Below, in pieces: positions 1 through 64,000 of a DNA stretch of 64,000 bases. Origin of the DNA: Thermolongibacillus altinsuensis (GTDB taxonomy: Bacteria > Bacillota > Bacilli > Bacillales > Anoxybacillaceae); assembly GCF_004341205.1 (NCBI RefSeq), contig NZ_SLUL01000012.1, positions 1 to 64,000 of the forward strand, read 5' to 3'. How positions within the stretch are numbered: position 1 is the first letter of the stretch; each line of letters opens with the position of its first letter. A model generated the notes under the pieces. It was not told the DNA's origin, searched no databases, and saw only the letters and a list, made by a program, of their open reading frames with translations. Position numbers and translations under genes: made by a program.

Positions 1-79
1 CCATTCGGTCCGCTCGACTTGCATGTATTAGGCACGCCGCCAGCGTTCGTCCTGAGCCAGGATCAAACTCTCCATAGAA
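1..79 (-). rRNA. 16S ribosomal RNA, 5' end only
   Basis: The reverse complement contains the universal start of bacterial 16S rRNA (AGAGTTTGATCCTGGCTCAG at 71-52), followed by the conserved stretch ending in GCAAGTCGAGCGGACC typical of Bacillaceae. Transcription runs leftward, so only the first ~79 bases are inside the window and the rest of the rrn operon lies beyond the left edge. The exact mature 5' end (about 79-80) is inferred by analogy with B. subtilis. The leader to its right has the TTGAAAACTGAACG-type sequence usual before Bacillus 16S genes. Confidence 0.97.
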
Positions 80-195
80 AGTTTTCTCACTAGCTTTCAC
101 GCTTCCGTTTCGTTCAGTTTTCAAGGAACATTGATCATCACCGTCAACCGACGGCTCGTTCATTTTATCATCATCAACTTAACGTTGTCAACACC

Positions 196-265
196 TTTTT
201 ATCAGCTTGTGCCGTTTCATCAACGACGTATTTTTATCAGTTCGTGTCGTTCCATCGACGACACA
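196..265. repeat. two tandem 35-bp repeats in the rrn leader
   Basis: Positions 196-230 and 231-265 are head-to-tail 35-bp copies. Both begin with TTTTTATCAG and share the GTCGTT/GCCGTT and CGACGAC parts. They sit between the rrn promoter (270-298) and the 16S gene, so they are probably transcribed or mark the transcription start region. Function is unknown; they may be remnants of promoter duplication, common in multi-promoter rrn operons. Confidence 0.75.
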
Positions 266-269
266 TGAA

Positions 270-298
270 AATATATCATGTTTATTTTTAAAATGCAA
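270..298 (-). promoter_or_regulatory. sigma-A promoter of the rrn operon
   Basis: On the minus strand TTGCAT (298-293) is followed after exactly 17 bases by TATATT (275-270), with a TG one base before the -10 (extended -10). A/T-rich sequence lies just upstream (299-360), as expected of an UP-element-like rRNA promoter. A start near 263 would give a leader of about 180 bases. Confidence 0.75.
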
Positions 299-414
299 CT
301 ACTTTTTTCTAAAAAAATTTTTTATCACCTATATATCCGTTCATAAATAACAAAATGAGCCCATACATTTTTAAATAAGTTCAAAAACGAAGCGTAAAGG
401 TTGTGTAAATCATT

Positions 415-1212
415 ATGATTAAAATCGGTCTAATGATTTTGAAGCAGCAAGAGGATTTCACTGGTGTTTTCTCACCAACCGAACGAATGATTTTAAATCA
501 CTTATTAAAAAATGAAAAAGTGTACGAATTCCCTAATATGCTCCATTTAAAATTTGAACTCTTTGGACGTCAACAAATTATACAAGCCGCAAAAGATCTA
601 GCACATAGTCAAGCAAGATTTACAACCTTTGAATATTCGCGATGCAATGAAAAATTTTGGTCTCGCACTCCTAACGGCGGCTTTCTATTAAAAGAAAACC
701 ATAAACCTTCTATCGCAATTGAAGATATCTTTCTGAACAGCCATCTCTATGCGTTTGAATGTGCTACAGCAATCGTTATTATCTTTTATAAGGCTGTACT
801 TCATTTAATTGAGAAAAAACATTTCGATCACCTTTTTGCTAATGTTTATTTGTATGATTGGCACTACGATCAAGATTTGAGCATCAAAACACGCTATGGA
901 ACGGATTACATCCCTGGTGACTGTTTATATTTCGATAATCCTGATGTTGATCCAAAAACACCTCACTGGCAAGGGGAGAATGCGATTTATTTAGGTGAAG
1001 ATCTGTATTTCGGCCACGGGATTGGCATTCGTTCCAAACAAGAAATGATTAGAGTATTAAATCGACTTCGAAAACCAGGTGCCACCAAGTCTGCCTATTT
1101 GCTTGAACAAACGACACGTATTCAGTTTTCATCGCTCTTCCCGTTTGCTCATCCTTCACTTCATCGCTTCATCGTTGCTGCTGTCGGAAACAACTTGTTT
1201 TTGTATGAATGA
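415..1212 (+). CDS. tgl: protein-glutamine gamma-glutamyltransferase (spore coat transglutaminase)
   Basis: The enzyme forms epsilon-(gamma-glutamyl)lysine cross-links between spore coat proteins. The family core is plain: YAFECATAIVIIFY with Glu115 and the catalytic Cys116, then YDWHYD, GDCLYF and WQGENAIYLGEDLYFGHG, which holds the second conserved acidic residue. At 265 aa it is about 20 residues longer than B. subtilis Tgl (245, recalled). The extra C-terminal tail (after SSLFPF) is encoded in the 57 bp that overlap the opposing transporter gene, so it may be non-homologous readthrough sequence. The ATG at 415 aligns with the family N-terminus, but its ribosome binding site (AAAGG) is weak and distant. 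Confidence 0.93.
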   Translation: MIKIGLMILKQQEDFTGVFSPTERMILNHLLKNEKVYEFPNMLHLKFELFGRQQIIQAAKDLAHSQARFTTFEYSRCNEKFWSRTPNGGFLLKENHKPSIAIEDIFLNSHLYAFECATAIVIIFYKAVLHLIEKKHFDHLFANVYLYDWHYDQDLSIKTRYGTDYIPGDCLYFDNPDVDPKTPHWQGENAIYLGEDLYFGHGIGIRSKQEMIRVLNRLRKPGATKSAYLLEQTTRIQFSSLFPFAHPSLHRFIVAAVGNNLFLYE

Positions 1213-2079
1213 ATGTTTCTTATGTTGAGCAAATAAATAAATCCCCACTCCAACCATAATGCAAAACGCTCCGATTGTTTGCGAAAGCTGAACGGTTTCT
1301 CCTAATAATATGTAAGCTAAAATAATGGCACCGATTGGTTCAAACAAAATAGCCATTGAAACCATTGCTGCACTCACCCATCTCATCGCCCAATTAAAAA
1401 GAGAGTGCCCCAATAGCGTTGGAACAATCGCCAAAAGAATAAAACATAGCCAATCTGTTGGGCGATAAGACAAAAACGAATACTGAAATAAAAGAGCATA
1501 GACACATAAAATAGCCGCGGCCATTCCGTAAACGATATAAGTATAAGCAATTAATGAAAATCTTTGCCGCAAGTTTTGGCCAACCAACCAATATCCCGTC
1601 ACCATCGCGCATGCAAGCAATGCTAAAAGATCTCCATATAAAGCTTTCCCGCTTACCCGGAAATCTCCCCAGCTAATCAAAACGCTGCCTCCAATCGCTA
1701 AAAAAACGCTAAGTAAAGCACTTTTTGTAATCGGTTCTTTAAAAAACAAATAAGCGCCTATAAAGGCAAATAAAGGCTGTAATGTTACTAAAACGACCGA
1801 GCTGGCAACAGACGTATAACGAAGCGACTCAAACCAAAAGATAAAGTGAAAGGCTAGCAACGTACCGGAAAGGAACGAAAAAAGCCAATCACGTTTTTGG
1901 AACGTGCGAATTTCAGAAATATTTTTTACAATAAAGAAAGGCGTCATAAAAAGAACGGCAAAAAAAAGACGATAAAATGCTGTAATCGCTGATGGAGCAT
2001 CTGTCCATTTTACCAAGATCGCTGATGTCGAAATTGCAAAAGCCCCAACGGCTAAAGCAACGTACGCTTTCAATTGCAT
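1156..2079 (-). CDS. EamA/DMT-superfamily permease
   Basis: A 307-residue, strongly hydrophobic protein with about ten predicted membrane segments arranged as two EamA repeats. Repeat 1 includes ISTSAILVKWTDAP and the end motif LQPLFAFIGAYLFFKEP. Repeat 2 ends with LFEPIGAIILAYILLGE, the classic second-repeat motif. DMT proteins export metabolites or small drugs; the substrate cannot be told from sequence. The GGAGA site 7 bases before the ATG supports the start. The last 57 bp overlap the 3' end of the convergent tgl gene. The polar tail KKHSFIQKQVVSDSSNDEAMK is cytoplasmic and not conserved. Confidence 0.88.
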   Translation of the reverse strand: MQLKAYVALAVGAFAISTSAILVKWTDAPSAITAFYRLFFAVLFMTPFFIVKNISEIRTFQKRDWLFSFLSGTLLAFHFIFWFESLRYTSVASSVVLVTLQPLFAFIGAYLFFKEPITKSALLSVFLAIGGSVLISWGDFRVSGKALYGDLLALLACAMVTGYWLVGQNLRQRFSLIAYTYIVYGMAAAILCVYALLFQYSFLSYRPTDWLCFILLAIVPTLLGHSLFNWAMRWVSAAMVSMAILFEPIGAIILAYILLGETVQLSQTIGAFCIMVGVGIYLFAQHKKHSFIQKQVVSDSSNDEAMK

Positions 2080-2138
2080 TGTTATTTCTCCTTTCTAGTT
2101 TTTCGATTAATGATTAAAGGATAAAGGGGGTAAGGGAT

Positions 2139-2816
2139 ATGGAAATGCATACCTTCATAAAATTGGGTATTTCTGCTATTTTAGGATTAATTATCGGACT
2201 TGAACGCGAGTTGAAAAGAAAGCCGGTCGGATTGAAAACGTGCCTCGTCATTTCGATTGTCAGCTGTTTGCTAACGATCGTTTCAATCGAATCCGCTTAC
2301 ATTTTCCCAAAGCAAAGTCATATCAATATGGACCCGCTCCGCCTCGCTGCGCAAATTGTTTCCGGCATCGGCTTTTTAGGAGCTGGCGTCATTTTGCGCC
2401 GTGGAAACGACAGCATCTCCGGATTGACAACAGCTGCGTTAATTTGGGGAGCTGCTGGAATGGGAGTAGCTGTCGGCGCTGGATTTTATGTAGAAGCCAT
2501 CATTGGAGTTATTTTGTTAATTGCTAGCGTCGAGTTCATTCCTCTTGCAACGAACGTATTCGGTCCGAAACAGTTGCGCGAAAAAGAACTTTTTTTGAAA
2601 TTAATCGTCTCTGATATAAACAAAATCGCTGAAGTCATCGCTGCGATTAAAATGCGAGAAATTAGCATTAAAACCGTTCGAATCAAAGATTTAGACGACG
2701 GCAGCCATTTAATCGAATTAAAAGTCTCCGTCGATCAAAAACGAGCGACGACAGATGTTTACTATTCAATTCACCACATCCCAGCCGTTCGCAGCATTGA
2801 CATTGAAAACATCTAG
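2139..2816 (+). CDS. MgtC/SapB family membrane protein
   Basis: 225 aa. The N-terminal part has four to five membrane segments carrying the MgtC signature: LGLIIGLERELKRKPVGLKT, then GIGFLGAGVILRRG and GLTTAALIWGAAGMGVAVGAG. The C-terminal ~80 residues form a soluble ACT-like alpha/beta domain (FLKLIVSDINKIAEVIAAI...). MgtC-type proteins are linked to survival at low magnesium and to membrane potential; a transport function is doubtful. A GGGGG/AAGGGA ribosome site precedes the ATG. It reads away from the DMT gene with only 59 bp between starts, so the two promoters must share that gap. Confidence 0.9.
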   Translation: MEMHTFIKLGISAILGLIIGLERELKRKPVGLKTCLVISIVSCLLTIVSIESAYIFPKQSHINMDPLRLAAQIVSGIGFLGAGVILRRGNDSISGLTTAALIWGAAGMGVAVGAGFYVEAIIGVILLIASVEFIPLATNVFGPKQLREKELFLKLIVSDINKIAEVIAAIKMREISIKTVRIKDLDDGSHLIELKVSVDQKRATTDVYYSIHHIPAVRSIDIENI

Positions 2817-2825
2817 ATATTCTAT

Positions 2826-2854
2826 TTGACAAAGATTCTCATTTTCATTAATAT
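2826..2854 (+). promoter_or_regulatory. sigma-A promoter overlapping a Fur-box-like sequence
   Basis: TTGACA (2826-2831), 17 bases, TAATAT (2849-2854), followed by the HD-GYP gene. The stretch 2828-2846 read on the minus strand matches the 19-bp GATAATGATAATCATTATC Fur pattern at 15 of 19 positions. The promoter call is fairly safe; Fur control is a guess from the match alone. Confidence 0.5.
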
Positions 2855-2889
2855 ATGTATAAAATACTTTGAACAGGTGGCGAATATGT

Positions 2890-3512
2890 ATGTCATCTTC
2901 ACTCAGAAACATGGAACTATGCCTTTTGATGCGTCAGCTTTGGCAAAAAGATGAATTGACGTTCCTTCATTCTTATCGCGTGACGAAAATCGCTCTTTCT
3001 TTCGCATCATTGTTGCGACTGTCTCCGTTTGAGCTAAAAGATTTAGAGCTCGGAGCGTTAATTCACGATATCGGAAAAATGAAGATCCCTGCCTCTATTT
3101 TAACAAAAAAGGGAAGCTTCTTGAAACAGAATTTCTTGAAATGAAAAAACATCCGCAGTTTGGCGTTGAAATTTTACGAAATTATCATGTAAACAAACAT
3201 GTGATGAACATTGTATTACATCATCACGAGCGATGGGATGGAAAAGGTTATCCATATGGATTAAAAGGAGAGGAAATTCCTGAATTCGCACGTATTTTAG
3301 CGTTGGCGGATTCGCTTGAGGCAATGACCGGGATTCGCCCATACCGCTCGCCATTAAGCTGGGAAGAGGCTTATGATGAAATCAAAAAAGGAAAAGGAAC
3401 ACAATTCGATCCATCGTTAACAACTTTATTTTTAAAATGGATGGAAGAGCATACGATCCCGATTCATCGCGATAGCCAATCCATTTTGCAAAACATCCCC
3501 CTCATTTCGTGA
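2890..3512 (+). pseudogene. HD-GYP domain phosphodiesterase, interrupted by a one-base frameshift
   Basis: Two overlapping frames together make one HD-GYP protein (cyclic-di-GMP phosphodiesterase family). The first frame carries LIHDIGKMKIPASILTKKG, the HD motif. The second begins at EMKKHPQFG and carries the HHHERWDGKGYPYGLKGEEIP (HHExxD-GYP) and ILALADSLEAM motifs. The frame is lost in an A6-G3 run at 3105-3113; one extra base there restores a continuous ~208-residue protein. The ATG at 2890 follows AGGTGG by 9 bases, better than the TTG at 2869. It may be a real mutation, a slippage-tolerant gene, or a homopolymer sequencing error. No sensor domain precedes the HD-GYP part. Confidence 0.82.
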
Positions 3513-3582
3513 GCATCATTTTTTATGCTCACGAATACAGCAATTGACGAATTTGTATAAAATTTTTAAAATGATATTGTAC

Positions 3583-3655
3583 GGGGCATTAGCTCAGTTG
3601 GGAGAGCGTCGTGCTGGCAGCGCGAAGGTCACCGGTTCGAGCCCGGTATGCTCCA
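3583..3655 (+). tRNA. tRNA-Ala (anticodon GGC)
   Basis: A complete cloverleaf can be drawn: acceptor GGGGCAT/ATGCTCC with one G-U pair, D-arm GCTC/GAGC, anticodon arm TCGTG/CGCGA with loop CTGGCAG (anticodon GGC, reading GCC), and T-arm ACCGG-TTCGAGC-CCGGT. The discriminator base is A; CCA is not encoded. It is a stand-alone gene with its own terminator. A degraded mobile-element remnant lies just downstream, a common pairing since tRNA genes are integration sites. Confidence 0.95.
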
Positions 3656-3660
3656 TTGAA

Positions 3661-3687
3661 AAAACCCTTGCTATGCAAGGGTTTTTT
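3661..3687 (+). terminator. intrinsic terminator of tRNA-Ala
   Basis: Inverted repeat AAAACCCTTG-CTAT-GCAAGGGTTTT with a run of T, beginning 6 bases after the tRNA. Confidence 0.88.
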
Positions 3688-3935
3688 GTTTGCCCTCACA
3701 AGGCATTTTTTAGTGAGTTGTTGACGAATTAGTTTTTAGAGCGTTGATGTTCGTCTAATAAAAGGCCTTCTCTATTTAATAATTTCTTAATCCCAGCGTC
3801 AAGGCCGACGGGAAACGCCGACAACGACGTTCTTAACTTGTAACGGCCCTGCACACAATTTGAAATTGTGCATGAAAAAAGGGAGGTCTAATCAACCTCA
3901 CTTTGCTAATCGATGTCACCCATCGACTTGATATT

Positions 3936-4031
3936 TTAGATCACTTCGGTGTCATTTAAATTATTTTCGTCCTTTTCCTTGAGTTCCTGTTCCTCTATGT
4001 ATTTATCTACATCTTTCTGCCTATTATCCAT
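3936..4031 (-). CDS. 31-residue acidic peptide, hypothetical
   Basis: A short open frame starting MDNRQKDVDKYIEEQ and ending NDTEVI, rich in charged residues, with a weak GGGTTGA site before the ATG. It lies 16 bp downstream of the phage/plasmid-like fragment at 4048-4371 on the same strand, so it may belong to the same decayed element. No function is recognised; it may not be expressed. Confidence 0.3.
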   Translation of the reverse strand: MDNRQKDVDKYIEEQELKEKDENNLNDTEVI

Positions 4032-4047
4032 AAAATCAACCCTTTTA

Positions 4048-4371
4048 TTAGTATCTTTTCAAGTTATCTCTAAAAAATGCACACACGCCCGAAAAATTTT
4101 CGAAAACACGAAAGCGGCTCGTAACGCAACGAGCCACCTTTTTATTTTCCGACGTAACTTGTCGAGTAATTTTTTCGTCGTTTTTGACTTTGACTTTCGA
4201 TGATCTATTACGTGATTCTTCGACTTCATGTTCCGCTCTTTCTCGTCGTTCTTGCTCTTCTTTCAGCGCTTTCTTAACTTCTCGCAGTTCTCGAACGGTC
4301 ATTTCGTCAATCGTCTTTTGTTCGTCCGTGTTTGGAATCGTATGTTTTTGTTCGAGGAATTGCTGGCCTGA
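4048..4371 (-). pseudogene. C-terminal fragment resembling a mobile-element DUF3102-type protein
   Basis: An open frame without a plausible start carries DEQKTIDEMTVRELREVKKA followed by a Lys/Glu-rich coiled coil, as seen towards the C-terminus of DUF3102-like proteins of Bacillaceae plasmids and integrative elements. Its 5' side is cut off at the terminator hairpin before sspH. The family assignment is by eye and tentative. The rest of 3690-4370 holds only hairpins (an ACAATTTgAAATTGT palindrome near 3855-3875, GAGGT/ACCTC at about 3883-3899, GGCTCGT/ACGAGCC near 4115-4136) and short fragments. Taken together the region reads as a relic beside tRNA-Ala. Confidence 0.45.
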
Positions 4372-4372
4372 C

Positions 4373-4414
4373 AAAAAAGAGGCTGACCCATCTCTTTTTG
4401 GGCAGCCCCTTTTG
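4373..4414. terminator. hairpin terminator after sspH
   Basis: AAGAGGCTGACCC pairs imperfectly with GGGCAGCCCCTTTT around an A/T loop. A- and T-runs on both sides make it usable in either direction. The AAAAGAGGCTGACCCA sequence recurs, inverted, at 11969-11984. Confidence 0.7.
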
Positions 4415-4594
4415 TTATACCTCTTGTAACGCTTCCACAGGCACGGTATACCTCTCTTTTTCATTTCCACGCATATGTACAGTGGCGGTATTTCCTTGTT
4501 CATCATAGCTGTCAATCCACACTGACACGCCATTATAATGAACCGTAATCTCCTGCGGTGATGAAAGAATTTGTTTTACTCGTTTCATATCCAT
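4415..4594 (-). CDS. sspH: small acid-soluble spore protein, H type
   Basis: 59 residues, starting MDMKRVKQILSSP and continuing with HYNGVSVWIDSY and the end ERYTVPVEALQEV. Length and the pattern 'RxKxIxxSP...VxYNGVxVxI' match the SspH family (59 aa in B. subtilis). These minor SASPs sit in the spore core and bind DNA or accumulate late in sporulation. An AAAGGAGGG ribosome site lies 7 bases before the ATG. A terminator follows directly. Monocistronic, as usual for ssp genes; forespore-specific control is expected but I could not place a sigma-G promoter with confidence. Confidence 0.85.
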   Translation of the reverse strand: MDMKRVKQILSSPQEITVHYNGVSVWIDSYDEQGNTATVHMRGNEKERYTVPVEALQEV

Positions 4595-4714
4595 GTTCGT
4601 TCCCTCCTTTGCTTCGTTTCACTGTTATCATTTCTTTTTTTAGAAAAAATATGCAAGAAAATCGTCAGTCTAGACTAAACTATAGGATAACCATTCCGCT
4701 TCGGAGGATGTTAT

Positions 4715-5707
4715 ATGAAACGGTATTTTTTTCTTGCTTCCTATTGGCGCCTATCGCCATTTGTTCGCATTTTATCAACGATCACTCTCTTCATTTTGTT
4801 GTTTGGTGGAGTCATTCATATTATTGAACCAACCACCTATCAAACGTGGTTTGATGGGATATGGTGGGCGTTGATTACAACGACTACCATTGGCTATGGA
4901 GATCTTGTCCCTCATACATTGTTAGGGAAAATCGCTGCGATTGCCCTTATTTTGCTTGGGACAGGCTTTGTTTCCACTTATTTTGTGACATTATCAGCGA
5001 AGACCGTTTCGAGAGAAAATGCTTTATTCGCTGGTGAACTTCCTTATACAAAAAATAACCATATCATTCTCATCGGTTGGAACGAGCGTGTTCGAGAATT
5101 ATTAAAGCAAATTTCGGTCATTCATCCCGAAAAACCATGCGTCATCATTGATGAAACATTAAAACGATGGGAAGTTCCCAAAAATATTCATTTTATAAAA
5201 GGGAACCCGACCCACGATGATATTTTGCGTAAAGCAAACATTCATGAAGCTCATTGTGTGATGATCACGGCGAATCAGCATAAAAACGAAACGGAAGCCG
5301 ATTTATCGTCGATTGTTACACTACTCACGATTAAAGCGCTCAATCCTTCCGTTTATACGGTTATTGAAATTTTAACCGCTCAACAAGTGGAGAATGCGAA
5401 ACGAGCAGGCGCAGACGAAATTGTTCAAACCAATAAATTAACAAGCTTTATGTTGGCCAACAGCATTGAAGCACCGCGTGTCGTCTTCGTGCTGGAACAA
5501 TTGCTTAATCAACGAGAAGGAAACCGTTTTTCCTTTTTAAAAGCAGAGGAGGAATGGATCGGAAAATCGTTTGATGAAGCTCTTTCTCTTTTGCGTTCCA
5601 ATCGCATTTTGTTAATTGGCGTTATGCGTGAAGAAGAGCTATGGATCAATCCTTCTCCTCCTCTTCTCATCGAGAGAAACGATCAACTTTTCGTGCTACT
5701 CGATTAA
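4715..5707 (+). CDS. yugO: potassium channel protein with RCK domains, YugO type
   Basis: 330 aa. Two membrane helices (about 17-37 and 70-92) flank a pore loop with the K+ selectivity filter TTTTIGYGD (residues 55-63). A TrkA-N (RCK) Rossmann-like domain follows from about residue 110 (HIILIGWNERVREL..., then VIIDET) and a TrkA-C domain at the end (FSFLKAEEEWIGKSFDEAL). B. subtilis YugO is a ligand-gated K+ channel used in biofilm electrical signalling. GGAGG lies 7 bases before the ATG. The gene converges on yugN with a 12-bp overlap, the same neighbour as in B. subtilis. Confidence 0.93.
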   Translation: MKRYFFLASYWRLSPFVRILSTITLFILLFGGVIHIIEPTTYQTWFDGIWWALITTTTIGYGDLVPHTLLGKIAAIALILLGTGFVSTYFVTLSAKTVSRENALFAGELPYTKNNHIILIGWNERVRELLKQISVIHPEKPCVIIDETLKRWEVPKNIHFIKGNPTHDDILRKANIHEAHCVMITANQHKNETEADLSSIVTLLTIKALNPSVYTVIEILTAQQVENAKRAGADEIVQTNKLTSFMLANSIEAPRVVFVLEQLLNQREGNRFSFLKAEEEWIGKSFDEALSLLRSNRILLIGVMREEELWINPSPPLLIERNDQLFVLLD

Positions 5708-6100
5708 TCGAGCCTCTAGCTCGCGGACAAGCGTTTTGCCAACGGAAATATATTTTTCTGGAAACGTTGCATCCGGATCTTCCGGTTCTGAAAACTGGTT
5801 AACCGATGCATTCATATTTCCAACGTGCGCATGATCATCCAATCCTCTTTGATATTGATGCGATAGCAAATACGGCCGTCCTAATTCGACTGTTGCGCCG
5901 TTTGAATCCAGTTGCCCATCCACTGCAACAAATGGAATGCGCAAAAATTGATAACCGCCATCATCCGCCATTTTGTAATCAAACGAACCGTGATCATAAT
6001 CCCAATTGCCGCCAATGACATAGCCAAGCGGTTTTAATTGTTGCTCGAGCGTATACAACTTAAAGGTTTGTCCTTCTAGCTTTGAAGGAATTTCAATCAT
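5696..6100 (-). CDS. yugN: YugN-like family protein
   Basis: 134-residue soluble protein beginning MIEIPSKLEGQTFKLYTLEQ, with the GYVIGGNWDYDHGSFDYK segment characteristic of the YugN family. No catalytic function is known for this family. AAAGGAGGG precedes the ATG. It lies between yugO and pgi as in B. subtilis, facing yugO tail to tail; pgi's terminator separates it from pgi. Confidence 0.9.
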   Translation of the reverse strand: MIEIPSKLEGQTFKLYTLEQQLKPLGYVIGGNWDYDHGSFDYKMADDGGYQFLRIPFVAVDGQLDSNGATVELGRPYLLSHQYQRGLDDHAHVGNMNASVNQFSEPEDPDATFPEKYISVGKTLVRELEARLIE

Positions 6101-6130
6101 ATAGATCCCTCCTTTTTATGTAGAATACCC

Positions 6131-6167
6131 AAAAAAAAAGAGCTTTCCTCGCAAAAAGGAAAGCTCT
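6131..6167 (-). terminator. pgi terminator
   Basis: AGAGCTTTCC/GGAAAGCTCT stem followed on the minus strand by a run of eight or more T, 6 bases past the pgi stop. Confidence 0.9.
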
Positions 6168-6173
6168 TCTGCA

Positions 6174-7523
6174 TTATTTCAAGCGTTTTTCAAGCTCCGC
6201 TTTTTTCTCTTCATATCCAGGTTTGCCTAAAAGGGCGAACATGTTGACTTTGTATGCTTCAACCCCTGGTTGATCGAACGGATTCACACCTAAAAGGTAA
6301 CCGCTCATTGCGCATGCTTTTTCAAAGAAGTAAACAAGATAACCGAATGTATACTCATCTAATTGCGGAAGAGTGATGACTAAGTTCGGTACTCCTCCAT
6401 CTGTATGAGCTAACAACGTTCCTTCAAACGCTTTTGTATTGACGAAATCCACTGTTTTTCCTGCTAGATAGTTCAAGCCGTCTAAATCGTTTTCTTCTGC
6501 TTCAATGACTAATTCATGGCGCGGTTTTTCCACTTTCAATACCGTTTCAAATAAGTCGCGGCGACCTTCTTGCACATATTGGCCTAATGAGTGAAGGTCT
6601 GTTGAGAAGTTTGCAGATGCTGGGAAAATTCCTTTTTGATCTTTTCCTTCACTTTCGCCGAATAATTGTTTCCACCACTCCGCGAAATATTGCAATGCAG
6701 GCTCATAGTTAACGAGCATTTCAATCGTTTTTCCTTTGTTGTAAAGGATGTTGCGCACCGCTGCGTATTGATACGCAATGTTTTCTTCCAGCTCAGATTT
6801 GCTGAAGTCTTCGCGCGCTTGCGCTGCCCCTTTCATCATTTCTTCAATGTTTGCTCCGCTCACCGCAATTGGAAGAAGACCGACAGCTGTTAATACGGAG
6901 TAGCGTCCGCCGACATCATCCGGAATAATAAATGTTTCGTATCCTTCTTCTGTCGCCAATGTTTTAAGCGCTCCACGCGCGCGGTCTGTTGTTGCATAAA
7001 TGCGTTTGCGCGCTTCTTCTTTTCCGTACTTTTCTTCGAGCAGCTTGCGGAAAATACGGAAAGCGATCGCCGGTTCCGTCGTTGTGCCTGATTTTGAAAT
7101 AACGTTAATTGAAAAATCTTTTCCTTCTAATAAATCCATGACATCGCGCATGTATGTGGAGCTAATGTTGTTACCAACGAATAAAATTTGCGGCGTTTTT
7201 CTTTTTTCTTTTGGTAGCGCGTTGTAAAAAGAATGTTGCAACATTTCAATCGCCGCGCGCGCACCTAAATAAGAACCGCCGATTCCGATCACAAGCAACA
7301 CATCAGAATCAGATTGGATTTTCTTTGCCGCTTTTTGAATGCGGGCAAATTCTTCTTTATCGTAGTCTACAGGAAGATCAATCCAACCTAAAAAATCGTT
7401 TCCTTGTCCCGTTTTTTCATGAAGCGCATGGTGAGCCACTTTTACAGCGTCACGCAGATATGTAAGTTCATGTTCGCCAAAAAACGATAACGCTTTTGAG
7501 TAATCAAAACGAATATGCGTCAT
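6174..7523 (-). CDS. pgi: glucose-6-phosphate isomerase
   Basis: Interconverts glucose 6-phosphate and fructose 6-phosphate in glycolysis. 449 aa, the normal Bacillus length. Visible signatures are [14 protein letters not shown] near residue 72, [29 protein letters not shown] (the PGI signature region), [10 protein letters not shown] and the C-terminal [12 protein letters not shown]. The open frame extends to 7544, but the ATG at 7523 ([11 protein letters not shown]) has GGAGGAA 7 bases upstream and matches the B. subtilis N-terminus. A near-perfect cre site lies 83-96 bp upstream. Confidence 0.97.
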
Positions 7524-7605
7524 ACATTCGTTCCTCCAAATCATAATGGTTTTACCACTTCCACTTTAACGAAACGAACAACGATAATCAAGTTGACACG
7601 AAAAA

Positions 7606-7619
7606 TGTAAACGGATTCA
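7606..7619. promoter_or_regulatory. catabolite-responsive element (cre), predicted CcpA site
   Basis: TGTAAACGGATTCA, flanked by AA and TT, fits every position of the published WTGNAARCGNWWWCAW cre consensus. It lies in the 120-bp gap between the alcohol dehydrogenase stop and pgi. It could therefore act on a pgi promoter or block readthrough from the upstream gene. Binding is not shown, only the match. Confidence 0.65.
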
Positions 7620-7643
7620 TTATGACATTTTTCTTACTTTTTA

Positions 7644-8804
7644 TTACAAAGATGCTTTCAAGATGGCAAGAACATCTTCACGATGCAGCTTCTTGAAATT
7701 GCCGAACGGTCCAAATGCCATCGCTTTATCAGCAATTAATTCGAGAGACTCCTCGCCAATTCCGTAATCCGCTAGACGTGAAGGCGCACCTAAACTACTC
7801 CAAAATTTGCGCAGTCTTTCAATTCCTTCGAGAGCAATTTCCCGATCGCCTTTTCCTTCAGGATAAACGTTAAATACGCGGACCGCTAACTGTTTAAAGC
7901 GCTCAACATTTTCATCAAGCACGTATTTCATCCAGTTTGGAAATAAAATCGCTAATCCTCCTGCATGAGGAATGTCATACACTGCCGAAATCGCATGTTC
8001 AATATTATGCGTCGCCCAATCACCGCGCAAGCCCATTCTTAAAAAGCCGTTTAACGCAATCGTTCCACAATATAAAATCGTTTCGCGCAACTCATAGTTT
8101 TGCAAATCATTGACTAGTTTCGGAGCGGCTTCCATCACTGTGCGCAACACAGCCTCGCCCATTTGATCTTGCAGCGGTGTATTTGGTACATGGTGAAAAT
8201 ATTGCTCAAGCACGTGAGCCATCATATCAACAATTCCGTAAATCGTATGATCTTTCGGAACCGTCATGGTATAGGTCGGATCCAGAATCGAAAATTTCGG
8301 GAATACCGCCGGACTGCTCCATCCATACTTTTCTTTCGTTTCCCAGTTTGTAATAACGGAATTCGCGTTCATTTCTGAACCTGTCGCGGCCAACGTTAAC
8401 ACGGTTCCGAATGGCAGCGCTTCTTTCACCGTTGCTTTTCGAGAAATAAAATCCCATGGATCTCCATCATATTTGACTCCAGCCGCAATCGCTTTTGTGC
8501 AATCGATAACGCTTCCGCCGCCTACGGCTAATAAAAATTCAATATTTTCCTGCTTACAAATTTCAATTCCTTTTCGAACGGTTGAAAGGCGCGGATTTGG
8601 CTCGACACCTGATAATTCAACCCATCTTACATTCAATTCGCGTAAAATTTCTACCACTTCGTCATACAATCCATTTCGTTTAATGCTGCCTCCGCCATAA
8701 ACAAGCAGAATTTTTCCGTATAACGGAATTTCTTTTTTAAGTTGTTCAAGTTGTCCTTTCCCAAAAATCAGTTTCGTTGGATTATGAAAAATGAAATTTT
8801 CCAT
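7644..8804 (-). CDS. yugJ: iron-containing alcohol dehydrogenase (YugJ/YugK, butanol-dehydrogenase-like)
   Basis: 386 aa, group III Fe-dependent ADH, reducing aldehydes to alcohols with NAD(P)H. Nucleotide-binding part: [11 protein letters not shown] and [16 protein letters not shown]. Metal-binding part: [12 protein letters not shown] (Asp and first His), [19 protein letters not shown] (remaining His). It matches B. subtilis YugJ along its whole length; YugJ and YugK are close paralogues, so the symbol is by best resemblance. GGAGG 8 bases before the ATG. It is transcribed toward pgi with a cre site in between. Confidence 0.9.
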
Positions 8805-8945
8805 AAAATTACCTCCTTTTCTTCATTATTGACAATAAAACATGGAAAAGTAAAGCGACTTGCATTTTTTCTCAATTATTGATGTATATTTTTTCCGTTT
8901 GCCACTCAACCTATAAGTGAACGCTAATCTAAAAGGAGGACTATC

Positions 8946-9179
8946 ATGAGCACACTGCAACGAATTGCACTATTACTTACTATTATTGGAGCGATAAATT
9001 GGGGACTAATCGGCTTTTTCCGTTTTGATTTAGTCGCAGCGATTTTTGGAGGACAAGATTCCGGATTAGCCCGCATTGTTTACGGTCTTGTCGGAATCGC
9101 GGGTTTGATCAATCTTGCTATTCTATTCAAACCAACTGAAGAACTCGGGCGAACAGAGCCAAAAGCTTCAAGAACATAA
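8946..9179 (+). CDS. yuzA: DUF378 small membrane protein, YuzA-like
   Basis: 77 aa with two membrane helices. It starts MSTLQRIALLLTIIGAINWG, the DUF378 hallmark (IGAINWGLIGFF), and has GLARIVYGLVGIAGL in the second helix. Function unknown. AAAGGAGG lies 7 bases before the ATG. Position between yugJ and yugI agrees with B. subtilis yuzA. It has its own terminator. Confidence 0.88.
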   Translation: MSTLQRIALLLTIIGAINWGLIGFFRFDLVAAIFGGQDSGLARIVYGLVGIAGLINLAILFKPTEELGRTEPKASRT

Positions 9180-9182
9180 CAT

Positions 9183-9215
9183 AAAAACTCACCTGAGTCT
9201 TTCGGGTGAGTTTTT
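9183..9215. terminator. bidirectional terminator between yuzA and yugI
   Basis: AAAAACTCACCTGA/TCGGGTGAGTTTTT stem flanked by A and T runs between two converging genes. Confidence 0.87.
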
Positions 9216-9549
9216 ACTGTTTTTCCTTCTGAGCTTGTTCAATCCATTGTTGCAATTTCTCTTTTAATGTTTGAAATCCTAAAGAAGTTTCTATTTTCTT
9301 ATGACGGATCATGTTAGCCTCTTTTAACGAAAGACTAATTCTATTTGTTTTTTCATCGACTGCAATCACCTTTACATTCACTTTCTCGCCAATTTGCACA
9401 TAGTCGTAAATGTTTTTTACAAATCCCTCTGTAATTTCAGAGATGTGGACCAATCCTTGTGTATGCTCATCTAACGAAACAAACACACCATATGGCTGAA
9501 TCCCTGTTACTTTCCCCGTTACAATCGCTCCTACCTTCCACTTTACCAA
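9214..9549 (-). CDS. yugI: S1 RNA-binding domain protein, YugI family
   Basis: One S1/OB-fold domain fills residues 1-70: VGAIVTGKVTGIQPYGVFVS, then QGLVHISEIT and KVIAVDEKTNRISLSLKEA. A helical tail follows (FQTLKEKLQQWIEQAQK). Known homologues bind RNA or ribosomes (general stress protein 13 group). The frame is open to 9573, but a TTG at 9549 gives MVKWKVGAIVTGKV, matching B. subtilis YugI, with GGAGTG 6 bases upstream; I prefer it. Confidence 0.9.
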   Translation of the reverse strand: MVKWKVGAIVTGKVTGIQPYGVFVSLDEHTQGLVHISEITEGFVKNIYDYVQIGEKVNVKVIAVDEKTNRISLSLKEANMIRHKKIETSLGFQTLKEKLQQWIEQAQKEKQ

Positions 9550-9698
9550 CAAAAACACTCCGATCATAATCATAATCCAAATATCTTTTTGAAAAATTGT
9601 AACATAACAAATAAGAAAAGTGTTAATTTTCTATACAAATATTTAAAAAGAACATGGTATGATAAATACATAAATATTGCAGCGAGGTGGGAGAAATG

Positions 9699-10067
9699 AT
9701 GAGCACAATCGGCGAAAACATTCGCATGTATCGCGAGCAACGGAAAATGAGCCAACAAGATTTGGCGCTGAAAGTACGCGTAGGGGTAGCGACGATTCAA
9801 AAATATGAGGCAGGCGAACAAATCCCTGACACGTCAACCATTTTAAAAATATGTACAGCTCTTGATGTCCCAGCATCGGAACTGTTAGAAAGAGCCGATT
9901 TATCGAATCCATCCGGAATCGATCCAGAAATTGAGTATTTAATAAAGGAAATTGGCGTAAAACGAGCAAAGCTCATTTTAAGAAAAGCAAAAGAATTTAG
10001 CGAAGAAGACTTTTTACGTGTGATGCAAATGCTTTATGAACTAAAATATAACAAAGACCAAAAGTGA
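9699..10067 (+). CDS. XRE-family transcriptional regulator
   Basis: 122 aa. An HTH_3/XRE domain occupies residues 1-60: IGENIRMYREQRKMSQQDLA, then VATIQKYEAGEQIPDTSTILKICTALDV. The C-terminal helical part (EIEYLIKEIGVKRAKLILRK) probably mediates dimerisation. Target genes cannot be told. AGGTGG at 9685-9690 fits the ATG at 9699 (8 bases) slightly better than 9696; the GTG at 9687 overlaps the ribosome site. The upstream sequence GGTATGATAAAT gives a -10 element shared with the fnr promoter region, with a poor -35. Confidence 0.88.
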   Translation: MSTIGENIRMYREQRKMSQQDLALKVRVGVATIQKYEAGEQIPDTSTILKICTALDVPASELLERADLSNPSGIDPEIEYLIKEIGVKRAKLILRKAKEFSEEDFLRVMQMLYELKYNKDQK

Positions 10068-10070
10068 ACA

Positions 10071-10099
10071 AAAAAGCTGACACATTGGTCAGCTTTTTT
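10071..10099 (+). terminator. terminator after the XRE gene, facing alaT
   Basis: AAAAAGCTGAC-ACATTG-GTCAGCTTTTTT; symmetric enough to serve alaT on the other strand as well. Confidence 0.88.
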
Positions 10100-10102
10100 A
10101 TG

Positions 10103-11272
10103 TTAAAGCCGCTCTAAAAATCGCTTCATGCGACGAATGGCCTCTTGCAATTGCTCCATGGATGAAGCGTATGAGCAGCGAATATACCCTTCTCCGCTTT
10201 GCCCAAATACGTTTCCTGGAACGACAGCCACTTTCTCTTCCATCAGCAACCTCTCAGCAAATTGTTCGGAAGTGAGACCTGTTGACTGAATGGATGGAAA
10301 AGCGTAAAACGCTCCCCCTGGCAAATGACAAGAAAGCCCTAGTTCATTTAATGATTGAACAAAATAGTTGCGGCGGCGGCGATAACTTTTCTTCATTTCC
10401 TCAACATCGCTTTCACCGTTTTTCAACGCTTCGATGGCGCCATATTGCGCCATGGTTGGAGCACACATCATCGCATATTGATGAATTTTAAGGATCGCTT
10501 GAGCAAATTCTTTCGGCGCAGCAATAAATCCGAGGCGCCACCCCGTCATCGCAAACCCTTTCGAAAAACCGTTTACTAAAATCGTTCGTTCTTGCATATG
10601 AGGAATGGACGGAAAGCTTGTATATGGCTCATCATAGGCTAATTCCGCATAAATCTCATCGGAAATGACAATCAAATCATATTTTTGCACAATGGCGCTG
10701 ATCGCCTCAAGTTCTCGCCGATTTAGCACCGTTCCTGTTGGATTGTTCGGCGAACAAAGAATCATCGCTTTCGTTCGCGAAGTAATCGTTTTTTCGATTT
10801 GTTCAGGTTGAAGTTTAAATTCTTGTTTTCCATCGGTTTGTACGAAAACAGGAACGCCTCCCGCTAAAGAAACAAGCGGTGCATAAGAAACAAAGCTCGG
10901 CTCAACAACAATGACTTCATCACCTGGATTGATGATCGCTCTTAATGCTAAATCGAGTGCTTGGCTTGCCCCAACCGTCACAACAATTTCGCTATTTGGA
11001 TCATATAAAATTTGAAAGTTACGCGCTAAGTAGCGGCTAATTTCTTCGCGCAACTCCAATAATCCCGCATTTGCCGTGTAAGACGTGTAGCCTTGTTCTA
11101 ATGATAAAATGCACGCTTCACGAACGCTCCAGGAAGTAACAAAATCTGGTTCACCGACCCCGAGTGAAATGACTCCCTCCATGCTCGCTGCTAAATCAAA
11201 AAAGCGGCGAATGCCTGATGGCTTTAAATTCATGACCGTTTCAGATAAGTACGTTTTCGTCTTTTGCATCAT
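10103..11272 (-). CDS. alaT: aminotransferase class I/II, alanine transaminase AlaT
   Basis: 389 aa PLP enzyme of fold type I. Motifs are SLGVGEPDFVT, TVGASQALDLALRA, CSPNNPTGTV, ISDEIYAELAY, the PLP-lysine segment NGFSKGFAMTGWRLGF (Lys238) and the C-terminal GYIRCSYA with the substrate Arg. It is the AlaT/YugH type that makes alanine from pyruvate. Its start overlaps the alaR stop by 4 bp, so the two are co-transcribed. Other aminotransferases share these motifs; the alaR neighbour decides the assignment. Confidence 0.9.
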   Translation of the reverse strand: MMQKTKTYLSETVMNLKPSGIRRFFDLAASMEGVISLGVGEPDFVTSWSVREACILSLEQGYTSYTANAGLLELREEISRYLARNFQILYDPNSEIVVTVGASQALDLALRAIINPGDEVIVVEPSFVSYAPLVSLAGGVPVFVQTDGKQEFKLQPEQIEKTITSRTKAMILCSPNNPTGTVLNRRELEAISAIVQKYDLIVISDEIYAELAYDEPYTSFPSIPHMQERTILVNGFSKGFAMTGWRLGFIAAPKEFAQAILKIHQYAMMCAPTMAQYGAIEALKNGESDVEEMKKSYRRRRNYFVQSLNELGLSCHLPGGAFYAFPSIQSTGLTSEQFAERLLMEEKVAVVPGNVFGQSGEGYIRCSYASSMEQLQEAIRRMKRFLERL

Positions 11273-11769
11273 GGCGCCACCACAATCCGTCGATCTTGAT
11301 CGCCTTGTTCAAACACCGTGCCGTCATGTTTATATTTTTTCAAAATAAAATGGGTCGTCGTTGAAATGACGGAATCGAGCGTCGACAATTTTTCAGAAAC
11401 GAAATGAGCAATTTCAGACATGGAGCGTCCTTCAATGACAACCGATAAATCATATGCTCCTGACATTAAATACACCGATTTCACTTCTGGGAAACGATAG
11501 ATTCGTTCAGCGACTTCATCAAAACCGACGCCGCGTTTCGGTGTCACTTTCACATCAATCATCGCTGTTACCCCTTCATGTCCGTCAATTTTGCGCCAAT
11601 CCACAATGGTCGCATACTGAACGATCACTTTTGCTTCTTCTAGTTTTTTAATGATCTGCTCCGTTTCTTCTACCGTCAGCGACACCATTTTGGCGATAGT
11701 TTCAACCGGGAGCCGCGCGTTTTTTTCGAGAATTTCGACAATTTCAATTTCTTTCTCCGATAATTTCAT
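11269..11769 (-). CDS. alaR: Lrp/AsnC-family regulator of alanine synthesis
   Basis: 166 aa. N-terminal AsnC-type helix-turn-helix (MKLSEKEIEIVEILEKNARL to about residue 60) and a C-terminal RAM effector domain (VTAMIDVKVTPKRGVGFDEV... VYLMSGAYDLSVVIEG). In B. subtilis AlaR activates alaRT. The frame begins at 11787, but the ATG at 11769 with GGGGGG 6 bases upstream gives the family N-terminus. Two CodY-like boxes lie 20-68 bp before the start. Control by CodY and autogenous AlaR control are both plausible. Confidence 0.9.
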   Translation of the reverse strand: MKLSEKEIEIVEILEKNARLPVETIAKMVSLTVEETEQIIKKLEEAKVIVQYATIVDWRKIDGHEGVTAMIDVKVTPKRGVGFDEVAERIYRFPEVKSVYLMSGAYDLSVVIEGRSMSEIAHFVSEKLSTLDSVISTTTHFILKKYKHDGTVFEQGDQDRRIVVAP

Positions 11770-11788
11770 GTGAATCCCCCCTGCCATA

Positions 11789-11837
11789 AATTTTCACATA
11801 ATTTAAATAAATTTGCACGAAAAATTTTCATAAAATT
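11789..11837. promoter_or_regulatory. two CodY-box-like sites upstream of alaR
   Basis: AATTTTCATAAAATT (11823-11837) agrees with the AATTTTCWGAAAATT CodY motif at 14 of 15 positions. AATTTTCACATAATT (11789-11803) agrees at 13 of 15. They flank the A/T-rich region where the alaR promoter should lie. CodY control would tie alanine synthesis to branched-chain amino acid and GTP levels. Confidence 0.55.
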
Positions 11838-11888
11838 CACGAAGAAATACATAAAGAATATAAGCAGCCGTTTTACGATGCACAAATG

Positions 11889-11984
11889 AAAAAAGGACTG
11901 ACCCATATGCCTGACCTCACGCATGCACAATATATCCCCTATATATTGTGCTCTGGGTCTGACAATTTTGGGTCAGCCTCTTTT
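11889..11984. repeat. 96-bp palindromic, MITE-like element
   Basis: Almost the whole element is one imperfect inverted repeat. AAAAAGGACTGACCCA at the left pairs with TGGGTCAGCCTCTTTT at the right, CCTGACC with GGGTCTGAC, and the centre is a perfect 11-bp stem GCACAATATAT-CCCCT-ATATATTGTGC. The end sequence is shared with the hairpin at 4373-4390. It lies in the 456-bp gap 11770-12225 upstream of alaR. The remainder of that gap (11985-12225) shows no gene that I can support. Confidence 0.65.
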
Positions 11985-12225
11985 GGCTTTTTACTCTCTC
12001 ATTGTTCAATGATTTCAGCTAATGATAAAATTATAATGTATAAAATAAAACTGGCCGATAAGCACCTGTCTAGCCCCACGTGAATTTCACAATATTTATT
12101 TGCTATATATTTTGTGTTTGCCCGTCTTTTTCATAAAAACAGCTTAAAATTTGCCATTGCTCATGGGTTAAATACAATCACTTTCTGCTATAATTCATCC
12201 CATCTTACTTTAAATCAGTTATAGG

Positions 12226-12492
12226 TCAGAACCCACATTCTACTTCATTTTTCGCTTTTAGTAATTGTTCAGCCATCTTTACACATTTTTCAAAAGGAAT
12301 AACTTCCTCAAACGAAAATTCATAAATAGCTTGAATTTTTTCGGCTAATGGTCTAATTTCATCGTATTCATGAACGGCTTGCAAAACGTCAACCGCCTCT
12401 GTTTCGTAAGCGTCGCTGCCGTAACCAAACGGATCCCAGTGTTGAATCATGTCTAATAGCATCATATTCATTTTTTGCATATTCATATTCAT
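12226..12492 (-). CDS. yugE: DUF1871 family protein, YugE-like
   Basis: 88 aa soluble helical protein. The segment QHWDPFGYGSDAYETEAVDVLQ (first 20 residues are QHWDPFGYGSDAYETEAVDV) and IYEFSFEEVIPFEKC mark DUF1871. Function unknown. The frame opens with GTG at 12501 inside the AAGGTG ribosome site; the ATG at 12492 is better spaced. It is divergent from patB with only 38 bp between starts. B. subtilis has the same yugE-patB pairing. Confidence 0.82.
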   Translation of the reverse strand: MNMNMQKMNMMLLDMIQHWDPFGYGSDAYETEAVDVLQAVHEYDEIRPLAEKIQAIYEFSFEEVIPFEKCVKMAEQLLKAKNEVECGF

Positions 12493-12530
12493 CTTCATCA
12501 CCTTAGCATATGAGAATGGAGAGATGTTTG

Positions 12531-13697
12531 ATGTATTCGTTTGACGATTTTATTGAACGGCGAAACACTTATTCTGTCAAGTGGGATGAAACGGAGCGCA
12601 TTTTTGGTGTAAAAGATGTGTTGCCGTTGTGGGTAGCTGATATGGATTTTAAAGCTCCTGCGGAAGTGCTTGAAGCTTTGGCAAAAAGAGTGGAGCATGG
12701 CGTTTTTGGCTATACTTCCATTCCTGCTTCGCTAAAACAAGCTGTTTGCGACTGGATGGTCAACAAGCACGAATGGCAGATTGACAGCAAATGGCTTTCC
12801 TTTTCTCCCGGAGTTGTACCTGCTTTAGCAACGGCGATTCAAGCGTTTACCTCTCCCGGTGATAAAGTGATCGTACAGACTCCTGTTTATTATCCGTTTT
12901 TTCAGCTCGTCGAGAAAAACAACCGTGAACTTGTACTAAACCCGCTTCAGCTGATAAATGGAAAATATGAAATGGATTTCGCTGACCTGAAAGAAAAGAT
13001 AAAAGGAGCAAAATTGTTGTTGCTTTGCAGTCCGCATAATCCCGGGGGACGAGTATGGTCAAAAGAAGAGTTGACTAAGTTGGGAGAGTTATGTTTGGAA
13101 CACAATGTCATTGTCGTTTCCGATGAAATTCATTCCGATTTAGTTTTTTCCGGTTCCCGTCATACACCGTTTGCTTCGATTTCCGAGGAGTTTGCCCAAA
13201 TATCCGTCACCTGTATCGCTCCAACAAAAACATTTAATTTAGCTGGTTTACAATCCGCGATCTCGATTATTCCAAACCGGACATTAAAAAAACAATTTGA
13301 TAGCGTTCAACAGCGGCAAGGTTTTTTCACCCTCAATACGTTCGCAGTCGTCGGGACAGAAGCAGCTTACCGGCACGGCAACCAATGGCTTAACGATTTA
13401 TTGAAATATCTTGCGGAAAATGTTGAATTCACTTGTTCCTTCATCGAAAAACACTTACCAAAATTGAAGGTAATCAAACCGGAAGCCACCTATCTTGTTT
13501 GGATTGATTGCCGCGAGCTGCAAAAAAGCGATCAAGAACTAAAACAGCTTCTTTTACAGAAAGGGAAAATTGCTGTTGAACCAGGAAACAAATTTGGTGA
13601 AGGCGGCACCGGCTTTATTCGTTTAAATGTCGCTTGCACTCGGGAAACATTGCAAGAAGCATTAAAAAGGTTAGCAACAGCACTGGGGGAGTTGTAG
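12531..13697 (+). CDS. patB: cystathionine beta-lyase / C-S lyase, PatB (MalY type)
   Basis: 388 aa PLP enzyme that splits the C-S bond of cystathionine and cysteine conjugates to give pyruvate, ammonia and a thiol. The MalY/PatB family signature is clear: VLPLWVADMDFKAP, GVFGYTSIP, FSPGVVPAL, CSPHNPGGRVW, VVSDEIHSDL, and the PLP lysine in TCIAPTKTFNLAGLQ. The ATG at 12531 has GGAGAG 7 bases upstream and aligns with the B. subtilis start; the frame extends upstream to 12510. Confidence 0.92.
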   Translation: MYSFDDFIERRNTYSVKWDETERIFGVKDVLPLWVADMDFKAPAEVLEALAKRVEHGVFGYTSIPASLKQAVCDWMVNKHEWQIDSKWLSFSPGVVPALATAIQAFTSPGDKVIVQTPVYYPFFQLVEKNNRELVLNPLQLINGKYEMDFADLKEKIKGAKLLLLCSPHNPGGRVWSKEELTKLGELCLEHNVIVVSDEIHSDLVFSGSRHTPFASISEEFAQISVTCIAPTKTFNLAGLQSAISIIPNRTLKKQFDSVQQRQGFFTLNTFAVVGTEAAYRHGNQWLNDLLKYLAENVEFTCSFIEKHLPKLKVIKPEATYLVWIDCRELQKSDQELKQLLLQKGKIAVEPGNKFGEGGTGFIRLNVACTRETLQEALKRLATALGEL

Positions 13698-13727
13698 ATC
13701 ACGAATGTTGATTTCTCGGGGATTCAT

Positions 13728-13794
13728 GCTTTTCTGCTGTTCGGGTTCATACAGTCAGCTAAGCAAAACGCTTAGCTGACTTCAGCAGGAAAGC
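13728..13794. other. nested hairpin downstream of patB
   Basis: An outer 12-bp stem GCTTTTCTGCTG (13728-13739) / CAGCAGGAAAGC (13783-13794, one G-T pair) encloses an 11-bp hairpin GTCAGCTAAGC-AAAAC-GCTTAGCTGAC (13754-13780). No T-run follows, so it is not a standard intrinsic terminator. It may stabilise the patB mRNA 3' end or be an unrelated structured element. Confidence 0.6.
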
Positions 13795-13886
13795 TACTTA
13801 TGAGTTTTAGATATAAATAATGAATAACAGATCTTCTGTTCTTCTTTGCCAGCTTTACTTTCTCCTGCTTTTTCCCGCTCTTGTTT

Positions 13887-14411
13887 CTATTCTTTGCTTT
13901 TCTTTATGACTCCGCAGGCAATACGATCTCCCGCATCTCCCGCCGGCTGTGACATTCCGTCATCCTTTCCTTCGTGAATGACAAGAGAAGTTCCTTCTCG
14001 AGTCAATAATGTTCCTTTCCCTTCCGTTAAACTCACTTTTGGTGCCATTAATTCTGCCTTAACCGTTCCATCATCTTTGACAATTAAATTAGGCAAATCC
14101 CCTGCATGAGAACCTTCCGGATGAAGAAGTCCGTGCTTTTTATCTTCAGGATTGAAATGGTTTCCTGCTGAAGTGAAGTCAGGCGGATCACATTTTCCTT
14201 TTTCATGAATGTGAATCGCATGCTCTCCAGGCGGAAGCCCTTCAAGGTCTAATTCAATTTTGACTCCTTCTGATTGTTGTGATAATTTGGCCGTTCCTAA
14301 TGAATCGCCGACGCGATTGAAAATCTTAACATCTATTTTTGTTGGTTTTGCTTCAGCGCAGCCGCCAAGCAAAAAAAAGCTTGATACTGCAATCAACGCA
14401 CTTCTCCGCAC
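13887..14411 (-). CDS. Cu/Zn superoxide dismutase-like lipoprotein
   Basis: 174 aa. Signal peptide with lipobox LLGGC (lipid-anchored Cys18), then a SodC beta-barrel. All metal ligands of the family are visible: Cu ligands His67 and His69 (HAIHIHEKG), His85 (AGNHFNP) and His146 (LVIHEG); Zn ligands His85, His93, His102 and Asp105 (HAGDLPN). The Cys74/Cys166 disulfide pair is also present. It should dismute superoxide outside the membrane. The start is the GTG at 14411 behind TGGAGGG rather than the ATG at 14435. B. subtilis YojM is the likely counterpart but is reported to lack two Cu ligands. Confidence 0.9.
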
Positions 14412-14469
14412 AATAAGCCCTCCAAAACGAAACATTTTTAAGGCTTATTGTTTCCAAATTGGCGAAGGT

Positions 14470-14685
14470 TTATAACGGCTTATGTTCATCCGTCAACCAC
14501 TTTTCTTTCTTTAGTTGCTCCTCCAGTTGCTTCGCTTTTTCCTCTTGACGTTTTGAAACTTTAATAATCAGTCGCATCGTCAAAATAGCTGCAATAAAGA
14601 AAATCGTAAACGAAATGGCTGCTGGAATATACTCGGTTTTGTCTTCGGGGAAATATAAAAACAATCCTAACACACCGTTGATCAT
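14470..14685 (-). CDS. small membrane protein, hypothetical
   Basis: 71 aa. A hydrophobic N-terminus and a clear membrane helix (about residues 20-42, AAISFTIFFIAAILTMRLII) are followed by a charged, helical cytoplasmic tail (KRQEEKAKQLEEQLKKEK) likely to form a coiled coil. GAGAGGTTGAG precedes the ATG. I do not recognise the family. It stands between the SOD gene (58 bp downstream, same strand) and a divergent gene. Confidence 0.65.
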   Translation of the reverse strand: MINGVLGLFLYFPEDKTEYIPAAISFTIFFIAAILTMRLIIKVSKRQEEKAKQLEEQLKKEKWLTDEHKPL

Positions 14686-14798
14686 AAACTCAACCTCTCT
14701 ATCGATTGTTATATCAATTATATATGATAAATGGAATTGTGTCCTTTGGCAAAAAACAATATAATTTATTCATAAACTATAAAAGGGGGTAAGGGAGA

Positions 14799-15227
14799 TT
14801 GAAAAACGTCATTATTCACAAAGTGGTTACGTTTGTATTTACAGAGGAACAATTAAGGGGATATTGGAATCGACAAAAGCAGCAAATCCCATTTGAATCG
14901 CTTACATATGAACAGCTTATGACATTAGCGGAAACTATGCTTCAAAATTCATCACATAGCCAATTAGAGCAGCACATTTTAAACCACGGATGGCGAACAA
15001 AAGAGGAAACGGAAGGATTTGTCCTCGCTGAAGATGAATCGAGAGAAGATATTCATATTGAAGTCATTGATACAGAGAAAACAGGACAAAAATCAACGAA
15101 GCTATTTATCGATCGTCTATTGCAAATTCAGTGTCAAAATTGTAGCTTTTCTTTCTACATTCGCAATGTAAATGTTGACACAAGCCATCTAAAATGCCCT
15201 AATTGTTCTAGCACTGATTTAACATAA
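14799..15227 (+). CDS. hypothetical protein with C-terminal zinc ribbon
   Basis: 142 aa. The last 35 residues contain two CxxC knuckles (IQCQNCSFSF and LKCPNCSSTDL), a probable zinc ribbon. The N-terminal part (VIIHKVVTFVFTEEQLRGYW...) is unrecognised. TTG start behind AAAGGGGG and AAGGGAG. It is followed 21 bp later by the ArsB/NhaD gene, so the two probably form an operon. Confidence 0.7.
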   Translation: MKNVIIHKVVTFVFTEEQLRGYWNRQKQQIPFESLTYEQLMTLAETMLQNSSHSQLEQHILNHGWRTKEETEGFVLAEDESREDIHIEVIDTEKTGQKSTKLFIDRLLQIQCQNCSFSFYIRNVNVDTSHLKCPNCSSTDLT

Positions 15228-15248
15228 TAAAGAAAGGAATGAGAAACC

Positions 15249-16577
15249 TTGCATGAATCTGTCACACATGAAATAAGCAACTTCCAGTATTACTTAGCAA
15301 TCGCTATTTTCCTAGGGGCCTACGCAATTATCATTTCTGAAAAAGTGAACCGTGCCATCATCGCCTTACTCGGCGCAGCACTCATGATTATTTTCGGTAT
15401 TGTTGATCTTCATAAAGCGTACACCCATCATATTGAATGGGGAACGATTACACTTTTAATCGGCATGATGATTCTTGTTGGAATTACGAGCAAGTCGGGT
15501 TTTTTCCAATATGTAGCCGTTAAAGCAGCGAAAATGGCGAAAGGAAATCCGATTAACATTTTAGTGATTTTATCGCTTCTTACCGCTTTTCTTTCAGCAT
15601 TCCTTGATAACGTCACAACCGTTTTATTAATTGTGCCGGTGACATTTTCAATTACGCGCATGCTCCATGTCAATCCGGTTCCGTTTTTAATTTCTGAAGT
15701 GCTGTTTTCGAATATTGGCGGAACGGCCACATTAATCGGTGACCCGCCAAATATCATGATCGGTTCCGCTAACAAACATTTGGATTTTAATGATTTTTTA
15801 GTTAATTTAGGACCGATTGTTTTAGTGATTATGGCTGTAACCATCGTCATTTTATATTTTATTTACCGTAAACAGTTAAAAACAGACGCAAAACTTATTG
15901 AACAACTAATGAAACTCGATGAAAAACAGTACATTAAAGACGCTGTCCTCTTAAAGAAATCGGTTTCCGTGCTTGGATTGACGATTTTAGGGTTCATTCT
16001 TCACTCGCTCATTCATGTAGATGCTGCTGTCATTGCCATGACAGGCGCTATTATACTCATGTTAATCGGCGTGAAAGAGCATGATTTAGAAGATGTGTTT
16101 GCTTCGGTTGAATGGGTGACGATTTTCTTCTTCGCCGGACTATTTACGTTAGTCGGCGGTTTAGTCGATATCGGCTTAATTAAAAGCCTAGCGGAGAAAG
16201 CATTAGAGGTAACAGGTGGCGATATCGCCGTTGCATCTTATCTCATTCTCTGGGTGTCTGGGGTCGCTTCAGCAACCATTGATAATATTCCATTCGTCGC
16301 GACGATGATTCCGCTTATTCAAGATATGGCGGTTGGAATGGGATTATCACCGGATTCTCCTCAAATCGACGTATTATGGTGGTCATTAGCGCTCGGAGCA
16401 TGCTTGGGCGGAAACGGCACATTAATCGGCGCTTCAGCGAACGTGATTGTAGCGGGAATGGCTTCACGTGAAGGCCACGGATTTAGCTATTTTGATTTCT
16501 TAAAAATAGGAGCGCCACTTACTTTCATTGCTTTGCTTATTTCTCACGCCTACATTTTCATTCGCTATTTAATGTAA
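15249..16577 (+). CDS. ArsB/NhaD family ion transporter
   Basis: 442 aa with about 11-12 membrane segments. Family motifs: LIGMMILVGITSKSGFFQY, FLDNVTTVLLIVPVTFSI, GGTATLIGDPPNIMIGS and, in the second half, SATIDNIPFVATMIPLI and GGNGTLIGASANVIVAG, the repeated pore-lining TLIG/AN motifs of the ion transporter superfamily. Members move arsenite, Na+/H+ or organic anions; the substrate is not decidable here. TTG start behind AAAGGAATGAG. Confidence 0.88.
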   Translation: MHESVTHEISNFQYYLAIAIFLGAYAIIISEKVNRAIIALLGAALMIIFGIVDLHKAYTHHIEWGTITLLIGMMILVGITSKSGFFQYVAVKAAKMAKGNPINILVILSLLTAFLSAFLDNVTTVLLIVPVTFSITRMLHVNPVPFLISEVLFSNIGGTATLIGDPPNIMIGSANKHLDFNDFLVNLGPIVLVIMAVTIVILYFIYRKQLKTDAKLIEQLMKLDEKQYIKDAVLLKKSVSVLGLTILGFILHSLIHVDAAVIAMTGAIILMLIGVKEHDLEDVFASVEWVTIFFFAGLFTLVGGLVDIGLIKSLAEKALEVTGGDIAVASYLILWVSGVASATIDNIPFVATMIPLIQDMAVGMGLSPDSPQIDVLWWSLALGACLGGNGTLIGASANVIVAGMASREGHGFSYFDFLKIGAPLTFIALLISHAYIFIRYLM

Positions 16578-16621
16578 AAAAACGCTCAAAGCGGGCCGTG
16601 CTCGCCTTGAGCGTTTTTTTT
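16576..16621 (+). terminator. terminator of the ArsB/NhaD operon
   Basis: AACGCTCAA/TTGAGCGTT stem, G/C-rich loop and an eight-base T-run. Confidence 0.9.
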
Positions 16622-16659
16622 CTGCACAACATATACTGTGAAAAAAGGAGTGATCCCAT

Positions 16660-16956
16660 TTGTATCCAGAAGTAGATGCAACGTTGTTTACTAAATCGGC
16701 TACTTCTATGCCAAAACTTTTAAAAGACGCTGCCTCGATTACAAATAAGCTAGCGACATCGCCATCGTTTGCCCGTCAAGTGATGTCTGCAGCTCAACAA
16801 TCAAAAAAAGATGAAGTCAAACGTCTTCTTCGCTCCGTCGGCATTCAATCGGAGCTGGAAGTTTCATTCAACCCAAATACCATTCATGTTACGTTGTCGC
16901 CGAAAAAAGGGGAATTTGCTTGTTGCCAACTCACCTTTCTCCTTTATTGGCGATAA
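16660..16956 (+). CDS. hypothetical 98-residue protein
   Basis: Starts with TTG (MYPEVDATLFTKSATSMPKL) behind an excellent AAAGGAGTGATC site, so it is very probably translated. The body (DAASITNKLATSPSFARQVMSAAQQSKKDEVKRLLRSVGI) looks helical and basic, followed by a short beta-like part. I do not recognise a family. The last residues (GEFACCQLTFLLYWR) differ in character, and the gene overlaps the opposing small ORF by 13 bp, so the 3' end may have changed. Confidence 0.65.
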   Translation: MYPEVDATLFTKSATSMPKLLKDAASITNKLATSPSFARQVMSAAQQSKKDEVKRLLRSVGIQSELEVSFNPNTIHVTLSPKKGEFACCQLTFLLYWR

Positions 16957-17102
16957 TTAGGAGATGACATTTGCTTTTCACCAATTTGAGCTGCATCGCG
17001 CAAATCATGGCCATCATCTATTTCGCTTATATGAATGATATCTTCTTTTGCCCCAAGACGATTCGCGCGAATAAGTTGTTGTTCATCACGTTCATTGACC
17101 AT
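16944..17102 (-). CDS. 52-residue acidic protein, hypothetical
   Basis: Open frame MVNERDEQQLIRANRLGAKE ... ISEIDDGHDLRDAAQIGEKQ, ending SSPNYRQ, with GAGGAA 7 bases before the ATG. Charged, without membrane segments or cysteines. Codon use looks like the neighbours. It overlaps the convergent 98-residue gene by 13 bp. No family is recognised; a small spore or stress protein is possible but unsupported. Confidence 0.55.
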   Translation of the reverse strand: MVNERDEQQLIRANRLGAKEDIIHISEIDDGHDLRDAAQIGEKQMSSPNYRQ

Positions 17103-17184
17103 ATTCAAATTCCTCACATTCATTGAACTTTTTATTTATCTTGTTCAATAAAAAAATGTTTATGTATGAACACAAAAGAATATA

Positions 17185-17213
17185 TTGACATTTTTTACAC
17201 GATTCGTTACGAT
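17185..17213 (+). promoter_or_regulatory. bioY promoter
   Basis: TTGACA (17185-17190), 17 bases, TACGAT (17208-17213), followed immediately by the BirA box. Confidence 0.75.
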
Positions 17214-17214
17214 T

Positions 17215-17246
17215 TTGTTAACTTACTATTCACAGGGGGTTTACAA
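17215..17246. promoter_or_regulatory. BirA (biotin repressor) operator
   Basis: TTGTTAACT (17215-17223), 14 bases, GGTTTACAA (17238-17246): the two half-sites and spacing match the Gram-positive BirA box (TTGTAAACC-N14/15-GGTTTACAA), with two mismatches in the left arm. It covers the transcription start region and the ribosome site and ends right at the bioY start codon, so BirA-biotinyl-AMP should repress bioY when biotin is plentiful. Confidence 0.82.
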
Positions 17247-17849
17247 ATGACAAAAACGAAATTTCGTACGATCGATCTTACCTTCATTGGAATGTTCGCG
17301 GCACTAATGGCCATTGGCGCAAACATCACCTCGTGGGTTCCGTTTCTTGTCATCGGTGGCGTACCGATTACATTGCAAACCTTTTTTTGCGTTCTAGCTG
17401 GCGCTTTACTCGGCCGAAGAATCGGTGCACTGGCAATGACTGTCTACATGCTGATCGGTCTTTTTGGCGCTCCTGTTTTTGCGCGACTTGATGGCGGATT
17501 TTCAAGCGTGATGATGCCAACATTCGGTTTCATCTTGTCTTTCATTATCGCTGCTTATGTAACAGGATTCATCATCGAAAAAAGCAACGACACTCCTTCT
17601 GTCGCTCGCTTTATCGTTGCAACGCTTGTCGGAATGGCGATTAACTATGTGATCGGTACAAATTGGATGTATGTTGCGTATCGTTTTTGGGCAGAAGCTC
17701 CAGAAGGGTTTTCGTACGCGATGGTATGGAGTTGGATGCTTGTTCCGCTGCCAAAAGACATCATTTTATCGATCATCGCCGGAGTCATTTCTCCACGCAT
17801 TTATGCAGCATTACAAAAAAGCTCTTCCTATTCACAGCGAACCGCTTGA
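17247..17849 (+). CDS. bioY: biotin transporter substrate-binding subunit BioY
   Basis: 200 aa S-component of an ECF-type (or solitary) biotin transporter with six membrane helices. Family motifs: GGVPITLQTFFCVLAGALLG, then YMLIGLFGAPVFA and GFILSFIIAAYVTGFI, with the YVIGTNWM and LPKDI stretches near the end. The ATG at 17247 directly follows the BirA box and has GGGGG upstream. The longer frame from 17166 would need translation across the operator and is unlikely. No energising EcfAT genes are nearby. Confidence 0.93.
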   Translation: MTKTKFRTIDLTFIGMFAALMAIGANITSWVPFLVIGGVPITLQTFFCVLAGALLGRRIGALAMTVYMLIGLFGAPVFARLDGGFSSVMMPTFGFILSFIIAAYVTGFIIEKSNDTPSVARFIVATLVGMAINYVIGTNWMYVAYRFWAEAPEGFSYAMVWSWMLVPLPKDIILSIIAGVISPRIYAALQKSSSYSQRTA

Positions 17850-17877
17850 ATCTCGTTTAGAATTCTGAAAACGAAGA

Positions 17878-17903
17878 AAGGTGCGCAATTCGCTGCGCAC
17901 CTC
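17878..17903. terminator. hairpin between bioY and pit
   Basis: AGGTGCGC/GCGCACCT inverted repeat between converging genes; T-runs are short on both sides. Confidence 0.7.
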
Positions 17904-17907
17904 TTAT

Positions 17908-18906
17908 TTAAAAGAACAAATGAAGCAGTTGATATACAACCCCAGCAATAATCGCAGACGCTGGTAATGTAATAATCCAAGTCATGACAATACGTTGAGC
18001 GACTCCCCATTTAACTCCTCTAACACGCTGTGCGGCACCAACCCCCATGATCGCTGAAGAAATAACATGTGTGGTGCTGACAGGTAAGTGCAACGTCGTA
18101 GCTGAAAAAATAATGAGTGCCGATGATAAGTCCGCTGCTGCACCATTAATCGGTTTGATTTTCATAATTTTTCCGCCGACTGTTTTGATAATTTTCCAAC
18201 CGCCAACCGACGTTCCAAGTCCCATCGCAACAGCCGCGGAAACACGAACCCAAAGCGGAATGTCAGTGGAAGTGTGATATCCTCCTGCAATTAATGCCAT
18301 CGTAATAATTCCCATTGCTTTTTGGGCATCATTCGTACCATGTGTATAGGCTTGCATAGCGGCCGTTACAATTTGAAATAAGCGAAACCCTTTATTTGTT
18401 TTGGACAAGTTGGAGTTTTTGAAAAGGAAACGAAAAATAAACATCACCAAGAAACCGACCCCAAATGCGAGAAAAGGCGAGAGAATAAGAGATTGTAAAA
18501 TTTTTAAAAATCCTTTGTAATTTAAAATATCTAACCCTGCAGCAGAAATCGCTGCACCTGCAATCGAACCAATCAGTGCATGCGAAGAACTGCTCGGTAT
18601 TCCATAATACCAAGTAATAAGGTTCCACGCAATTCCAGCAATCAACGCTGCCAAGATGACAACTGAACCATCGTGAAGCGTATATGGATCCACAATATCT
18701 TTACTAATGGTTTTGGCTACACCAGTAAACGTCAAAGCACCGATGAAATTCATCACCGCTGCTAATATGATGGCTTGTCTCGGTGACATCGCCCGCGTTG
18801 AAACCGATGTCGCAATGGCATTCGCCGTATCATGAAACCCGTTAATAAAATCAAATGCTAGCGCAAAAATAACAATTAAAATCGTTAATATTAATACTGT
18901 ATCCAT
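17908..18906 (-). CDS. pit: low-affinity inorganic phosphate transporter, Pit family
   Basis: 332 aa with about 10 membrane segments. PiT signatures occur in both halves: FDFINGFHDTANAIATSVST near the N-terminus and AYTHGTNDAQKAMGIITMAL in the middle, plus GIPSSSSHALIGSIAGA and LPVSTTHVISSAIMG. Imports phosphate (often as a metal-phosphate complex) with protons. It lies 15 bp after the DUF47 gene, the standard two-gene operon in Bacillus (ykaA-ykaB type). Confidence 0.93.
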   Translation of the reverse strand: MDTVLILTILIVIFALAFDFINGFHDTANAIATSVSTRAMSPRQAIILAAVMNFIGALTFTGVAKTISKDIVDPYTLHDGSVVILAALIAGIAWNLITWYYGIPSSSSHALIGSIAGAAISAAGLDILNYKGFLKILQSLILSPFLAFGVGFLVMFIFRFLFKNSNLSKTNKGFRLFQIVTAAMQAYTHGTNDAQKAMGIITMALIAGGYHTSTDIPLWVRVSAAVAMGLGTSVGGWKIIKTVGGKIMKIKPINGAAADLSSALIIFSATTLHLPVSTTHVISSAIMGVGAAQRVRGVKWGVAQRIVMTWIITLPASAIIAGVVYQLLHLFF

Positions 18907-18921
18907 ATCTCCTAAGACCCC

Positions 18922-19542
18922 TTACGCATTGCGCATAATAATTGTTTCGATTGTATTTGCGACATCTTCACAGCTATCAGCGATGCTTTCCAACATTTCG
19001 TATAGTTCTTTATACTGAATAATTTTGATTGGATCTTTTTGAGTCACAAATAAATTTTTAATCGAAGCACGTAAAATTTCATCACATTTTGTCTCGTAAT
19101 CCTTAATTTGAATCGCGTGTGTTCTCATGTCTAATAATTTTTTATCCGCAAGCAACTCCAACGCTTTGGCAATTTCAATTGTGCTTTTGTAGGTTTGGTC
19201 AAAAAACTTCTTCATATGTTCATCAATATCGGTAAATGAAAACATTTCTAAACGGGCAGCAAATTGTTCAAATCCATCTAACACATCATCCATTTTCATC
19301 GCTAATTGATGAATATCTTCTCGTTCAATTGGCGTAATAAACGTTTTATTTAAAGCAACGATCAGCTCGTGGATATACGAATCGCCTTTCTTTTCGTATT
19401 CCTTCATCACTCTTGTAAATTCTTTCAAATCGCTTAAATTATTAATTTTGAAATCGACAAAATATTGAGCTGCCTCTTTTACATTTTCAGAAATGGTAAA
19501 CAGAAGTTCAAAAAATACATCTTTTTTTGGCGAAAAAATCAT
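18922..19542 (-). CDS. DUF47 (PhoU-like) phosphate transport accessory protein
   Basis: 206 aa, all-helical PhoU-like fold. Visible DUF47 pieces: KEYEKKGDSYIHELIVALNK, FITPIEREDIHQLAMKMDDV and the end SIADSCEDVANTIETIIMRNA. Members couple to Pit transporters and are thought to regulate them. First gene of the operon with pit. The PhoU-type EKxxD metal-binding pattern (EYEKKGD) is present. Confidence 0.9.
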   Translation of the reverse strand: MIFSPKKDVFFELLFTISENVKEAAQYFVDFKINNLSDLKEFTRVMKEYEKKGDSYIHELIVALNKTFITPIEREDIHQLAMKMDDVLDGFEQFAARLEMFSFTDIDEHMKKFFDQTYKSTIEIAKALELLADKKLLDMRTHAIQIKDYETKCDEILRASIKNLFVTQKDPIKIIQYKELYEMLESIADSCEDVANTIETIIMRNA

Positions 19543-19672
19543 ATGAAAACCCCCATCATTTTTAATTTTCTAGAGCCGCCCTGTCCTATTTTATCAACTT
19601 TTGTCGAATTTACAATTCGTTGAAATAAAATTTACACAAACTTAACAAAACATTTACATTCATATAAAAAAC

Positions 19673-19699
19673 GGAGTAAGGTTTCATAGCCCTACTCCA
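19673..19699 (-). terminator. yuiC terminator, overlapping its stop
   Basis: GGAGTAAGG/CCCTACTCC stem with a T-run on the minus strand; its 5' arm lies in the last codons of yuiC. Confidence 0.7.
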
Positions 19700-20400
19700 T
19701 TTTCATCTTTTTTTCGAATGTATTGTTGACGAAACACTTGCATCGCTTCATTTTCATTTAGACGAATAAGCTCTTGCTCGGACAACGTTCCTTCTCCTCG
19801 CTTCACGACATACACATCCAGCTTCTTTTTCCCCCAATACCTATAGACGTCTTCAACCGTTTCATAATACAAATCAATTTTGTTTCCTTTAATCGCTCCA
19901 CCTTTATCAGCAACAACACCGTAGCCGTATCCAGGAATAAACAAAATGGTTCCAATCGGAAATACATTTAAATCAGCCGCGATCGTCGAGTACAAATCTC
20001 GCTTCACTCGCACTCCTGAATACGTAATTCCATAGCTAGGGTGATCTGGGGTTTTTCCTGTTGATTCCACTCCAGCTGTATATCCAGTCGCAACGACCGT
20101 TGTTGATGGATATTTTGACCAATCAACGGCCTCTTCCAACGTCAATGATTCATTTAATGTTTGTTGAGAAGAAATTTTTGTTTTTGCTTGCTGTTTTCGT
20201 TGAAAACGCTCTAGCGCATGGTCATATAAATCATAAGAAAAGATATACTTAGGAGAAAAAAATGAAATGCGAGAATGCGCTAGCCAATCCGAAAGTGCTT
20301 TCGCCTCAACTCCTGATAGTGATTGGAAAGTCGTCAACAAAGCGAAAACAAACAATACGACCATCGTCGTTCGTCTTAACCAAATGCATAAAAAACTCAT
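19684..20400 (-). CDS. yuiC: secreted 3D-domain protein, YuiC type
   Basis: 238 aa with an N-terminal signal anchor ([15 protein letters not shown]). The C-terminal half is a 3D domain, a double-psi barrel related to lytic transglycosylase Mlt[20 protein letters not shown], then [20 protein letters not shown] and [12 protein letters not shown], containing the three conserved Asp residues (DxG, KGNxIDLY). Related to the Sps/Rpf-like stationary-phase survival proteins, it probably cuts peptidoglycan. GGAGGAGTGAGG precedes the ATG. It follows yuiA-yuiB, as in B. subtilis. Confidence 0.9.
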
Positions 20401-20474
20401 TACCTCACTCCTCCCACGGTTCTATTTCTTTCCAACATTGAAAAGAAATATACATGAACCGCTAGGAGAATAAA

Positions 20475-20507
20475 TAAAAAAGCCTTCACCAACATCGGTG
20501 AAAGCTT
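20475..20507 (-). terminator. terminator between yuiB and yuiC
   Basis: AGCTTTCACCG/TGAAGGCT stem followed on the minus strand by six T. Confidence 0.82.
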
Positions 20508-20830
20508 TAGAACATTCGATATCCTTTTGCCCGTAATGCTCGAATAACGAGCCCTGAAGCAACAGCTCCAACAAATCCGCTGCTTAAAATGAGCAAATCA
20601 GCTAAAGCAAGTGATAATACTCGTTCTTTCACGTGACCAAACGAAGCTACAGGAGCGGTGAAATATTCAACAAATGGAATTTGGTCAATAAAAAAAATAA
20701 AGACAAACGGACTCAAAACAGCCATTGTCCAAGTTGTTCGCAAAATCATGTTTAACAAAAAGCCGATTCCAAAAAACAAAACGAAAAATAATAACATCGA
20801 AATTAGTAAAACAGGAATGCTCATTTCCAT
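20507..20830 (-). CDS. yuiB: YuiB-like membrane protein
   Basis: 107 aa with three hydrophobic segments (ISIPVLL-type start PVLLISMLLFFVLFFGIGFL, then TMAVLSPFVFIFFI and LLILSSGFVGAVASGLVIRA). Function unknown. The GTG at 20839 lies inside GGAGGTG; the ATG at 20830 is spaced 6 bases from it and is chosen. Order yuiA-yuiB-yuiC is as in B. subtilis. Confidence 0.85.
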   Translation of the reverse strand: MEMSIPVLLISMLLFFVLFFGIGFLLNMILRTTWTMAVLSPFVFIFFIDQIPFVEYFTAPVASFGHVKERVLSLALADLLILSSGFVGAVASGLVIRALRAKGYRMF

Positions 20831-20889
20831 CCGAATCACCTCCAGTACACCAATCTAAGTGTACTGAATCGGAAAAAATGAGTCAATCT

Positions 20890-21024
20890 TCACTTCGTGA
20901 CCGCTTCCACTTTTTGCTGTTCAACCCCTGTTCCTTTACAACAATAACATGTTTCTGAACCTCCTAAAACAACGTACACATATCCGTTTCCGGAACAATA
21001 AGCACACGGTTTACTTTCGTGCAT
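20890..21024 (-). CDS. yuiA: YuiA-like small zinc-finger protein
   Basis: 44 aa, MHESKPCAYCSGNGYVYVVL then GGSETCYCCKGTG, i.e. two CxxCxGxG knuckles of the DnaJ zinc-finger type. Such half-finger proteins often act as small chaperone-like or tRNA-related factors; this one's role is unknown. GAGGTG lies 7 bases before the ATG at 21024 (two further in-frame ATGs lie just upstream). The gap to yuiB is 59 bp, and the upstream flank carries the 220-bp structured repeat. Confidence 0.82.
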   Translation of the reverse strand: MHESKPCAYCSGNGYVYVVLGGSETCYCCKGTGVEQQKVEAVTK

Positions 21025-21140
21025 CATCATTCACCTCTTTTTTCTTAATTTTCTGATAAATATAACAAAAAAACAATGATGATGCAATACGTTTTTTTAA
21101 CCTCCATCTTTCATAATCAATGTAATTTATTATTTATTGA

Positions 21141-21360
21141 TATAGATTCAAGTTGAGTTTCCGACATACCTCATCATGAATAGAAGACCGCTTTTCTGCC
21201 ATAGGCGGCAAGATTTCTCTTGCCGCCCCAGCATGCTAAAAGCATGCCGATTCCGAACGTAAAACGCATGACAGACAAATTCATTTGTCTGATGGCGTTT
21301 TCGTTCGGAGAAGTGGCAGAAAAGCTTGTTTATGTCGAAAAATTAAGCTTATCATATATA
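21141..21360. repeat. 220-bp structured repeat, copy 1
   Basis: Folds end to end. P0 is CGACATA/TATGTCG (21162-21168/21331-21337). P1 is a perfect 12 bp, GCTTTTCTGCCA/TGGCAGAAAAGC (21190-21201/21314-21325). P2 is GGCGGCAAGA-TTTC-TCTTGCCGCC (21204-21227). P3 is GCATGCT-AAA-AGCATGC (21231-21247). P4 is TCCGAACG[T]AAAACGC/GCGTTTTCGTTCGGA, capped by P5 CAGACAAA-TTCA-TTTGTCTG (21272-21291). A second copy lies at 58149-58368. It fills most of the gap 21025-21365 between yuiA and the ndh terminator. No ORF in it is convincing. Confidence 0.85.
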
Positions 21361-21365
21361 ATCAC

Positions 21366-21400
21366 ACAAAAAAGAGCAAAGGCACAAACGCCTTTGCTCT
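21366..21400 (-). terminator. ndh terminator
   Basis: AGAGCAAAGGC-ACAAAC-GCCTTTGCTCT followed on the minus strand by TTTTTTGTGT. Confidence 0.9.
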
Positions 21401-21407
21401 AAAAGAG

Positions 21408-22625
21408 TTAGAGAAGATTGAATTTTCCTTTTTTCGCTACAAGCGTTGGACCGCCAATTAAATATAGGGCACGGTTGTCAATCATTTTCTTCATGAAGCT
21501 TGCTTTTGTTCCCCAAATTTTCTTACCGAATACCACGCCAATCGCATCATCGTGTCCAAGCGAACAAACAGTTCCTTTGATATCTGGTTTAAACGGCTGA
21601 AGTTCACCTTGTCCGCGAATGAGCACAGCTAAGTTCTTCGCACATGTTTCTCCTTGCTGCATCGCAATTTGCGCAGTTGGTGGATATGGACGATTTGTTT
21701 CTTCATTAATAATTAACGCGCAGTCACCAACAATAAATACATCGTCATAACCTGGCGCGCGCAAGAACGGGTCGACTTTTACACGACCGCGCATCGCTTC
21801 AAAACCAGACTCGTCAATGACATGGTTACCGCGCACACCCGCTGCCCAAACGACCGTACCAGCTTTAATTTCCTCAACTTGATCATCTTTCGCAACGATA
21901 ATTCCTTCTGGCGTGCATTCTTTAATCGCTGTACCAACTTTGAATTCGACACCTTTTTTCTCTAATACATTTACCGCATATTCAACAAGTTCAGGATCAA
22001 ATCCAGGAAGCACAGTTGGAGCGGCTTCCACACAGATAATACGCACTTTATCTGGATCCACATCATATTCACGGCAAAGTTCAGGAACGCGGTCTACAAG
22101 TTCGCCAAGGAACTCAATACCTGTGAATCCAGCACCACCAACAACAATCGTTAAGCGCTCCTCACGTTTTTCTTCTTCTGTGCTATACGTCGCAAATTGA
22201 TATTCAATGTGCTCGCGAATTTGACGAGCAGCATTGACGTTTGCGATCGCAAATGCATATTCTTTCAAACCTTTAATTCCAAACGTCTCGGATTCAAAAC
22301 CAAGCGCAACAACTAAATAATCGTACGTCAATTCGCCATTATCTTGCAAAAGCACACGCTTTTCTTGCGGAACAATTTTGACAACCGTATCTTGAATGAA
22401 TTGAACTTTGTTGCGGTCAATCACATCCACAATTGGATAACGGACACGGTCGTGATGCAGCGTACCTGCTGCCGCTTCATGTAACCATGTTGATTCGTAA
22501 TGGTAATCATATTTGTTCACTAAAATAATGTTTGCTTCATTGACGCCCACCATCTTTTGTAGGCGTGTCACCGTCATAAGACCACCGTAACCAGCACCTA
22601 GAACAACAACATTTGGCTTCTTCAA
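21408..22625 (-). CDS. type II NADH dehydrogenase (NDH-2), YumB type
   Basis: 405 aa FAD enzyme of the inner face of the membrane that passes electrons from NADH to menaquinone without pumping protons. FAD-binding [21 protein letters not shown]-binding [18 protein letters not shown], the second FAD segment [11 protein letters not shown] and the quinone-side [12 protein letters not shown] are all present. The frame opens at 22640, but a TTG at 22625 with AAGGTGG upstream gives [11 protein letters not shown] Rex-type operator lies 78 bp upstream, fitting redox control of an NADH oxidising enzyme. Confidence 0.93.
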
Positions 22626-22702
22626 GTGAATCACTTCCACCTTTTCTTAATTTTTTGTTTGTTTAGCTTCTGCTCTTTGCAATTTTTTATCATTTCAAAA
22701 GT

Positions 22703-22720
22703 TTGTGAATTCATTCACGA
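22703..22720. promoter_or_regulatory. Rex operator upstream of ndh
   Basis: TTGTGAA-TTCA-TTCACGA matches the palindromic Rex site TTGTGAAnnnnTTCACAA with one change in the right arm. It lies 78 bp from the ndh start, in the divergent region shared with fnr. Rex releases DNA when NADH/NAD+ is high and is known to control ndh in B. subtilis. Confidence 0.75.
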
Positions 22721-22952
22721 ATAATCTCAAAAAAATACAATAATTTGTAAAAAAATTGTCATAAAATCTTAACAATCTTTCTACTTTAACATCTTATTCT
22801 TTTTTTTAATGTTTTTCAAGAGGAAAAACTCATTTTTTAAACTTCCTTTTTCCCAAAACGACATGTCCGAATTTTCGAAATAGGAGACGATATTCTCTTA
22901 TTTTTATGGTATGATAAATGTATGAAAAATTACCTGTTTAGGAGGAATAGAC

Positions 22953-23948
22953 GTGAAAGAAGATCAAAAAGTGTATGATATTACGATTATTGGCGGTGGA
23001 CCAGTAGGCATGTTCACAGCATTTTACGGCGGCATGCGGCAAGCGAGCGTCAAAATTATTGAAAGCCTTCCACAGCTAGGTGGTCAATTATCTGCTCTTT
23101 ATCCTGAAAAATACATATATGACGTAGCAGGATTCCCGAAAATTCGCGCCCAACAATTAATTGACAATTTAAAAGAACAAATGTCGAAATTTAACCCAAC
23201 GATTTGTCTAGAACAATCCGTTGAGAAGCTTGAAAAGTTAGAAGACGGGACATTTAAATTAACAACCAATAAAGAAATTCACTATTCAAAAGCAGTCATT
23301 ATTACCGCTGGAAACGGTGCATTTCAGCCGCGTCGTTTAGAATTAGAGAACGCTGCGCAATACGAAGGAAAAAATCTGCACTATTTTGTCGATAACTTAA
23401 ATAAATTCGCCGGACAAAAAGTGCTCGTATGCGGCGGCGGAGATTCCGCGGTTGACTGGGCGCTTATGCTCGAGCCGATCGCTGAAAAAGTAACGATCGT
23501 TCACCGCCGTGATAAATTCCGCGCTCATGAACATAGCGTTGAAAACTTAATGAAATCCTCTGTTGAAGTGAAAACACCGTTTGTTCCAGTTGAACTCATC
23601 GGCGATGAAGATCGTATTAAACAAGTTGTACTTGAGGAAGTGAAAACAGGAAAACGCGAAACGATCGATGTCGATGCGGTCATCGTCAACTACGGATTCG
23701 TTTCTTCGCTTGGTCCAATTAAAGAATGGGGCTTGGAAATTGAGAAAAACTCCATTAAGGTCAACTCAAAAATGGAAACGAATATTCCTGGTGTGTACGC
23801 AGCAGGGGATATTTGTACATATGAAGGAAAAGTAAAACTAATCGCTTGCGGCTTTGGAGAAGCTCCAACAGCTGTCAACAATGCCAAAGCATACATCGAT
23901 CCAAACGCAAAAGTACAGCCGCTTCACTCTACTTCTATGTTTGAATAA
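22953..23948 (+). CDS. yumC: ferredoxin/flavodoxin-NADP+ reductase, thioredoxin-reductase-like (YumC)
   Basis: 331 aa homodimeric FAD protein. FAD motif [25 protein letters not shown] motif [15 protein letters not shown] with [10 protein letters not shown] (phosphate binding), and [14 protein letters not shown] at the FAD site. It lacks the CxxC of true thioredoxin reductases, as expected for this FNR class. It reduces ferredoxin or flavodoxin, or recycles Fe-S and nitric oxide synthase partners. GTG start with GGAGG 7 bases upstream. It is divergent from ndh across a 327-bp gap that holds the Rex site, both promoters and otherwise only A/T-rich sequence. Confidence 0.93.
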
Positions 23949-23977
23949 AAAAGGGTGCCAACGCGCACCCTTTTTTT
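23946..23977 (+). terminator. yumC terminator
   Basis: AAAGGGTGC-CAAC-GCGCACCCTTT plus T-run, overlapping the stop codon. Confidence 0.9.
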
Positions 23978-23981
23978 CAAT

Positions 23982-24046
23982 GTTCTAAAGGAGGATCCGC
24001 AACCGCAAGAAGCAATCGCATTCGAATTGTTGATCGTGAATCCGCC
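23982..24046 (-). pseudogene. duplicated 3' fragment of yutM
   Basis: 65 bp that match 25923-25987 at 62 positions. On the minus strand it encodes NNSNAIASCGCGSSFRT, the cluster-binding tail of the IscA-like gene yutM, joined in frame to unrelated residues (ESNAIQWLMIGKSAKHNGG) at its 5' side. The remainder of yutM is absent. The stretch 24047-24228 contains no supported gene; it holds the CAP gene's upstream region. Confidence 0.8.
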
Positions 24047-24228
24047 GTTATGTTTAGCAGATTTTCCTATCATCAACCACTGAATTGCATTTGACTCCGT
24101 ACTTTGCCCACAAGTAACTCATTTTTATTCTCCGCACCTTCCATTTATCACAGTTATTCCCATCTTTATTTTTGTCAAAAATATAAAAACTAAGGGTGTA
24201 AAAATACTACCTTTAGGAGGTGTTACGA

Positions 24229-25011
24229 TTGATAAAGAAAATGACTGGCTTTCTCGCAGCTTTTTTCCTAGTAATGGGACTTACAGCGTGCAACGCAATG
24301 GATACAGGCCGTAATGACAATGATGATAATGAAAACATGGATATTTCAGCTTCGTATACATCGCTATCAAGCGACAACTATCCTTATACAAGAGCCGTAC
24401 TGGTCCAAGATGCAAAGTACAAATTTGTCCAAATAGACCCTAGACAAGCAGCTGAGTGGCAAGCAAGAATTCAGCAACAATTGAATCAGCAGAGAAGACA
24501 ATATACAATGCCACCAAATCAAATACAAACGCCAACACAACAGCAACAAACGCAAAGGCCAATACAACAGCAACCAACTCAACCTAGACAGCAGGCACCG
24601 ACTCAGCAACAACAAACTCAGCCTTCCGCAGGGATCAGTCAATATGCTCAACAAGTCATTGACTTAACGAACAGAGAAAGAGCTCGAGCGGGCCTTCCTG
24701 CTTTAAGAGCGGATACTCAGCTAAGTGCTGTGGCTCAAAGGAAATCCCAGGATATGCAACAAAACCATTATTTCTCACATACAAGCCCGACTTATGGTTC
24801 TCCATTTGATATGATGAGAAACTTTGGGGTTACTTACAAAACAGCGGGTGAAAACATTGCCCAAGGCCAACGTACTCCGCAAGAGGTTGTTACAGCTTGG
24901 ATGAATAGCCCTGGTCACAGAGCAAACATTTTGAATAGACAATTTACTCACATTGGAGTAGGTTTTGAACAAGCTGGAAAACACTGGACACAAATGTTTA
25001 TCGGTAAATAA
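24229..25011 (+). CDS. CAP-domain (SCP/PR-1) lipoprotein, YkwD-like
   Basis: 260 aa. TTG start behind AGGAGGTG gives MIKKMTGFLAAFFLVMGLTAC, a lipoprotein signal with lipobox LTAC. A Gln/Pro-rich linker (about residues 78-134, many QQQ/TQ units) connects to a CAP domain: VIDLTNRERARAGLPALRAD, FSHTSPTYGSPFDM, AGENIAQGQRTPQEVVTAWM, NSPGHRANILN, HIGVGF. Bacterial CAP proteins are extracellular with unclear biochemistry; some act in spores or at the cell wall. Inserted between yumC and yutM, where B. subtilis has no such gene as I recall. Confidence 0.88.
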   Translation: MIKKMTGFLAAFFLVMGLTACNAMDTGRNDNDDNENMDISASYTSLSSDNYPYTRAVLVQDAKYKFVQIDPRQAAEWQARIQQQLNQQRRQYTMPPNQIQTPTQQQQTQRPIQQQPTQPRQQAPTQQQQTQPSAGISQYAQQVIDLTNRERARAGLPALRADTQLSAVAQRKSQDMQQNHYFSHTSPTYGSPFDMMRNFGVTYKTAGENIAQGQRTPQEVVTAWMNSPGHRANILNRQFTHIGVGFEQAGKHWTQMFIGK

Positions 25012-25022
25012 TGAATGGATCA

Positions 25023-25060
25023 CAAAATGGGAGCCAAAATATACTTTGGCTCCCATTTTT
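25023..25060 (+). terminator. CAP gene terminator, copy 1
   Basis: AATGGGAGCCAAA/TTTGGCTCCCATT stem and T-run. The copy at 25822-25858 has AGCCGAA/TTCGGCT instead, a compensatory change. Confidence 0.9.
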
Positions 25061-25214
25061 GAACACATGCCGAATAAGGTTCTTCGGAATTAGCAAGCGA
25101 AGTCGCGTCTTTACCCATTAATAACTCACGCTGATGCTGCCGTCATCATGTCTTTCGAATCAATCTTGAAAATTATGTAAATAGAGGTAAATGAGACCAA
25201 ACTACATTTTTCGA

Positions 25215-25243
25215 TTGAGTGCCGTTCCGGTTAACGCTAAAAT
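25215..25243 (+). promoter_or_regulatory. promoter of the unrecognised gene in the accessory patch
   Basis: TTGAGT (25215-25220), 17 bases, TAAAAT (25238-25243), 36 bases before the GTG at 25279. Confidence 0.6.
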
Positions 25244-25278
25244 CTATATAAGTCGGAATAAAAGGGAGAATGAGACCG

Positions 25279-25614
25279 GTGCAATACACCATCACAAGGA
25301 GCCAATTAATAAAAACAACGGGTTGTCCACAAACTGCATCTGCTGATTGGATTGACGGAACATATTCAGAGTATTTCCGTTTCAAGCGCGAAGGAAAGAA
25401 CGTACTTCATGATCCGTTTGACGTTTACATACTTGCATTCATTCACAATCAACTTAAAGCAGCTAAGCTTCCGCCCGAAAAAGTTAAAGAAGATCTTGAA
25501 TCTCTTAACGCACTTCGCTATTTAAAAGAACAATTCACTGAAATCGCTATAATCATTAACCGTCTGCAACTTGCGTCTTTTTATGGCTTTACGTCAAGGC
25601 CGACGGACTTATGA
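25279..25614 (+). CDS. unrecognised 111-residue protein, possibly DNA-binding, possibly truncated
   Basis: Start MQYTITRSQLIKTTGCPQTA, GTG with GGGAG 9 bases upstream; the in-frame ATG at 25270 is too close to the GGGAG. The N-terminal pattern 'ITRSQLIKTTGCPQTASADWI' recalls a MerR/excisionase-like helix-turn-helix, followed by helices (FDVYILAFIHNQLKAAKL, EKVKEDLESLNALRYLKEQF). The protein family is not known to me. The last residues (YGFTSRPTDL) may come from a junction with foreign sequence. Codon and base use look somewhat unlike the flanks. The rest of the patch (25069-25214, 25615-25738) has only short fragments. Confidence 0.5.
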   Translation: MQYTITRSQLIKTTGCPQTASADWIDGTYSEYFRFKREGKNVLHDPFDVYILAFIHNQLKAAKLPPEKVKEDLESLNALRYLKEQFTEIAIIINRLQLASFYGFTSRPTDL

Positions 25615-25738
25615 TGGCTCTTGCACAACCGCGATTGTTACTACAATCCACGGCTCCACGAAGGGGGCACCGCCAATTATGCCGATGAGCTTGCGCACCC
25701 GCCCCTATGTGCACGAACGTTCCAAGCACCTTAACGCT

Positions 25739-25809
25739 AATTCACTCACATTGAAGTAGGTTTTGAACAAACTGGAAAACACTGGACACAAATGTTTATC
25801 GGTAAATAA
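25739..25809 (+). pseudogene. C-terminal remnant of a second CAP-domain gene
   Basis: Encodes HIEVGFEQTGKHWTQMFIGK and a stop, nearly identical to the end of the upstream CAP protein (HIGVGFEQAGKHW...). Identity with 24941-25068 continues through the terminator to 25863. Only the last ~22 codons remain, so a tandem CAP paralogue was lost by deletion or replaced by the intervening DNA. Confidence 0.82.
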
Positions 25810-25821
25810 TGAATGGATCAC

Positions 25822-25858
25822 AAAATGGGAGCCGAAAGATTCGGCTCCCATTTTTGAA
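25822..25858. terminator. terminator, copy 2, between the CAP remnant and yutM
   Basis: AATGGGAGCCGAA-AGA-TTCGGCTCCCATT with T-run; it now serves as a possible bidirectional terminator for yutM. Confidence 0.85.
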
Positions 25859-25888
25859 CACATATTATATCGCCTATTATATCGCCGT

Positions 25889-26251
25889 TTAACATTCCTC
25901 CGGCTTCCCTGCATTCGTTGCCGTTCTAAAGGAGGAGCCGCAACCGCAAGAAGCAATCGCGTTCGGATTGTTGATCGTGAATCCGCCGCCCATTGCTGCC
26001 TCCTTATAGTCAATAACCGTTCCTTTTAAAACGAGTGCGCTTTCGTTATCGACTAAAATGCGGACGCCATGTTGGACCGATTCATGATCTTTTTCCCTTT
26101 TTTCATGATCAAAGCCCATCGCATACGAAAGGCCGCTGCATCCTCCACCGTAAACACCGATTCGAAAATAAGCGTTTTCCTCTCCGCTTTCTTTCATCAT
26201 TTGTTTAATTTGTGATGCCGCTGATTCCGTTAAAATTACAATCTCGCTCAT
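25889..26251 (-). CDS. yutM: IscA/HesB-type iron-sulfur carrier protein, YutM
   Basis: 120 aa A-type carrier that receives Fe-S clusters from the Suf scaffold and delivers them to apo-proteins. The three cluster cysteines are in place: Cys38 (YGGGCSGLSY) and Cys102/Cys104 (IASCGCGSSF). GGAGG 7 bases before the ATG. The C-terminal extension (TATNAGKPEEC) goes beyond the usual end. A 65-bp part of its 3' half is duplicated at 23982-24046. It is 16 bp downstream of dapF and probably co-transcribed. Confidence 0.9.
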   Translation of the reverse strand: MSEIVILTESAASQIKQMMKESGEENAYFRIGVYGGGCSGLSYAMGFDHEKREKDHESVQHGVRILVDNESALVLKGTVIDYKEAAMGGGFTINNPNAIASCGCGSSFRTATNAGKPEEC

Positions 26252-26267
26252 TTTGATTCCTCCTTGT

Positions 26268-27122
26268 TTAATAATAATAAATTCCTGTACAAATCGTTTC
26301 GGCTGGTCCTCTCATAAGCACATTTCCTTCTTCCGTCCAAGTGATATATAAATCGCCTCCAGCCAAATGGACCACGGTTTCTTTATTCCGTTTTGTTTTT
26401 CCATTTAAAACGGAAGCAACCACGGCTGCACAAGCTCCTGTTCCGCATGCTTGCGTCACTCCTGAACCGCGCTCCCAAACGCGAAAATGAAGCTCATCAT
26501 CGCTCACGACTTCCACAAATTCAACATTAATTCCTTCTGGAAAACGCTCATCCTTTTCAACAATTGGGCCGAGCGTGGTCACCGGAGCATGATCAATATT
26601 TTCTACGTAAAATATCGCATGCGGATTTCCCATTGATACCCCTGTCATTCGATAGGTTTTCCCCGCAAATTCAATTTCTTCATTCACAATCATATCATTC
26701 TCGTTTCCAACCATCGGCAAATCTTTACGATATAAACGAGGTTCCCCCATATCAACGGTTACACTTGTCACTTTTCCATTCTCGACAAAAACTTCCGCCT
26801 GAACGAGCCCAGATAACGTTTCAATGAAAAATGTTTTGTCTTTAACGATTCCATGCTCATATGCATATTTAGCCACACAACGAAGTCCGTTTCCGCAATT
26901 TTTTCCTTCGGATCCATCGCTATTAAAAATGCGCATTTTTACCGGTGCTACATCAGAAGGACAGATTAAGATTAATCCATCAGAGCCGATCCCTGTGTGA
27001 ACATTCGACACGTTGACCGCAATTTCAGACAATTTCTCCTCTTCTAGTTGCTCCTCAAACATATTGACATAAATATAACTATTCCCTAACCCATGCATTT
27101 TTGTAAACGCAAAACTTCTCAT
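26268..27122 (-). CDS. dapF: diaminopimelate epimerase
   Basis: 284 aa. Converts LL- to meso-diaminopimelate for lysine and peptidoglycan. The active-site cysteines are in [17 protein letters not shown] and [33 protein letters not shown] marks the N-terminus. The frame continues to 27218, but the ATG at 27122 with GGAGG 5 bases upstream gives the family start. A sigma-A promoter is visible at 27152-27180. Confidence 0.95.
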
Positions 27123-27151
27123 AAGCGCCTCCAACATTTTCTTTTGCTTTG

Positions 27152-27180
27152 AGTATACCGATAATAAAACATGGTGACAA
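27152..27180 (-). promoter_or_regulatory. dapF promoter
   Basis: Minus strand TTGTCA (27180-27175), 17 bases, TATACT (27157-27152). Confidence 0.75.
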
Positions 27181-27194
27181 TATATATATCCCCC

Positions 27195-27242
27195 AAACCG
27201 TAAAAGCTTCTTCTTCATTGAAAAGCTTTTGCGGGTTTTTTT
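27195..27242 (+). terminator. orphan intrinsic terminator between divergent genes
   Basis: CCGTAAAAGCTT/AAGCTTTTGCGG stem (one G-T pair) with a seven-base T-run on the plus strand. No plus-strand gene ends before it; dapF starts leftward at 27122 and the DUF2225 gene starts at 27359, whose TATAAT (27299-27304) lies after the hairpin. Confidence 0.75.
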
Positions 27243-27358
27243 GTGAAAAATGTATGTTATTAACCAAAAGTCATAGAACGTTTATCACAAAAAAGTAGTA
27301 TAATAGAACCAGGATTATCACAATAAAAAAACAATCAACATCAAGAGGTAGGAGAACG

Positions 27359-28036
27359 ATGGACGTTTTATATGACCGCAACGTAACATGTCTTGTTTGT
27401 AAAAAAAACTATACGACAAAAAAAGTACGCTCTCGTTTTATTCGTCCCATTCGGCACGATACAGATTTTTGTTCCTATTATGAAAGCGAAGAAACCAATC
27501 CGCTTTTATATTATGTTCATGTTTGCCCGCATTGCGGCTTTGCAGCGACGGAAGAATTTTCACCTTATTTTCCGCCAACGACGCTAGAAACGATTGAAAA
27601 GCAAATTTGTGCCCAGTGGTCTGGGAAAAATTACGGAGGAAAACGAACATTTCAAGAGGCAACCAATACATATAAACTCGGCATCTATTCTGCTACATTA
27701 AAAAAAGAAAAGCATATTACAATCGCAGGATTATATATACGTCTCGCTTGGTTATACCGTTCTAAAGAAATGAAAGCTGAAGAAGAGCGGTTTATGCGCC
27801 TAGCGTTAGAAGAATACCTCGCCTCTTATCAAACGGATGATTTCGCCCATACACATATGTCTGAAGTGCGCCTTCTTTATTTAATCGGAGAGTTGTATCG
27901 CCGCTTAAATAATGAAAAACAGGCGATTTTGTATTTTTCAAAAGTCATCGGCAAACGAAATGAAACGATCGAAAAAGGAATTGTCAACATGGCTTACGAG
28001 CGTTGGCAAGAAATTCGCGAAGCTCGCCAAGAATAA
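27359..28036 (+). CDS. DUF2225 family protein
   Basis: 225 aa. An N-terminal zinc-ribbon-like part has CLVCKKNY and HVCPHCGFAATEEF (CxxC twice). The C-terminal part is TPR-like and helical (TIAGLYIRLAWLYRSKEMKAE..., LLYLIGELYRRLNNEKQAI). DUF2225 proteins are widespread in Bacillaceae with no known function. GGTAGGAG precedes the ATG. Monocistronic, with a bidirectional terminator shared with yuzB. Confidence 0.82.
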   Translation: MDVLYDRNVTCLVCKKNYTTKKVRSRFIRPIRHDTDFCSYYESEETNPLLYYVHVCPHCGFAATEEFSPYFPPTTLETIEKQICAQWSGKNYGGKRTFQEATNTYKLGIYSATLKKEKHITIAGLYIRLAWLYRSKEMKAEEERFMRLALEEYLASYQTDDFAHTHMSEVRLLYLIGELYRRLNNEKQAILYFSKVIGKRNETIEKGIVNMAYERWQEIREARQE

Positions 28037-28063
28037 AAGGGCACGCTTCTGTGTGCCCCTTTA
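28036..28063. terminator. bidirectional terminator, DUF2225 gene / yuzB
   Basis: AAAGGGCAC-GCTTCTGT-GTGCCCCTTT between converging genes. Confidence 0.82.
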
Positions 28064-28300
28064 AAACATTGGGTTCTCTTCTAAATATTCGTACACTCGC
28101 TCCACTAACTCCTCCGCTGTTTCCGCAGTCACTACATCCCCGTTGACCAACGCAAACAGCGATTGAGCACATTTTCCGCAGTATCCTAAACAGCCGTATT
28201 CGATAATATCTAAATTTGGATCTTTTTCGAGCTTTTCTAGAGCGCGTTGAGATCCATTAGCTAAATTGCTTATACAAAATTCAACGATTGGTTTAATCAA
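28061..28300 (-). CDS. yuzB: YuzB-like DUF1450 protein
   Basis: 79 aa, [20 protein letters not shown] ... [20 protein letters not shown], ending EYLEENPMF. Cysteines C-x4-C-type (CLGYCGKC) suggest a metal or redox site; the fold is thioredoxin-like ferredoxin. TTG start at 28300 has GAGGTG 6 bases upstream; the GTG at 28309 lies inside that site. Same yutJ/yuzB/yuzD neighbourhood as in B. subtilis. Confidence 0.88.
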
Positions 28301-28489
28301 AACCGTCACCTCTATATCATTTTCTCAATCTTATTATTATATCATTTTTCAAAAACAATATGTAACATTTATTGAGATCTTCCCGGTTTATTATCACTCT
28401 TTTTCGAAAAATTGTTGTTATTTTGTCACAATTTCGCTATACTTTTAATGGCGAATTTGAGTGAATTTTAATAAAAGGGGAAAGCTTCC

Positions 28490-29560
28490 ATGAGAAACCT
28501 CGTACTGCTCGGTGGCGGATACGGAAATATGCGCATTTTGCTCCGCCTACTTCCAAACAATTTACCAGAAAATGTACAAATTACCCTTGTTGATCGTGTT
28601 CCTTATCACTGTTTAAAAACAGAATATTATGCGCTTGCTGCTGGAACCATTAGCGACCAGCATATTCGTGTTCCTTTTCCTGAACATCCTCGCCTTCAAT
28701 ACGTTTTCGGCGAAGTGACTGAAATCGATTTACAACATAAGGTTGTTCATCTGCAAGATGGCACTCGCATCTCTTACGATGATTTAGTCATCGGCTTAGG
28801 CTGCGAGGATAAGTATCATAATATACCAGGCGCAGACGTTTTTACTTATAGCATCCAAACCATTGATAAAGCAAGAGAAACGTATCAAAAGCTGAACAAT
28901 CTTCCGCCAAATAGCATCGTTGGCATTGTTGGAGCGGGCTTAAGCGGTGTCGAATTAGCAAGCGAGCTCGTCGAAAGCCGGCCAGATTTACACGTAAAAC
29001 TATTCGATCGCGGCAAACGAATTTTATCCATGTTTCCAGAACGATTAAGCAATTATGTCGAGAATTGGTTTGATTCGCATGGCGTCGAAATTATTCGGGA
29101 ATCCAACATCACAAAAGTGGAAGAACATACCGTGTTTAACCATGGCCAACCGATTCATTGCGATGCCATTGTATGGACCGCAGGCGTTCAGCCAAACAAA
29201 GTTGTTCGTAAGATGAATGTCGAAAAAGATGCACAAGGACGAGTGGTTTTAACACCTCGTCATCACATTCCTGGTTATGAAAACGTATACGTTGTCGGGG
29301 ACTGCGCAAGTCTTCCGCACGCACCAAGCGCCCAACTTGCAGAAGGCCAAGCCGAACAAATCGTTCAAGTGCTTCAAAAGCGGTGGAAAGGGGAAGAGCC
29401 TCCTAGCGAATTCCCGCCAATTAAACTAAAAGGCATTCTTGGCTCTCTCGGCAAAAAACATGGATTTGGCTTAGTCGCTGACCGTCCGTTGACCGGTCGC
29501 GTTCCTCGACTGTTAAAATCGGGCGTTCTTTGGATGTATAAATATCACAATGGTTATTAA
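28490..29560 (+). CDS. yutJ: NDH-2-like FAD oxidoreductase, YutJ
   Basis: 356 aa. FAD motif NLVLLGGGYGNMRILLRLLP, NAD motif VGIVGAGLSGVELASELVE and VYVVGDCASLPHAPSAQLAE. Related to type II NADH dehydrogenases but shorter at the C-terminus, where the membrane-anchoring helices of NDH-2 are reduced (ends LWMYKYHNGY). Physiological role not settled. GGGG lies 10 bases before the ATG. Confidence 0.9.
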   Translation: MRNLVLLGGGYGNMRILLRLLPNNLPENVQITLVDRVPYHCLKTEYYALAAGTISDQHIRVPFPEHPRLQYVFGEVTEIDLQHKVVHLQDGTRISYDDLVIGLGCEDKYHNIPGADVFTYSIQTIDKARETYQKLNNLPPNSIVGIVGAGLSGVELASELVESRPDLHVKLFDRGKRILSMFPERLSNYVENWFDSHGVEIIRESNITKVEEHTVFNHGQPIHCDAIVWTAGVQPNKVVRKMNVEKDAQGRVVLTPRHHIPGYENVYVVGDCASLPHAPSAQLAEGQAEQIVQVLQKRWKGEEPPSEFPPIKLKGILGSLGKKHGFGLVADRPLTGRVPRLLKSGVLWMYKYHNGY

Positions 29561-29648
29561 TGATCCTTGGTGAATGCGAAGGAATCATTCAACAAGTATG
29601 GAAACGTCCACAAAGAAAGCGAAAAATGCTCGTTTGAGGCTAAACAAG

Positions 29649-29674
29649 AAAAGGGCAAGATTTCTCGCCCTTTT
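29649..29674. terminator. bidirectional terminator yutJ / yuzD
   Basis: AAAAGGGC-AAGATTTCTC-GCCCTTTT between converging genes. Confidence 0.78.
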
Positions 29675-29991
29675 CACGATTTATATCCATATTTCTCCAT
29701 CTCTTCGTAAATGGTTTTTAACTTCGGATTCCCTTCACCGACGATTTTTCCTTCAATGACGACAACAGGATAAAACAAATCTTCATCGATCACCTTCTGA
29801 GCAAACCGTTTCTTCTCTTCCTCTTCTGGTGGATTAAAAATATCGATGTATGAAATGCGAAACGATTGATTTGGATATTTTCGCGAAATAGCCGCTTCTA
29901 GCCATTCATATGTTTCTTTTGCTGACGGCAATTGAACGCAAGAAGCGCAAACGGTTTCAGCACCGTACACACATATTTCAATTGTTTTCAT
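29674..29991 (-). CDS. yuzD: YuzD-like thioredoxin-fold protein (DUF1462)
   Basis: 105 aa. MKTIEICVYGAETVCASCVQ contains the CASC redox-type motif, followed by LPSAKETYEWLEAA and IVGEGNPKLKTIYEEMEKYG. A putative disulfide oxidoreductase next to the NifU-like gene yutI, and so possibly linked to Fe-S work; this link is inference. ATG at 29991 behind GAAGGGGG; the frame begins two codons earlier. Confidence 0.88.
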   Translation of the reverse strand: MKTIEICVYGAETVCASCVQLPSAKETYEWLEAAISRKYPNQSFRISYIDIFNPPEEEEKKRFAQKVIDEDLFYPVVVIEGKIVGEGNPKLKTIYEEMEKYGYKS

Positions 29992-30090
29992 CCTCATCCC
30001 CCTTCCATGGCTGGAAAAAAGTTAAGCCGTGTCAATAGATTTTTTTCTTTATCATGATTATAATAAAGTTAACGAAAGGAGTCGATTGAA

Positions 30091-30327
30091 ATGTCAGATC
30101 AAGATATCAAACAACAAGTACAAGAAGTATTAGACAAACTTCGCCCATTTTTGCTTCGCGACGGCGGAGATTGCGAATTAGTCGATGTTGAGGATGGCGT
30201 TGTCAAACTTCGCCTTCTTGGCGCATGCGGAAGCTGCCCAAGCTCAACCATTACGCTCAAAGCTGGAATTGAGCGCGCGTTGTTAGAAGAAGTGCCTGGC
30301 GTCGTTGAAGTAGAGCAAGTATTTTAA
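30091..30327 (+). CDS. yutI: NifU C-terminal domain Fe-S scaffold, YutI
   Basis: 78 aa NifU-like domain: [20 protein letters not shown] and [20 protein letters not shown], with the cluster-binding Cys46-x-x-Cys49. It can carry a [4Fe-4S] cluster and, as an Nfu protein, deliver it to targets such as lipoyl synthase and aconitase. AAAGGAG 9 bases before the ATG. Divergent from yuzD. Confidence 0.93.
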
Positions 30328-30366
30328 AAAATAGGCTAGCTTTCTTTGGAAAGCTAGCCTATTTTT
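30327..30366. terminator. bidirectional terminator yutI / thrB
   Basis: Near-perfect stem AATAGGCTAGCTTTC-TTT-GGAAAGCTAGCCTATT with A and T runs on either side; it overlaps the thrB stop. Confidence 0.92.
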
Positions 30367-31258
30367 CTAATGCCATTTTATATAATCGACTTCCCTGTGT
30401 TTCAACAGATAGCTGCTCAACTTGGTGAGTTGGAAACATCGTTGCAAGCTTTTCATATAAACGAGCACCATTCCCTTTTTCCGCAAAGCAAATGACCGTT
30501 GGACCTGCTCCACTTAACGCCACTCCAAACGCTCCATGTTGTTTTGCCACTGCCCGAACGCTGTCAAGCTCAGGAACAAGCGGAGAGCGATAAGGTTGAT
30601 GAAACAAATCAAGATCCATCATTTTTCCTGCTAACTCCCAATTTCCCATCAATAACGCAGCGACTAATACGTTGCTCACAGCGCTTGCTTCAACCGCATA
30701 AGAGCGAGAAAATTCATTTGGTAGCACATTTCGCGCTTTTTTTGTCTCCATTTCATAAGGAGGGATCACGACAACAAGATCTAAATCAATCATCGGAACA
30801 TGGACAACATCTGTTTCATCTTGGCGGTGGCTGCCGATCACAAGCCCGCCATATAGCGATGCTCCAACATTGTCAGGATGCCCTTCATACTCGCTAGCAA
30901 ATCTTAGCTTCTCTTGCTGTGACAAGCAAAGACCTCCAAGCTCATTCGCCAACTCAATTCCTGCCACGATCGCCGCTGCGCTGCTTCCAAGCCCGCGTGT
31001 AAAAGGAATATTGCTATAAACATAAACAAGACACGGAGGAAGCTCTACGTCGTATTGTTTCGCCAGCTTGTCTGCCACTTTGAAAATCAAATTTTCTTTT
31101 CCCGTTGGAATCTCTTTCACTTCGTCTGTTTTCGGAACAAACTCCCACTTGTTGCTCAACATCACTTCCAATGTTAAATAACGTGAAACAGCTAGACCGA
31201 TGGAATCGAATCCCGGGCCTAGATTCGCCGTACTAGCAGGAACAACGATTTTTAACAT
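30359..31258 (-). CDS. thrB: homoserine kinase
   Basis: 299 aa GHMP kinase, phosphorylating homoserine for threonine synthesis. Motifs: VPASTANLGPGFDSIGLAVS, ATP loop PFTRGLGSSAAAIVAGIELA, EGHPDNVGASLYGGLV and GVALSGAGPTVICFAE. Third gene of hom-thrC-thrB. I place the start at ATG 31258 (MLKIVVPAS) behind AAGGAG. That site is unusually close, so the GTG at 31273, which overlaps the thrC stop, remains possible. Confidence 0.94.
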   Translation of the reverse strand: MLKIVVPASTANLGPGFDSIGLAVSRYLTLEVMLSNKWEFVPKTDEVKEIPTGKENLIFKVADKLAKQYDVELPPCLVYVYSNIPFTRGLGSSAAAIVAGIELANELGGLCLSQQEKLRFASEYEGHPDNVGASLYGGLVIGSHRQDETDVVHVPMIDLDLVVVIPPYEMETKKARNVLPNEFSRSYAVEASAVSNVLVAALLMGNWELAGKMMDLDLFHQPYRSPLVPELDSVRAVAKQHGAFGVALSGAGPTVICFAEKGNGARLYEKLATMFPTHQVEQLSVETQGSRLYKMALEK

Positions 31259-31269
31259 CTCTCCTTCTC

Positions 31270-32328
31270 TCACTGAAAAACAACCCCTTGAATGTGGGAA
31301 AACACGACTTTTTCATCATTTGGCAACACGATTGGCTGAATCGATGTCGCCTCCATTGCCACCGTCGGATCTTTTAAGCCATTTCCCGTTAAAACGGCAA
31401 CCACTCGACTTCCTTTCGCAATTTCTCCACTTTTCCGTTGTTTGATCACTCCAGCAATCGACGCGCATGAAGCGGGTTCAGCAAAAACGCCCTCTTCGCG
31501 CGCAAGCAAACGATACGCTTCTAAAATTTCTTCATCTGATACTTCATCGATCTTCCCATTTGATTCATGGACAGCGCGAACCGCATGTTCCCAGCTTGCT
31601 GGATTACCGATGCGAATGGCCGTTGCGATCGTTTCAGGATTTTCAATGACCTGATTCCGAACGATTGCCGCCGCTCCTTCTGCTTCAAATCCGCGCATTT
31701 GCGGAAGCCCCGTACGGTGTTTTTCGTGATATTCTTTAAACCCTTTCCAATAAGCGGTAATATTTCCAGCGTTTCCGACTGGAATCGCTAATACATCCGG
31801 TGCTTGCCCAAGCTGTTCACAAATTTCAAAAGCGGCTGTTTTTTGTCCTTCGATTCGATATGGATTAACAGAGTTTACAAGCGTGATTGGAGCGATTTCA
31901 CTTAAGCGTCGCACCATCTTTAACGCGTGATCAAAATTTCCTTGAATCGCAAAAATTTCTGCGCCGTACATCACTGCTTGTGCCAACTTGCCCAACGCGA
32001 TCTTGCCATCTGGAATGACGATGATGCATCGCATCTTTGCTCTCGCTGCATAAGCGGCTGCGGCAGCAGAGGTATTTCCAGTCGAAGCACAAATAATCGT
32101 GTTGCTTCCTTCCTCTTTTGCTTTGGCGACCGCCATGACCATCCCGCGATCTTTGAACGAACCTGTCGGATTGGCACCTTCCGTTTTAACATAAAGCTCA
32201 ATCCCGAGCTTCTCGGACAGATGCGGAAGGGGAATAAGCGGCGTATTCCCTTCATTTAGCGATAAAGGCGGCGTATTGTCCGTCACAGGCAAATAGTCGC
32301 GATAATGATGAATAAGACCTTTCCACAT
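31270..32328 (-). CDS. thrC: threonine synthase
   Basis: 352 aa PLP enzyme (fold type II) making threonine from phosphohomoserine. Motifs: [17 protein letters not shown], the PLP lysine in [46 protein letters not shown] and [10 protein letters not shown]. Its ATG shares one base with the hom TAA stop (TAATG), so translation is coupled. Short class-I type without the N-terminal extension. Confidence 0.95.
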
Positions 32329-33629
32329 TATAAAACACCGTCCCCTTCCACACGATACGAACTTTTCACTTCAGCAACCACTTCCAAATCACGCAATTGT
32401 TGCAATACTTCTTCATAGTCTTTGAGCGACGCTTTATGTGTGACGAGTACAATTTCTGCTAAATCCTTCTCTTTTAATGGCAATTGTAAAATCTTCTCAA
32501 AACTTACCCCGCGTTCAGAAAAGAGCGATGTGATTTTGGCAAAGGCACCGACTTGATCTTTGACATGAATGCGCAAAAAATATTTCGAGAAAATTTCGCT
32601 ATTCGTTTTTAACTTCTTATTATACTGCGGCATGACGGCACTTCTTCCATTTACCCCAAGGCGCATATTTTTCATGACAGCAACTAAATCCGATACGACC
32701 GCCGTCGCTGTTGGCAAACTGCCTGCCCCAGGCCCGTAAAACATCGTCTCGCCAACCGCTTCACCGTAAACATAAACCGCATTGTACTCATCATTCACGG
32801 AGGCCAACGGATGTGAATCCGGCAATAACGTTGGCTGCACGCTCACTTCTACTTTCTCGCCGTCGCGATGAGCCATGCCGATGAGCTTCATTGTATAGCC
32901 TAATCGTTTGCTGTAATTCAAATCTTCTTCCGTAATCCCTGTAATTCCTTTAACATACACGTCTTGTAAATCGATATTCATCGAAAAACCTAAGCGGGCC
33001 AAAATGGCCATTTTGCGTGCCGCATCCAATCCTTCGACATCGGAAGTCGGGTCCGCTTCCGCATAGCCGAGCGCTTGCGCCTCCGCCAATACTTCTTCAT
33101 ACGCACGGCCGTACTTGCTCATTTTCGTTAAAATGTAGTTGGTTGTTCCGTTGACAATTCCCATCATCTTTGTAATGCGATCGGATGCTAATCCATCCAC
33201 AAGGCTGCGCAAAATTGGAATTCCTCCTGCCACGCTCGCTTCATAAAATAAATCGCAGCCATTTTCCGATGCGACGGCTAGCAACTCGGTTCCATATAGC
33301 GCCATTAAATCTTTGTTTGCCGTTACAACATGTTTTCCGTTTTTTAATGCTGTCAACAAATATTGACGCGTTTCTTCGACTCCGCCCATAACTTCGATAA
33401 CAACATCGATATCAGGATCCTGAATGACCTCATTGACATCTGTCGTTAACAACGATGAATCCAATTGAACTTCACGCTTTTTATATAAATCTCTAACTAA
33501 TACTTTTTTTATTTTCACTGGGCAGCCCACTTGGTGAATGAGCTGATCTTGATGATTTTCAATAATTTTCACGACGCCGCTGCCAACCGTTCCTAATCCT
33601 AAAAGTCCTACTGAAACGTGCTTTGCCAT
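32328..33629 (-). CDS. hom: homoserine dehydrogenase
   Basis: 433 aa. NAD(P)-binding [17 protein letters not shown], catalytic core [29 protein letters not shown] and [22 protein letters not shown]-terminal ACT domain (about 350-425, [20 protein letters not shown]) gives threonine feedback control. ATG at 33629 behind GGTGGAGAGG; the GTG at 33638 lies in that site. First gene of the threonine operon, with promoter and a palindromic candidate operator upstream. Confidence 0.96.
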
Positions 33630-33644
33630 CCTCTCCACCCCTTG

Positions 33645-33712
33645 TGTTTATCTGTAATAAACATTTGTTTTTGTATAGTAGACATTATAGAGGATATCCA
33701 TCGTTTTTACAA
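33645..33712 (-). promoter_or_regulatory. hom-thrCB promoter and candidate operator
   Basis: Minus strand TTGTAA (33712-33707), 17 bases, TATAAT (33689-33684). Between the start site and the ATG lies a perfect 7-bp inverted repeat TGTTTAT-CTGTA-ATAAACA (33645-33663). A threonine-responsive repressor is a possible partner; the identity is not shown. Confidence 0.72.
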
Positions 33713-33771
33713 TCCTCATTTTTACTATCATACCATTTGAAAGCTCTTTATGTCTTATTTTTCTAAAAAAT

Positions 33772-33800
33772 TAAAAATGGAGCCGCTTAACGGCTCCATT
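33772..33800 (-). terminator. terminator of the 2-hydroxyacid dehydrogenase gene
   Basis: ATGGAGCCG-CTTAA-CGGCTCCAT followed on the minus strand by TTTTTAATTTTTT; one arm is within the last codons. Confidence 0.85.
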
Positions 33801-34773
33801 TCCATTCCTCATTGACGAGTGTTTCTGGATGTTCTCCTTGTAAAACAGCCATAATATTCCGGCAGCATAAATCCATCATCGCCAAGCGCGTTTCTGTACT
33901 TGCGCTGCCGATGTGCGGCAAAGCCACCACATTTTTTAATTTTAATAAAGGATGGGTTGGATCGATTGGTTCTTGGACGAAAACATCCAATCCAGCAGCA
34001 GCAATTTCTCCGTGAACGAGCGCCTCATACAGCGCTTCTTCATCGACAACCGCACCGCGAGCAGCATTCACAAAAATCGCGGATTTTTTCATCATTCGAA
34101 ACGCTTCTCGATCGAACATTCGGTACGTCTCTTTTGTGAGCGGCGTGAGACATACAACGAAATCTGAGCGCTTTAACAACTCTTCAAACGAACAATACAC
34201 AGCTCCCAATGTCTGTTCAGCCTCGACGTTTCGCGAACGATTATGGTATAAAATTTCCATATCAAAGCCTTTTGCCCGCTTCGCCACGGCTTGACCAATT
34301 TTTCCCATTCCTACAATTCCAATCGTTTTATGGTGAACGTCATGTCCGGCTAAAAGAAGCGGACTCCAACTTTTCCATTCTCCAGCTTTGACAAACTCTG
34401 CTGCTTCAATGAGTCGTCTTGCCGTCGCCAAAAGAAGAGCAAACGTTAAATCAGCGGTTGTATCTGTTAACACATCAGGCGTATTGCAAACGGCGATCCC
34501 TTTTTCTGTTGCTGCTTGAATATCGATATTATCAAAGCCGACCGCTAAATTGGCGATGACTTTTAATGTTTCGCTCGATTCTATTACTTCGCGATCGATT
34601 CGATCCGACAGCATCGTTAGTAACGCATCCGCTTTTTTCGCTTCCTCCAAAAGCACATCTCGAGGAACAGCGATATCCTCATGTGGCCACATATGAACGT
34701 TATACTTTTCCCGTAGTGGCGCGATTGCTTCTTCAGGTAGTTTTCTCGTAATAAAGACGTATGGTTGATTCAT
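33787..34773 (-). CDS. D-isomer-specific 2-hydroxyacid dehydrogenase, glyoxylate/hydroxypyruvate reductase type
   Basis: 328 aa. NAD-binding IGIVGMGKIGQAVAKRAKGF, substrate Arg in FVNAARGAVVDEEAL, Asp/Glu in GLDVFVQEPI and catalytic His in VALPHIGSAS. Reduces glyoxylate or hydroxypyruvate; resembles the GyaR/YvcT group. The ATG at 34773 (MNQPYVFITRK) has AAAGGGG upstream; the frame extends to 34797. Inserted between hom and yutH; single-gene unit. Confidence 0.9.
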   Translation of the reverse strand: MNQPYVFITRKLPEEAIAPLREKYNVHMWPHEDIAVPRDVLLEEAKKADALLTMLSDRIDREVIESSETLKVIANLAVGFDNIDIQAATEKGIAVCNTPDVLTDTTADLTFALLLATARRLIEAAEFVKAGEWKSWSPLLLAGHDVHHKTIGIVGMGKIGQAVAKRAKGFDMEILYHNRSRNVEAEQTLGAVYCSFEELLKRSDFVVCLTPLTKETYRMFDREAFRMMKKSAIFVNAARGAVVDEEALYEALVHGEIAAAGLDVFVQEPIDPTHPLLKLKNVVALPHIGSASTETRLAMMDLCCRNIMAVLQGEHPETLVNEEWKWSR

Positions 34774-34856
34774 TGCTTCGACCCCTTTCGCAACCAAAAA
34801 ATGTCACAATGTAATTTTACCATAAAAAGATTCATTTTTTCTTTTTTTCGCTTACA

Positions 34857-35843
34857 TTAGTTTTTCAGCCAATGAATGGTAGGAAGATGAAAGCTCATTG
34901 CACGATGTTTCAACAAGTCATGAAAACGACCTAAACAACGCTCGTATTCATTTGTTTTGTCCAAGATGTTATAAAGCTCGATTTCGTATCTTTTCCGTTC
35001 CCTTTCATCTTTTGCTAAGTAGTATCCTTCGACACATTCAAAATAATGAAGCGGAAATAGCAAACGAGCATAGATTAACCGCCAAGAAAAACGACTGAGC
35101 GGACTGATTCGTTCATAGTCGCTCAAAAACGAATGAATCTCTGCTTCATCGCTCGAATGCAGCCATTGCTCGCGAATCCACTCGCTTAGATCGCGCGCGC
35201 AGTGATCATATACCCAATCAAGCGGAATTTTTACAATCATGTCTTCCCATATAGAAGAACGAAAGCGATGGTGACAAATCGTTGCTGAATCAACAGGTTG
35301 CGGGAAATCATCTAATTCTGTATCGACTAAATATTGAATGGCATTTTCTGTTAGACCTAAATAGTATGGAAATGATTCAAAAAACTGTTTGTCAAACTCA
35401 TTTTCTGGATGTTTTTTCATTTTATTTTTCCAAAACTGTTCAAGTTGATCTAAGCGACGGCTCCATAAATCCTTCCACTCCCCGATGCGCTTGTGAAACT
35501 GAACGGGATAAGGATAGGTTCGACCGCGTTGATGAAGTTTCGCAAGCTCTTTAGCCATTTGTTTATTTCTTTCATGTACAGATCCTTTCCAAAGCGTGAC
35601 CGTTTCTCCATTCACCTTTCCTACCATATTTCCTGAACGTGTCGGCAAGAGTGAAGCAACGGTATGATCTCCTTTCATAAGCAAATACGTTCCCATTTGC
35701 CAAAGTTCCTGCAATTCCATTTCGGATTCTGTTGTTGGTGCGATGATATATAAAGCATTGCCTTGAGTAAACGTCCTATAGCGTGCTCGGTTTTCGATCT
35801 GTCGTACGCGCAATCCATATTGTTGTTCAATCTCTTTGTTCAC
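34857..35843 (-). CDS. yutH: spore coat-associated kinase-like protein YutH (CotS family)
   Basis: 328 aa. Aminoglycoside-phosphotransferase/CotS-like fold with degenerate kinase motifs: YLLMKGDHTVASLLPT (beta strands), AKELAKLHQRG, and ICHHRFRSSIWEDM in place of the catalytic HxDxxxxN loop. Family members sit in the spore coat. GTG at 35843 (MNKEIEQQYGLRVR) behind GGGGGGAG agrees with B. subtilis. The much longer open frame to 36119 crosses the pgpA start and is not used. Confidence 0.86.
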   Translation of the reverse strand: MNKEIEQQYGLRVRQIENRARYRTFTQGNALYIIAPTTESEMELQELWQMGTYLLMKGDHTVASLLPTRSGNMVGKVNGETVTLWKGSVHERNKQMAKELAKLHQRGRTYPYPVQFHKRIGEWKDLWSRRLDQLEQFWKNKMKKHPENEFDKQFFESFPYYLGLTENAIQYLVDTELDDFPQPVDSATICHHRFRSSIWEDMIVKIPLDWVYDHCARDLSEWIREQWLHSSDEAEIHSFLSDYERISPLSRFSWRLIYARLLFPLHYFECVEGYYLAKDERERKRYEIELYNILDKTNEYERCLGRFHDLLKHRAMSFHLPTIHWLKN

Positions 35844-36010
35844 CTTTCTCCCCCCTCTTTTATCCCATGTATATGACAGAAAAATAAAAAATCTGTATAA
35901 AGTTCTTTTCAGAGGCAAAGATGAAAAAAGAGAACGTTTCTTATCTTTTTTACATAAACTTAAACTATGGAAAGTATAATGAATGAAATAACAAGAAATA
36001 GGTGAAGCGA

Positions 36011-36508
36011 ATGAAGGAAGAAAAAATGGGCAAGATGGAGCAAATCGCAAGACAATGGCTTGCCGAACGCGGTGTGACCATTGAGGATATTGCGGATTTA
36101 GTCTATTATTTACAGTCAAAATACCATCCGAATTTACAAAAAGAAGAATGTATTCATAACGTGAATCGCGTCATCGCAAAGCGTGAAGTACAAAATGCAC
36201 TATTCACTGGCATTCAGCTTGATCTTTTAGCAGAAAAAGGAATGCTTCATGAACCATTGCAATCATTTATCGCGAAGGATGAGGGATTATATGGGGTCGA
36301 TGAAATTTTAGCCTTATCAATCGTCAATGTGTACGGATCCATCGGATTTACAAACTACGGATATATTGATAAACAAAAACCAGGCATTTTAAAATACTTA
36401 AACGATAAATCAACCGGAAAATGCCATACGTTTTTAGATGATATCGTCGGTGCCATCGCAGCGGCTGCATCGAGCCGGCTCGCTCATCGCGCCGCAAATA
36501 TAGAATAA
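36011..36508 (+). CDS. yutG: phosphatidylglycerophosphatase A-like protein, YutG
   Basis: 165 aa PgpA-family protein: GVDEILALSIVNVYGSIGFT and KSTGKCHTFLDDIVGAIAAA with conserved Asp/Glu metal ligands. Unlike E. coli PgpA it is soluble and has the extra N-terminal domain (YYLQSKYHPNL...) usual in Firmicutes, so its substrate is uncertain. ATG at 36011 with AGGTG 6 bases upstream. It faces away from yutH; the starts are 167 bp apart. Confidence 0.88.
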   Translation: MKEEKMGKMEQIARQWLAERGVTIEDIADLVYYLQSKYHPNLQKEECIHNVNRVIAKREVQNALFTGIQLDLLAEKGMLHEPLQSFIAKDEGLYGVDEILALSIVNVYGSIGFTNYGYIDKQKPGILKYLNDKSTGKCHTFLDDIVGAIAAAASSRLAHRAANIE

Positions 36509-36535
36509 GGTGTCTCCTTTTGGAGACACCTTTTT
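36507..36535. terminator. bidirectional terminator yutG / yutF
   Basis: AAGGTGTCTCC-TTTT-GGAGACACCTTTTT between converging genes. Confidence 0.9.
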
Positions 36536-37304
36536 AAATTCGATCCATCCATTCTTTTAATGAATCTACAACATAGGTTGGCTGCTTTTCATATGTCTTT
36601 AACATTTCTTTTGTTGTAACACCTGTATGAACGAGCAGCGTATCAATTCCCGCATTCATGCCCGCCATAATATCCGTGTCATAATTATCGCCGATCATTA
36701 ATGTTTCTTCTTTTGGTACACCAAGCACTTCAAGCGCTTGTTCCATAATAATCTTTTCTGGTTTTCCGATAAAAATTGGTTTTGTTTGCGTTGACACAGC
36801 CACAACAGACGTAAGTGAACCGTTTCCTGGCAGCAATCCTCGCTCCGTCGGAATCGCAATATCGCCATTGGTTGAAATGAATGTCGCACCGTTGCGAACG
36901 GCTAAACAAGCAATGGCCAATTTCTCATAGTTAATGCTTCGGTCAATTCCCATCACAACAAATTCGGCATCTTCATTGGCAAACGTAAACCCTTTTTCTT
37001 TAAGCGCTTGGCGAATGCCGTCTTCGCCGATCACATAAACCGTAGCATCCGGCTTTCGTTCAAAAATATAGTTCGCTGTTGCTTGGCTCGTTGTAAATAC
37101 TTGATCTTTTGTTGCCGGGATGCCAAACTTACGCAATTTCTCTGCTACTTGTTCAGGTGTCCGTGACGAATTATTTGTCACGAACAAATAAGGAATTCCT
37201 TTTTCATGAAGTACTTGAACGAATGCACAAGCCTCTTCAATTCGCTCTGTGCCTCGATACATTGTTCCATCTAGGTCAATTAAATAGCCTTTATACGTTT
37301 TCAC
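36534..37304 (-). CDS. yutF: HAD-superfamily phosphatase YutF (NagD-like)
   Basis: 256 aa, HAD subfamily IIA. Motif I GYLIDLDGTMYRG (nucleophile Asp), motif II FVTNNSSRTPE, motif III in FIGKPEKIIMEQAL, motif IV MIGDNYDTDIMAGMNAG. The C2-type cap between motifs II and III includes VMGIDRSINYEKL. Likely a nucleotide or sugar-phosphate phosphatase. GTG at 37304 (MKTYKGYLIDLDG) behind AAAGGGAG matches B. subtilis; the frame opens at 37328. Confidence 0.93.
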   Translation of the reverse strand: MKTYKGYLIDLDGTMYRGTERIEEACAFVQVLHEKGIPYLFVTNNSSRTPEQVAEKLRKFGIPATKDQVFTTSQATANYIFERKPDATVYVIGEDGIRQALKEKGFTFANEDAEFVVMGIDRSINYEKLAIACLAVRNGATFISTNGDIAIPTERGLLPGNGSLTSVVAVSTQTKPIFIGKPEKIIMEQALEVLGVPKEETLMIGDNYDTDIMAGMNAGIDTLLVHTGVTTKEMLKTYEKQPTYVVDSLKEWMDRI

Positions 37305-37396
37305 GACCCACACTCCCTTTGAAAACATGCACGTTTCAAACTTTAGCGCAAACCGTCTTTGTTGTCAAAAAATGAACGGGAGTGTTCAATGATTGT

Positions 37397-38029
37397 TCAT
37401 TTTTTTCGCTTAATATCGTAACGGCACGCATCATCGCCGGCCGCTAAACACGTTTTTGGCACAACCTCCGCTTCATGAATCAACGTTTCAAACAATCCTC
37501 GCTCGCATTCGCATGCAATCGGATAAACCTGAGCCAATTCAGCGATCGGACAATTATGTTCCACTAATTCAAATAGATCATCCGACTTTTTTTTCAATTC
37601 AGTCATGTAGCCATGCTCGTTCTGTAAATCGACAAGCTCTTTTACTTTTTCTGCAAATGATTTATTTAAAAAATTGGCTTCATACATTCGCTTCATTCGT
37701 TCTTGTCGATTTTTAAACAGTTGATCAACCATTTCCTTTCCAGCCATTTGCTCAAGATCTGCCAAAAAGTCGATCATCGTCTGTTGATAATGGCGTGGAA
37801 AGCGCTGTTCTCCTTTAGTGGTCAATTCATAAACGTTTGTCGGCCGCCCCAGCGGTTGCCGAACAAGCGTTGTTTGTACTAACTCATCGCGTTCTAATGC
37901 GTTTAGATGACGGCGTACAGCCATTTCTGTAATGTTCAGCTGTTTGGCCATCTCACTAACCGTTAAGCGCTTTTGCACCTTTAACATCTTTAAAATTTGC
38001 TCTTTTGTGGAAGAGGTCTTTTTTCTCAT
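37397..38029 (-). CDS. Cys-rich winged-helix regulator, SufR-like
   Basis: 210 aa. N-terminal winged HTH (SSTKEQILKMLKVQKRLTVS, ITEMAVRRHLNALERDELV) with the LGRPTNVYELT wing. A C-terminal cysteine cluster is Cys160 (EHNCPIAEL), Cys173 and Cys175 (IACECERGLF), Cys194 (KTCLAAGDDA) and Cys202. The C160-x12-C173 spacing and the 'AAGDxxCxY' end resemble SufR, the [4Fe-4S] repressor of suf genes. The suf operon begins 14 kb away. ATG at 38029 behind GAGGGTG. It may instead belong to a related ArsR/DeoR-like metal-sensing group. Confidence 0.78.
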   Translation of the reverse strand: MRKKTSSTKEQILKMLKVQKRLTVSEMAKQLNITEMAVRRHLNALERDELVQTTLVRQPLGRPTNVYELTTKGEQRFPRHYQQTMIDFLADLEQMAGKEMVDQLFKNRQERMKRMYEANFLNKSFAEKVKELVDLQNEHGYMTELKKKSDDLFELVEHNCPIAELAQVYPIACECERGLFETLIHEAEVVPKTCLAAGDDACRYDIKRKK

Positions 38030-38087
38030 TGCTTTCACCCTCTTCCATTTTATCCTATTTCCCCTATTGAGACAATTTATAAACAAA

Positions 38088-38525
38088 TTAATTTCGAAAA
38101 GCGGAAACAGGACCTAATTCGTTATGCAAATACGTTCGTACTGCATTTGGAAATGATTGAAGAGCAGCTAAATTTTCTCGCAATATGCTGAGCAGCTGTT
38201 CGTGCGAAACATGAATATATTGTTGAACGAGATTTTTTCGATGCTGAACAATCGCTTTCAATTGTTTTGCTTCTTCCGGACGAATGACCTTTTCATCCGT
38301 CAAAATGTCAATAATATCTTCGTAGCTTCCCGGATCACGCATGATGAATCCATCGATCATCGCATTTCCAACATCAATGATCGCTTCGATTAAGACGTGA
38401 GCCAATCGCTCTAACGCCAATCTTTCCAGATCGGTTTGAAAGGATGTTTCTTTTTGTAAATAGGTCATCATTTTCTCCATATACTGTAATGTTTCTTCTA
38501 TTTTTCGCCGATCGACAAAATACAT
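38088..38525 (-). CDS. yutE: DUF86/HepT-like protein YutE
   Basis: 145 aa four-helix HepT-like fold: RRKIEETLQYMEKMMTYLQK, LERLALERLAHVLIEAIIDV, and AIVQHRKNLVQQYIHV. HepT toxins carry an RX4HXY nuclease motif; here the equivalent is RKNLVQQY with Gln in place of His. No nucleotidyltransferase antitoxin gene is adjacent. So this is more likely a housekeeping member, as in B. subtilis, than an active toxin. Confidence 0.82.
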   Translation of the reverse strand: MYFVDRRKIEETLQYMEKMMTYLQKETSFQTDLERLALERLAHVLIEAIIDVGNAMIDGFIMRDPGSYEDIIDILTDEKVIRPEEAKQLKAIVQHRKNLVQQYIHVSHEQLLSILRENLAALQSFPNAVRTYLHNELGPVSAFRN

Positions 38526-38638
38526 CCCGATCTCCCCTTTATCACGTTTGTTTTCATTTTACCATATGGCGTTCTTTTACACATACGTTCGAAATTTGTT
38601 AAGATAAAATGGTAACATCATCAAATGGAGGGATTTCA

Positions 38639-38908
38639 ATGGAAGAAAGACTATTTTTATATGACGATACGGTTGATACGAAAACGCGCTTCGTTAGCTT
38701 TGTCGGAAAAAATCAGCGATTCGACTTAGCCATTTTGCATACCGATCGCTTTTATGGAAAATTACTCGTTCTTGATTTACAAAGCAATCGCTTTGCGATT
38801 ATCGGTTCAGACGACCTCGATGAGCCTGGATATATTGAACATGCTTACGGCTTAAATGAAGAAGATGCGAATGAATTGCGTTCATTTCTTTACGAAATCG
38901 TCGGATGA
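38639..38908 (+). CDS. DUF3055 family protein
   Basis: 89 aa, MEERLFLYDDTVDTKTRFVS ... RFDLAILHTDRFYGKLLVLD, with IIGSDDLDEPGYI: the DUF3055 pattern seen in Bacillus and Geobacillus. Function unknown. GGAGGG 7 bases before the ATG at 38639. Probably co-transcribed with the next gene (48 bp). Confidence 0.82.
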   Translation: MEERLFLYDDTVDTKTRFVSFVGKNQRFDLAILHTDRFYGKLLVLDLQSNRFAIIGSDDLDEPGYIEHAYGLNEEDANELRSFLYEIVG

Positions 38909-38956
38909 ATTTTTGAATCGGTGGAAAACTACGCAAAAAAGAGAGGAAGAACCATC

Positions 38957-39220
38957 ATGACTGAAGAAAAATATAGCGATTTTTCCACCGTCGAAAAGAT
39001 AAAAAATTTTCTTGTTCCTGAAACGTTTCCAGAAGGTCCATACGGGGCACCACGCGGGAAAGAGGAACCTGTTCAAAATAAAAGCACCCCTTGGCAAAAA
39101 GGACAGCGGCATTACAGCGCATTCAACTATGAATATAAATCGCTTCACCAAGACATTCCGCGACAAGATCCTGGATCCCATCCTGTTCATGACGATGAAG
39201 AAAAAAGCGGATCATATTGA
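38957..39220 (+). CDS. small cytosolic protein conserved in Bacillaceae
   Basis: 87 aa, hydrophilic: MTEEKYSDFSTVEKIKNFLV, PETFPEGPYGAPRGKEEPVQ, then HYSAFNYEYKSLHQDIPRQD. No membrane segment, no cysteine. I recall near-identical unnamed proteins in Geobacillus but no function. The ATG at 38957 has GAGGAAG upstream and is preferred to 38921. Followed by a strong terminator. Confidence 0.72.
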   Translation: MTEEKYSDFSTVEKIKNFLVPETFPEGPYGAPRGKEEPVQNKSTPWQKGQRHYSAFNYEYKSLHQDIPRQDPGSHPVHDDEEKSGSY

Positions 39221-39223
39221 ATA

Positions 39224-39263
39224 AAAAATAGGTCAGAGCAATCTCTGACCTATTTTTTCACTT
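39224..39263. terminator. bidirectional terminator before yutD
   Basis: AAATAGGTCAGAG-CAAT-CTCTGACCTATTTTTT; the 3' arm overlaps the yutD stop. Confidence 0.9.
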
Positions 39264-39525
39264 TCCGCAACACAAAATAAGCGCAACCAAAATTACAATA
39301 TTCATACAAATATTCCGAAAGCGTACTAATTTTCGTATCGTACGTTGCTTTTTGATTATGATCGTCAAAAAAACCGCGCAAGCGCAATTGATTGTATCCC
39401 CAGTCTCCAACGATGTAATCATATTTATTTAAAATGTCGCTATATCGAGCGCGAAATGCCTCTTCATTAAATCCATTTCTAAAATTTTCCACCAATTCAT
39501 AACACGTATTATTAATCCAAATCAT
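39250..39525 (-). CDS. yutD: YutD family protein (DUF1027)
   Basis: 91 aa: MIWINNTCYELVENFRNGFN, RYSDILNKYDYIVGDWGYNQLRLRGF, then the C-terminal YLYEYCNFGCAYFVLRKVK. This matches DUF1027/YutD, whose function is unknown. ATG at 39525 lies 6 bases after AGAGGTG; the GTG at 39534 is within the site. Confidence 0.87.
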   Translation of the reverse strand: MIWINNTCYELVENFRNGFNEEAFRARYSDILNKYDYIVGDWGYNQLRLRGFFDDHNQKATYDTKISTLSEYLYEYCNFGCAYFVLRKVKK

Positions 39526-39634
39526 CGCTCTCACCTCTTCTTTCCACTTTTATCATAAAGCATGTCCGATTCCCAAGCAATCACTATTATGAGCGAAAGA
39601 AGATAAGGAATGCTAAAGATAAGGGGGGATTCAT

Positions 39635-40300
39635 TTGCGAAAAACATGGATGGTGATTGGCTTAAGTTTTGCCGCTCTTTTATCGGGTTGTGCTTACGGA
39701 ATGAATGAATCGAAATCATTGTATGAGCGAAATGGAACAACGATTAATGTTCGAGATCGAAATGATTTATATAACACACAAGGAGTGCGTAATGGAACGG
39801 ACTCTCGTCTGACCAATTTTGGCTACGTTCGTCACCAAGGAAGTCCAATTCCTGGAAATAGGACTCAATATGGAACAATGCCAACATTAAATCGTGAAAA
39901 TGTCGCCGACTTAATTAGCAAACTGTGCACGCAATTGCCAAACGTTCATGATGTTGGAACGCTCGTTACCGATGAAGAGGTGCTAATCGTTTACAAAACC
40001 GATTCAACGAATCGTTTTGAAACGGCAGATCAAGTGAAAAAGACGGCCATTTCCGTCGTTCCGAGATACTATCATGTGTATGTTTCGGATAACCCGCGCA
40101 TGTTTCAAGAAATTGAGCGGTATGGCCGTCTAGACTCCAACAGCCGCAATATTGATCAAATCATCGATCCAACGATTAAAGAAATGTTAAAATCGCCGCA
40201 AGGGCGTAAGTTGAATAAAGGAGAAAATGAAAACGGCGAAGCAATCGGTGAAATGAACGATCGACTTGATCGCGATTTCCGCAATCGGACAGCGCAATAA
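39635..40300 (+). CDS. yutC: YhcN/YlaJ-family sporulation lipoprotein, YutC
   Basis: 221 aa. Signal peptide with lipobox LLSGC (lipidated Cys19). The body has the YhcN/YlaJ pattern: NVADLISKLCTQLPNVHDVG, TLVTDEEVLIVYKT, KKTAISVVPRYYHVYVSDNP. Members are located in spore membranes and affect germination or outgrowth. TTG start with GGGGGGA 5 bases upstream. Confidence 0.87.
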   Translation: MRKTWMVIGLSFAALLSGCAYGMNESKSLYERNGTTINVRDRNDLYNTQGVRNGTDSRLTNFGYVRHQGSPIPGNRTQYGTMPTLNRENVADLISKLCTQLPNVHDVGTLVTDEEVLIVYKTDSTNRFETADQVKKTAISVVPRYYHVYVSDNPRMFQEIERYGRLDSNSRNIDQIIDPTIKEMLKSPQGRKLNKGENENGEAIGEMNDRLDRDFRNRTAQ

Positions 40301-40304
40301 CAAA

Positions 40305-40345
40305 AAGGTCCTAATCCTTTGACGTGGGTTAGGACCTGCTTTTCT
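40305..40345. terminator. bidirectional terminator yutC / lipA
   Basis: AGGTCCTAA/TTAGGACCT stem between converging genes, with A-run at the left and CTTTTC at the right. Confidence 0.78.
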
Positions 40346-41235
40346 TATCCGTTCAATTGCTTCGTTGCCGCCTGCACTTGTTCATCGGCATGATACGAAG
40401 AGCGAACAAGCGGCCCTGCCTCACAGTGGCTAAATCCTTTGCTGAGGGCGATTTCTTTCAGTTCCATAAACTCGTGTGGATGATAGTACTTTTCCACTTT
40501 TAAATGCTTCTTCGTTGGCTGTAAATATTGACCGATCGTTAAAATATCCACATGGTTGGCACGCAAATCATCCATCGCTTCAATAATCTCTTCTTTCGTT
40601 TCGCCAAGACCGACCATGATACTGGACTTTGTCGGGATATCAGGCTGCAATTCTTTCGCACGGCGCAAAAACTCAAGCGAACGTTCATACGTTGCGCGAG
40701 CGCGAACGCGCGGCGTTAAGCGTCGCACCGTTTCGATGTTGTGGTTTAAAATATCAGGTCGAGCATCCATTAAAATTTTTAAATTTTCATATACCCCGCC
40801 CATGTCGGAAGGAAGAACTTCGATCGTTGTAAACGGATTTTTGCGGCGAATGGCGCGGATTGTTTCAGCGAACACAGCTGCCCCGCCATCTTTTAAATCA
40901 TCGCGCGCAACGGCAGTAACGACGACATGTTTTAAGTTCATTAAACGAACAGATTCAGCGACTCGCTCTGGCTCTTTCCAGTCCAATTCCGTCGGCAATC
41001 CTGTCTTTACTGCACAAAAGCGGCAAGCGCGTGTGCAAACATCCCCTAAAATCATAAACGTTGCCGTTCTTCTTACTGCCCAGCATTCATGAATATTTGG
41101 ACAACGCGCTTCTTCACATACCGTATGCAGTTTTTTTTCGCGCATCATCTTTTTTAAGCCTATATAGTTCTCGTTTGTATTTAACTTTATTTTGAGCCAT
41201 TCCGGTTTACGCATATGTTGCTCTTTTGTTGACAT
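40345..41235 (-). CDS. lipA: lipoyl synthase
   Basis: 296 aa radical-SAM enzyme inserting sulfur into octanoyl groups on E2 and GcvH. Auxiliary cluster [16 protein letters not shown] cluster [16 protein letters not shown] (CxxxCxxC), and the C-terminal [10 protein letters not shown] Ser ligand. The ATG at 41235 ([13 protein letters not shown]) follows GGAGTG by 8 bases; the frame opens at 41298. Its product would modify the lysine of gcvH at 58.7-59.1 kb. Confidence 0.96.
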
Positions 41236-41399
41236 CTTTTTCACACTCCAATGATTAATGTACATCTTCATTATACGGATTCTACAAACACAATACAAAA
41301 AAGTTTGTTTTTCATCATCATTTCCAACATTTTTTGTTTATGAAAACAAATAATTTCCTCAAACTAACGATATGAGCTTTGTTGAAAGGAGCGTCTCGT

Positions 41400-42371
41400 G
41401 TGAAAAAGTTATTGTTCATTTTTTTACTCATCATCTTTCCTCTTCCAGTATTTGCGGCAGAAAATGAGGATATATACGCGAAACGAATGGAGCTATATCA
41501 AAAAGCGGAAGCCGTTTCGCTCATTCCTTGGTATTATTTCGCAGCAATCGATCAGTATGAGCGAAATATCCGTCAAGTGCGACGGGATCTTCCTGAAGCC
41601 AAAGGAATCATAAGCATTTACATTCCCCCAGAGCGTTGGGCAGGTCCGCTCAACAAAAATAAAGAAGATACAAACCCATTTACCATCTCCCAATTTGGCG
41701 GCATGGGGACGGACGGAAATGACGATGGCATCGCCGACCGAAATAATGATGAAGATATCCTTTTTTCTATCGCTCGTTTTCTTCGCTCTTACGGCAATGA
41801 TCACGCTGACTTAAAAATCGCATTATGGAATTATTATGAGCGAAGCAAAACCGTCGACATTATTTTAGGGAAAGTAAAAATATATAAACATTTCGGACGG
41901 TTGAATCTTGAGGGTCACGCCTTCCCAATTCCGATTCGCTTCAACTATAGTTACAAAAACACATGGGGTGATGCGCGCGGATGGGGAGGACGCCGAATTC
42001 ATGAAGGGACAGATATTTTTGCGAATTATGGGACGCCTGTTCGTTCAACTTGTTATGGGATCGTTGAATTAAAAGGATGGAACAAATACGGAGGATGGCG
42101 TGTCGGCATTCGTGATATTAATAATACGTACCACTACTTTGGACATTTAAACGGCTTTTCGAAAGACTTGCATGAAGGCCAAATGGTGGAACCCGGCATG
42201 CTCATTGGCTCCGTTGGAAGCTCGGGCTATGGGCCTCCTGGCACATCGGGGAAATTTCCACCTCATCTTCATTACGGAATGTATAAAGACAATGGATATA
42301 CAGAATGGTCGTTCGATCCATATCCTCACTTAAAACATTGGGAACGGTTAGAACGTTTAAAGAAAAAATGA
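41400..42371 (+). CDS. lytH: M23 metallopeptidase LytH, L-Ala-D-Glu endopeptidase for spore cortex
   Basis: 323 aa. Signal peptide (KKLLFIFLLIIFPLPVFA). The N-terminal half resembles a lytic-transglycosylase-like module with a Ca-binding-like loop (GTDGNDDGIADRNNDEDI). The C-terminal M23 domain has Zn ligands RRIHEGTDIFAN (HxxxD) and PPHLHYGMY (HxH), plus GYGPPGTSGKFP. B. subtilis LytH (YunA) trims peptide side chains in cortex. GTG at 41400 with AAAGGAG upstream; the frame opens with TTG at 41379. Confidence 0.9.
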   Translation: MKKLLFIFLLIIFPLPVFAAENEDIYAKRMELYQKAEAVSLIPWYYFAAIDQYERNIRQVRRDLPEAKGIISIYIPPERWAGPLNKNKEDTNPFTISQFGGMGTDGNDDGIADRNNDEDILFSIARFLRSYGNDHADLKIALWNYYERSKTVDIILGKVKIYKHFGRLNLEGHAFPIPIRFNYSYKNTWGDARGWGGRRIHEGTDIFANYGTPVRSTCYGIVELKGWNKYGGWRVGIRDINNTYHYFGHLNGFSKDLHEGQMVEPGMLIGSVGSSGYGPPGTSGKFPPHLHYGMYKDNGYTEWSFDPYPHLKHWERLERLKKK

Positions 42372-42395
42372 GACCTCGCTCGGTCTCATTTTTTC
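42363..42395 (+). terminator. lytH terminator
   Basis: AAATGAGACC-TCGCTC-GGTCTCATTTTTT at the lytH stop. Confidence 0.9.
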
Positions 42396-42397
42396 AT

Positions 42398-42487
42398 CTA
42401 TGATGATTTTGCCTTGCTCTTTTTCACAGCATGAGCAACACTGCCAATAAACCCGCCCCAAATCATGAACATTCCGACAATCATCAT
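42398..42487 (-). CDS. 29-residue membrane peptide
   Basis: MMIVGMFMIWGGFIGSVAHA followed by the basic tail VKKSKAKSS: one membrane helix and a cytoplasmic positive end. GGGAG lies 8 bases before the ATG. It is downstream of yunB on the same strand (49 bp), so probably co-transcribed. Single-helix peptides like this are often missed; no family is known to me. Confidence 0.5.
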   Translation of the reverse strand: MMIVGMFMIWGGFIGSVAHAVKKSKAKSS

Positions 42488-42536
42488 CCATTTGCTCCCT
42501 AGGTATAACCGTTTGTTTATTTTCAAATAGAATTTT

Positions 42537-43292
42537 CTATTCTGAAGGGACCTCAAATGACGGATTGACTCCATCATTATTATTGTAAAAATCAGGAACT
42601 TCTCCTGGGATAATTTGTATAGCAACTGGAATATCGTTTTGTACCGTTGCTGTTTTCGTCGCAAACGGAATAATAATTTGGATATTCACCTCAATATGAA
42701 TAGATATTTCCACTAAAGCATTATTGATTCCAAATGGCTGTATATTTTTTTTCACATCCGAATTTACATCGCCAATGACATAGAAACGGACAGGAATGCG
42801 CGGTCCTAAGTTTCCTAGTAAAATATTATTTGTTGCTTGTCCAAGCGGAATATAATAAATAATTCCTTTGTTTTTTGCTTGGTTTGTTTCAATTTGTACA
42901 TCTGGAAATTCTAATTCTGTTAAATTTCCTGCTGCTGCTGCTTTCAAATTCTTTTGTACTCGATTCGTTGTCTTTGCTAATACTCGATTGACAACCGCGG
43001 TATTAAAATCGACAAAAGAAATTTTTCCACTTTCATCTTGCTGAACCTTAATAAAGTTCTCAACATCGAAATCGTCTTCCGCAATTTGTTGATTAATAGC
43101 ACTGGTGATCACTAAATTGGCTAACCGCCTCGTTTCCTTTTCCGCGATCGCCATTAACGTTGGTTCAATTCCTCTATTAATCACCCAAAGGCTAACGGCC
43201 GTCGATAAAATAAAAAAAATAAATGTCAATAAAAATACGTAGCGAATCGGCAAAGGCCTTCTTCGCAATAAGCGACCGCGAAACGTTGCCAA
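42537..43292 (-). CDS. yunB: sporulation protein YunB
   Basis: 251 aa. Arg-rich start (RGRLLRRRPLPIRYV), one membrane helix (about 18-40), then an extracytoplasmic domain like the SpoIIR/YunB group: NRGIEPTLMAIAEKETRRLA, PLGQATNNILLGNLGPRIPV, IIPFATKTATVQNDIPVAIQII. B. subtilis yunB is a mother-cell sporulation gene. TTG start with GGGGGG 7 bases upstream. Confidence 0.9.
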   Translation of the reverse strand: MATFRGRLLRRRPLPIRYVFLLTFIFFILSTAVSLWVINRGIEPTLMAIAEKETRRLANLVITSAINQQIAEDDFDVENFIKVQQDESGKISFVDFNTAVVNRVLAKTTNRVQKNLKAAAAGNLTELEFPDVQIETNQAKNKGIIYYIPLGQATNNILLGNLGPRIPVRFYVIGDVNSDVKKNIQPFGINNALVEISIHIEVNIQIIIPFATKTATVQNDIPVAIQIIPGEVPDFYNNNDGVNPSFEVPSE

Positions 43293-43348
43293 TCGAAATC
43301 CCCCCTCTACAGTTTATATGTATGCCGTAAAGGGGGGAATTATTAGGC

Positions 43349-43651
43349 TTATTTCATGCGCAGCAGCGCATCTTTTCCTTTCATGCCTGGGTAAATCCCT
43401 AACTGTTCAGCGGCAACAGTGACCGATTCTAATGGCGCTTCAAGAAGCTGGTCAATCGTTCTTACTCCGATCGCCCTCGCCGCAACAATGCCGCGATCTT
43501 TTAATTTTTCATTTAAAAGCGCAACATCTAATGCCCCGCACATAATATAGCCTTTTTCACTGGCAACAGCGAGAAGCGTCGTTTTGGGAAGTTGTACGGA
43601 AATGGCTGTAAACGACTCTCCATCAATCAACAGCGGTGTCATATGAATCAT
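43349..43651 (-). CDS. yunC: YunC-like DUF1805 protein
   Basis: 100 aa: MIHMTPLLIDGESFTAISVQ, LPKTTLLAVASEKGYIMCGA, LNEKLKDRGIVAARAIGVRT, ending MKGKDALLRMK. DUF1805, structure known but function not. The ATG at 43651 lies 7 bases after AAAGGAGCG; the frame opens at 43735 inside yunD. Confidence 0.88.
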   Translation of the reverse strand: MIHMTPLLIDGESFTAISVQLPKTTLLAVASEKGYIMCGALDVALLNEKLKDRGIVAARAIGVRTIDQLLEAPLESVTVAAEQLGIYPGMKGKDALLRMK

Positions 43652-43704
43652 TTGATCACGCTCCTTTCCTCTATTCAATGTATGAATAGAGAAAAAAAGC
43701 GTGC

Positions 43705-45099
43705 CTAGCAACCATACAGTTTTTTCAGTTTCCACTCCAATAGATCGCGCAGCATTTCAGGCATGTAATACGTTTTTTTCGCTGCCCGATAAATTTCTGG
43801 ATACAAATGTCCAAATGTAAACATATCAATCGTTGCGACCGCATATAGTTTTTGTTCTTGTAAAGGCTCATGATCGACAAAAATGCGGCGAATATGTTCC
43901 GAGCCGTCACTCAATATTTCTGTTTCGATTTGTAAACGATCGTATACCATCTGTCCCATCACTTTGCCGCGAAAACCAAAGCCTTTGATTTCTAATCTTT
44001 TCATTTTTTCCGTATTCGCTTGTAAAACGACTTCTTTTAATTCACTGCCGCGTAAATATACTTTGCACGGATTGATCGGATGAGGGCAAATGCGATGTAA
44101 ATCCTTTTTTGTCACGATTCCTTTTTGCAGCGGCTCTAACAATACCCCTGCATTGACCATCGCTACATCTCCTTCGCACCATTCATTCAATGCCTCAGCA
44201 AGCAAACTCGCAAAAGGAGATGGAGCAAACCAGTCAAGCGCTAAATCATGCGGCAAGTACACGATTGGTTCAGAAAGAATGACCTCGCTTTCTTGCTTAA
44301 AACGCCGCAATGTTCTTTTTGTTTCTTGACACTCACCGACTAAATTGGAAACAGGAATGACAAACGCTTCCTTATCCACTTTTTTCTGTTCAGAATCAAT
44401 CATAAGCTTGACGCCGCCGACGTAACGGCCGAATTTTCCCGCTCCGCATAAAAGAGTGGAACCGATCATTTTTCCATTTTCTAAAAGATGGTGAGTATGT
44501 CCTCCAAGAATAAGCGAAACTTCCGGAAATAATTGAGCAATTTTTTCATCTTCATTGATTCCGAGGTGGGAAAGCAAAACGATGACATCCGCTTTTCCTT
44601 TAAGTTCCGATAAGATTTCTTTCAATATTGCAAAAGGGTCTTCCACACGCCAACCGAGAAGTTCGTAAAATTTTTGGAATGGAACCGTTAAGCCAATCAC
44701 GGCGAGACGAACATTTCCAAGCTTAAAAAGTACGTACGGCTTTAACCACGGCGGACGTTCGCCGTTTGGATAAAACAAATTCGCAACAAGAACAGAAAAG
44801 GTTGCTTGTTCATATAACGTATTCAAATGTTCGTGAGGCAATGTAATCCCTTCGTTATTGCCGATCGTTACCGCATCATACGGAATATCATTTAACAAAT
44901 GGACATTCGCCTTTCCATTTGTCGCTTCCGTAATCGGATGAACACGATCGACAAAATCGCCAATGTCGAAAATGAGAACATGTTCATTTTTTTGTGTATG
45001 TTCCTTTCGTTTTTCACGCAACAAATGAGCGATTTTTGGCCAATGTTTAAAATGACTGTGAACGTCGTTGGTATGATAAATATAAACGATTTCCTTCAA
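43705..45099 (-). CDS. yunD: metallophosphatase/5'-nucleotidase-like protein YunD
   Basis: 464 aa. N-terminal calcineurin-like phosphoesterase domain: YIYHTNDVHSHF, FDIGDFVDR, TIGNNEG, LLSHLGINED and LGGHTHHLLENG, with all metal ligands. C-terminal 5'-nucleotidase domain from about 280 (LASLLAEALNEWCEGDVAMVN..., YAVATIDMFTFG). No signal peptide, so it is cytoplasmic. I choose the TTG at 45099 behind AAAGGTG (11 bases); the GTG at 45120 right after the yunE stop has no site. Part of the tightly packed yunF-yunE-yunD-yunC-yunB run. Confidence 0.88.
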   Translation of the reverse strand: MKEIVYIYHTNDVHSHFKHWPKIAHLLREKRKEHTQKNEHVLIFDIGDFVDRVHPITEATNGKANVHLLNDIPYDAVTIGNNEGITLPHEHLNTLYEQATFSVLVANLFYPNGERPPWLKPYVLFKLGNVRLAVIGLTVPFQKFYELLGWRVEDPFAILKEILSELKGKADVIVLLSHLGINEDEKIAQLFPEVSLILGGHTHHLLENGKMIGSTLLCGAGKFGRYVGGVKLMIDSEQKKVDKEAFVIPVSNLVGECQETKRTLRRFKQESEVILSEPIVYLPHDLALDWFAPSPFASLLAEALNEWCEGDVAMVNAGVLLEPLQKGIVTKKDLHRICPHPINPCKVYLRGSELKEVVLQANTEKMKRLEIKGFGFRGKVMGQMVYDRLQIETEILSDGSEHIRRIFVDHEPLQEQKLYAVATIDMFTFGHLYPEIYRAAKKTYYMPEMLRDLLEWKLKKLYGC

Positions 45100-45122
45100 T
45101 TTTGGTAACACACCTTTCACTG

Positions 45123-45944
45123 TTACGATACGATTCCTTGATAAATTAAACGAACGCCAAGCAAAATTAAAACGATTCGCAATACAGTTACAACGGTGTT
45201 TCCTTTTAATTTGCGGTTAATCCATGCACCGCATTTCGCGCCAAACCATGCGCCCGGAATTAATGCGAAAGCAAATAACCATGCGACATTTCCCATCGCG
45301 ATGTGCGTCAACGAACTAACAAGCGCTGATAAAAAGACGATCAACATCGACGTAGCGACAGCGACATGCGGCGGGAATAAAAACAGCAAGATCATCGCCG
45401 GAACCATTAATGAACCGCCGCCGATGCCAAATACCCCCCCAAAAAAACCAACAGCAAATGCGATCGAAATCGCCATCCATGGATGATATCCATAAACGAT
45501 TTCTTCTCCTTCATTCGTTATATAGGTGCGTTTTACTTTAAATTCTTTCTGACGCTGAAGTGGAGATAAGCGCGATCTGATCATTAACAAAAAAGATGTA
45601 AAAATAAGAAATAGACCGAAATAAAGCGAAAAATGATGAAGATGCAGCTTTTGATTGATCCATGCCCCAAAAATGCCTCCAGGGCCGCTGCCGATAAAAA
45701 ATGCTAATCCGCTTTTATAATCAACCATTTTATGTTTCATGTACGTTAAAGTTGAAGACAATCCATTAAAAATGATGACAACAAGCGACGTACCAACCGC
45801 CACTTGTGGAGAAATCGATGGCAAAATATGAGCAGCGCTTAAAAATAATAACGATGGAACAATAATGACCCCTCCCCCTAAACCGACGAGGCTTCCAATG
45901 GTACCTGCTAAAAAACCGATGACGATCAATAGTGCATATTCCAT
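45123..45944 (-). CDS. yunE: TauE/SafE-family permease YunE
   Basis: 273 aa with seven to eight membrane helices in two TauE repeats: GFLAGTIGSLVGLGGGVIIV and GFFGGVFGIGGGSLMVPAMI, each followed by a VATS/VGTS motif. Probably a sulfite or other anion exporter. ATG at 45944 with GGGGGA 9 bases upstream. Confidence 0.9.
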   Translation of the reverse strand: MEYALLIVIGFLAGTIGSLVGLGGGVIIVPSLLFLSAAHILPSISPQVAVGTSLVVIIFNGLSSTLTYMKHKMVDYKSGLAFFIGSGPGGIFGAWINQKLHLHHFSLYFGLFLIFTSFLLMIRSRLSPLQRQKEFKVKRTYITNEGEEIVYGYHPWMAISIAFAVGFFGGVFGIGGGSLMVPAMILLFLFPPHVAVATSMLIVFLSALVSSLTHIAMGNVAWLFAFALIPGAWFGAKCGAWINRKLKGNTVVTVLRIVLILLGVRLIYQGIVS

Positions 45945-45960
45945 TTCAAACAATCCCCCA

Positions 45961-46809
45961 TTATGAAAAGAAATCTAATTGTCGCGGTGCAAGCTCTGTA
46001 TATTCAATGTTTAAAAGCTGTAAAAATTGCTTCGCATTATCAGCAGCGTCTCCCCCAGAATTGTTATTAAATAACACATAAATATGTTTACATGTTTTCT
46101 GCAATGTTTGCACGTGTTCGACCCATTCGCTCAATTCTTTTTCGTTATAACGATATAAATAGCGGACAGACCGCCAATTTTCTTCATCGCGCTTATTCCA
46201 GCCGTATACGTTGCGTCCATGCAAACGGACCAACGTTTTTTCACGATCTGTTGGATGAAGAACCGTTGGAACGGAGCCTTCTCCCGCTTGCGGTTCATCA
46301 CAAATGCTATGAATCCATCGCTCCTCTTCCATAAACTTCAACGTTTTTTCATAAAATGATGGAGAAAACCAAGAGCGATGCCGAAATTCAAGGGCAACCG
46401 GAATGTCGCCCATTTTTTCACGACACCAGCGCAAGTAACGCACATGGTCTTTTTTGCAATCGAACCAAGGCGGAAATTGGAAAAGAACCATGGCTAGTTT
46501 TCCCGCTTCCATAAACGGTTGAATGGATTCCAAAAACTCAGCAAACATTTCTTCTTTGCTTTCGTATGGGATTTCACCGCGCTGATGCCCTGTCATTCCT
46601 TGATAAGCCTTCACAATAAATTGAAACGAACGCGGCGTTTCTTTCACCCATTTCTCAACGTTTTTCCGCGGCTGAATCGCATAAAAATAGGAATCTACTT
46701 CCACTGTCGGAAAATGTGCCGCATATGCTTGTAGTTTATCTTTTGCCGCTAGGCCAGATGGATAAATGGTAGGATGATCCCCCCATCCGGTTAATCCAAC
46801 ATAAATCAT
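45961..46809 (-). CDS. yunF: DUF72 protein YunF
   Basis: 282 aa TIM-barrel DUF72: YVGLTGWGDHPTIYP, YAAHFPTVEVDSYFYAIQPR, VKAYQGMTGHQR, MVLFQFPPWFDC, ALEFRHRSWFSP, VRLHGRNVYGWNKRD and VLFNNNSGGDAADNAKQ. Function unknown, with some links to nucleases in other proteins. ATG at 46809 behind TAGGTGA. Confidence 0.9.
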   Translation of the reverse strand: MIYVGLTGWGDHPTIYPSGLAAKDKLQAYAAHFPTVEVDSYFYAIQPRKNVEKWVKETPRSFQFIVKAYQGMTGHQRGEIPYESKEEMFAEFLESIQPFMEAGKLAMVLFQFPPWFDCKKDHVRYLRWCREKMGDIPVALEFRHRSWFSPSFYEKTLKFMEEERWIHSICDEPQAGEGSVPTVLHPTDREKTLVRLHGRNVYGWNKRDEENWRSVRYLYRYNEKELSEWVEHVQTLQKTCKHIYVLFNNNSGGDAADNAKQFLQLLNIEYTELAPRQLDFFS

Positions 46810-46858
46810 TGCTATCACCTACTACTTCCATCTTATCACAATTTGAGCACGTGATGAT

Positions 46859-46901
46859 AAAAAGCCGATTACCCGCTCCCTGCGAATAATCGGCTTCTTC
46901 A
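46859..46901 (-). terminator. suf operon terminator
   Basis: AAGCCGATTA/TAATCGGCTT stem with a T-run on the minus strand, directly after the sufB stop. Confidence 0.85.
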
Positions 46902-48299
46902 TTATCCGATTGAACCTTCCATCTCAAATTTGATCAGACGGTTCATTTCGACTGCATATTCCATCGGTAATTCTCTTGTAAATGGCTCGATGAAGCCCAT
47001 TACGATCATTTCTGTCGCTTCTTGTTCAGAAATGCCGCGGCTCATGAGATAGAACAATTGCTCTTCAGATACTTTCGATACTTTTGCTTCATGCTCTAAT
47101 GAAATATTGTCATTTAAAATTTCATTGTATGGAATCGTATCTGAAGTGGATTGATTATCCATAATGAGCGTATCGCACTCAATGTTTGAGCGTGAACCTG
47201 ATGCTTTACGGCCAAAATGAACAATACCGCGATACGTTACTTTACCGCCTTGTTTCGAAATGGATTTAGAAACGATCGTCGAAGACGTATTTGGCGCAAG
47301 ATGAATCATTTTCGCACCAGCATCTTGATGCTGGCCTTTTCCGGCAATCGCGATTGAAAGCGTGAGACCGCGTGCGCCTTCTCCTTTTAAGATCACAGCT
47401 GGATATTTCATTGTTAATTTCGAACCGATGTTTCCGTCAATCCATTCCATCGTTGCGTTTTCTTCGCAAACCGCACGCTTCGTAACAAGGTTGTAGACGT
47501 TGTTCGCCCAGTTTTGAATCGTTGTATAGCGGCAGTAAGCGCCTTTCTTAACAATGATTTCAACAACGGCACTATGCAGTGAGTTTGTTGTGTAAACCGG
47601 CGCCGTACAACCTTCCACGTAATGAACGTGCGCTCCTTCATCGACAATAATTAACGTGCGCTCAAACTGTCCCATGTTTTCAGAGTTAATACGGAAATAC
47701 GCTTGCAGCGGCGTATCAACTTTGACTCCTTTTGGAACGTAAATGAACGAACCGCCAGACCAAACGGCTGAGTTTAGAGCGGCAAACTTATTGTCTGTTG
47801 GCGGCACCACTTTTGCCCAATGTTCACGGAACAGATCTTCGTTTTCTTTCAACGCTGAATCCGTATCTTTAAAAATAACCCCTAATTTTTCAAGATCTTC
47901 TTTCATGTTGTGATAAACGACTTCGGATTCGTATTGGGCCGATACACCTGCTAAATATTTTTGTTCCGCTTCTGGAATACCAAGTTTATCGAATGTCGCT
48001 TTAATCTCAGCAGGTACTTCATCCCACGAACGCTCAGACTTTTCCGTTGGTTTGACATAGTACGTAATTTCATCGAAATCTAAACTAGATAAGTCGCCAC
48101 CCCATTGCGGCATCGGCATGCTATAGAAAATATCCAATGCCTTTAAACGAAACTCTAACATCCACTGTGGCTCATTTTTCATGCGAGAAATTTCTTCTAC
48201 GATTTCTCTCGTTAATCCGCGTTTGGCGCGGAAAATGGACACATCCTTATCGACAAAACCATATTTATATTCACCAATTTCCGGCATTTTTTTCGCCAT
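46902..48299 (-). CDS. sufB: Fe-S cluster assembly scaffold SufB
   Basis: 465 aa, part of the SufBC2D scaffold on which clusters are built. Typical segments: [80 protein letters not shown]. The ATG at 48299 has GGAGGG 7 bases upstream; the frame runs to 48377. Last gene of sufCDSUB. Confidence 0.97.
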
Positions 48300-48322
48300 T
48301 TCGTTTCCCTCCTTTTGATGCA

Positions 48323-51271
<2,949 letters not shown>

Positions 51272-51290
51272 CGTTTAATCCTCCTAACGC

Positions 51291-52070
51291 TTACGCTTCT
51301 TGCTCAACGACTTCATCTTCAATGCCTAACTCTTTTTTAATCCAGTCATATCCTTCTGCTTCTAAACGCTGTGCTAATTCTGGTCCACCAGATTTGACGA
51401 TTCGGCCTTGCATCATGACATGAACATAATCCGGAGTAATGTAATTGAGCAATCGTTGATAGTGTGTAATGATTAAACAGCCAAAATCGTTGCTGCGCAT
51501 TTCATTGACGCCTTTTGCCACGATTTTTAATGCGTCAATATCTAAACCAGAGTCAATTTCATCTAAAATTGCAATTTTTGGCTGCAACATCATGAGTTGA
51601 AGAATTTCGTTGCGCTTCTTTTCACCGCCAGAAAATCCTTCATTTAAGTAACGATGCGCCATATCTGGATTCATTTCAAGAAACGCCATTTTTTCGTCTA
51701 ATTGACGGATAAATTTCATTAATGAAATTTCGTTTCCTTCACCGCGACGAGCGTTGATCGCTGCACGGAGAAAGTCCGCATTTGTCACACCGCTAATTTC
51801 GCTCGGATATTGCATCGCTAAGAAAAGACCTGCGCGAGCGCGTTCGTCTACTTCCATTTCTAACACGTTTTGTCCGTCTAACGTGATGCTTCCTTTTGTT
51901 ACTTCATATTTTGGATGCCCCATAATCGCAGCAGATAGCGTTGATTTTCCTGTTCCGTTTGGTCCCATAATGGCATGGAATTCGCCGCCTTTAATTTCAA
52001 GGTTAACCCCTTTTAAAATTTCTTTTCCTTCAACCGATACGTGAAGATCTTTGATTGTTAACACTGCCAT
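51291..52070 (-). CDS. sufC: SufC ATPase
   Basis: 259 aa ABC-type ATPase of the scaffold complex. Walker [21 protein letters not shown]-loop [10 protein letters not shown], signature [13 protein letters not shown], Walker [15 protein letters not shown] and H-loop IITHYQRLL. First gene of sufCDSUB; GGAGG 8 bases before the ATG. Operon promoter at 52121-52149. Confidence 0.97.
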
Positions 52071-52120
52071 GCAAAATACCTCCAGTTTTACAAAAAAATT
52101 TGTTTATCTTATGGACTTGC

Positions 52121-52149
52121 ATTCTATTCTCATTTTATTCTCATTACAA
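52121..52149 (-). promoter_or_regulatory. suf operon promoter
   Basis: Minus strand TTGTAA (52149-52144), 17 bases, TAGAAT (52126-52121). The spacer and -10 carry a direct repeat ATGAGAATA-AA-ATGAGAATA. Further upstream lies the near-palindrome TACAAA-CA-TTTGTA (52183-52196), a possible regulator site. Confidence 0.72.
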
Positions 52150-52242
52150 TCTTATAACAAATGAAAAGTATTAGCAACCATTTACAAACATTTGTATACA
52201 TTTTTGTTTAAAAAGTATGTAATCATTATCACACATAATGAA

Positions 52243-52275
52243 AAAGGATAGAAAAACTTCTATCCTTTTTCTAAT
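52243..52275 (-). terminator. terminator of the CMD-family gene
   Basis: AAAAAGGATAGAA-AAAC-TTCTATCCTTTTT, overlapping the stop codon. Confidence 0.9.
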
Positions 52276-52621
52276 GAATTGGCCGAAATTCGTTAATGCA
52301 TTCTTGAACAATTGTCACCGCTTGGCTCATGGTCGCTCCCCCTGCCAACGCAGCCGCGACCGCGCATGCTTCTAAAATTTCTTGCTCGGTTGCCCCTTGA
52401 TCAAGGCATCCTTTCGTATGATAAATGGTACAATATTCGTCTTGCTGCGCTAAACTAATTCCAAGCGCAATCAATTGTTTGTCCTTTTTCGACAGTGTTC
52501 CCTCGTCAAAACATGCCTCTGTAAACGCGTTAAAGGCTTGTGCGACTTGCGGTAATTTTTGCGTAAACGTTCCTAATCCTTGTTTATAATGACGCAACGC
52601 TTGTTCAGTCGATGTTTGCAT
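52271..52621 (-). CDS. carboxymuconolactone decarboxylase/AhpD-like protein
   Basis: 116 aa all-helical CMD domain. The active-site region is [20 protein letters not shown], a CxxxH pattern typical of AhpD-like thiol proteins with peroxidase-related activity, followed by [20 protein letters not shown]. Lies between suf and met operons; substrate unknown. GGAGGG 7 bases before the ATG. Confidence 0.85.
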
Positions 52622-52683
52622 CCCATTCCCTCCTCGCTTAACGGCATTTCATCATTAATATGTATCGTTAAGCGTAAAATTAT

Positions 52684-52712
52684 AAAAGTGCCTCGGTGAT
52701 CGAGGCACTTTT
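52684..52712 (-). terminator. metNPQ terminator
   Basis: AAAGTGCCTCG-GTGAT-CGAGGCACTTTTT just after metQ. Confidence 0.88.
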
Positions 52713-52716
52713 TCGT

Positions 52717-53541
52717 TTACTTCGCTGCTGGGATGACAGCACCATTATATTTTTCTAAAATAAAGTCTTGGATTTCTTTTGATTGCAATACCTCAACAAG
52801 TGTTTTAATTTCTTTGCGATTTTCATCTCCTTTGCGCACCGCGATGATGTTGACATATGGGTTGTTTTCTGGAGACTCAATCGCAATCGGATCTTTCGCC
52901 GGATCTAATCCTGCATCAAGCGCATAGTTGGCGTTGATAAGCACCGCATCTCCTTCGTTGTTTTTATACACTTGCGGAAGCAATCCAGCTTCAACGTCTG
53001 CTTCAAATACAAGTTTTTTTGGATTTTCAACGATATCATCAATCGTTGCTTTTGTTTTATCAACACCTTCTTTTAACTTAATAAGTCCTTTTTCTTCAAG
53101 CATTGATAAAATGCGGCCATGATCGGCGACAGAGTTGCTCATAATGATTTTTGCGCCTTCTGGAAGCTCTTCAAGGCTTTTATATTTCTTTGAATACACC
53201 CCGATTGGTTCGATGTGAATGCCGCCAGCGTTCACAAAATCATAACCATGCTCTTTTTTCTGTGATTCTAAGTAAGGAATGTGCTGGAAGTAGTTTGCAT
53301 CGATTTCTTTATCTGCTAACGCTTTGTTTGGCAATACGTAATCTTGGAATGTGACAATTTCCAATTCAATTCCTTTTTCTTTCAAAATCGGTTTTGCTTG
53401 TTCCAAAATTTCTGCATGCGGTACATTCGATGCTCCAACGACAAGCTTATTTGTTTTTTCTTCTGCGTTTTCTTTTTGACCGCACGCAGCAAGCGCAACG
53501 AGAATCATTGCTGCTACAAAAAGAGAAAACCATTTTTTCAT
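52717..53541 (-). CDS. metQ: methionine ABC transporter substrate-binding lipoprotein
   Basis: 274 aa NlpA/MetQ protein. Lipoprotein signal with lipobox LAAC (Cys20). Domain hallmarks: LVVGASNVPHAEILEQAKPI, VTFQDYVLPNKALADKEIDANYFQH (family core), GGIHIEPIGVYS. AAGGAGG upstream of the ATG. Third gene of metN-metP-metQ. Confidence 0.95.
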   Translation of the reverse strand: MKKWFSLFVAAMILVALAACGQKENAEEKTNKLVVGASNVPHAEILEQAKPILKEKGIELEIVTFQDYVLPNKALADKEIDANYFQHIPYLESQKKEHGYDFVNAGGIHIEPIGVYSKKYKSLEELPEGAKIIMSNSVADHGRILSMLEEKGLIKLKEGVDKTKATIDDIVENPKKLVFEADVEAGLLPQVYKNNEGDAVLINANYALDAGLDPAKDPIAIESPENNPYVNIIAVRKGDENRKEIKTLVEVLQSKEIQDFILEKYNGAVIPAAK

Positions 53542-53560
53542 AATCTCCCAACCTCCTTGA

Positions 53561-54229
53561 TTATCGTTTATCTATTTTGGAAGTGACAAAGTCACCTACA
53601 AACTGAATGACAAAAACAATGATTAAGATCAATACAGTCGCAACGAACGTGACATCGTTATGGTTGCGTTGAAATCCTTCTAAATACGCTAAGTTTCCAA
53701 GTCCGCCCGCGCCGACAACTCCTGCCATGGCCGTATAACCAACAAGGGCGATCGCTGTCACCGTAATCCCCGAAACAAGGGCAGGCAGTGATTCGGGAAT
53801 GAGCACTTTAAAAATAATCGTGGTTGTTTTCGCTCCCATCGCCTTTGCGGCTTCAATGACGCCTTTATCAATTTCTCGAAGCGCAATTTCTACCATCCGC
53901 GCATAAAACGGAGCCGCACCAATGATTAACGCCGGCAATGCTGCATTGGCACCAAGAATAGTACCGACCATAAGATTGGTAAACGGAATAAGCAAAATAA
54001 TTAAAATAATGAACGGGATCGAGCGAAAAATGTTTACAAACGATGCAATAACCGCGTTGATCAATCGGTTTTCCCAGATGTTGCCCTTTGACGTTAAAAA
54101 GAGAAGCAAACCAAGAATGGTGCCAAGAATAAAGGTGGCAATGACCGAAACTCCCGTCATATATAGCGTTTCAATGGTCGCTTCCCAAATTTTTTCCCAA
54201 ATGACATTCGGAAACAACTCAGTCCACAC
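53561..54229 (-). CDS. metP: methionine ABC transporter permease
   Basis: 222 aa with five membrane helices and the EAA-type loop (EAAKAMGAKTTTIIFKVLIPES) that docks on MetN. Also FRSIPFIILIILLIPFTN and AMAGVVGAGGLG. GTG start, overlapping the metN stop by 11 bp, so translation is coupled. Confidence 0.94.
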   Translation of the reverse strand: MWTELFPNVIWEKIWEATIETLYMTGVSVIATFILGTILGLLLFLTSKGNIWENRLINAVIASFVNIFRSIPFIILIILLIPFTNLMVGTILGANAALPALIIGAAPFYARMVEIALREIDKGVIEAAKAMGAKTTTIIFKVLIPESLPALVSGITVTAIALVGYTAMAGVVGAGGLGNLAYLEGFQRNHNDVTFVATVLILIIVFVIQFVGDFVTSKIDKR

Positions 54230-55247
54230 CCGCCATCACCTCCGCTTCTACTTGTTGTTGACGAATGTAGTCAATGGCTCGATCGATTTCTGCTTCATCC
54301 CCGTCCATGTGAACAAATAAGACGCCGTAAGAACCGTGATGAGTTTGCGAAATTTTCCCTTGTAAAATATTGATGTTTAAATCAAATTGGCGAATCAAAT
54401 TGGTAATGAGTGGTTGCTCAGCCGCTTCCCCAACGAATGTGAGTTGAACCACTTTTCCGTTTGGATATTTATTGAGCAAATGTTCAATCGTTTCTTTTGT
54501 TTCTTCCGGCTCCGTGACTTGCTGTACAAACCGCTTCGTAATCGGTTGCTGCGGCTTTCGGAACACTTGTAATACTTCTCCAAGCTCCACAATTTTTCCG
54601 TTTTCCATCACCGCAACACGGTCACAAATTTTTCGAATCACATGCATTTCGTGCGTAATAAGAACGATTGTCAAACCAAGCCGACGGTTAATATCGACTA
54701 ATAAATCTAAAATCGCATCAGTCGTCTGTGGGTCTAATGCGGAAGTCGCTTCGTCACATAAGAGCACCTTCGGATTATTGGCCAATGCGCGGGCGATGCC
54801 GACACGTTGCTTTTGGCCACCGCTTAATTGAGATGGATAGGCATTTTCTCGGCCTTCTAATCCAACAAGTTGGATCAACTCGTCGACACGCTTCATTCGT
54901 TCTTCTTTCGGTACCCCTGCAATTTCAAGTGGAAATGCAATATTTTCGCGTACCGTTCTTGACCAAAGAAGATTGAAATGTTGGAAAATCATTCCGATTT
55001 CTTGACGAGCTTGACGCAATTCTTTTCCTTTAATCGCTCCCATATCGCGCCCGGACACTAATACTTTTCCGCTCGTCGGCTTTTCCAGCCCATTCAAAAG
55101 ACGAATGAGCGAGCTTTTTCCTGCACCGCTATAACCGATGATCCCGAAAATTTCTCCTTCTTGAATTTGCAAACTAATATTGTCAACGGCAGTGACATTG
55201 CCACTTTTCGCTTTATATATTTTTGTCACGTTTGACAGTGTAATCAC
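54219..55247 (-). CDS. metN: methionine ABC transporter ATP-binding protein
   Basis: 342 aa. Walker A GIIGYSGAGKSSLIRLLNG, Q-loop FQHFNLL, signature QLSGGQKQRVGIARAL, Walker B VLLCDEATSALDP, H-loop ITHEMHVI. The C-terminal NIL domain (about 265-340, VVQLTFVGEAAEQPLITNLI) binds methionine and inhibits transport when the cytoplasmic pool is full. GTG start. Under S-box control. Confidence 0.96.
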   Translation of the reverse strand: MITLSNVTKIYKAKSGNVTAVDNISLQIQEGEIFGIIGYSGAGKSSLIRLLNGLEKPTSGKVLVSGRDMGAIKGKELRQARQEIGMIFQHFNLLWSRTVRENIAFPLEIAGVPKEERMKRVDELIQLVGLEGRENAYPSQLSGGQKQRVGIARALANNPKVLLCDEATSALDPQTTDAILDLLVDINRRLGLTIVLITHEMHVIRKICDRVAVMENGKIVELGEVLQVFRKPQQPITKRFVQQVTEPEETKETIEHLLNKYPNGKVVQLTFVGEAAEQPLITNLIRQFDLNINILQGKISQTHHGSYGVLFVHMDGDEAEIDRAIDYIRQQQVEAEVMAGVD

Positions 55248-55300
55248 GCACGTCTCACCTTCCTTATCGAAACAGATGCTTATTCATCAGGTGCCATATA

Positions 55301-55464
55301 AAAAAAGCCTTTCTGCTCAAGAGAACAGAAAGGCGTAATTTACTCCATTCTGTCTCTTATCTCTCAAAGCAAAACGCTTTGTGTGAATTGGCACCATTTC
55401 AGCAAAGCGCTGACGGTTGCCGGGTTTCATAGGGCACATCCCTCCACCTCTCTTGATAAGAGCG
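55301..55464 (-). ncRNA. SAM-I (S-box) riboswitch with terminator, upstream of metN
   Basis: Minus strand: CTTATCAAGAGAGGTGGAGG (55461-55442) begins the aptamer. The conserved core continues with GGGA, GCCC, GAAACCCGGCAACC and GGTGCCAATTC and closes with AGATAAG, which pairs with CTTATC. A terminator follows: GCCTTTCTG/CAGAAAGGC and seven T (about 55334-55301). High S-adenosylmethionine should stabilise the aptamer and stop transcription before metNPQ. Confidence 0.97.
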
Positions 55465-55512
55465 CATTAATCACTTTATTCAGTTGAAGTCCTTTTTTTA
55501 TTACGAGTGTGA

Positions 55513-55541
55513 TTCTAGCATGTAAAATATATACTGTCAAT
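55513..55541 (-). promoter_or_regulatory. promoter of the S-box/metNPQ transcript
   Basis: Minus strand TTGACA (55541-55536), 17 bases, TAGAAT (55518-55513), with TG one base before the -10. Confidence 0.85.
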
Positions 55542-55597
55542 AAAAAAAATTCAATTTTTTTCTGAAAAATTCTCTCATAAGAAGGTGAGAACATCGC

Positions 55598-56908
55598 TTA
55601 CATATGCGAATAAGTGGATGAAATTCCAGTAGCCGCTTCGATCGCTTGTTCTAAATCATCAATTAGATCATCAATATTCTCAATACCAACCGATAAACGA
55701 ATTAAATCTTCCGTCACACCCGATGCCTTTAAATCTTCACCACTTAGTTGTTGATGGGTCGTACTTGCCGGATGAATAATTAAACTTTTCGCATCGCCGA
55801 CATTCGCCAAATGCGACCATAGTTTGACGTTGTTTATCACTTTCGCTCCTGCATCTCGACCGCCTCGGATCCCGAATACAACGATCGCTCCAGCTCCTTT
55901 CGGCATATATTTTTTCGCCAACTCTTTCGCTGGATGACGCTCGTGTTCAGGATATAATACCCACTCCACCGCCGGATGTTGATCTAAATATTCCACGATT
56001 TTTCTCGTGTTTGCGATATGTTCTTTCATCCGAACATGCAACGTTTCCAAGCCAAGATTAAATTGGAAAGCGTTAAACGGACTAATCGCTGGGCCTAAGT
56101 CGCGCAATAGTTGTACGCGCGCTTTCACGATATAAGCAGCATTGCCGAATGCTTCGGCATACACTAGGTGATGATAGCTCGGATCTGGAGTTATGAATCC
56201 CGGAAATTTCGGTGAATTCCAATCAAACTTTCCACCGTCAACAATGATTCCGCCAAGCGTTGTTCCATTTCCTAAAAGCCATTTGGTTGCGGAATGAATG
56301 ACAATGTCAGCACCGTGTTCAATTGGACGGCAGAGATAAGGAGTCGCAAACGTATTATCGACAATGAGAGGGATTCCTGCTTCATGCGCAATTTCGGCAA
56401 CTGCTTCAATGTCTAGCACATGCAAACTTGGGTTTCCGATCGTTTCAGCAAAAATCGCTTTCGTTTTTGGTGTAATCGCTTGGCGAAAATTCTCAGGATT
56501 GGACGGATCAACAAAACGTGTTTGAATCCCATACTTCGGAAGCGTGTTGGCAAAAAGATTATAAGTGCCTCCATATAGCGTCGATGCCGAAACAATTTCA
56601 TCTCCCGCACTAGCGATGTTTAAAATCGCGAGCGTAATCGCAGCCATACCGCTTGCCACTGCCAAGCTGCCAATTCCCCCTTCAAGCTGCGCTACCCGCT
56701 CTTCAAACACGGTCACCGTTGGATTATGAATCCGTGTATAGATATACCCAGCTTCCTTCAACCCAAACAAATTAGCGGCATGCTCTGTATTTTTAAACAA
56801 ATAGGCATTCGATTGATAAATTGGAACAGCTCGCGCCCTTGTGACAGGATCTACTTGTAGTCCCCCATGTATCGCAACCGTTTCAAATCGATACGTTTTT
56901 TCACCCAC
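55598..56908 (-). CDS. metY: O-acetylhomoserine sulfhydrylase (MetY family)
   Basis: 436 aa PLP enzyme making homocysteine from O-acetylhomoserine and sulfide. [67 protein letters not shown] Lys in [40 protein letters not shown]. The insert and length (~430) separate MetY from the shorter MetB/MetI proteins. GTG at 56908 with GGGAG 8 bases upstream. Its own promoter has a short leader without an S-box. Confidence 0.93.
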
Positions 56909-56950
56909 GACGATCACTCCCTTCTTATTATTCTCATCTGAATATTCGGA

Positions 56951-56979
56951 ATTTTATCATTGTTTTGAATGGAAGTCAA
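56951..56979 (-). promoter_or_regulatory. metY promoter inside the 3' end of yusD
   Basis: Minus strand TTGACT (56979-56974), 17 bases, TAAAAT (56956-56951). The -35 overlaps the yusD stop region. Leader to the GTG is only about 40 bases. Confidence 0.7.
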
Positions 56980-57326
56980 TACATCATTTCCTCGTAAGGC
57001 TTTGCTAGTAAAAAAATCGATTCCAACAAAAGAATTTGGCGAAATGTTCCTGAAATCGCCAGCTCTTTTAATCGCAATTGTTGTTGTAACTTTAACTTTC
57101 CACTTAATAAACAAGCGATGGACTGGCTAGCCCCGCGAATGGTAATCGTATCTTTCAACCGAAACGTGACGTTTTCTAGTCTTTTAATTTCATTTTTGGA
57201 GATGGCAAGCAATACGTTCCCATCTTCCCATTGAAAAGAAAGGTATAAATGATCTTCTGGTAATATCGGTACTAAATGATGGACATTTTTCACTCGTTCA
57301 ACAAATTGATCGATCAGTGTAATCAT
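56976..57326 (-). CDS. yusD: YusD-like, SCP2-type lipid-binding domain protein
   Basis: 116 aa. Beta-strand start VKNVHHLVPILPEDHLYLSF..., then LKDTITIRGASQSIACLLSG and GKLKLQQQLRLKELAISGTF, the pattern of SCP2 sterol-carrier domains (hydrophobic tunnel). Role unknown. GGGGGAGGG precedes the ATG at 57326; the frame opens at 57356. Confidence 0.72.
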   Translation of the reverse strand: MITLIDQFVERVKNVHHLVPILPEDHLYLSFQWEDGNVLLAISKNEIKRLENVTFRLKDTITIRGASQSIACLLSGKLKLQQQLRLKELAISGTFRQILLLESIFLLAKPYEEMMY

Positions 57327-57428
57327 AAAAATCCCTCCCCCTTTTAATCCTTCCATGAAGGGGAGGGAATTCCTTTATAAACTCATCGACAAATCTCTCA
57401 TTTCCCAAGAAATATGTCGAAAGCTGAC

Positions 57429-57707
57429 TTATTCAGTCAGCTCTTTGATCGTTTCATATAAGTACGGGACCGAATGAAAAGCATAAATTTTTTTCACTAG
57501 CTCCCCGTTTTTAAAAATAAGCAAACAAGGGACGCTTTCAACTTGCCACTCGATTGCTCGTTCAGGAATATAATTCAGATCTTCTTTCACAAACGTTACA
57601 TTCGGAAATAATTCCTTAACAACGTCCACCATTCTCCCCGCAACTTGGCAAGTGCCGCAAAGAGGAGTATATAAATACATCACGGTGATCTCTTTTTCTA
57701 AATCCAC
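57429..57707 (-). CDS. yusE: thioredoxin-like protein YusE
   Basis: 92 aa thioredoxin fold with the active site LYTPLCGTCQVAG (Cys17-Gly-Thr-Cys20) and cis-Pro in VESVPCLLIFKNGELV. Probably a thiol-disulfide exchange protein of the cytoplasm. GTG start with AAAGGTG upstream. Downstream hairpin AGCTGACT/AGTCAGCT at 57424-57438 lacks a T-run. Confidence 0.9.
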   Translation of the reverse strand: MDLEKEITVMYLYTPLCGTCQVAGRMVDVVKELFPNVTFVKEDLNYIPERAIEWQVESVPCLLIFKNGELVKKIYAFHSVPYLYETIKELTE

Positions 57708-57722
57708 TTTCTTTCACACCTT

Positions 57723-58070
57723 TTATAAATACTGCGCATGGACATCAATATTTGCGCTAAGCAATACAACCGCAATATGATGTTTCGGTGCAGCAGCTAC
57801 TTCGCGATACATTTTATCAATATAAAGATGCTCGGCTTTTGGGAATTCATGTCGCAACTGTTTACGGAGTTTTTCCCCAGCTTCATCAGAATCAACTAAA
57901 ATGTATACGTCTTTATCATAGAGCTCATCGACGAGTTCATCAAGCCTCGCCGTACTTAATGTTCCGTTCGTACAAATTATTTCAACTGGTTCACTAATGA
58001 TGCTTTCCAGTTTCTTTTTATCCGATCTCCCTTCAACAATAATGACTTTTTCAATTTCAACCATCGCCAT
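57723..58070 (-). CDS. yusF: Toprim-domain protein YusF
   Basis: 115 aa small Toprim protein: VIIVEGRSDKKKLESI (catalytic Glu13) and DVYILVDSDEAGEKLRK (DxD). Related to RNase M5 N-terminal domain; catalytic role not shown. ATG at 58070 chosen from three closely spaced ones behind AAGGTG. 15 bp before yusE. The 220-bp repeat lies just upstream, so any promoter must be within 58071-58148 or beyond the repeat. Confidence 0.88.
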   Translation of the reverse strand: MAMVEIEKVIIVEGRSDKKKLESIISEPVEIICTNGTLSTARLDELVDELYDKDVYILVDSDEAGEKLRKQLRHEFPKAEHLYIDKMYREVAAAPKHHIAVVLLSANIDVHAQYL

Positions 58071-58148
58071 ATCCATCACCTTACAAACAAATATATATAT
58101 GTATTATATTCTACTAGCGAGAATTTTTCTCCTTTTTATAACTATGTG

Positions 58149-58368
58149 TATAGATTCAAGTTGAATTTCCGATATATCTCATCGTGAATGGAAGAGTGCT
58201 TTTCTGCCATAGGCGGCAAGGTTTTTCTTGCCGCCCCGGCATGCTTCTAGCATGCCGATCCCGAACGTAAAACGCATGGCAGACAAATTCATTTGTCTGA
58301 TGGCGTTTTCGTTCGGGGAAGTGGCAGAAAAGCTTGTTCATGTCGAAAAATGAAGCTTATCATATATA
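58149..58368. repeat. 220-bp structured repeat, copy 2
   Basis: Colinear with 21141-21360 and the same length, differing at roughly two dozen positions, mostly in loops and flanks. Stems are kept: P1 GCTTTTCTGCCA/TGGCAGAAAAGC identical; P2 ends in G-T in place of A-T; P3 gains a G-C pair (CGGCATGC/GCATGCCG) where copy 1 has A-C; the outer pair of P4 is C-G instead of T-A (full compensation). It occupies the gap between yusF and the yusG terminator. Confidence 0.85.
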
Positions 58369-58370
58369 AA

Positions 58371-58396
58371 AAGACAGCAAATTTGCTGTCTTTTAG
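58371..58396 (-). terminator. yusG terminator
   Basis: Perfect palindrome AAAGACAGCAAATTTGCTGTCTTT at the yusG stop; on the minus strand it is followed by TTTTATATATG. Confidence 0.75.
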
Positions 58397-58629
58397 CACC
58401 ATCCGCGCTCATCATCACAATCCACATATTTCTCATCTGGAGAAGCTGTAACGGTCACATGTTTGAAAATTCTTCCGGATTTCTCATGGTAACCGGTTTT
58501 CAATTCAAATCGACGATTCGTTAAGTTTAATCGACCAATTTGTTCATTTTCGTAAAATAATCGTACTTCTTCCTCTCCTAATTTTCCAACAACCTCATTC
58601 GTTACATCCATGCTTGTTAGCTTCAACAA
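58393..58629 (-). CDS. yusG: YusG-like DUF2553 protein
   Basis: 78 aa beta-rich protein, with VVGKLGEEEVRLFYENEQIG and the diagnostic end DEKYVDCDDERGWC. Function unknown. Start uncertain: two TTG codons (58629, 58626) follow GAGGGTGTC and a T-run; the GTG at 58638 lies inside the site. The ribosome site is in the 3' arm of the gcvH terminator hairpin, an unusual overlap. Confidence 0.8.
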   Translation of the reverse strand: MLKLTSMDVTNEVVGKLGEEEVRLFYENEQIGRLNLTNRRFELKTGYHEKSGRIFKHVTVTASPDEKYVDCDDERGWC

Positions 58630-58667
58630 AAAAGACACCCTCTCTCCATTTTTTTAGATAGGGTGTC
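58628..58667 (-). terminator. gcvH terminator overlapping the yusG start
   Basis: Minus strand GACACCCT (58667-58660) pairs with AGGGTGTC (58641-58634), followed by TTTTTTG, where yusG translation begins. Confidence 0.78.
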
Positions 58668-58682
58668 CGGTTTTGCCTTTTC

Positions 58683-59066
58683 TTACTCTTCGTTAATCAT
58701 TTGTTCATATTGTTCAGCTGTTAAAAGGTTGTCCACTTCGCTTAAATCAGAAGGTTCAACAACGATCATCCATGCCTTTTCATAAGGAGATTCGTTAACA
58801 AATTCAGGGTTGTCATTGAGTGCTTCGTTCACTTCAACCACTTTTCCGCTCACTGGCGCATATAATTCAGATACGGTTTTCACGGATTCTACGCTTCCAA
58901 ATGGCTCATTCGCTGTAATTTCGGCACCGACTTCAGGCAACTCGACAAAAACGATGTCCCCTAATTCAGATTGAGCGAAATCTGTAATGCCGATTCGCAC
59001 TTTGTCTCCTTCCACGCGCACCCATTCATGTTCTTCAGAATAGCGTAATTCCTTTGGAATATTCAT
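58683..59066 (-). CDS. gcvH: glycine cleavage system H protein
   Basis: 127 aa lipoyl carrier. [39 protein letters not shown], lipoylated Lys63 in [18 protein letters not shown]. Beyond glycine cleavage, Bacillus GcvH is the relay that passes octanoyl/lipoyl groups to E2 subunits. ATG at 59066 with GGAGGG 6 bases upstream; gcvT and gcvP are not adjacent. Confidence 0.96.
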
Positions 59067-59135
59067 CTCTGTCCCTCCAACTTTCAACGATTGTTTTCCC
59101 TTTCATCATAAACCATTTCAAAGAAAAATTCACGA

Positions 59136-59492
59136 CTATTTCCACAATTCCTCATATTGTTGCTCATTAAATCCAACGGTCACTTTTTCACCGTCTGTCA
59201 AAATCGGGCGTTTGATTAACATTCCATCAGAAGCAAGCAAATCTAACATTTCTTCCTCGGAAGCCGTTTTTAGTTTCTCTTTTAACCCTAATTCGCGATA
59301 TTTCATGCCGCTTGTGTTAAAAAATTTTTTTAACTCAAGACCGCTTTTTTGATAAAGCTCGCGCAATTGTTCTTTTGACGGCGGCTGCTCGACAATATGT
59401 ACTTCTTCGACGCGAATGCCATGCTCGTCTAACCATTTTTTCGCCTTTCGACACGTTCCGCATTTTGGATACCAATAAAATGTCAACGCCAT
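59136..59492 (-). CDS. yusI: ArsC/Spx-family thioredoxin-fold protein YusI
   Basis: 118 aa. FYWYPKCGTCRKAKKWLDEHG with a Cys11-x-x-Cys14 redox pair, and RPILTDGEKVTVGFNEQQYE, the conserved ArsC/Spx 'RP...GF' segment. Closer to YffB/YusI than to Spx itself (short, no RNA polymerase-binding signature that I can identify). GAGGTGATG before the ATG. Confidence 0.88.
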   Translation of the reverse strand: MALTFYWYPKCGTCRKAKKWLDEHGIRVEEVHIVEQPPSKEQLRELYQKSGLELKKFFNTSGMKYRELGLKEKLKTASEEEMLDLLASDGMLIKRPILTDGEKVTVGFNEQQYEELWK

Positions 59493-59510
59493 AACATCAC
59501 CTCAACAAAT

Positions 59511-59538
59511 GAAGTACCAGACGGATCGTCTGGTACTT
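59511..59538. terminator. terminator of the fadNAE operon
   Basis: AAGTACCAGACG-GAT-CGTCTGGTACTT, 6 bp past the fadE stop; T-run weak. Confidence 0.75.
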
Positions 59539-59544
59539 CCATTA

Positions 59545-61329
59545 TTACACAACATAACGTTCTGCTTCAATTAATGCAGCCGCCGCTTCACGTTTTTTCG
59601 CAATGACATTGGTTGGCGTATGGCGCGTTAATTTTCTCAATGCAGATAACATCATGCGCAACGTATCTCCCTGTTCAACAGCAACAATCGTTTCTTTCGC
59701 ATGCGCTTCAATTTCATTAAACGCTTCTTGACAGAAAATTTCAGTATACAATACTTTTTGTTTATTTTTCTCAACACCTGACTTTTGAATCGCTTTTTCT
59801 GTGCGAAGAAGCGCAGATTCCATCGCATATACGTTGCCGACGATGTCGGCAATGTTCACTAAAATTTCCTGTTCTTTTTCTAGCTTTGGTCCGAATTTTT
59901 GCGCTGCTAATCCTGCAACCATCAATGCAATCTTTTTCGCATTGCGAACAAGGTATTTTTCTTTCTCAAGCACACCATCGCCCACTTCTTCTGGCATCAG
60001 CATCATCAACTCTTCTTGCAGGCTTTGCGCTTTTTGCAATAAAGGAAGCTCTCCTTTCATCGCCTTGCGCATATACATTCCCGGAACGATCAAGCGGTTA
60101 ATTTCATTCGTTCCTTCAAAAATGCGGTTAATGCGCGAATCCCGATACATTCTTTCAATCTCATATTCTTGCATAAAGCCATAGCCGCCGTGAATTTGCA
60201 CGCCTTCATCGACAATATAATCGAGCGTTTCGGTTGCAAATACTTTATTTAATGAACATTCAATCGCATATTCCGCAATCGACTTCGCAATTTCCTTTCC
60301 GTCTTTCGCCTGTTCTTCCGTTAATTGTCCCATGCGCTCTTCAAACAAACCAACTGTGCGATAGACAGAGCTCTCCGTTGCATACAATTTCGCTGCCATC
60401 GTTGCTAATTTCTCTTGTGTTAATGAAAATTTCGAAATAGGCGTTTTAAATTGTTGACGTTGGTTTGCATATTGAATTGTAATTTCTAACGCACGTTTTG
60501 CTCCGCCAACTGCACCGACGCCGAGCTTATAACGGCCGATGTTTAAAATGTTAAACGCAATGACATGGCCTTTGCCAATTTCGCCAAGCAAGTTTTCTTT
60601 TGGAACGAGCGCATCTTCTAAAATGAGCGTGCGCGTCGATGAGCTTTTAATTCCCATTTTCTTTTCTTCTGCACCTGTCGAAACACCAGGAAAATCACGT
60701 TCGACGATAAAAGCTGAAAAATGCTCGCCATCTACTTTTGCGTACACAACGAATACATCCGCAAAACCAGCGTTTGTAATCCATTGTTTTTCACCATTTA
60801 AAATATAGTGCGTGCCTTCTGCATTTAATTTCGCTGTTGTTTTCGCACCTAATGCGTCTGATCCGGACCCTGGTTCTGTTAAGGCGTATGCCGCAATTTT
60901 TTCGCCCGTCGCTAGCGCTGGGAGATACTTCCGTTTTTGCTCTTCTGTACCGAATAAAACAATTGGAAGAGAACCGATTCCGACATGAGCACCATGAGAA
61001 ATTGAAAATCCACCGGCACGCGACATTTTTTCGGCGATCAACGCTGAACTAATTTTATCAAGCCCTAATCCGCCATACTCCTCTGGTACATCTGCACCTA
61101 AAAGTCCGAGTTCCCCCGCTTGTTTTAACAATTGAACAGAACGATCAAATTCATGATTTTCTAAATGCTCTAGTTGCGGCAATACTTCGTTAACGACAAA
61201 CTCTTCCGTCGTTTTCGCAATCATTTTATGTTCATCTGTAAAATCTTCCGGCGTAAATATACGATCGCACGCGACATCTTCAATTAAAAAGCTTCCGCCT
61301 TTCACCACATTGTCTAACGCTTTTGTCAT
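59545..61329 (-). CDS. fadE: acyl-CoA dehydrogenase FadE
   Basis: 594 aa FAD enzyme of beta-oxidation. ADVPEEYGGLGLDKISSALI, AYALTEPGSGSDALGAKTTA (ACADS signature 1), EKQWITNAGFADVFVVYAKV, and QIHGGYGFMQEYEIERMYRD (signature 2, RDSRINRIFEGTNEIN). The C-terminal ~170-residue extension is as in B. subtilis YusJ and VLCAD-like enzymes. AAGGGGG before the ATG; last gene of fadN-fadA-fadE. Confidence 0.95.
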   Translation of the reverse strand: MTKALDNVVKGGSFLIEDVACDRIFTPEDFTDEHKMIAKTTEEFVVNEVLPQLEHLENHEFDRSVQLLKQAGELGLLGADVPEEYGGLGLDKISSALIAEKMSRAGGFSISHGAHVGIGSLPIVLFGTEEQKRKYLPALATGEKIAAYALTEPGSGSDALGAKTTAKLNAEGTHYILNGEKQWITNAGFADVFVVYAKVDGEHFSAFIVERDFPGVSTGAEEKKMGIKSSSTRTLILEDALVPKENLLGEIGKGHVIAFNILNIGRYKLGVGAVGGAKRALEITIQYANQRQQFKTPISKFSLTQEKLATMAAKLYATESSVYRTVGLFEERMGQLTEEQAKDGKEIAKSIAEYAIECSLNKVFATETLDYIVDEGVQIHGGYGFMQEYEIERMYRDSRINRIFEGTNEINRLIVPGMYMRKAMKGELPLLQKAQSLQEELMMLMPEEVGDGVLEKEKYLVRNAKKIALMVAGLAAQKFGPKLEKEQEILVNIADIVGNVYAMESALLRTEKAIQKSGVEKNKQKVLYTEIFCQEAFNEIEAHAKETIVAVEQGDTLRMMLSALRKLTRHTPTNVIAKKREAAAALIEAERYVV

Positions 61330-61342
61330 TTTCGATTCCCCC

Positions 61343-62518
61343 TTAAATTAATTCAAATACGCCAGCGGCACCCATTCCGCCGCCGATACACATCGTTACA
61401 ATTCCAAACTGTTCGTTGCGACGACGCATCTCATGTAACAGCGTAAGCGTCAATTTCGCTCCCGTACAACCGAGCGGATGGCCAAGCGCAATCGCGCCCC
61501 CATTTACGTTCACTTTCTCCTCATCCAATCCTAATTCGCGAATCACTTGAATCGCTTGCGAAGCAAATGCTTCATTTAATTCAATTAAGCCGATATCCGA
61601 AAGCGAAAGGCCTGCTAGTTCAAGCGCCTTTGGAATCGCAGCAACCGGACCAATTCCCATCACTTCTGGCGGAACTCCTGCGACCGCAAACGAACGGAAT
61701 TTACCAAGCGGTTTGAGCCCGAGCGCTTTTGCTTTTTCATGGTCCATGACCATCACAGCAGCAGCGCCATCGCTCGTTTGTGAAGCGTTTCCTGCCGTAA
61801 CGGTTCCATTTACTGCAAACGCAGGACGAAGCTTCGCTAGCGTTTCCATGTTTGTGTCTGGTCGTACCCCTTCGTCTTGGGAAAAGATGATTTTTTTCTC
61901 AACAACTTTATGGTCGCTCGTCACTTGACGAACCGTCACTTCAACCGGGACGATTTCATCAACAAATTTTCCTTCCGCAATGGCTTTGGCAGCTTTTTGA
62001 TGACTGCGCACCGCAAATGCATCTTGATCTTCTCGGCTCACTCCGTATTTCATCGCCACTTGCTCTGCTGTATGCCCCATCGACATGTAGTATTCCGGTG
62101 CTTCTTCTGCTAATTTGACGTTTGGCCGAACAACATGCCCCATCATTGGCACAAGGCTCATCGATTCCACTCCGCCGGCAATAATCGTATCCGCTTGACC
62201 GAGCATAATTCGTTCCGCTGCGTACGCGATCGCCTGCAATCCCGAAGAGCAATAACGGTTAATCGTAATCGCTGGCACTGTATACGGCAATCCAGCGAGC
62301 GCTCCGATGTTGCGTGCAATGTTTAATCCTTGTTCTGCTTCCGGCATCGCACAACCAATAATCAAATCGTCAATGTTCCCCTCATAGTTTCCAGCACGTT
62401 TCAACGTTTCTTTCACAACAAGCGCCCCTAAATCATCAGGGCGGACGGTTGCTAACGTCCCTTTTTTCGCTTTGCCGACAGGCGTGCGCGCCCCAGCAAC
62501 AATCACCGCTTCTTTCAC
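61343..62518 (-). CDS. fadA: acetyl-CoA acyltransferase (3-ketoacyl-CoA thiolase) FadA
   Basis: 391 aa. Nucleophile Cys in [40 protein letters not shown] (catalytic His/second signature) and [20 protein letters not shown] (second Cys). Last step of beta-oxidation. GTG start behind AAGGGGGGAG, 12 bp after fadN. Confidence 0.96.
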
Positions 62519-62530
62519 GTTGCTCCCCCC

Positions 62531-64000
62531 TTAGTTTCTTAACGGTTTTCCTTTGAGCAGCATATGCTGCATTCTCGCTTGTGTTTTTGGTTCACCCACA
62601 AGACTTAAAAACGCTTCTCTCTCTAAATCGAGCAAATATTGTTCATCGACCTCCGTACCGAACGGAACGTTTCCTCCTGCAATGACATAAGCAAGTTTTT
62701 TTGCAATTTTTAAATCGTGTTCAGAAATGTAACCAGAGAGATGCATGCCTTGTGCGCCTAATAGAAGCGTTGCATATCCTGTTTCCCCGACAACAGGGAT
62801 TTTTTTGCGAATTGGCGGCTTGTATCCGCTCTCATAAAGCGATAAAACGGCTTGTTTTGCTTCATAAATGAGATGATCTCCATTCATCGTAATGCCATCT
62901 TGAGCGCTTAAGAAATTCAATTCGCGCGCCTCCGCTGCCGAAGTCGATACTTTCGCCATCGCAATTGTTTCAAACACTTTATTTGCGACCTTTTGTAAAT
63001 CAAATTCCACTCCTTTTGGCATGGAATTTAAATGTTTGATGTACAGTTCTTTGTTTCCGCCGCCGCCTGGAATTAAACCGACGCCAACTTCAACAAGTCC
63101 CATATACGTTTCGCTTGAAGCTTGAATGCGGCTAGCTGGCAAACAAATCTCTGTTCCTCCGCCGAGCGTCATCGCAAACGGAGCAACAACCACCGGTTTT
63201 GGACTGTATTTGATTTTCATCATCGCTTGTTGGAATTGACGAACGACAAATTCAATTTCAAAATAGTTATCGTCTTGTGCTTCCATTAAAATCATTGCAA
63301 GGTTCGCACCAACACAGAAGTTTTTCCCTTGATTTCCAATCACCAGCCCTTTATAGTTGCGGTCGACTTCCTCAAGGGCATCGTTGATCATTTGTACAAT
63401 ATCGAGTCCGATCGCATTGTTTGGCGAATGGAACTCAAGAAGCGCCACATCATCGCCAAGGTCAATGAGACTAGCACCACTGTTTTTCTTGATGACGCCT
63501 CTTTCTTCTTTCAACCGTTGAATGTGAATCACTTTCGGATTTTCTTCTATCGCTTTATATTCACCGCGGTCGTAAAACAACACGTTTCCGCCTTCACGCT
63601 TATAAAATGATTCATGCCCGCTTGCCAGCATTTCTTCAACCCAAACCGGAATCGAACAGCCTTCTGCTTTCATCTTCTCGACCGCCTGTTTCACACCGAT
63701 CGCATCCCATGTTTCAAACGGGCCAAGCTCCCAGCCAAATCCCCATTTCATCGCACGGTCAATGGCGACAATGTCATCAGCAATTTCCCCAAGCAATTCA
63801 GCCGAATATAGGAGAACTGGGCTTAAAATGTTCCATAGTAGCTCCCCAGCGCGATCTTGTGCATATACAAGCGCTTTCAATTTATTTGCAATCCCTTTTG
63901 CTTGTTTGCTCATTTCAATCGAAGGCGCTTTTAATTTTTTGCGCGGTTCGTATTCAAGCGTTTCATAGTTTAATTCAAGAATGTCTTTACCTTGTTTCAA
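62531..64000 (-). CDS. fadN: 3-hydroxyacyl-CoA dehydrogenase/enoyl-CoA hydratase FadN, partial
   Basis: 489 residues of the C-terminal part; the 5' end lies beyond the right edge (the family is near 790 aa). The visible part begins within the hydroxyacyl-CoA dehydrogenase C-domain (MKWGFGWELGPFETWDAIGV). The enoyl-CoA hydratase domain follows from about 165: VALLEFHSPNNAIGLDIVQM, GKNFCVGANLAMIL, APFAMTLGGGTEICLPASRI and EVGVGLIPGGGGNKELY. The domain order (dehydrogenase first) is that of FadN/YusL, opposite to E. coli FadB. Confidence 0.94.
   Translation of the reverse strand: MKQGKDILELNYETLEYEPRKKLKAPSIEMSKQAKGIANKLKALVYAQDRAGELLWNILSPVLLYSAELLGEIADDIVAIDRAMKWGFGWELGPFETWDAIGVKQAVEKMKAEGCSIPVWVEEMLASGHESFYKREGGNVLFYDRGEYKAIEENPKVIHIQRLKEERGVIKKNSGASLIDLGDDVALLEFHSPNNAIGLDIVQMINDALEEVDRNYKGLVIGNQGKNFCVGANLAMILMEAQDDNYFEIEFVVRQFQQAMMKIKYSPKPVVVAPFAMTLGGGTEICLPASRIQASSETYMGLVEVGVGLIPGGGGNKELYIKHLNSMPKGVEFDLQKVANKVFETIAMAKVSTSAAEARELNFLSAQDGITMNGDHLIYEAKQAVLSLYESGYKPPIRKKIPVVGETGYATLLLGAQGMHLSGYISEHDLKIAKKLAYVIAGGNVPFGTEVDEQYLLDLEREAFLSLVGEPKTQARMQHMLLKGKPLRN

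Follow-up and report, generated by a model that had tools for sequence, protein, structure and literature searches.

Bacterial MITEs are usually described as insertion sequences reduced to their ends around an arbitrary filler, and in the REP/RAYT and IS200/IS605 systems hairpins act as DNA, without DDE-type inverted-repeat ends and without target duplication. Among the described elements, the nearest in its way of movement to the one considered here is RUP of Streptococcus pneumoniae, a 107-bp MITE for which mobilization in trans by the IS630-Spn1 transposase has been proposed, and which the available text of its descriptions gives as present in 108 copies, intergenic, tightly folded and targeted to TA (PMC2229807, PMC3049150). 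Several further systems share parts of this anatomy, as far as the accessible portions of the reports go: the Correia/NEMIS elements of Neisseria, of about 107 and 155 bp, have 24-bp inverted repeats with terminal TA and folded transcripts (PMC2229807); bcr1–bcr3 of the Bacillus cereus group are MITE-like folded intergenic repeats in Bacillales, with bcr1 averaging 39 copies per strain (PMC6542083, PMC2267715, PMC3446304); and BOX of S. pneumoniae is a modular folded MITE, some copies of which are transcribed (PMC3049150).

The locus compared with these systems lies between yuiA and ndh in Thermolongibacillus altinsuensis, within what is here called the window, i.e., the whole stretch of 64,000 nucleotides that was analyzed (contig NZ_SLUL01000012.1, positions 1 to 64,000). 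The preliminary description held that the nested pairing of the element exceeds chance, and the comparison with shuffles bears this out: positions 21120–21380 are predicted to fold at −94.7 kcal/mol against a mean of −51.5 (sd 4.3) for 200 dinucleotide shuffles, none of which is as good (0/200; z about −10), and the minus strand of the 21141–21360 copy likewise folds (z −9.25). The outer stem, the 12-bp stem and the three arms are all recovered in the predicted fold where that description had placed them (Table 1): the two ends pair imperfectly as an outer stem, the closing stem consists of 12 perfect pairs and one G-U pair, and arm 3 is capped by an 8-bp hairpin (21272–21291) with the loop TTCA. 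Closing stem and three hairpins together form a core of about 136 nt—a four-way junction, to judge from the fold. The second copy claimed for the window is present, and the view that the element codes for nothing plausible stands, the sole overlapping ORF of at least 60 aa being a 60-aa frame (21220–21402) that is not gene-like. So does the statement that no Rfam family has such a plan: none reaches its gathering score over any core in the window and the 28 other loci scanned, and a permissive Rfam search of the window copy returned sub-threshold matches only. The limits first assigned, 21141–21360, hold to within two bases, most other copies starting with a TA two bases earlier. The window copy measures 222 bp, with TA at its right end (21359–21360) and GA in place of TA at its left (21139–21140), whereas TA precedes TATAGATTC in 31 of 40 copies and is the final dinucleotide in 38 of the 40. 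An intrinsic-terminator-like hairpin on the minus strand (21373–21400), adjoining the 3′ end of the ndh-like ORF, is separate from the element.

Table 1. Positions in the window of the element, its parts and its second copy
Feature	Position	Strand	Basis
Whole element, putative IS630-type MITE copy	21139–21360	+	Ends from comparison of 40 copies
Left terminal inverted repeat, TATAGATTCAAGTTGAGTTTCCGACATA	21141–21168	+	Inner 21 bases at 71 genome places; IS630-like ends in relatives
Right terminal inverted repeat, imperfect complement of left	21330–21360	−	40 copies compared; right end of L383 similar, not identical
Core, four-way-junction module common to other transposon shells	21190–21325	+	Matches in other genera; model R1
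Closing stem, 5′ side	21190–21202	+	Fold; outer 11 pairs of commonest type in at least 45/49 cores
Closing stem, 3′ side	21313–21325	+	Fold; 49-core alignment
Arm 1, 10-bp hairpin	21204–21227	+	Fold; two-sided changes at 7/10 pairs in 49 cores (helices 2–3)
Arm 2, 7-bp hairpin	21231–21247	+	Fold; two-sided changes at 2/7 pairs in 49 cores (helix 4)
Arm 3, 15-bp arm with one bulge	21252–21309	+	Fold; two-sided changes at 9/23 pairs in 49 cores (helices 5–8)
Second copy in window (core 58198–58333)	58149–58369	+	blastn identity 91–92%; R1 model match

The element is abundant in its own genome. A first search found at least 40 long copies of 91–100% identity, the inner 21 bases of the left end occur at 71 places with at most 3 mismatches (0 for the reversed control), and the covariance model R1 matches 73 distinct places (84 rows minus 11 on the opposite strand, with the best 150 of 1485 candidates scored), the weakest of which may be chance. 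Copy numbers throughout are lower bounds, referring to the 40, 19, 150 or 8 best-scored candidates per genome, depending on the search. In the window itself, the minus strand at 13728–13794 gives a weak R1 match (E 3e-4), possibly an unrelated hairpin. The consensus ends of the 40 copies, TATATAGATTCAAGTTGAGTTTCCGACATA and, on the opposite side, TATATATGATAAGCTTAATTTTCCGACATA, are imperfect inverted repeats of about 30 bp. A short element with no gene-like ORF, terminal inverted repeats and some 70 dispersed copies has the anatomy of a MITE, and by that anatomy we read the window copy as probably of IS630 type. As to the target site, the IS630-type shell shows TA only and its TATATA ends make a duplication hard to prove; duplications do appear in the sister shells described below, and the element is absent at the window locus in eight relatives. 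In the nearest genus the yuiA–ndh gap measures 53–65 bp without the element in 8 of 9 loci, the ninth (L377) showing one flank only, and these spacers differ too much from that of T. altinsuensis to give a clean pre-insertion site. The earlier suggestion of a non-autonomous mobile element thus agrees with the dispersed copies, the repeats, the sister-shell duplications and the relatives that lack the element at this locus. Its proposed movement as single-stranded DNA in the IS200/IS605 manner, in contrast, finds no support: that class lacks inverted repeats and duplications, whereas repeats are found here and duplications in the sister shells, and the ends resemble those of IS630 and, in relatives, IS4 elements, which are DDE-type users of inverted repeats.

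Candidate helper elements with such ends occur in relatives and in the own genome. Two genomes (G010 and G034) hold elements with these ends on both sides, similar ends occur in a third (G040), and the element of G010 has two ORFs matching IS630 transposase. In T. altinsuensis itself there is an IS630-like copy, L383, with overlapping ORFs, the first of which is 68% identical to its G010 counterpart in a protein search; its ends, TATATAAGTCAAACTTGATT and TATATAAATCCAACTTAAGCTTTCGACATA, resemble without equaling those of the MITE, and closer ends are found in G010. When sought by the 5′-end pattern, an autonomous element was not among the 16 own-genome loci whose left end had no full core listed: these are internally deleted copies or have no right end within reach, with one (L216) running off its contig and another (L219) also carrying a near-full copy. 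Five own-genome loci (L212, L213, L215, L220, L221) show differing internal deletions that keep both ends; counted from the inner left end, the shortest has about 94 bp. Several own-genome R1 matches have cores of only 122–125 nt, at different places.

The core reaches well beyond this shell. The element matches 22 of the 41 genomes of the family searched, the own genome included, and outside that genome near-complete matches span only positions 50–189 of the query, i.e., the core, at 68–75% identity. The exception is a fragment in G007 that covers positions 1–82 at 91%, by which the IS630 shell is also present there. Hosts among the matches listed are Anoxybacillus, Geobacillus and Parageobacillus, apart from one match in Nitrosomonadales (L096), which had no similarity to four reference cores and was treated as chance. 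In the relatives the core is mostly flanked by CAGGCGTGTTGATTAACC and an imperfect complement of CAGGCGTGTTGATTAACC, and this IS4-type shell bears a 9-bp duplication that is exact in 50 of 75 distinct two-ended copies and in 55 of them agrees in 8 or more of its 9 bases, against a mean of 0.74 with shuffled partners. In G016, similar ends enclose an element of about 1.25 kb whose two ORFs, in different frames, match IS4 transposase, and in G170, which belongs to another family, cores were found at eight or more places, most of them, by eye, with IS4-shell ends. The relatives group used below numbers 121 cores, mostly though not wholly in the IS4 shell. A core copy in Anoxybacillus tepidamans PS2 (L146, 3098–3236) has, by eye, no recognizable transposon ends. 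The single core match on a plasmid (CP128455.1, 33445–33594, from Geobacillus stearothermophilus, typed conjugative) offers a possible route between genera, and the plasmid search gave no match for the third-shell type described next. A phage or viral origin was considered and dropped, no match being found in phages or in viral contigs, the viral scans using exact patterns.

A wider type with the same architecture and a different sequence appears as a weak R1 match (5.9e-7) in a genome of another family, G316. In a DNA search with this type, 14 of the 101 genomes of that family match, and the model R2 matches 69 of 397 Bacillales genomes, in 22 of 135 genera and often with several copies per genome; it finds nothing in the own genome and matched only two genomes of the own family, with hits in G024 and G007 at 1.4e-8 and 1.3e-7. 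Across 23 R2 loci, one per genome, the same fold recurs, made up of a closing stem, a pair of short hairpins and a long one, in 139–146 nt at −77 to −110 kcal/mol. Both GGCTATGTTA ends of a third shell were found at 21 of the 66 R2-type cores examined, with a total length of mostly 194–198 bp, which leaves hardly anything in this element besides its ends and the core; of these 21 two-ended copies, 14 match in 7 or all of the 8 duplication bases (0.96 when shuffled). Other R2-type cores have IS630-like TATATA ends, and several f27 and g35 loci are, by eye, without clear ends. Two reduced relatives (L288 and L299, in G467) retain just the closing stem and arm 1, in the form of a single long hairpin, and GGCTTTGTTA-like ends lie close by. 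In the genus of G316 (g69) the element occupies one place per genome, and the eight aligned loci share a flank leading to sufC: the element stands upstream of sufC at L276–L283, with gene calls for two of them (555–1340 at L276, 1821–2606 at L278); a shortened element is kept upstream of sufC in two further species (L284, L285), and by eye the flanks of the g69 locus resemble a fossil inverted repeat of about 45 bp. The R2 type may be homologous to the window type, on the thin grounds of cross-matches and a common plan; convergence is possible, because such models reward hairpins.

The pairing of the core is preserved across considerable sequence change. In a structure-blind alignment of 49 cores (out of 55 rows comprising the window copy, 14 own and 40 relatives, with L120, L124, L136, L166, L168 and L170 left out), two-sided changes occur at 20 of 53 pairs, and the 173 two-sided cells compare with 58.6 in shuffles, none of 500 reaching 173, and with 5–36 when the structure is slid along the alignment. 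At one syntenic locus in four genomes, 12 pairs (16 cells) changed on both sides; one-sided change that left a standard pair accounts for 2 cells, and 6 cells are unpaired. The closing stem and arms 1–2 of 26 diverse cores (of 74) show two-sided changes at 20 of 34 pairs, with 56 cells against 9.9 in shuffles. In all these counts the rows are related and thus do not represent independent events. The preliminary description had named an alignment devoid of covariation as speaking against it; covariation proved strong in all three alignments, though it can also arise from template switching, a mutational process.

Arm 3 has a history of its own. At two syntenic f27 loci (locB and locD) its identity in divergent pairs is 0.58–0.68, against 0.83–0.94 for the flanks, and it is still paired; because it diverges beyond its flanks and yet folds, it can evidently change rapidly in sequence without losing its pairing. 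Arm 3 is not generally faster than the flanks at locC or in g69, and the arm columns of locA were excluded from this comparison. At the syntenic loci L316/L348/L370 and L317/L321/L324/L341 arm 3 has in some species been swapped for a largely different, well-paired stem, with the apex, closing stem and arms 1–2 changing less. Capture of foreign sequence was tried as a source of such arms and rejected: a mutual comparison of 20 f27 arms yielded 9 matches, most of which joined orthologues or fell in the apex.

What holds these folds in place may be sought in RNA or in DNA. Were the core a structured RNA, i.e., a non-coding RNA family or UTR device spread by MITEs with selection acting on the transcript, the strong covariation, the conservation of sequence in the arms and the syntenic copies upstream of sufC in one genus would be expected, as would one f27 locus at which the element lies, by eye, between a stop codon and a terminator-like hairpin. 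The G-U pairs speak on both sides. On the + strand they number 29/982 in the own genome, 39/2153 in R2, 9/441 in g69 and 125/2480 in the relatives group, and on the other strand 22/977, 28/2154, 16/447 and 55/2421, after thinning, which kept 18 of the 34 own cores, 45 of the 121 in the relatives group, all 8 of g69 and 35 of the 62 of R2 (leaving aside 4 g140 cores, six own copies whose cores duplicate another, and a small number of weak or short rows). The + strand excess of the relatives group (125 vs 55) is as RNA would show and tells against a DNA-only view, but the bias in g69 is reversed (9 vs 16), both in rows that are related and not independent, and a G-U share of 1–5% in the cores falls well short of the 27/233 (11.6%) counted for six control RNAs, taken from the window and from retrieved loci. 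One-sided changes in the core stems of the 40 own copies stand at 20 G-T to 15 A-C (with 8 other and 2 Watson–Crick), which also weighs against selection on a transcript; two-sided ones comprise 11 Watson–Crick and 1 A-C. Nor is there an orientation bias relative to genes: the neighbors of 33 own copies are 10 forward, 11 reverse, 8 divergent and 2 convergent, with one side unknown in 2, for which reason an oriented UTR element was rejected; a promoter function was rejected too, the window copy having one promoter-like site against 1.6 expected from shuffles. An RNA function appears unlikely. The loops add to the case for DNA: of the 188 informative loops of the relatives group, 164 have a reverse-complement counterpart, and complement and reverse counterparts exist for 8 each. 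The own loops, TTTT (26) and AAAA (8) in arm 1 and TAGAA (30) and TTCTA (7) in arm 2, occur in all four combinations and cannot distinguish inversion from complement; the R2 arm-1 loops (of 33, 6 recur as reverse complement, 13 as complement and 4 as reverse) lend no support to inversion, and the R2 arm-2 loops are a weak test (5, 2 and 0, of 13). Template switching between inverted-repeat arms is described, in the available text of the sources, as homogenizing the arms and inverting the spacers (PMC8604942) and as creating or repairing stems (PMC8794818). The rarity of G-U pairs, together with loops in both orientations in the relatives group, thus points to hairpins that form in DNA rather than as RNA, with template switching acting on them, as far as sequence comparison can tell.

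Given such a process, the long inverted repeats might simply correct themselves by template switching with no selection at all, the core being an inert filler of successful MITEs. Loop inversion, two-sided changes with few intermediates, and an arm 3 that at two of the syntenic loci compared outpaces its flanks yet stays paired are what this would predict, and template switching is, in the cited portions, a described cause of arm homogenization and spacer inversion (PMC8604942, PMC8794818). It leaves unexplained, however, why a three-arm plan and a length of 136–146 nt should persist across genera and in several shells. Among the 40 own copies, moreover, the difference from consensus per site is 0.016 in the stems against 0.043 and 0.031 in the shells (core loops 0.088); correction may contribute to this, and template switching alone could lower stem change, but on balance a purely mutational origin seems still more doubtful than an RNA. 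The least probable of the explanations weighed is that of an insulator, a two-way barrier to transcription or replication that would shield transposon ends and neighboring genes from read-through. The very stable folds on both strands suit it, and so does the placement of the own copies, none of which interrupts an ORF (0/33 loci examined of the 40 copies, with a simple ORF finder); against it, 9 of 120 copies in the relatives group lie inside an ORF call (as do 1/23 in R2 and 1/8 in g69), and no intrinsic-terminator pattern exists inside the window element, the one found being the separate hairpin beside ndh, so that a terminator function was likewise rejected.

The explanation that fits best, to which we assign a probability of roughly 0.55, is that the element is an IS630-type miniature transposon whose cargo is a portable DNA four-way-junction module, kept since its carriers spread or persist better. 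From the pattern of mutation, the hairpins of the module would form in DNA, as a cruciform or in single strands at replication, and polymerase template switching within them would rewrite the stems to perfect complementarity and invert the loops. Most likely, some 140 bp folded into a compact junction would bring the terminal repeats of an element of about 220 bp together, and a transposase could then pair the ends without sharply bending short, stiff DNA. Such an aid would suit any inverted-repeat transposase, and the IS630-type, IS4-type and third shells might therefore all carry the module; its recurrence suggests that the folded shape itself is passed on and kept across shells. A pure hinge is hard to square with arms 1 and 2 and the arm-3 apex, which within clades keep sequence and not pairing alone, and the conserved sequence of arms 1–2 hints at an additional partner, such as a protein. 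Copies with internal deletions abound in the own genome and several cores there measure 122–125 nt, so that movement may do without an intact core; against a role in movement there are also some copies, at the g69 sufC locus and at f27 and g35 loci, which are old and syntenic, with the fold kept where movement seems long past. A second possibility, less probable, is that of a distinct and ancient module, selfish or useful to the host, which has moved as a passenger between unrelated families (IS630, IS4 and a third with 8-bp duplications) across Bacillales, its fold kept by template switching plus selection and its shape acting independently of the transposase.

If shape matters, these elements would allow the contribution of a transposon's body to be tested directly and separately from that of its ends, and would be a natural case of a DNA four-way junction that chromosomes have preserved for long periods. 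They also indicate that DNA hairpins can give rise to covariation, which is usually taken to prove a structured RNA, two-sided changes being abundant here, G-U pairs rare and, in one group, the loops inverted. The wider-type model matches 69 of the 397 sampled Bacillales genomes, and no copy scanned reaches the Rfam threshold. The literature searched, which included few subscription papers, holds no published description of this element, nor of one folded body common to MITEs of different IS families. Among the known systems, REP/RAYT and IS200/IS605 are set apart by the ends, both of which here resemble those of DDE-type IS elements. Correia/NEMIS differ in host and in body, Correia having an IHF site and a proposed role for RNase III; bcr1–bcr3, which are distinguished here by description only, are associated with a TTTAT motif and occur in the B. 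cereus group alone, according to the portions of the reports available; and BOX is built of modules boxA, B and C over 67–637 bp, its accessible account describing no constant four-way junction (PMC3049150). Even RUP, the closest in its movement, is not described in the available text as having a three-arm core or as sharing its body with other IS shells; the present core, by contrast, is found again in shells that duplicate 9 bp or 8 bp of target. Unlike in the usual picture of a MITE, it is in this case the filler that is the conserved part and the ends that change.
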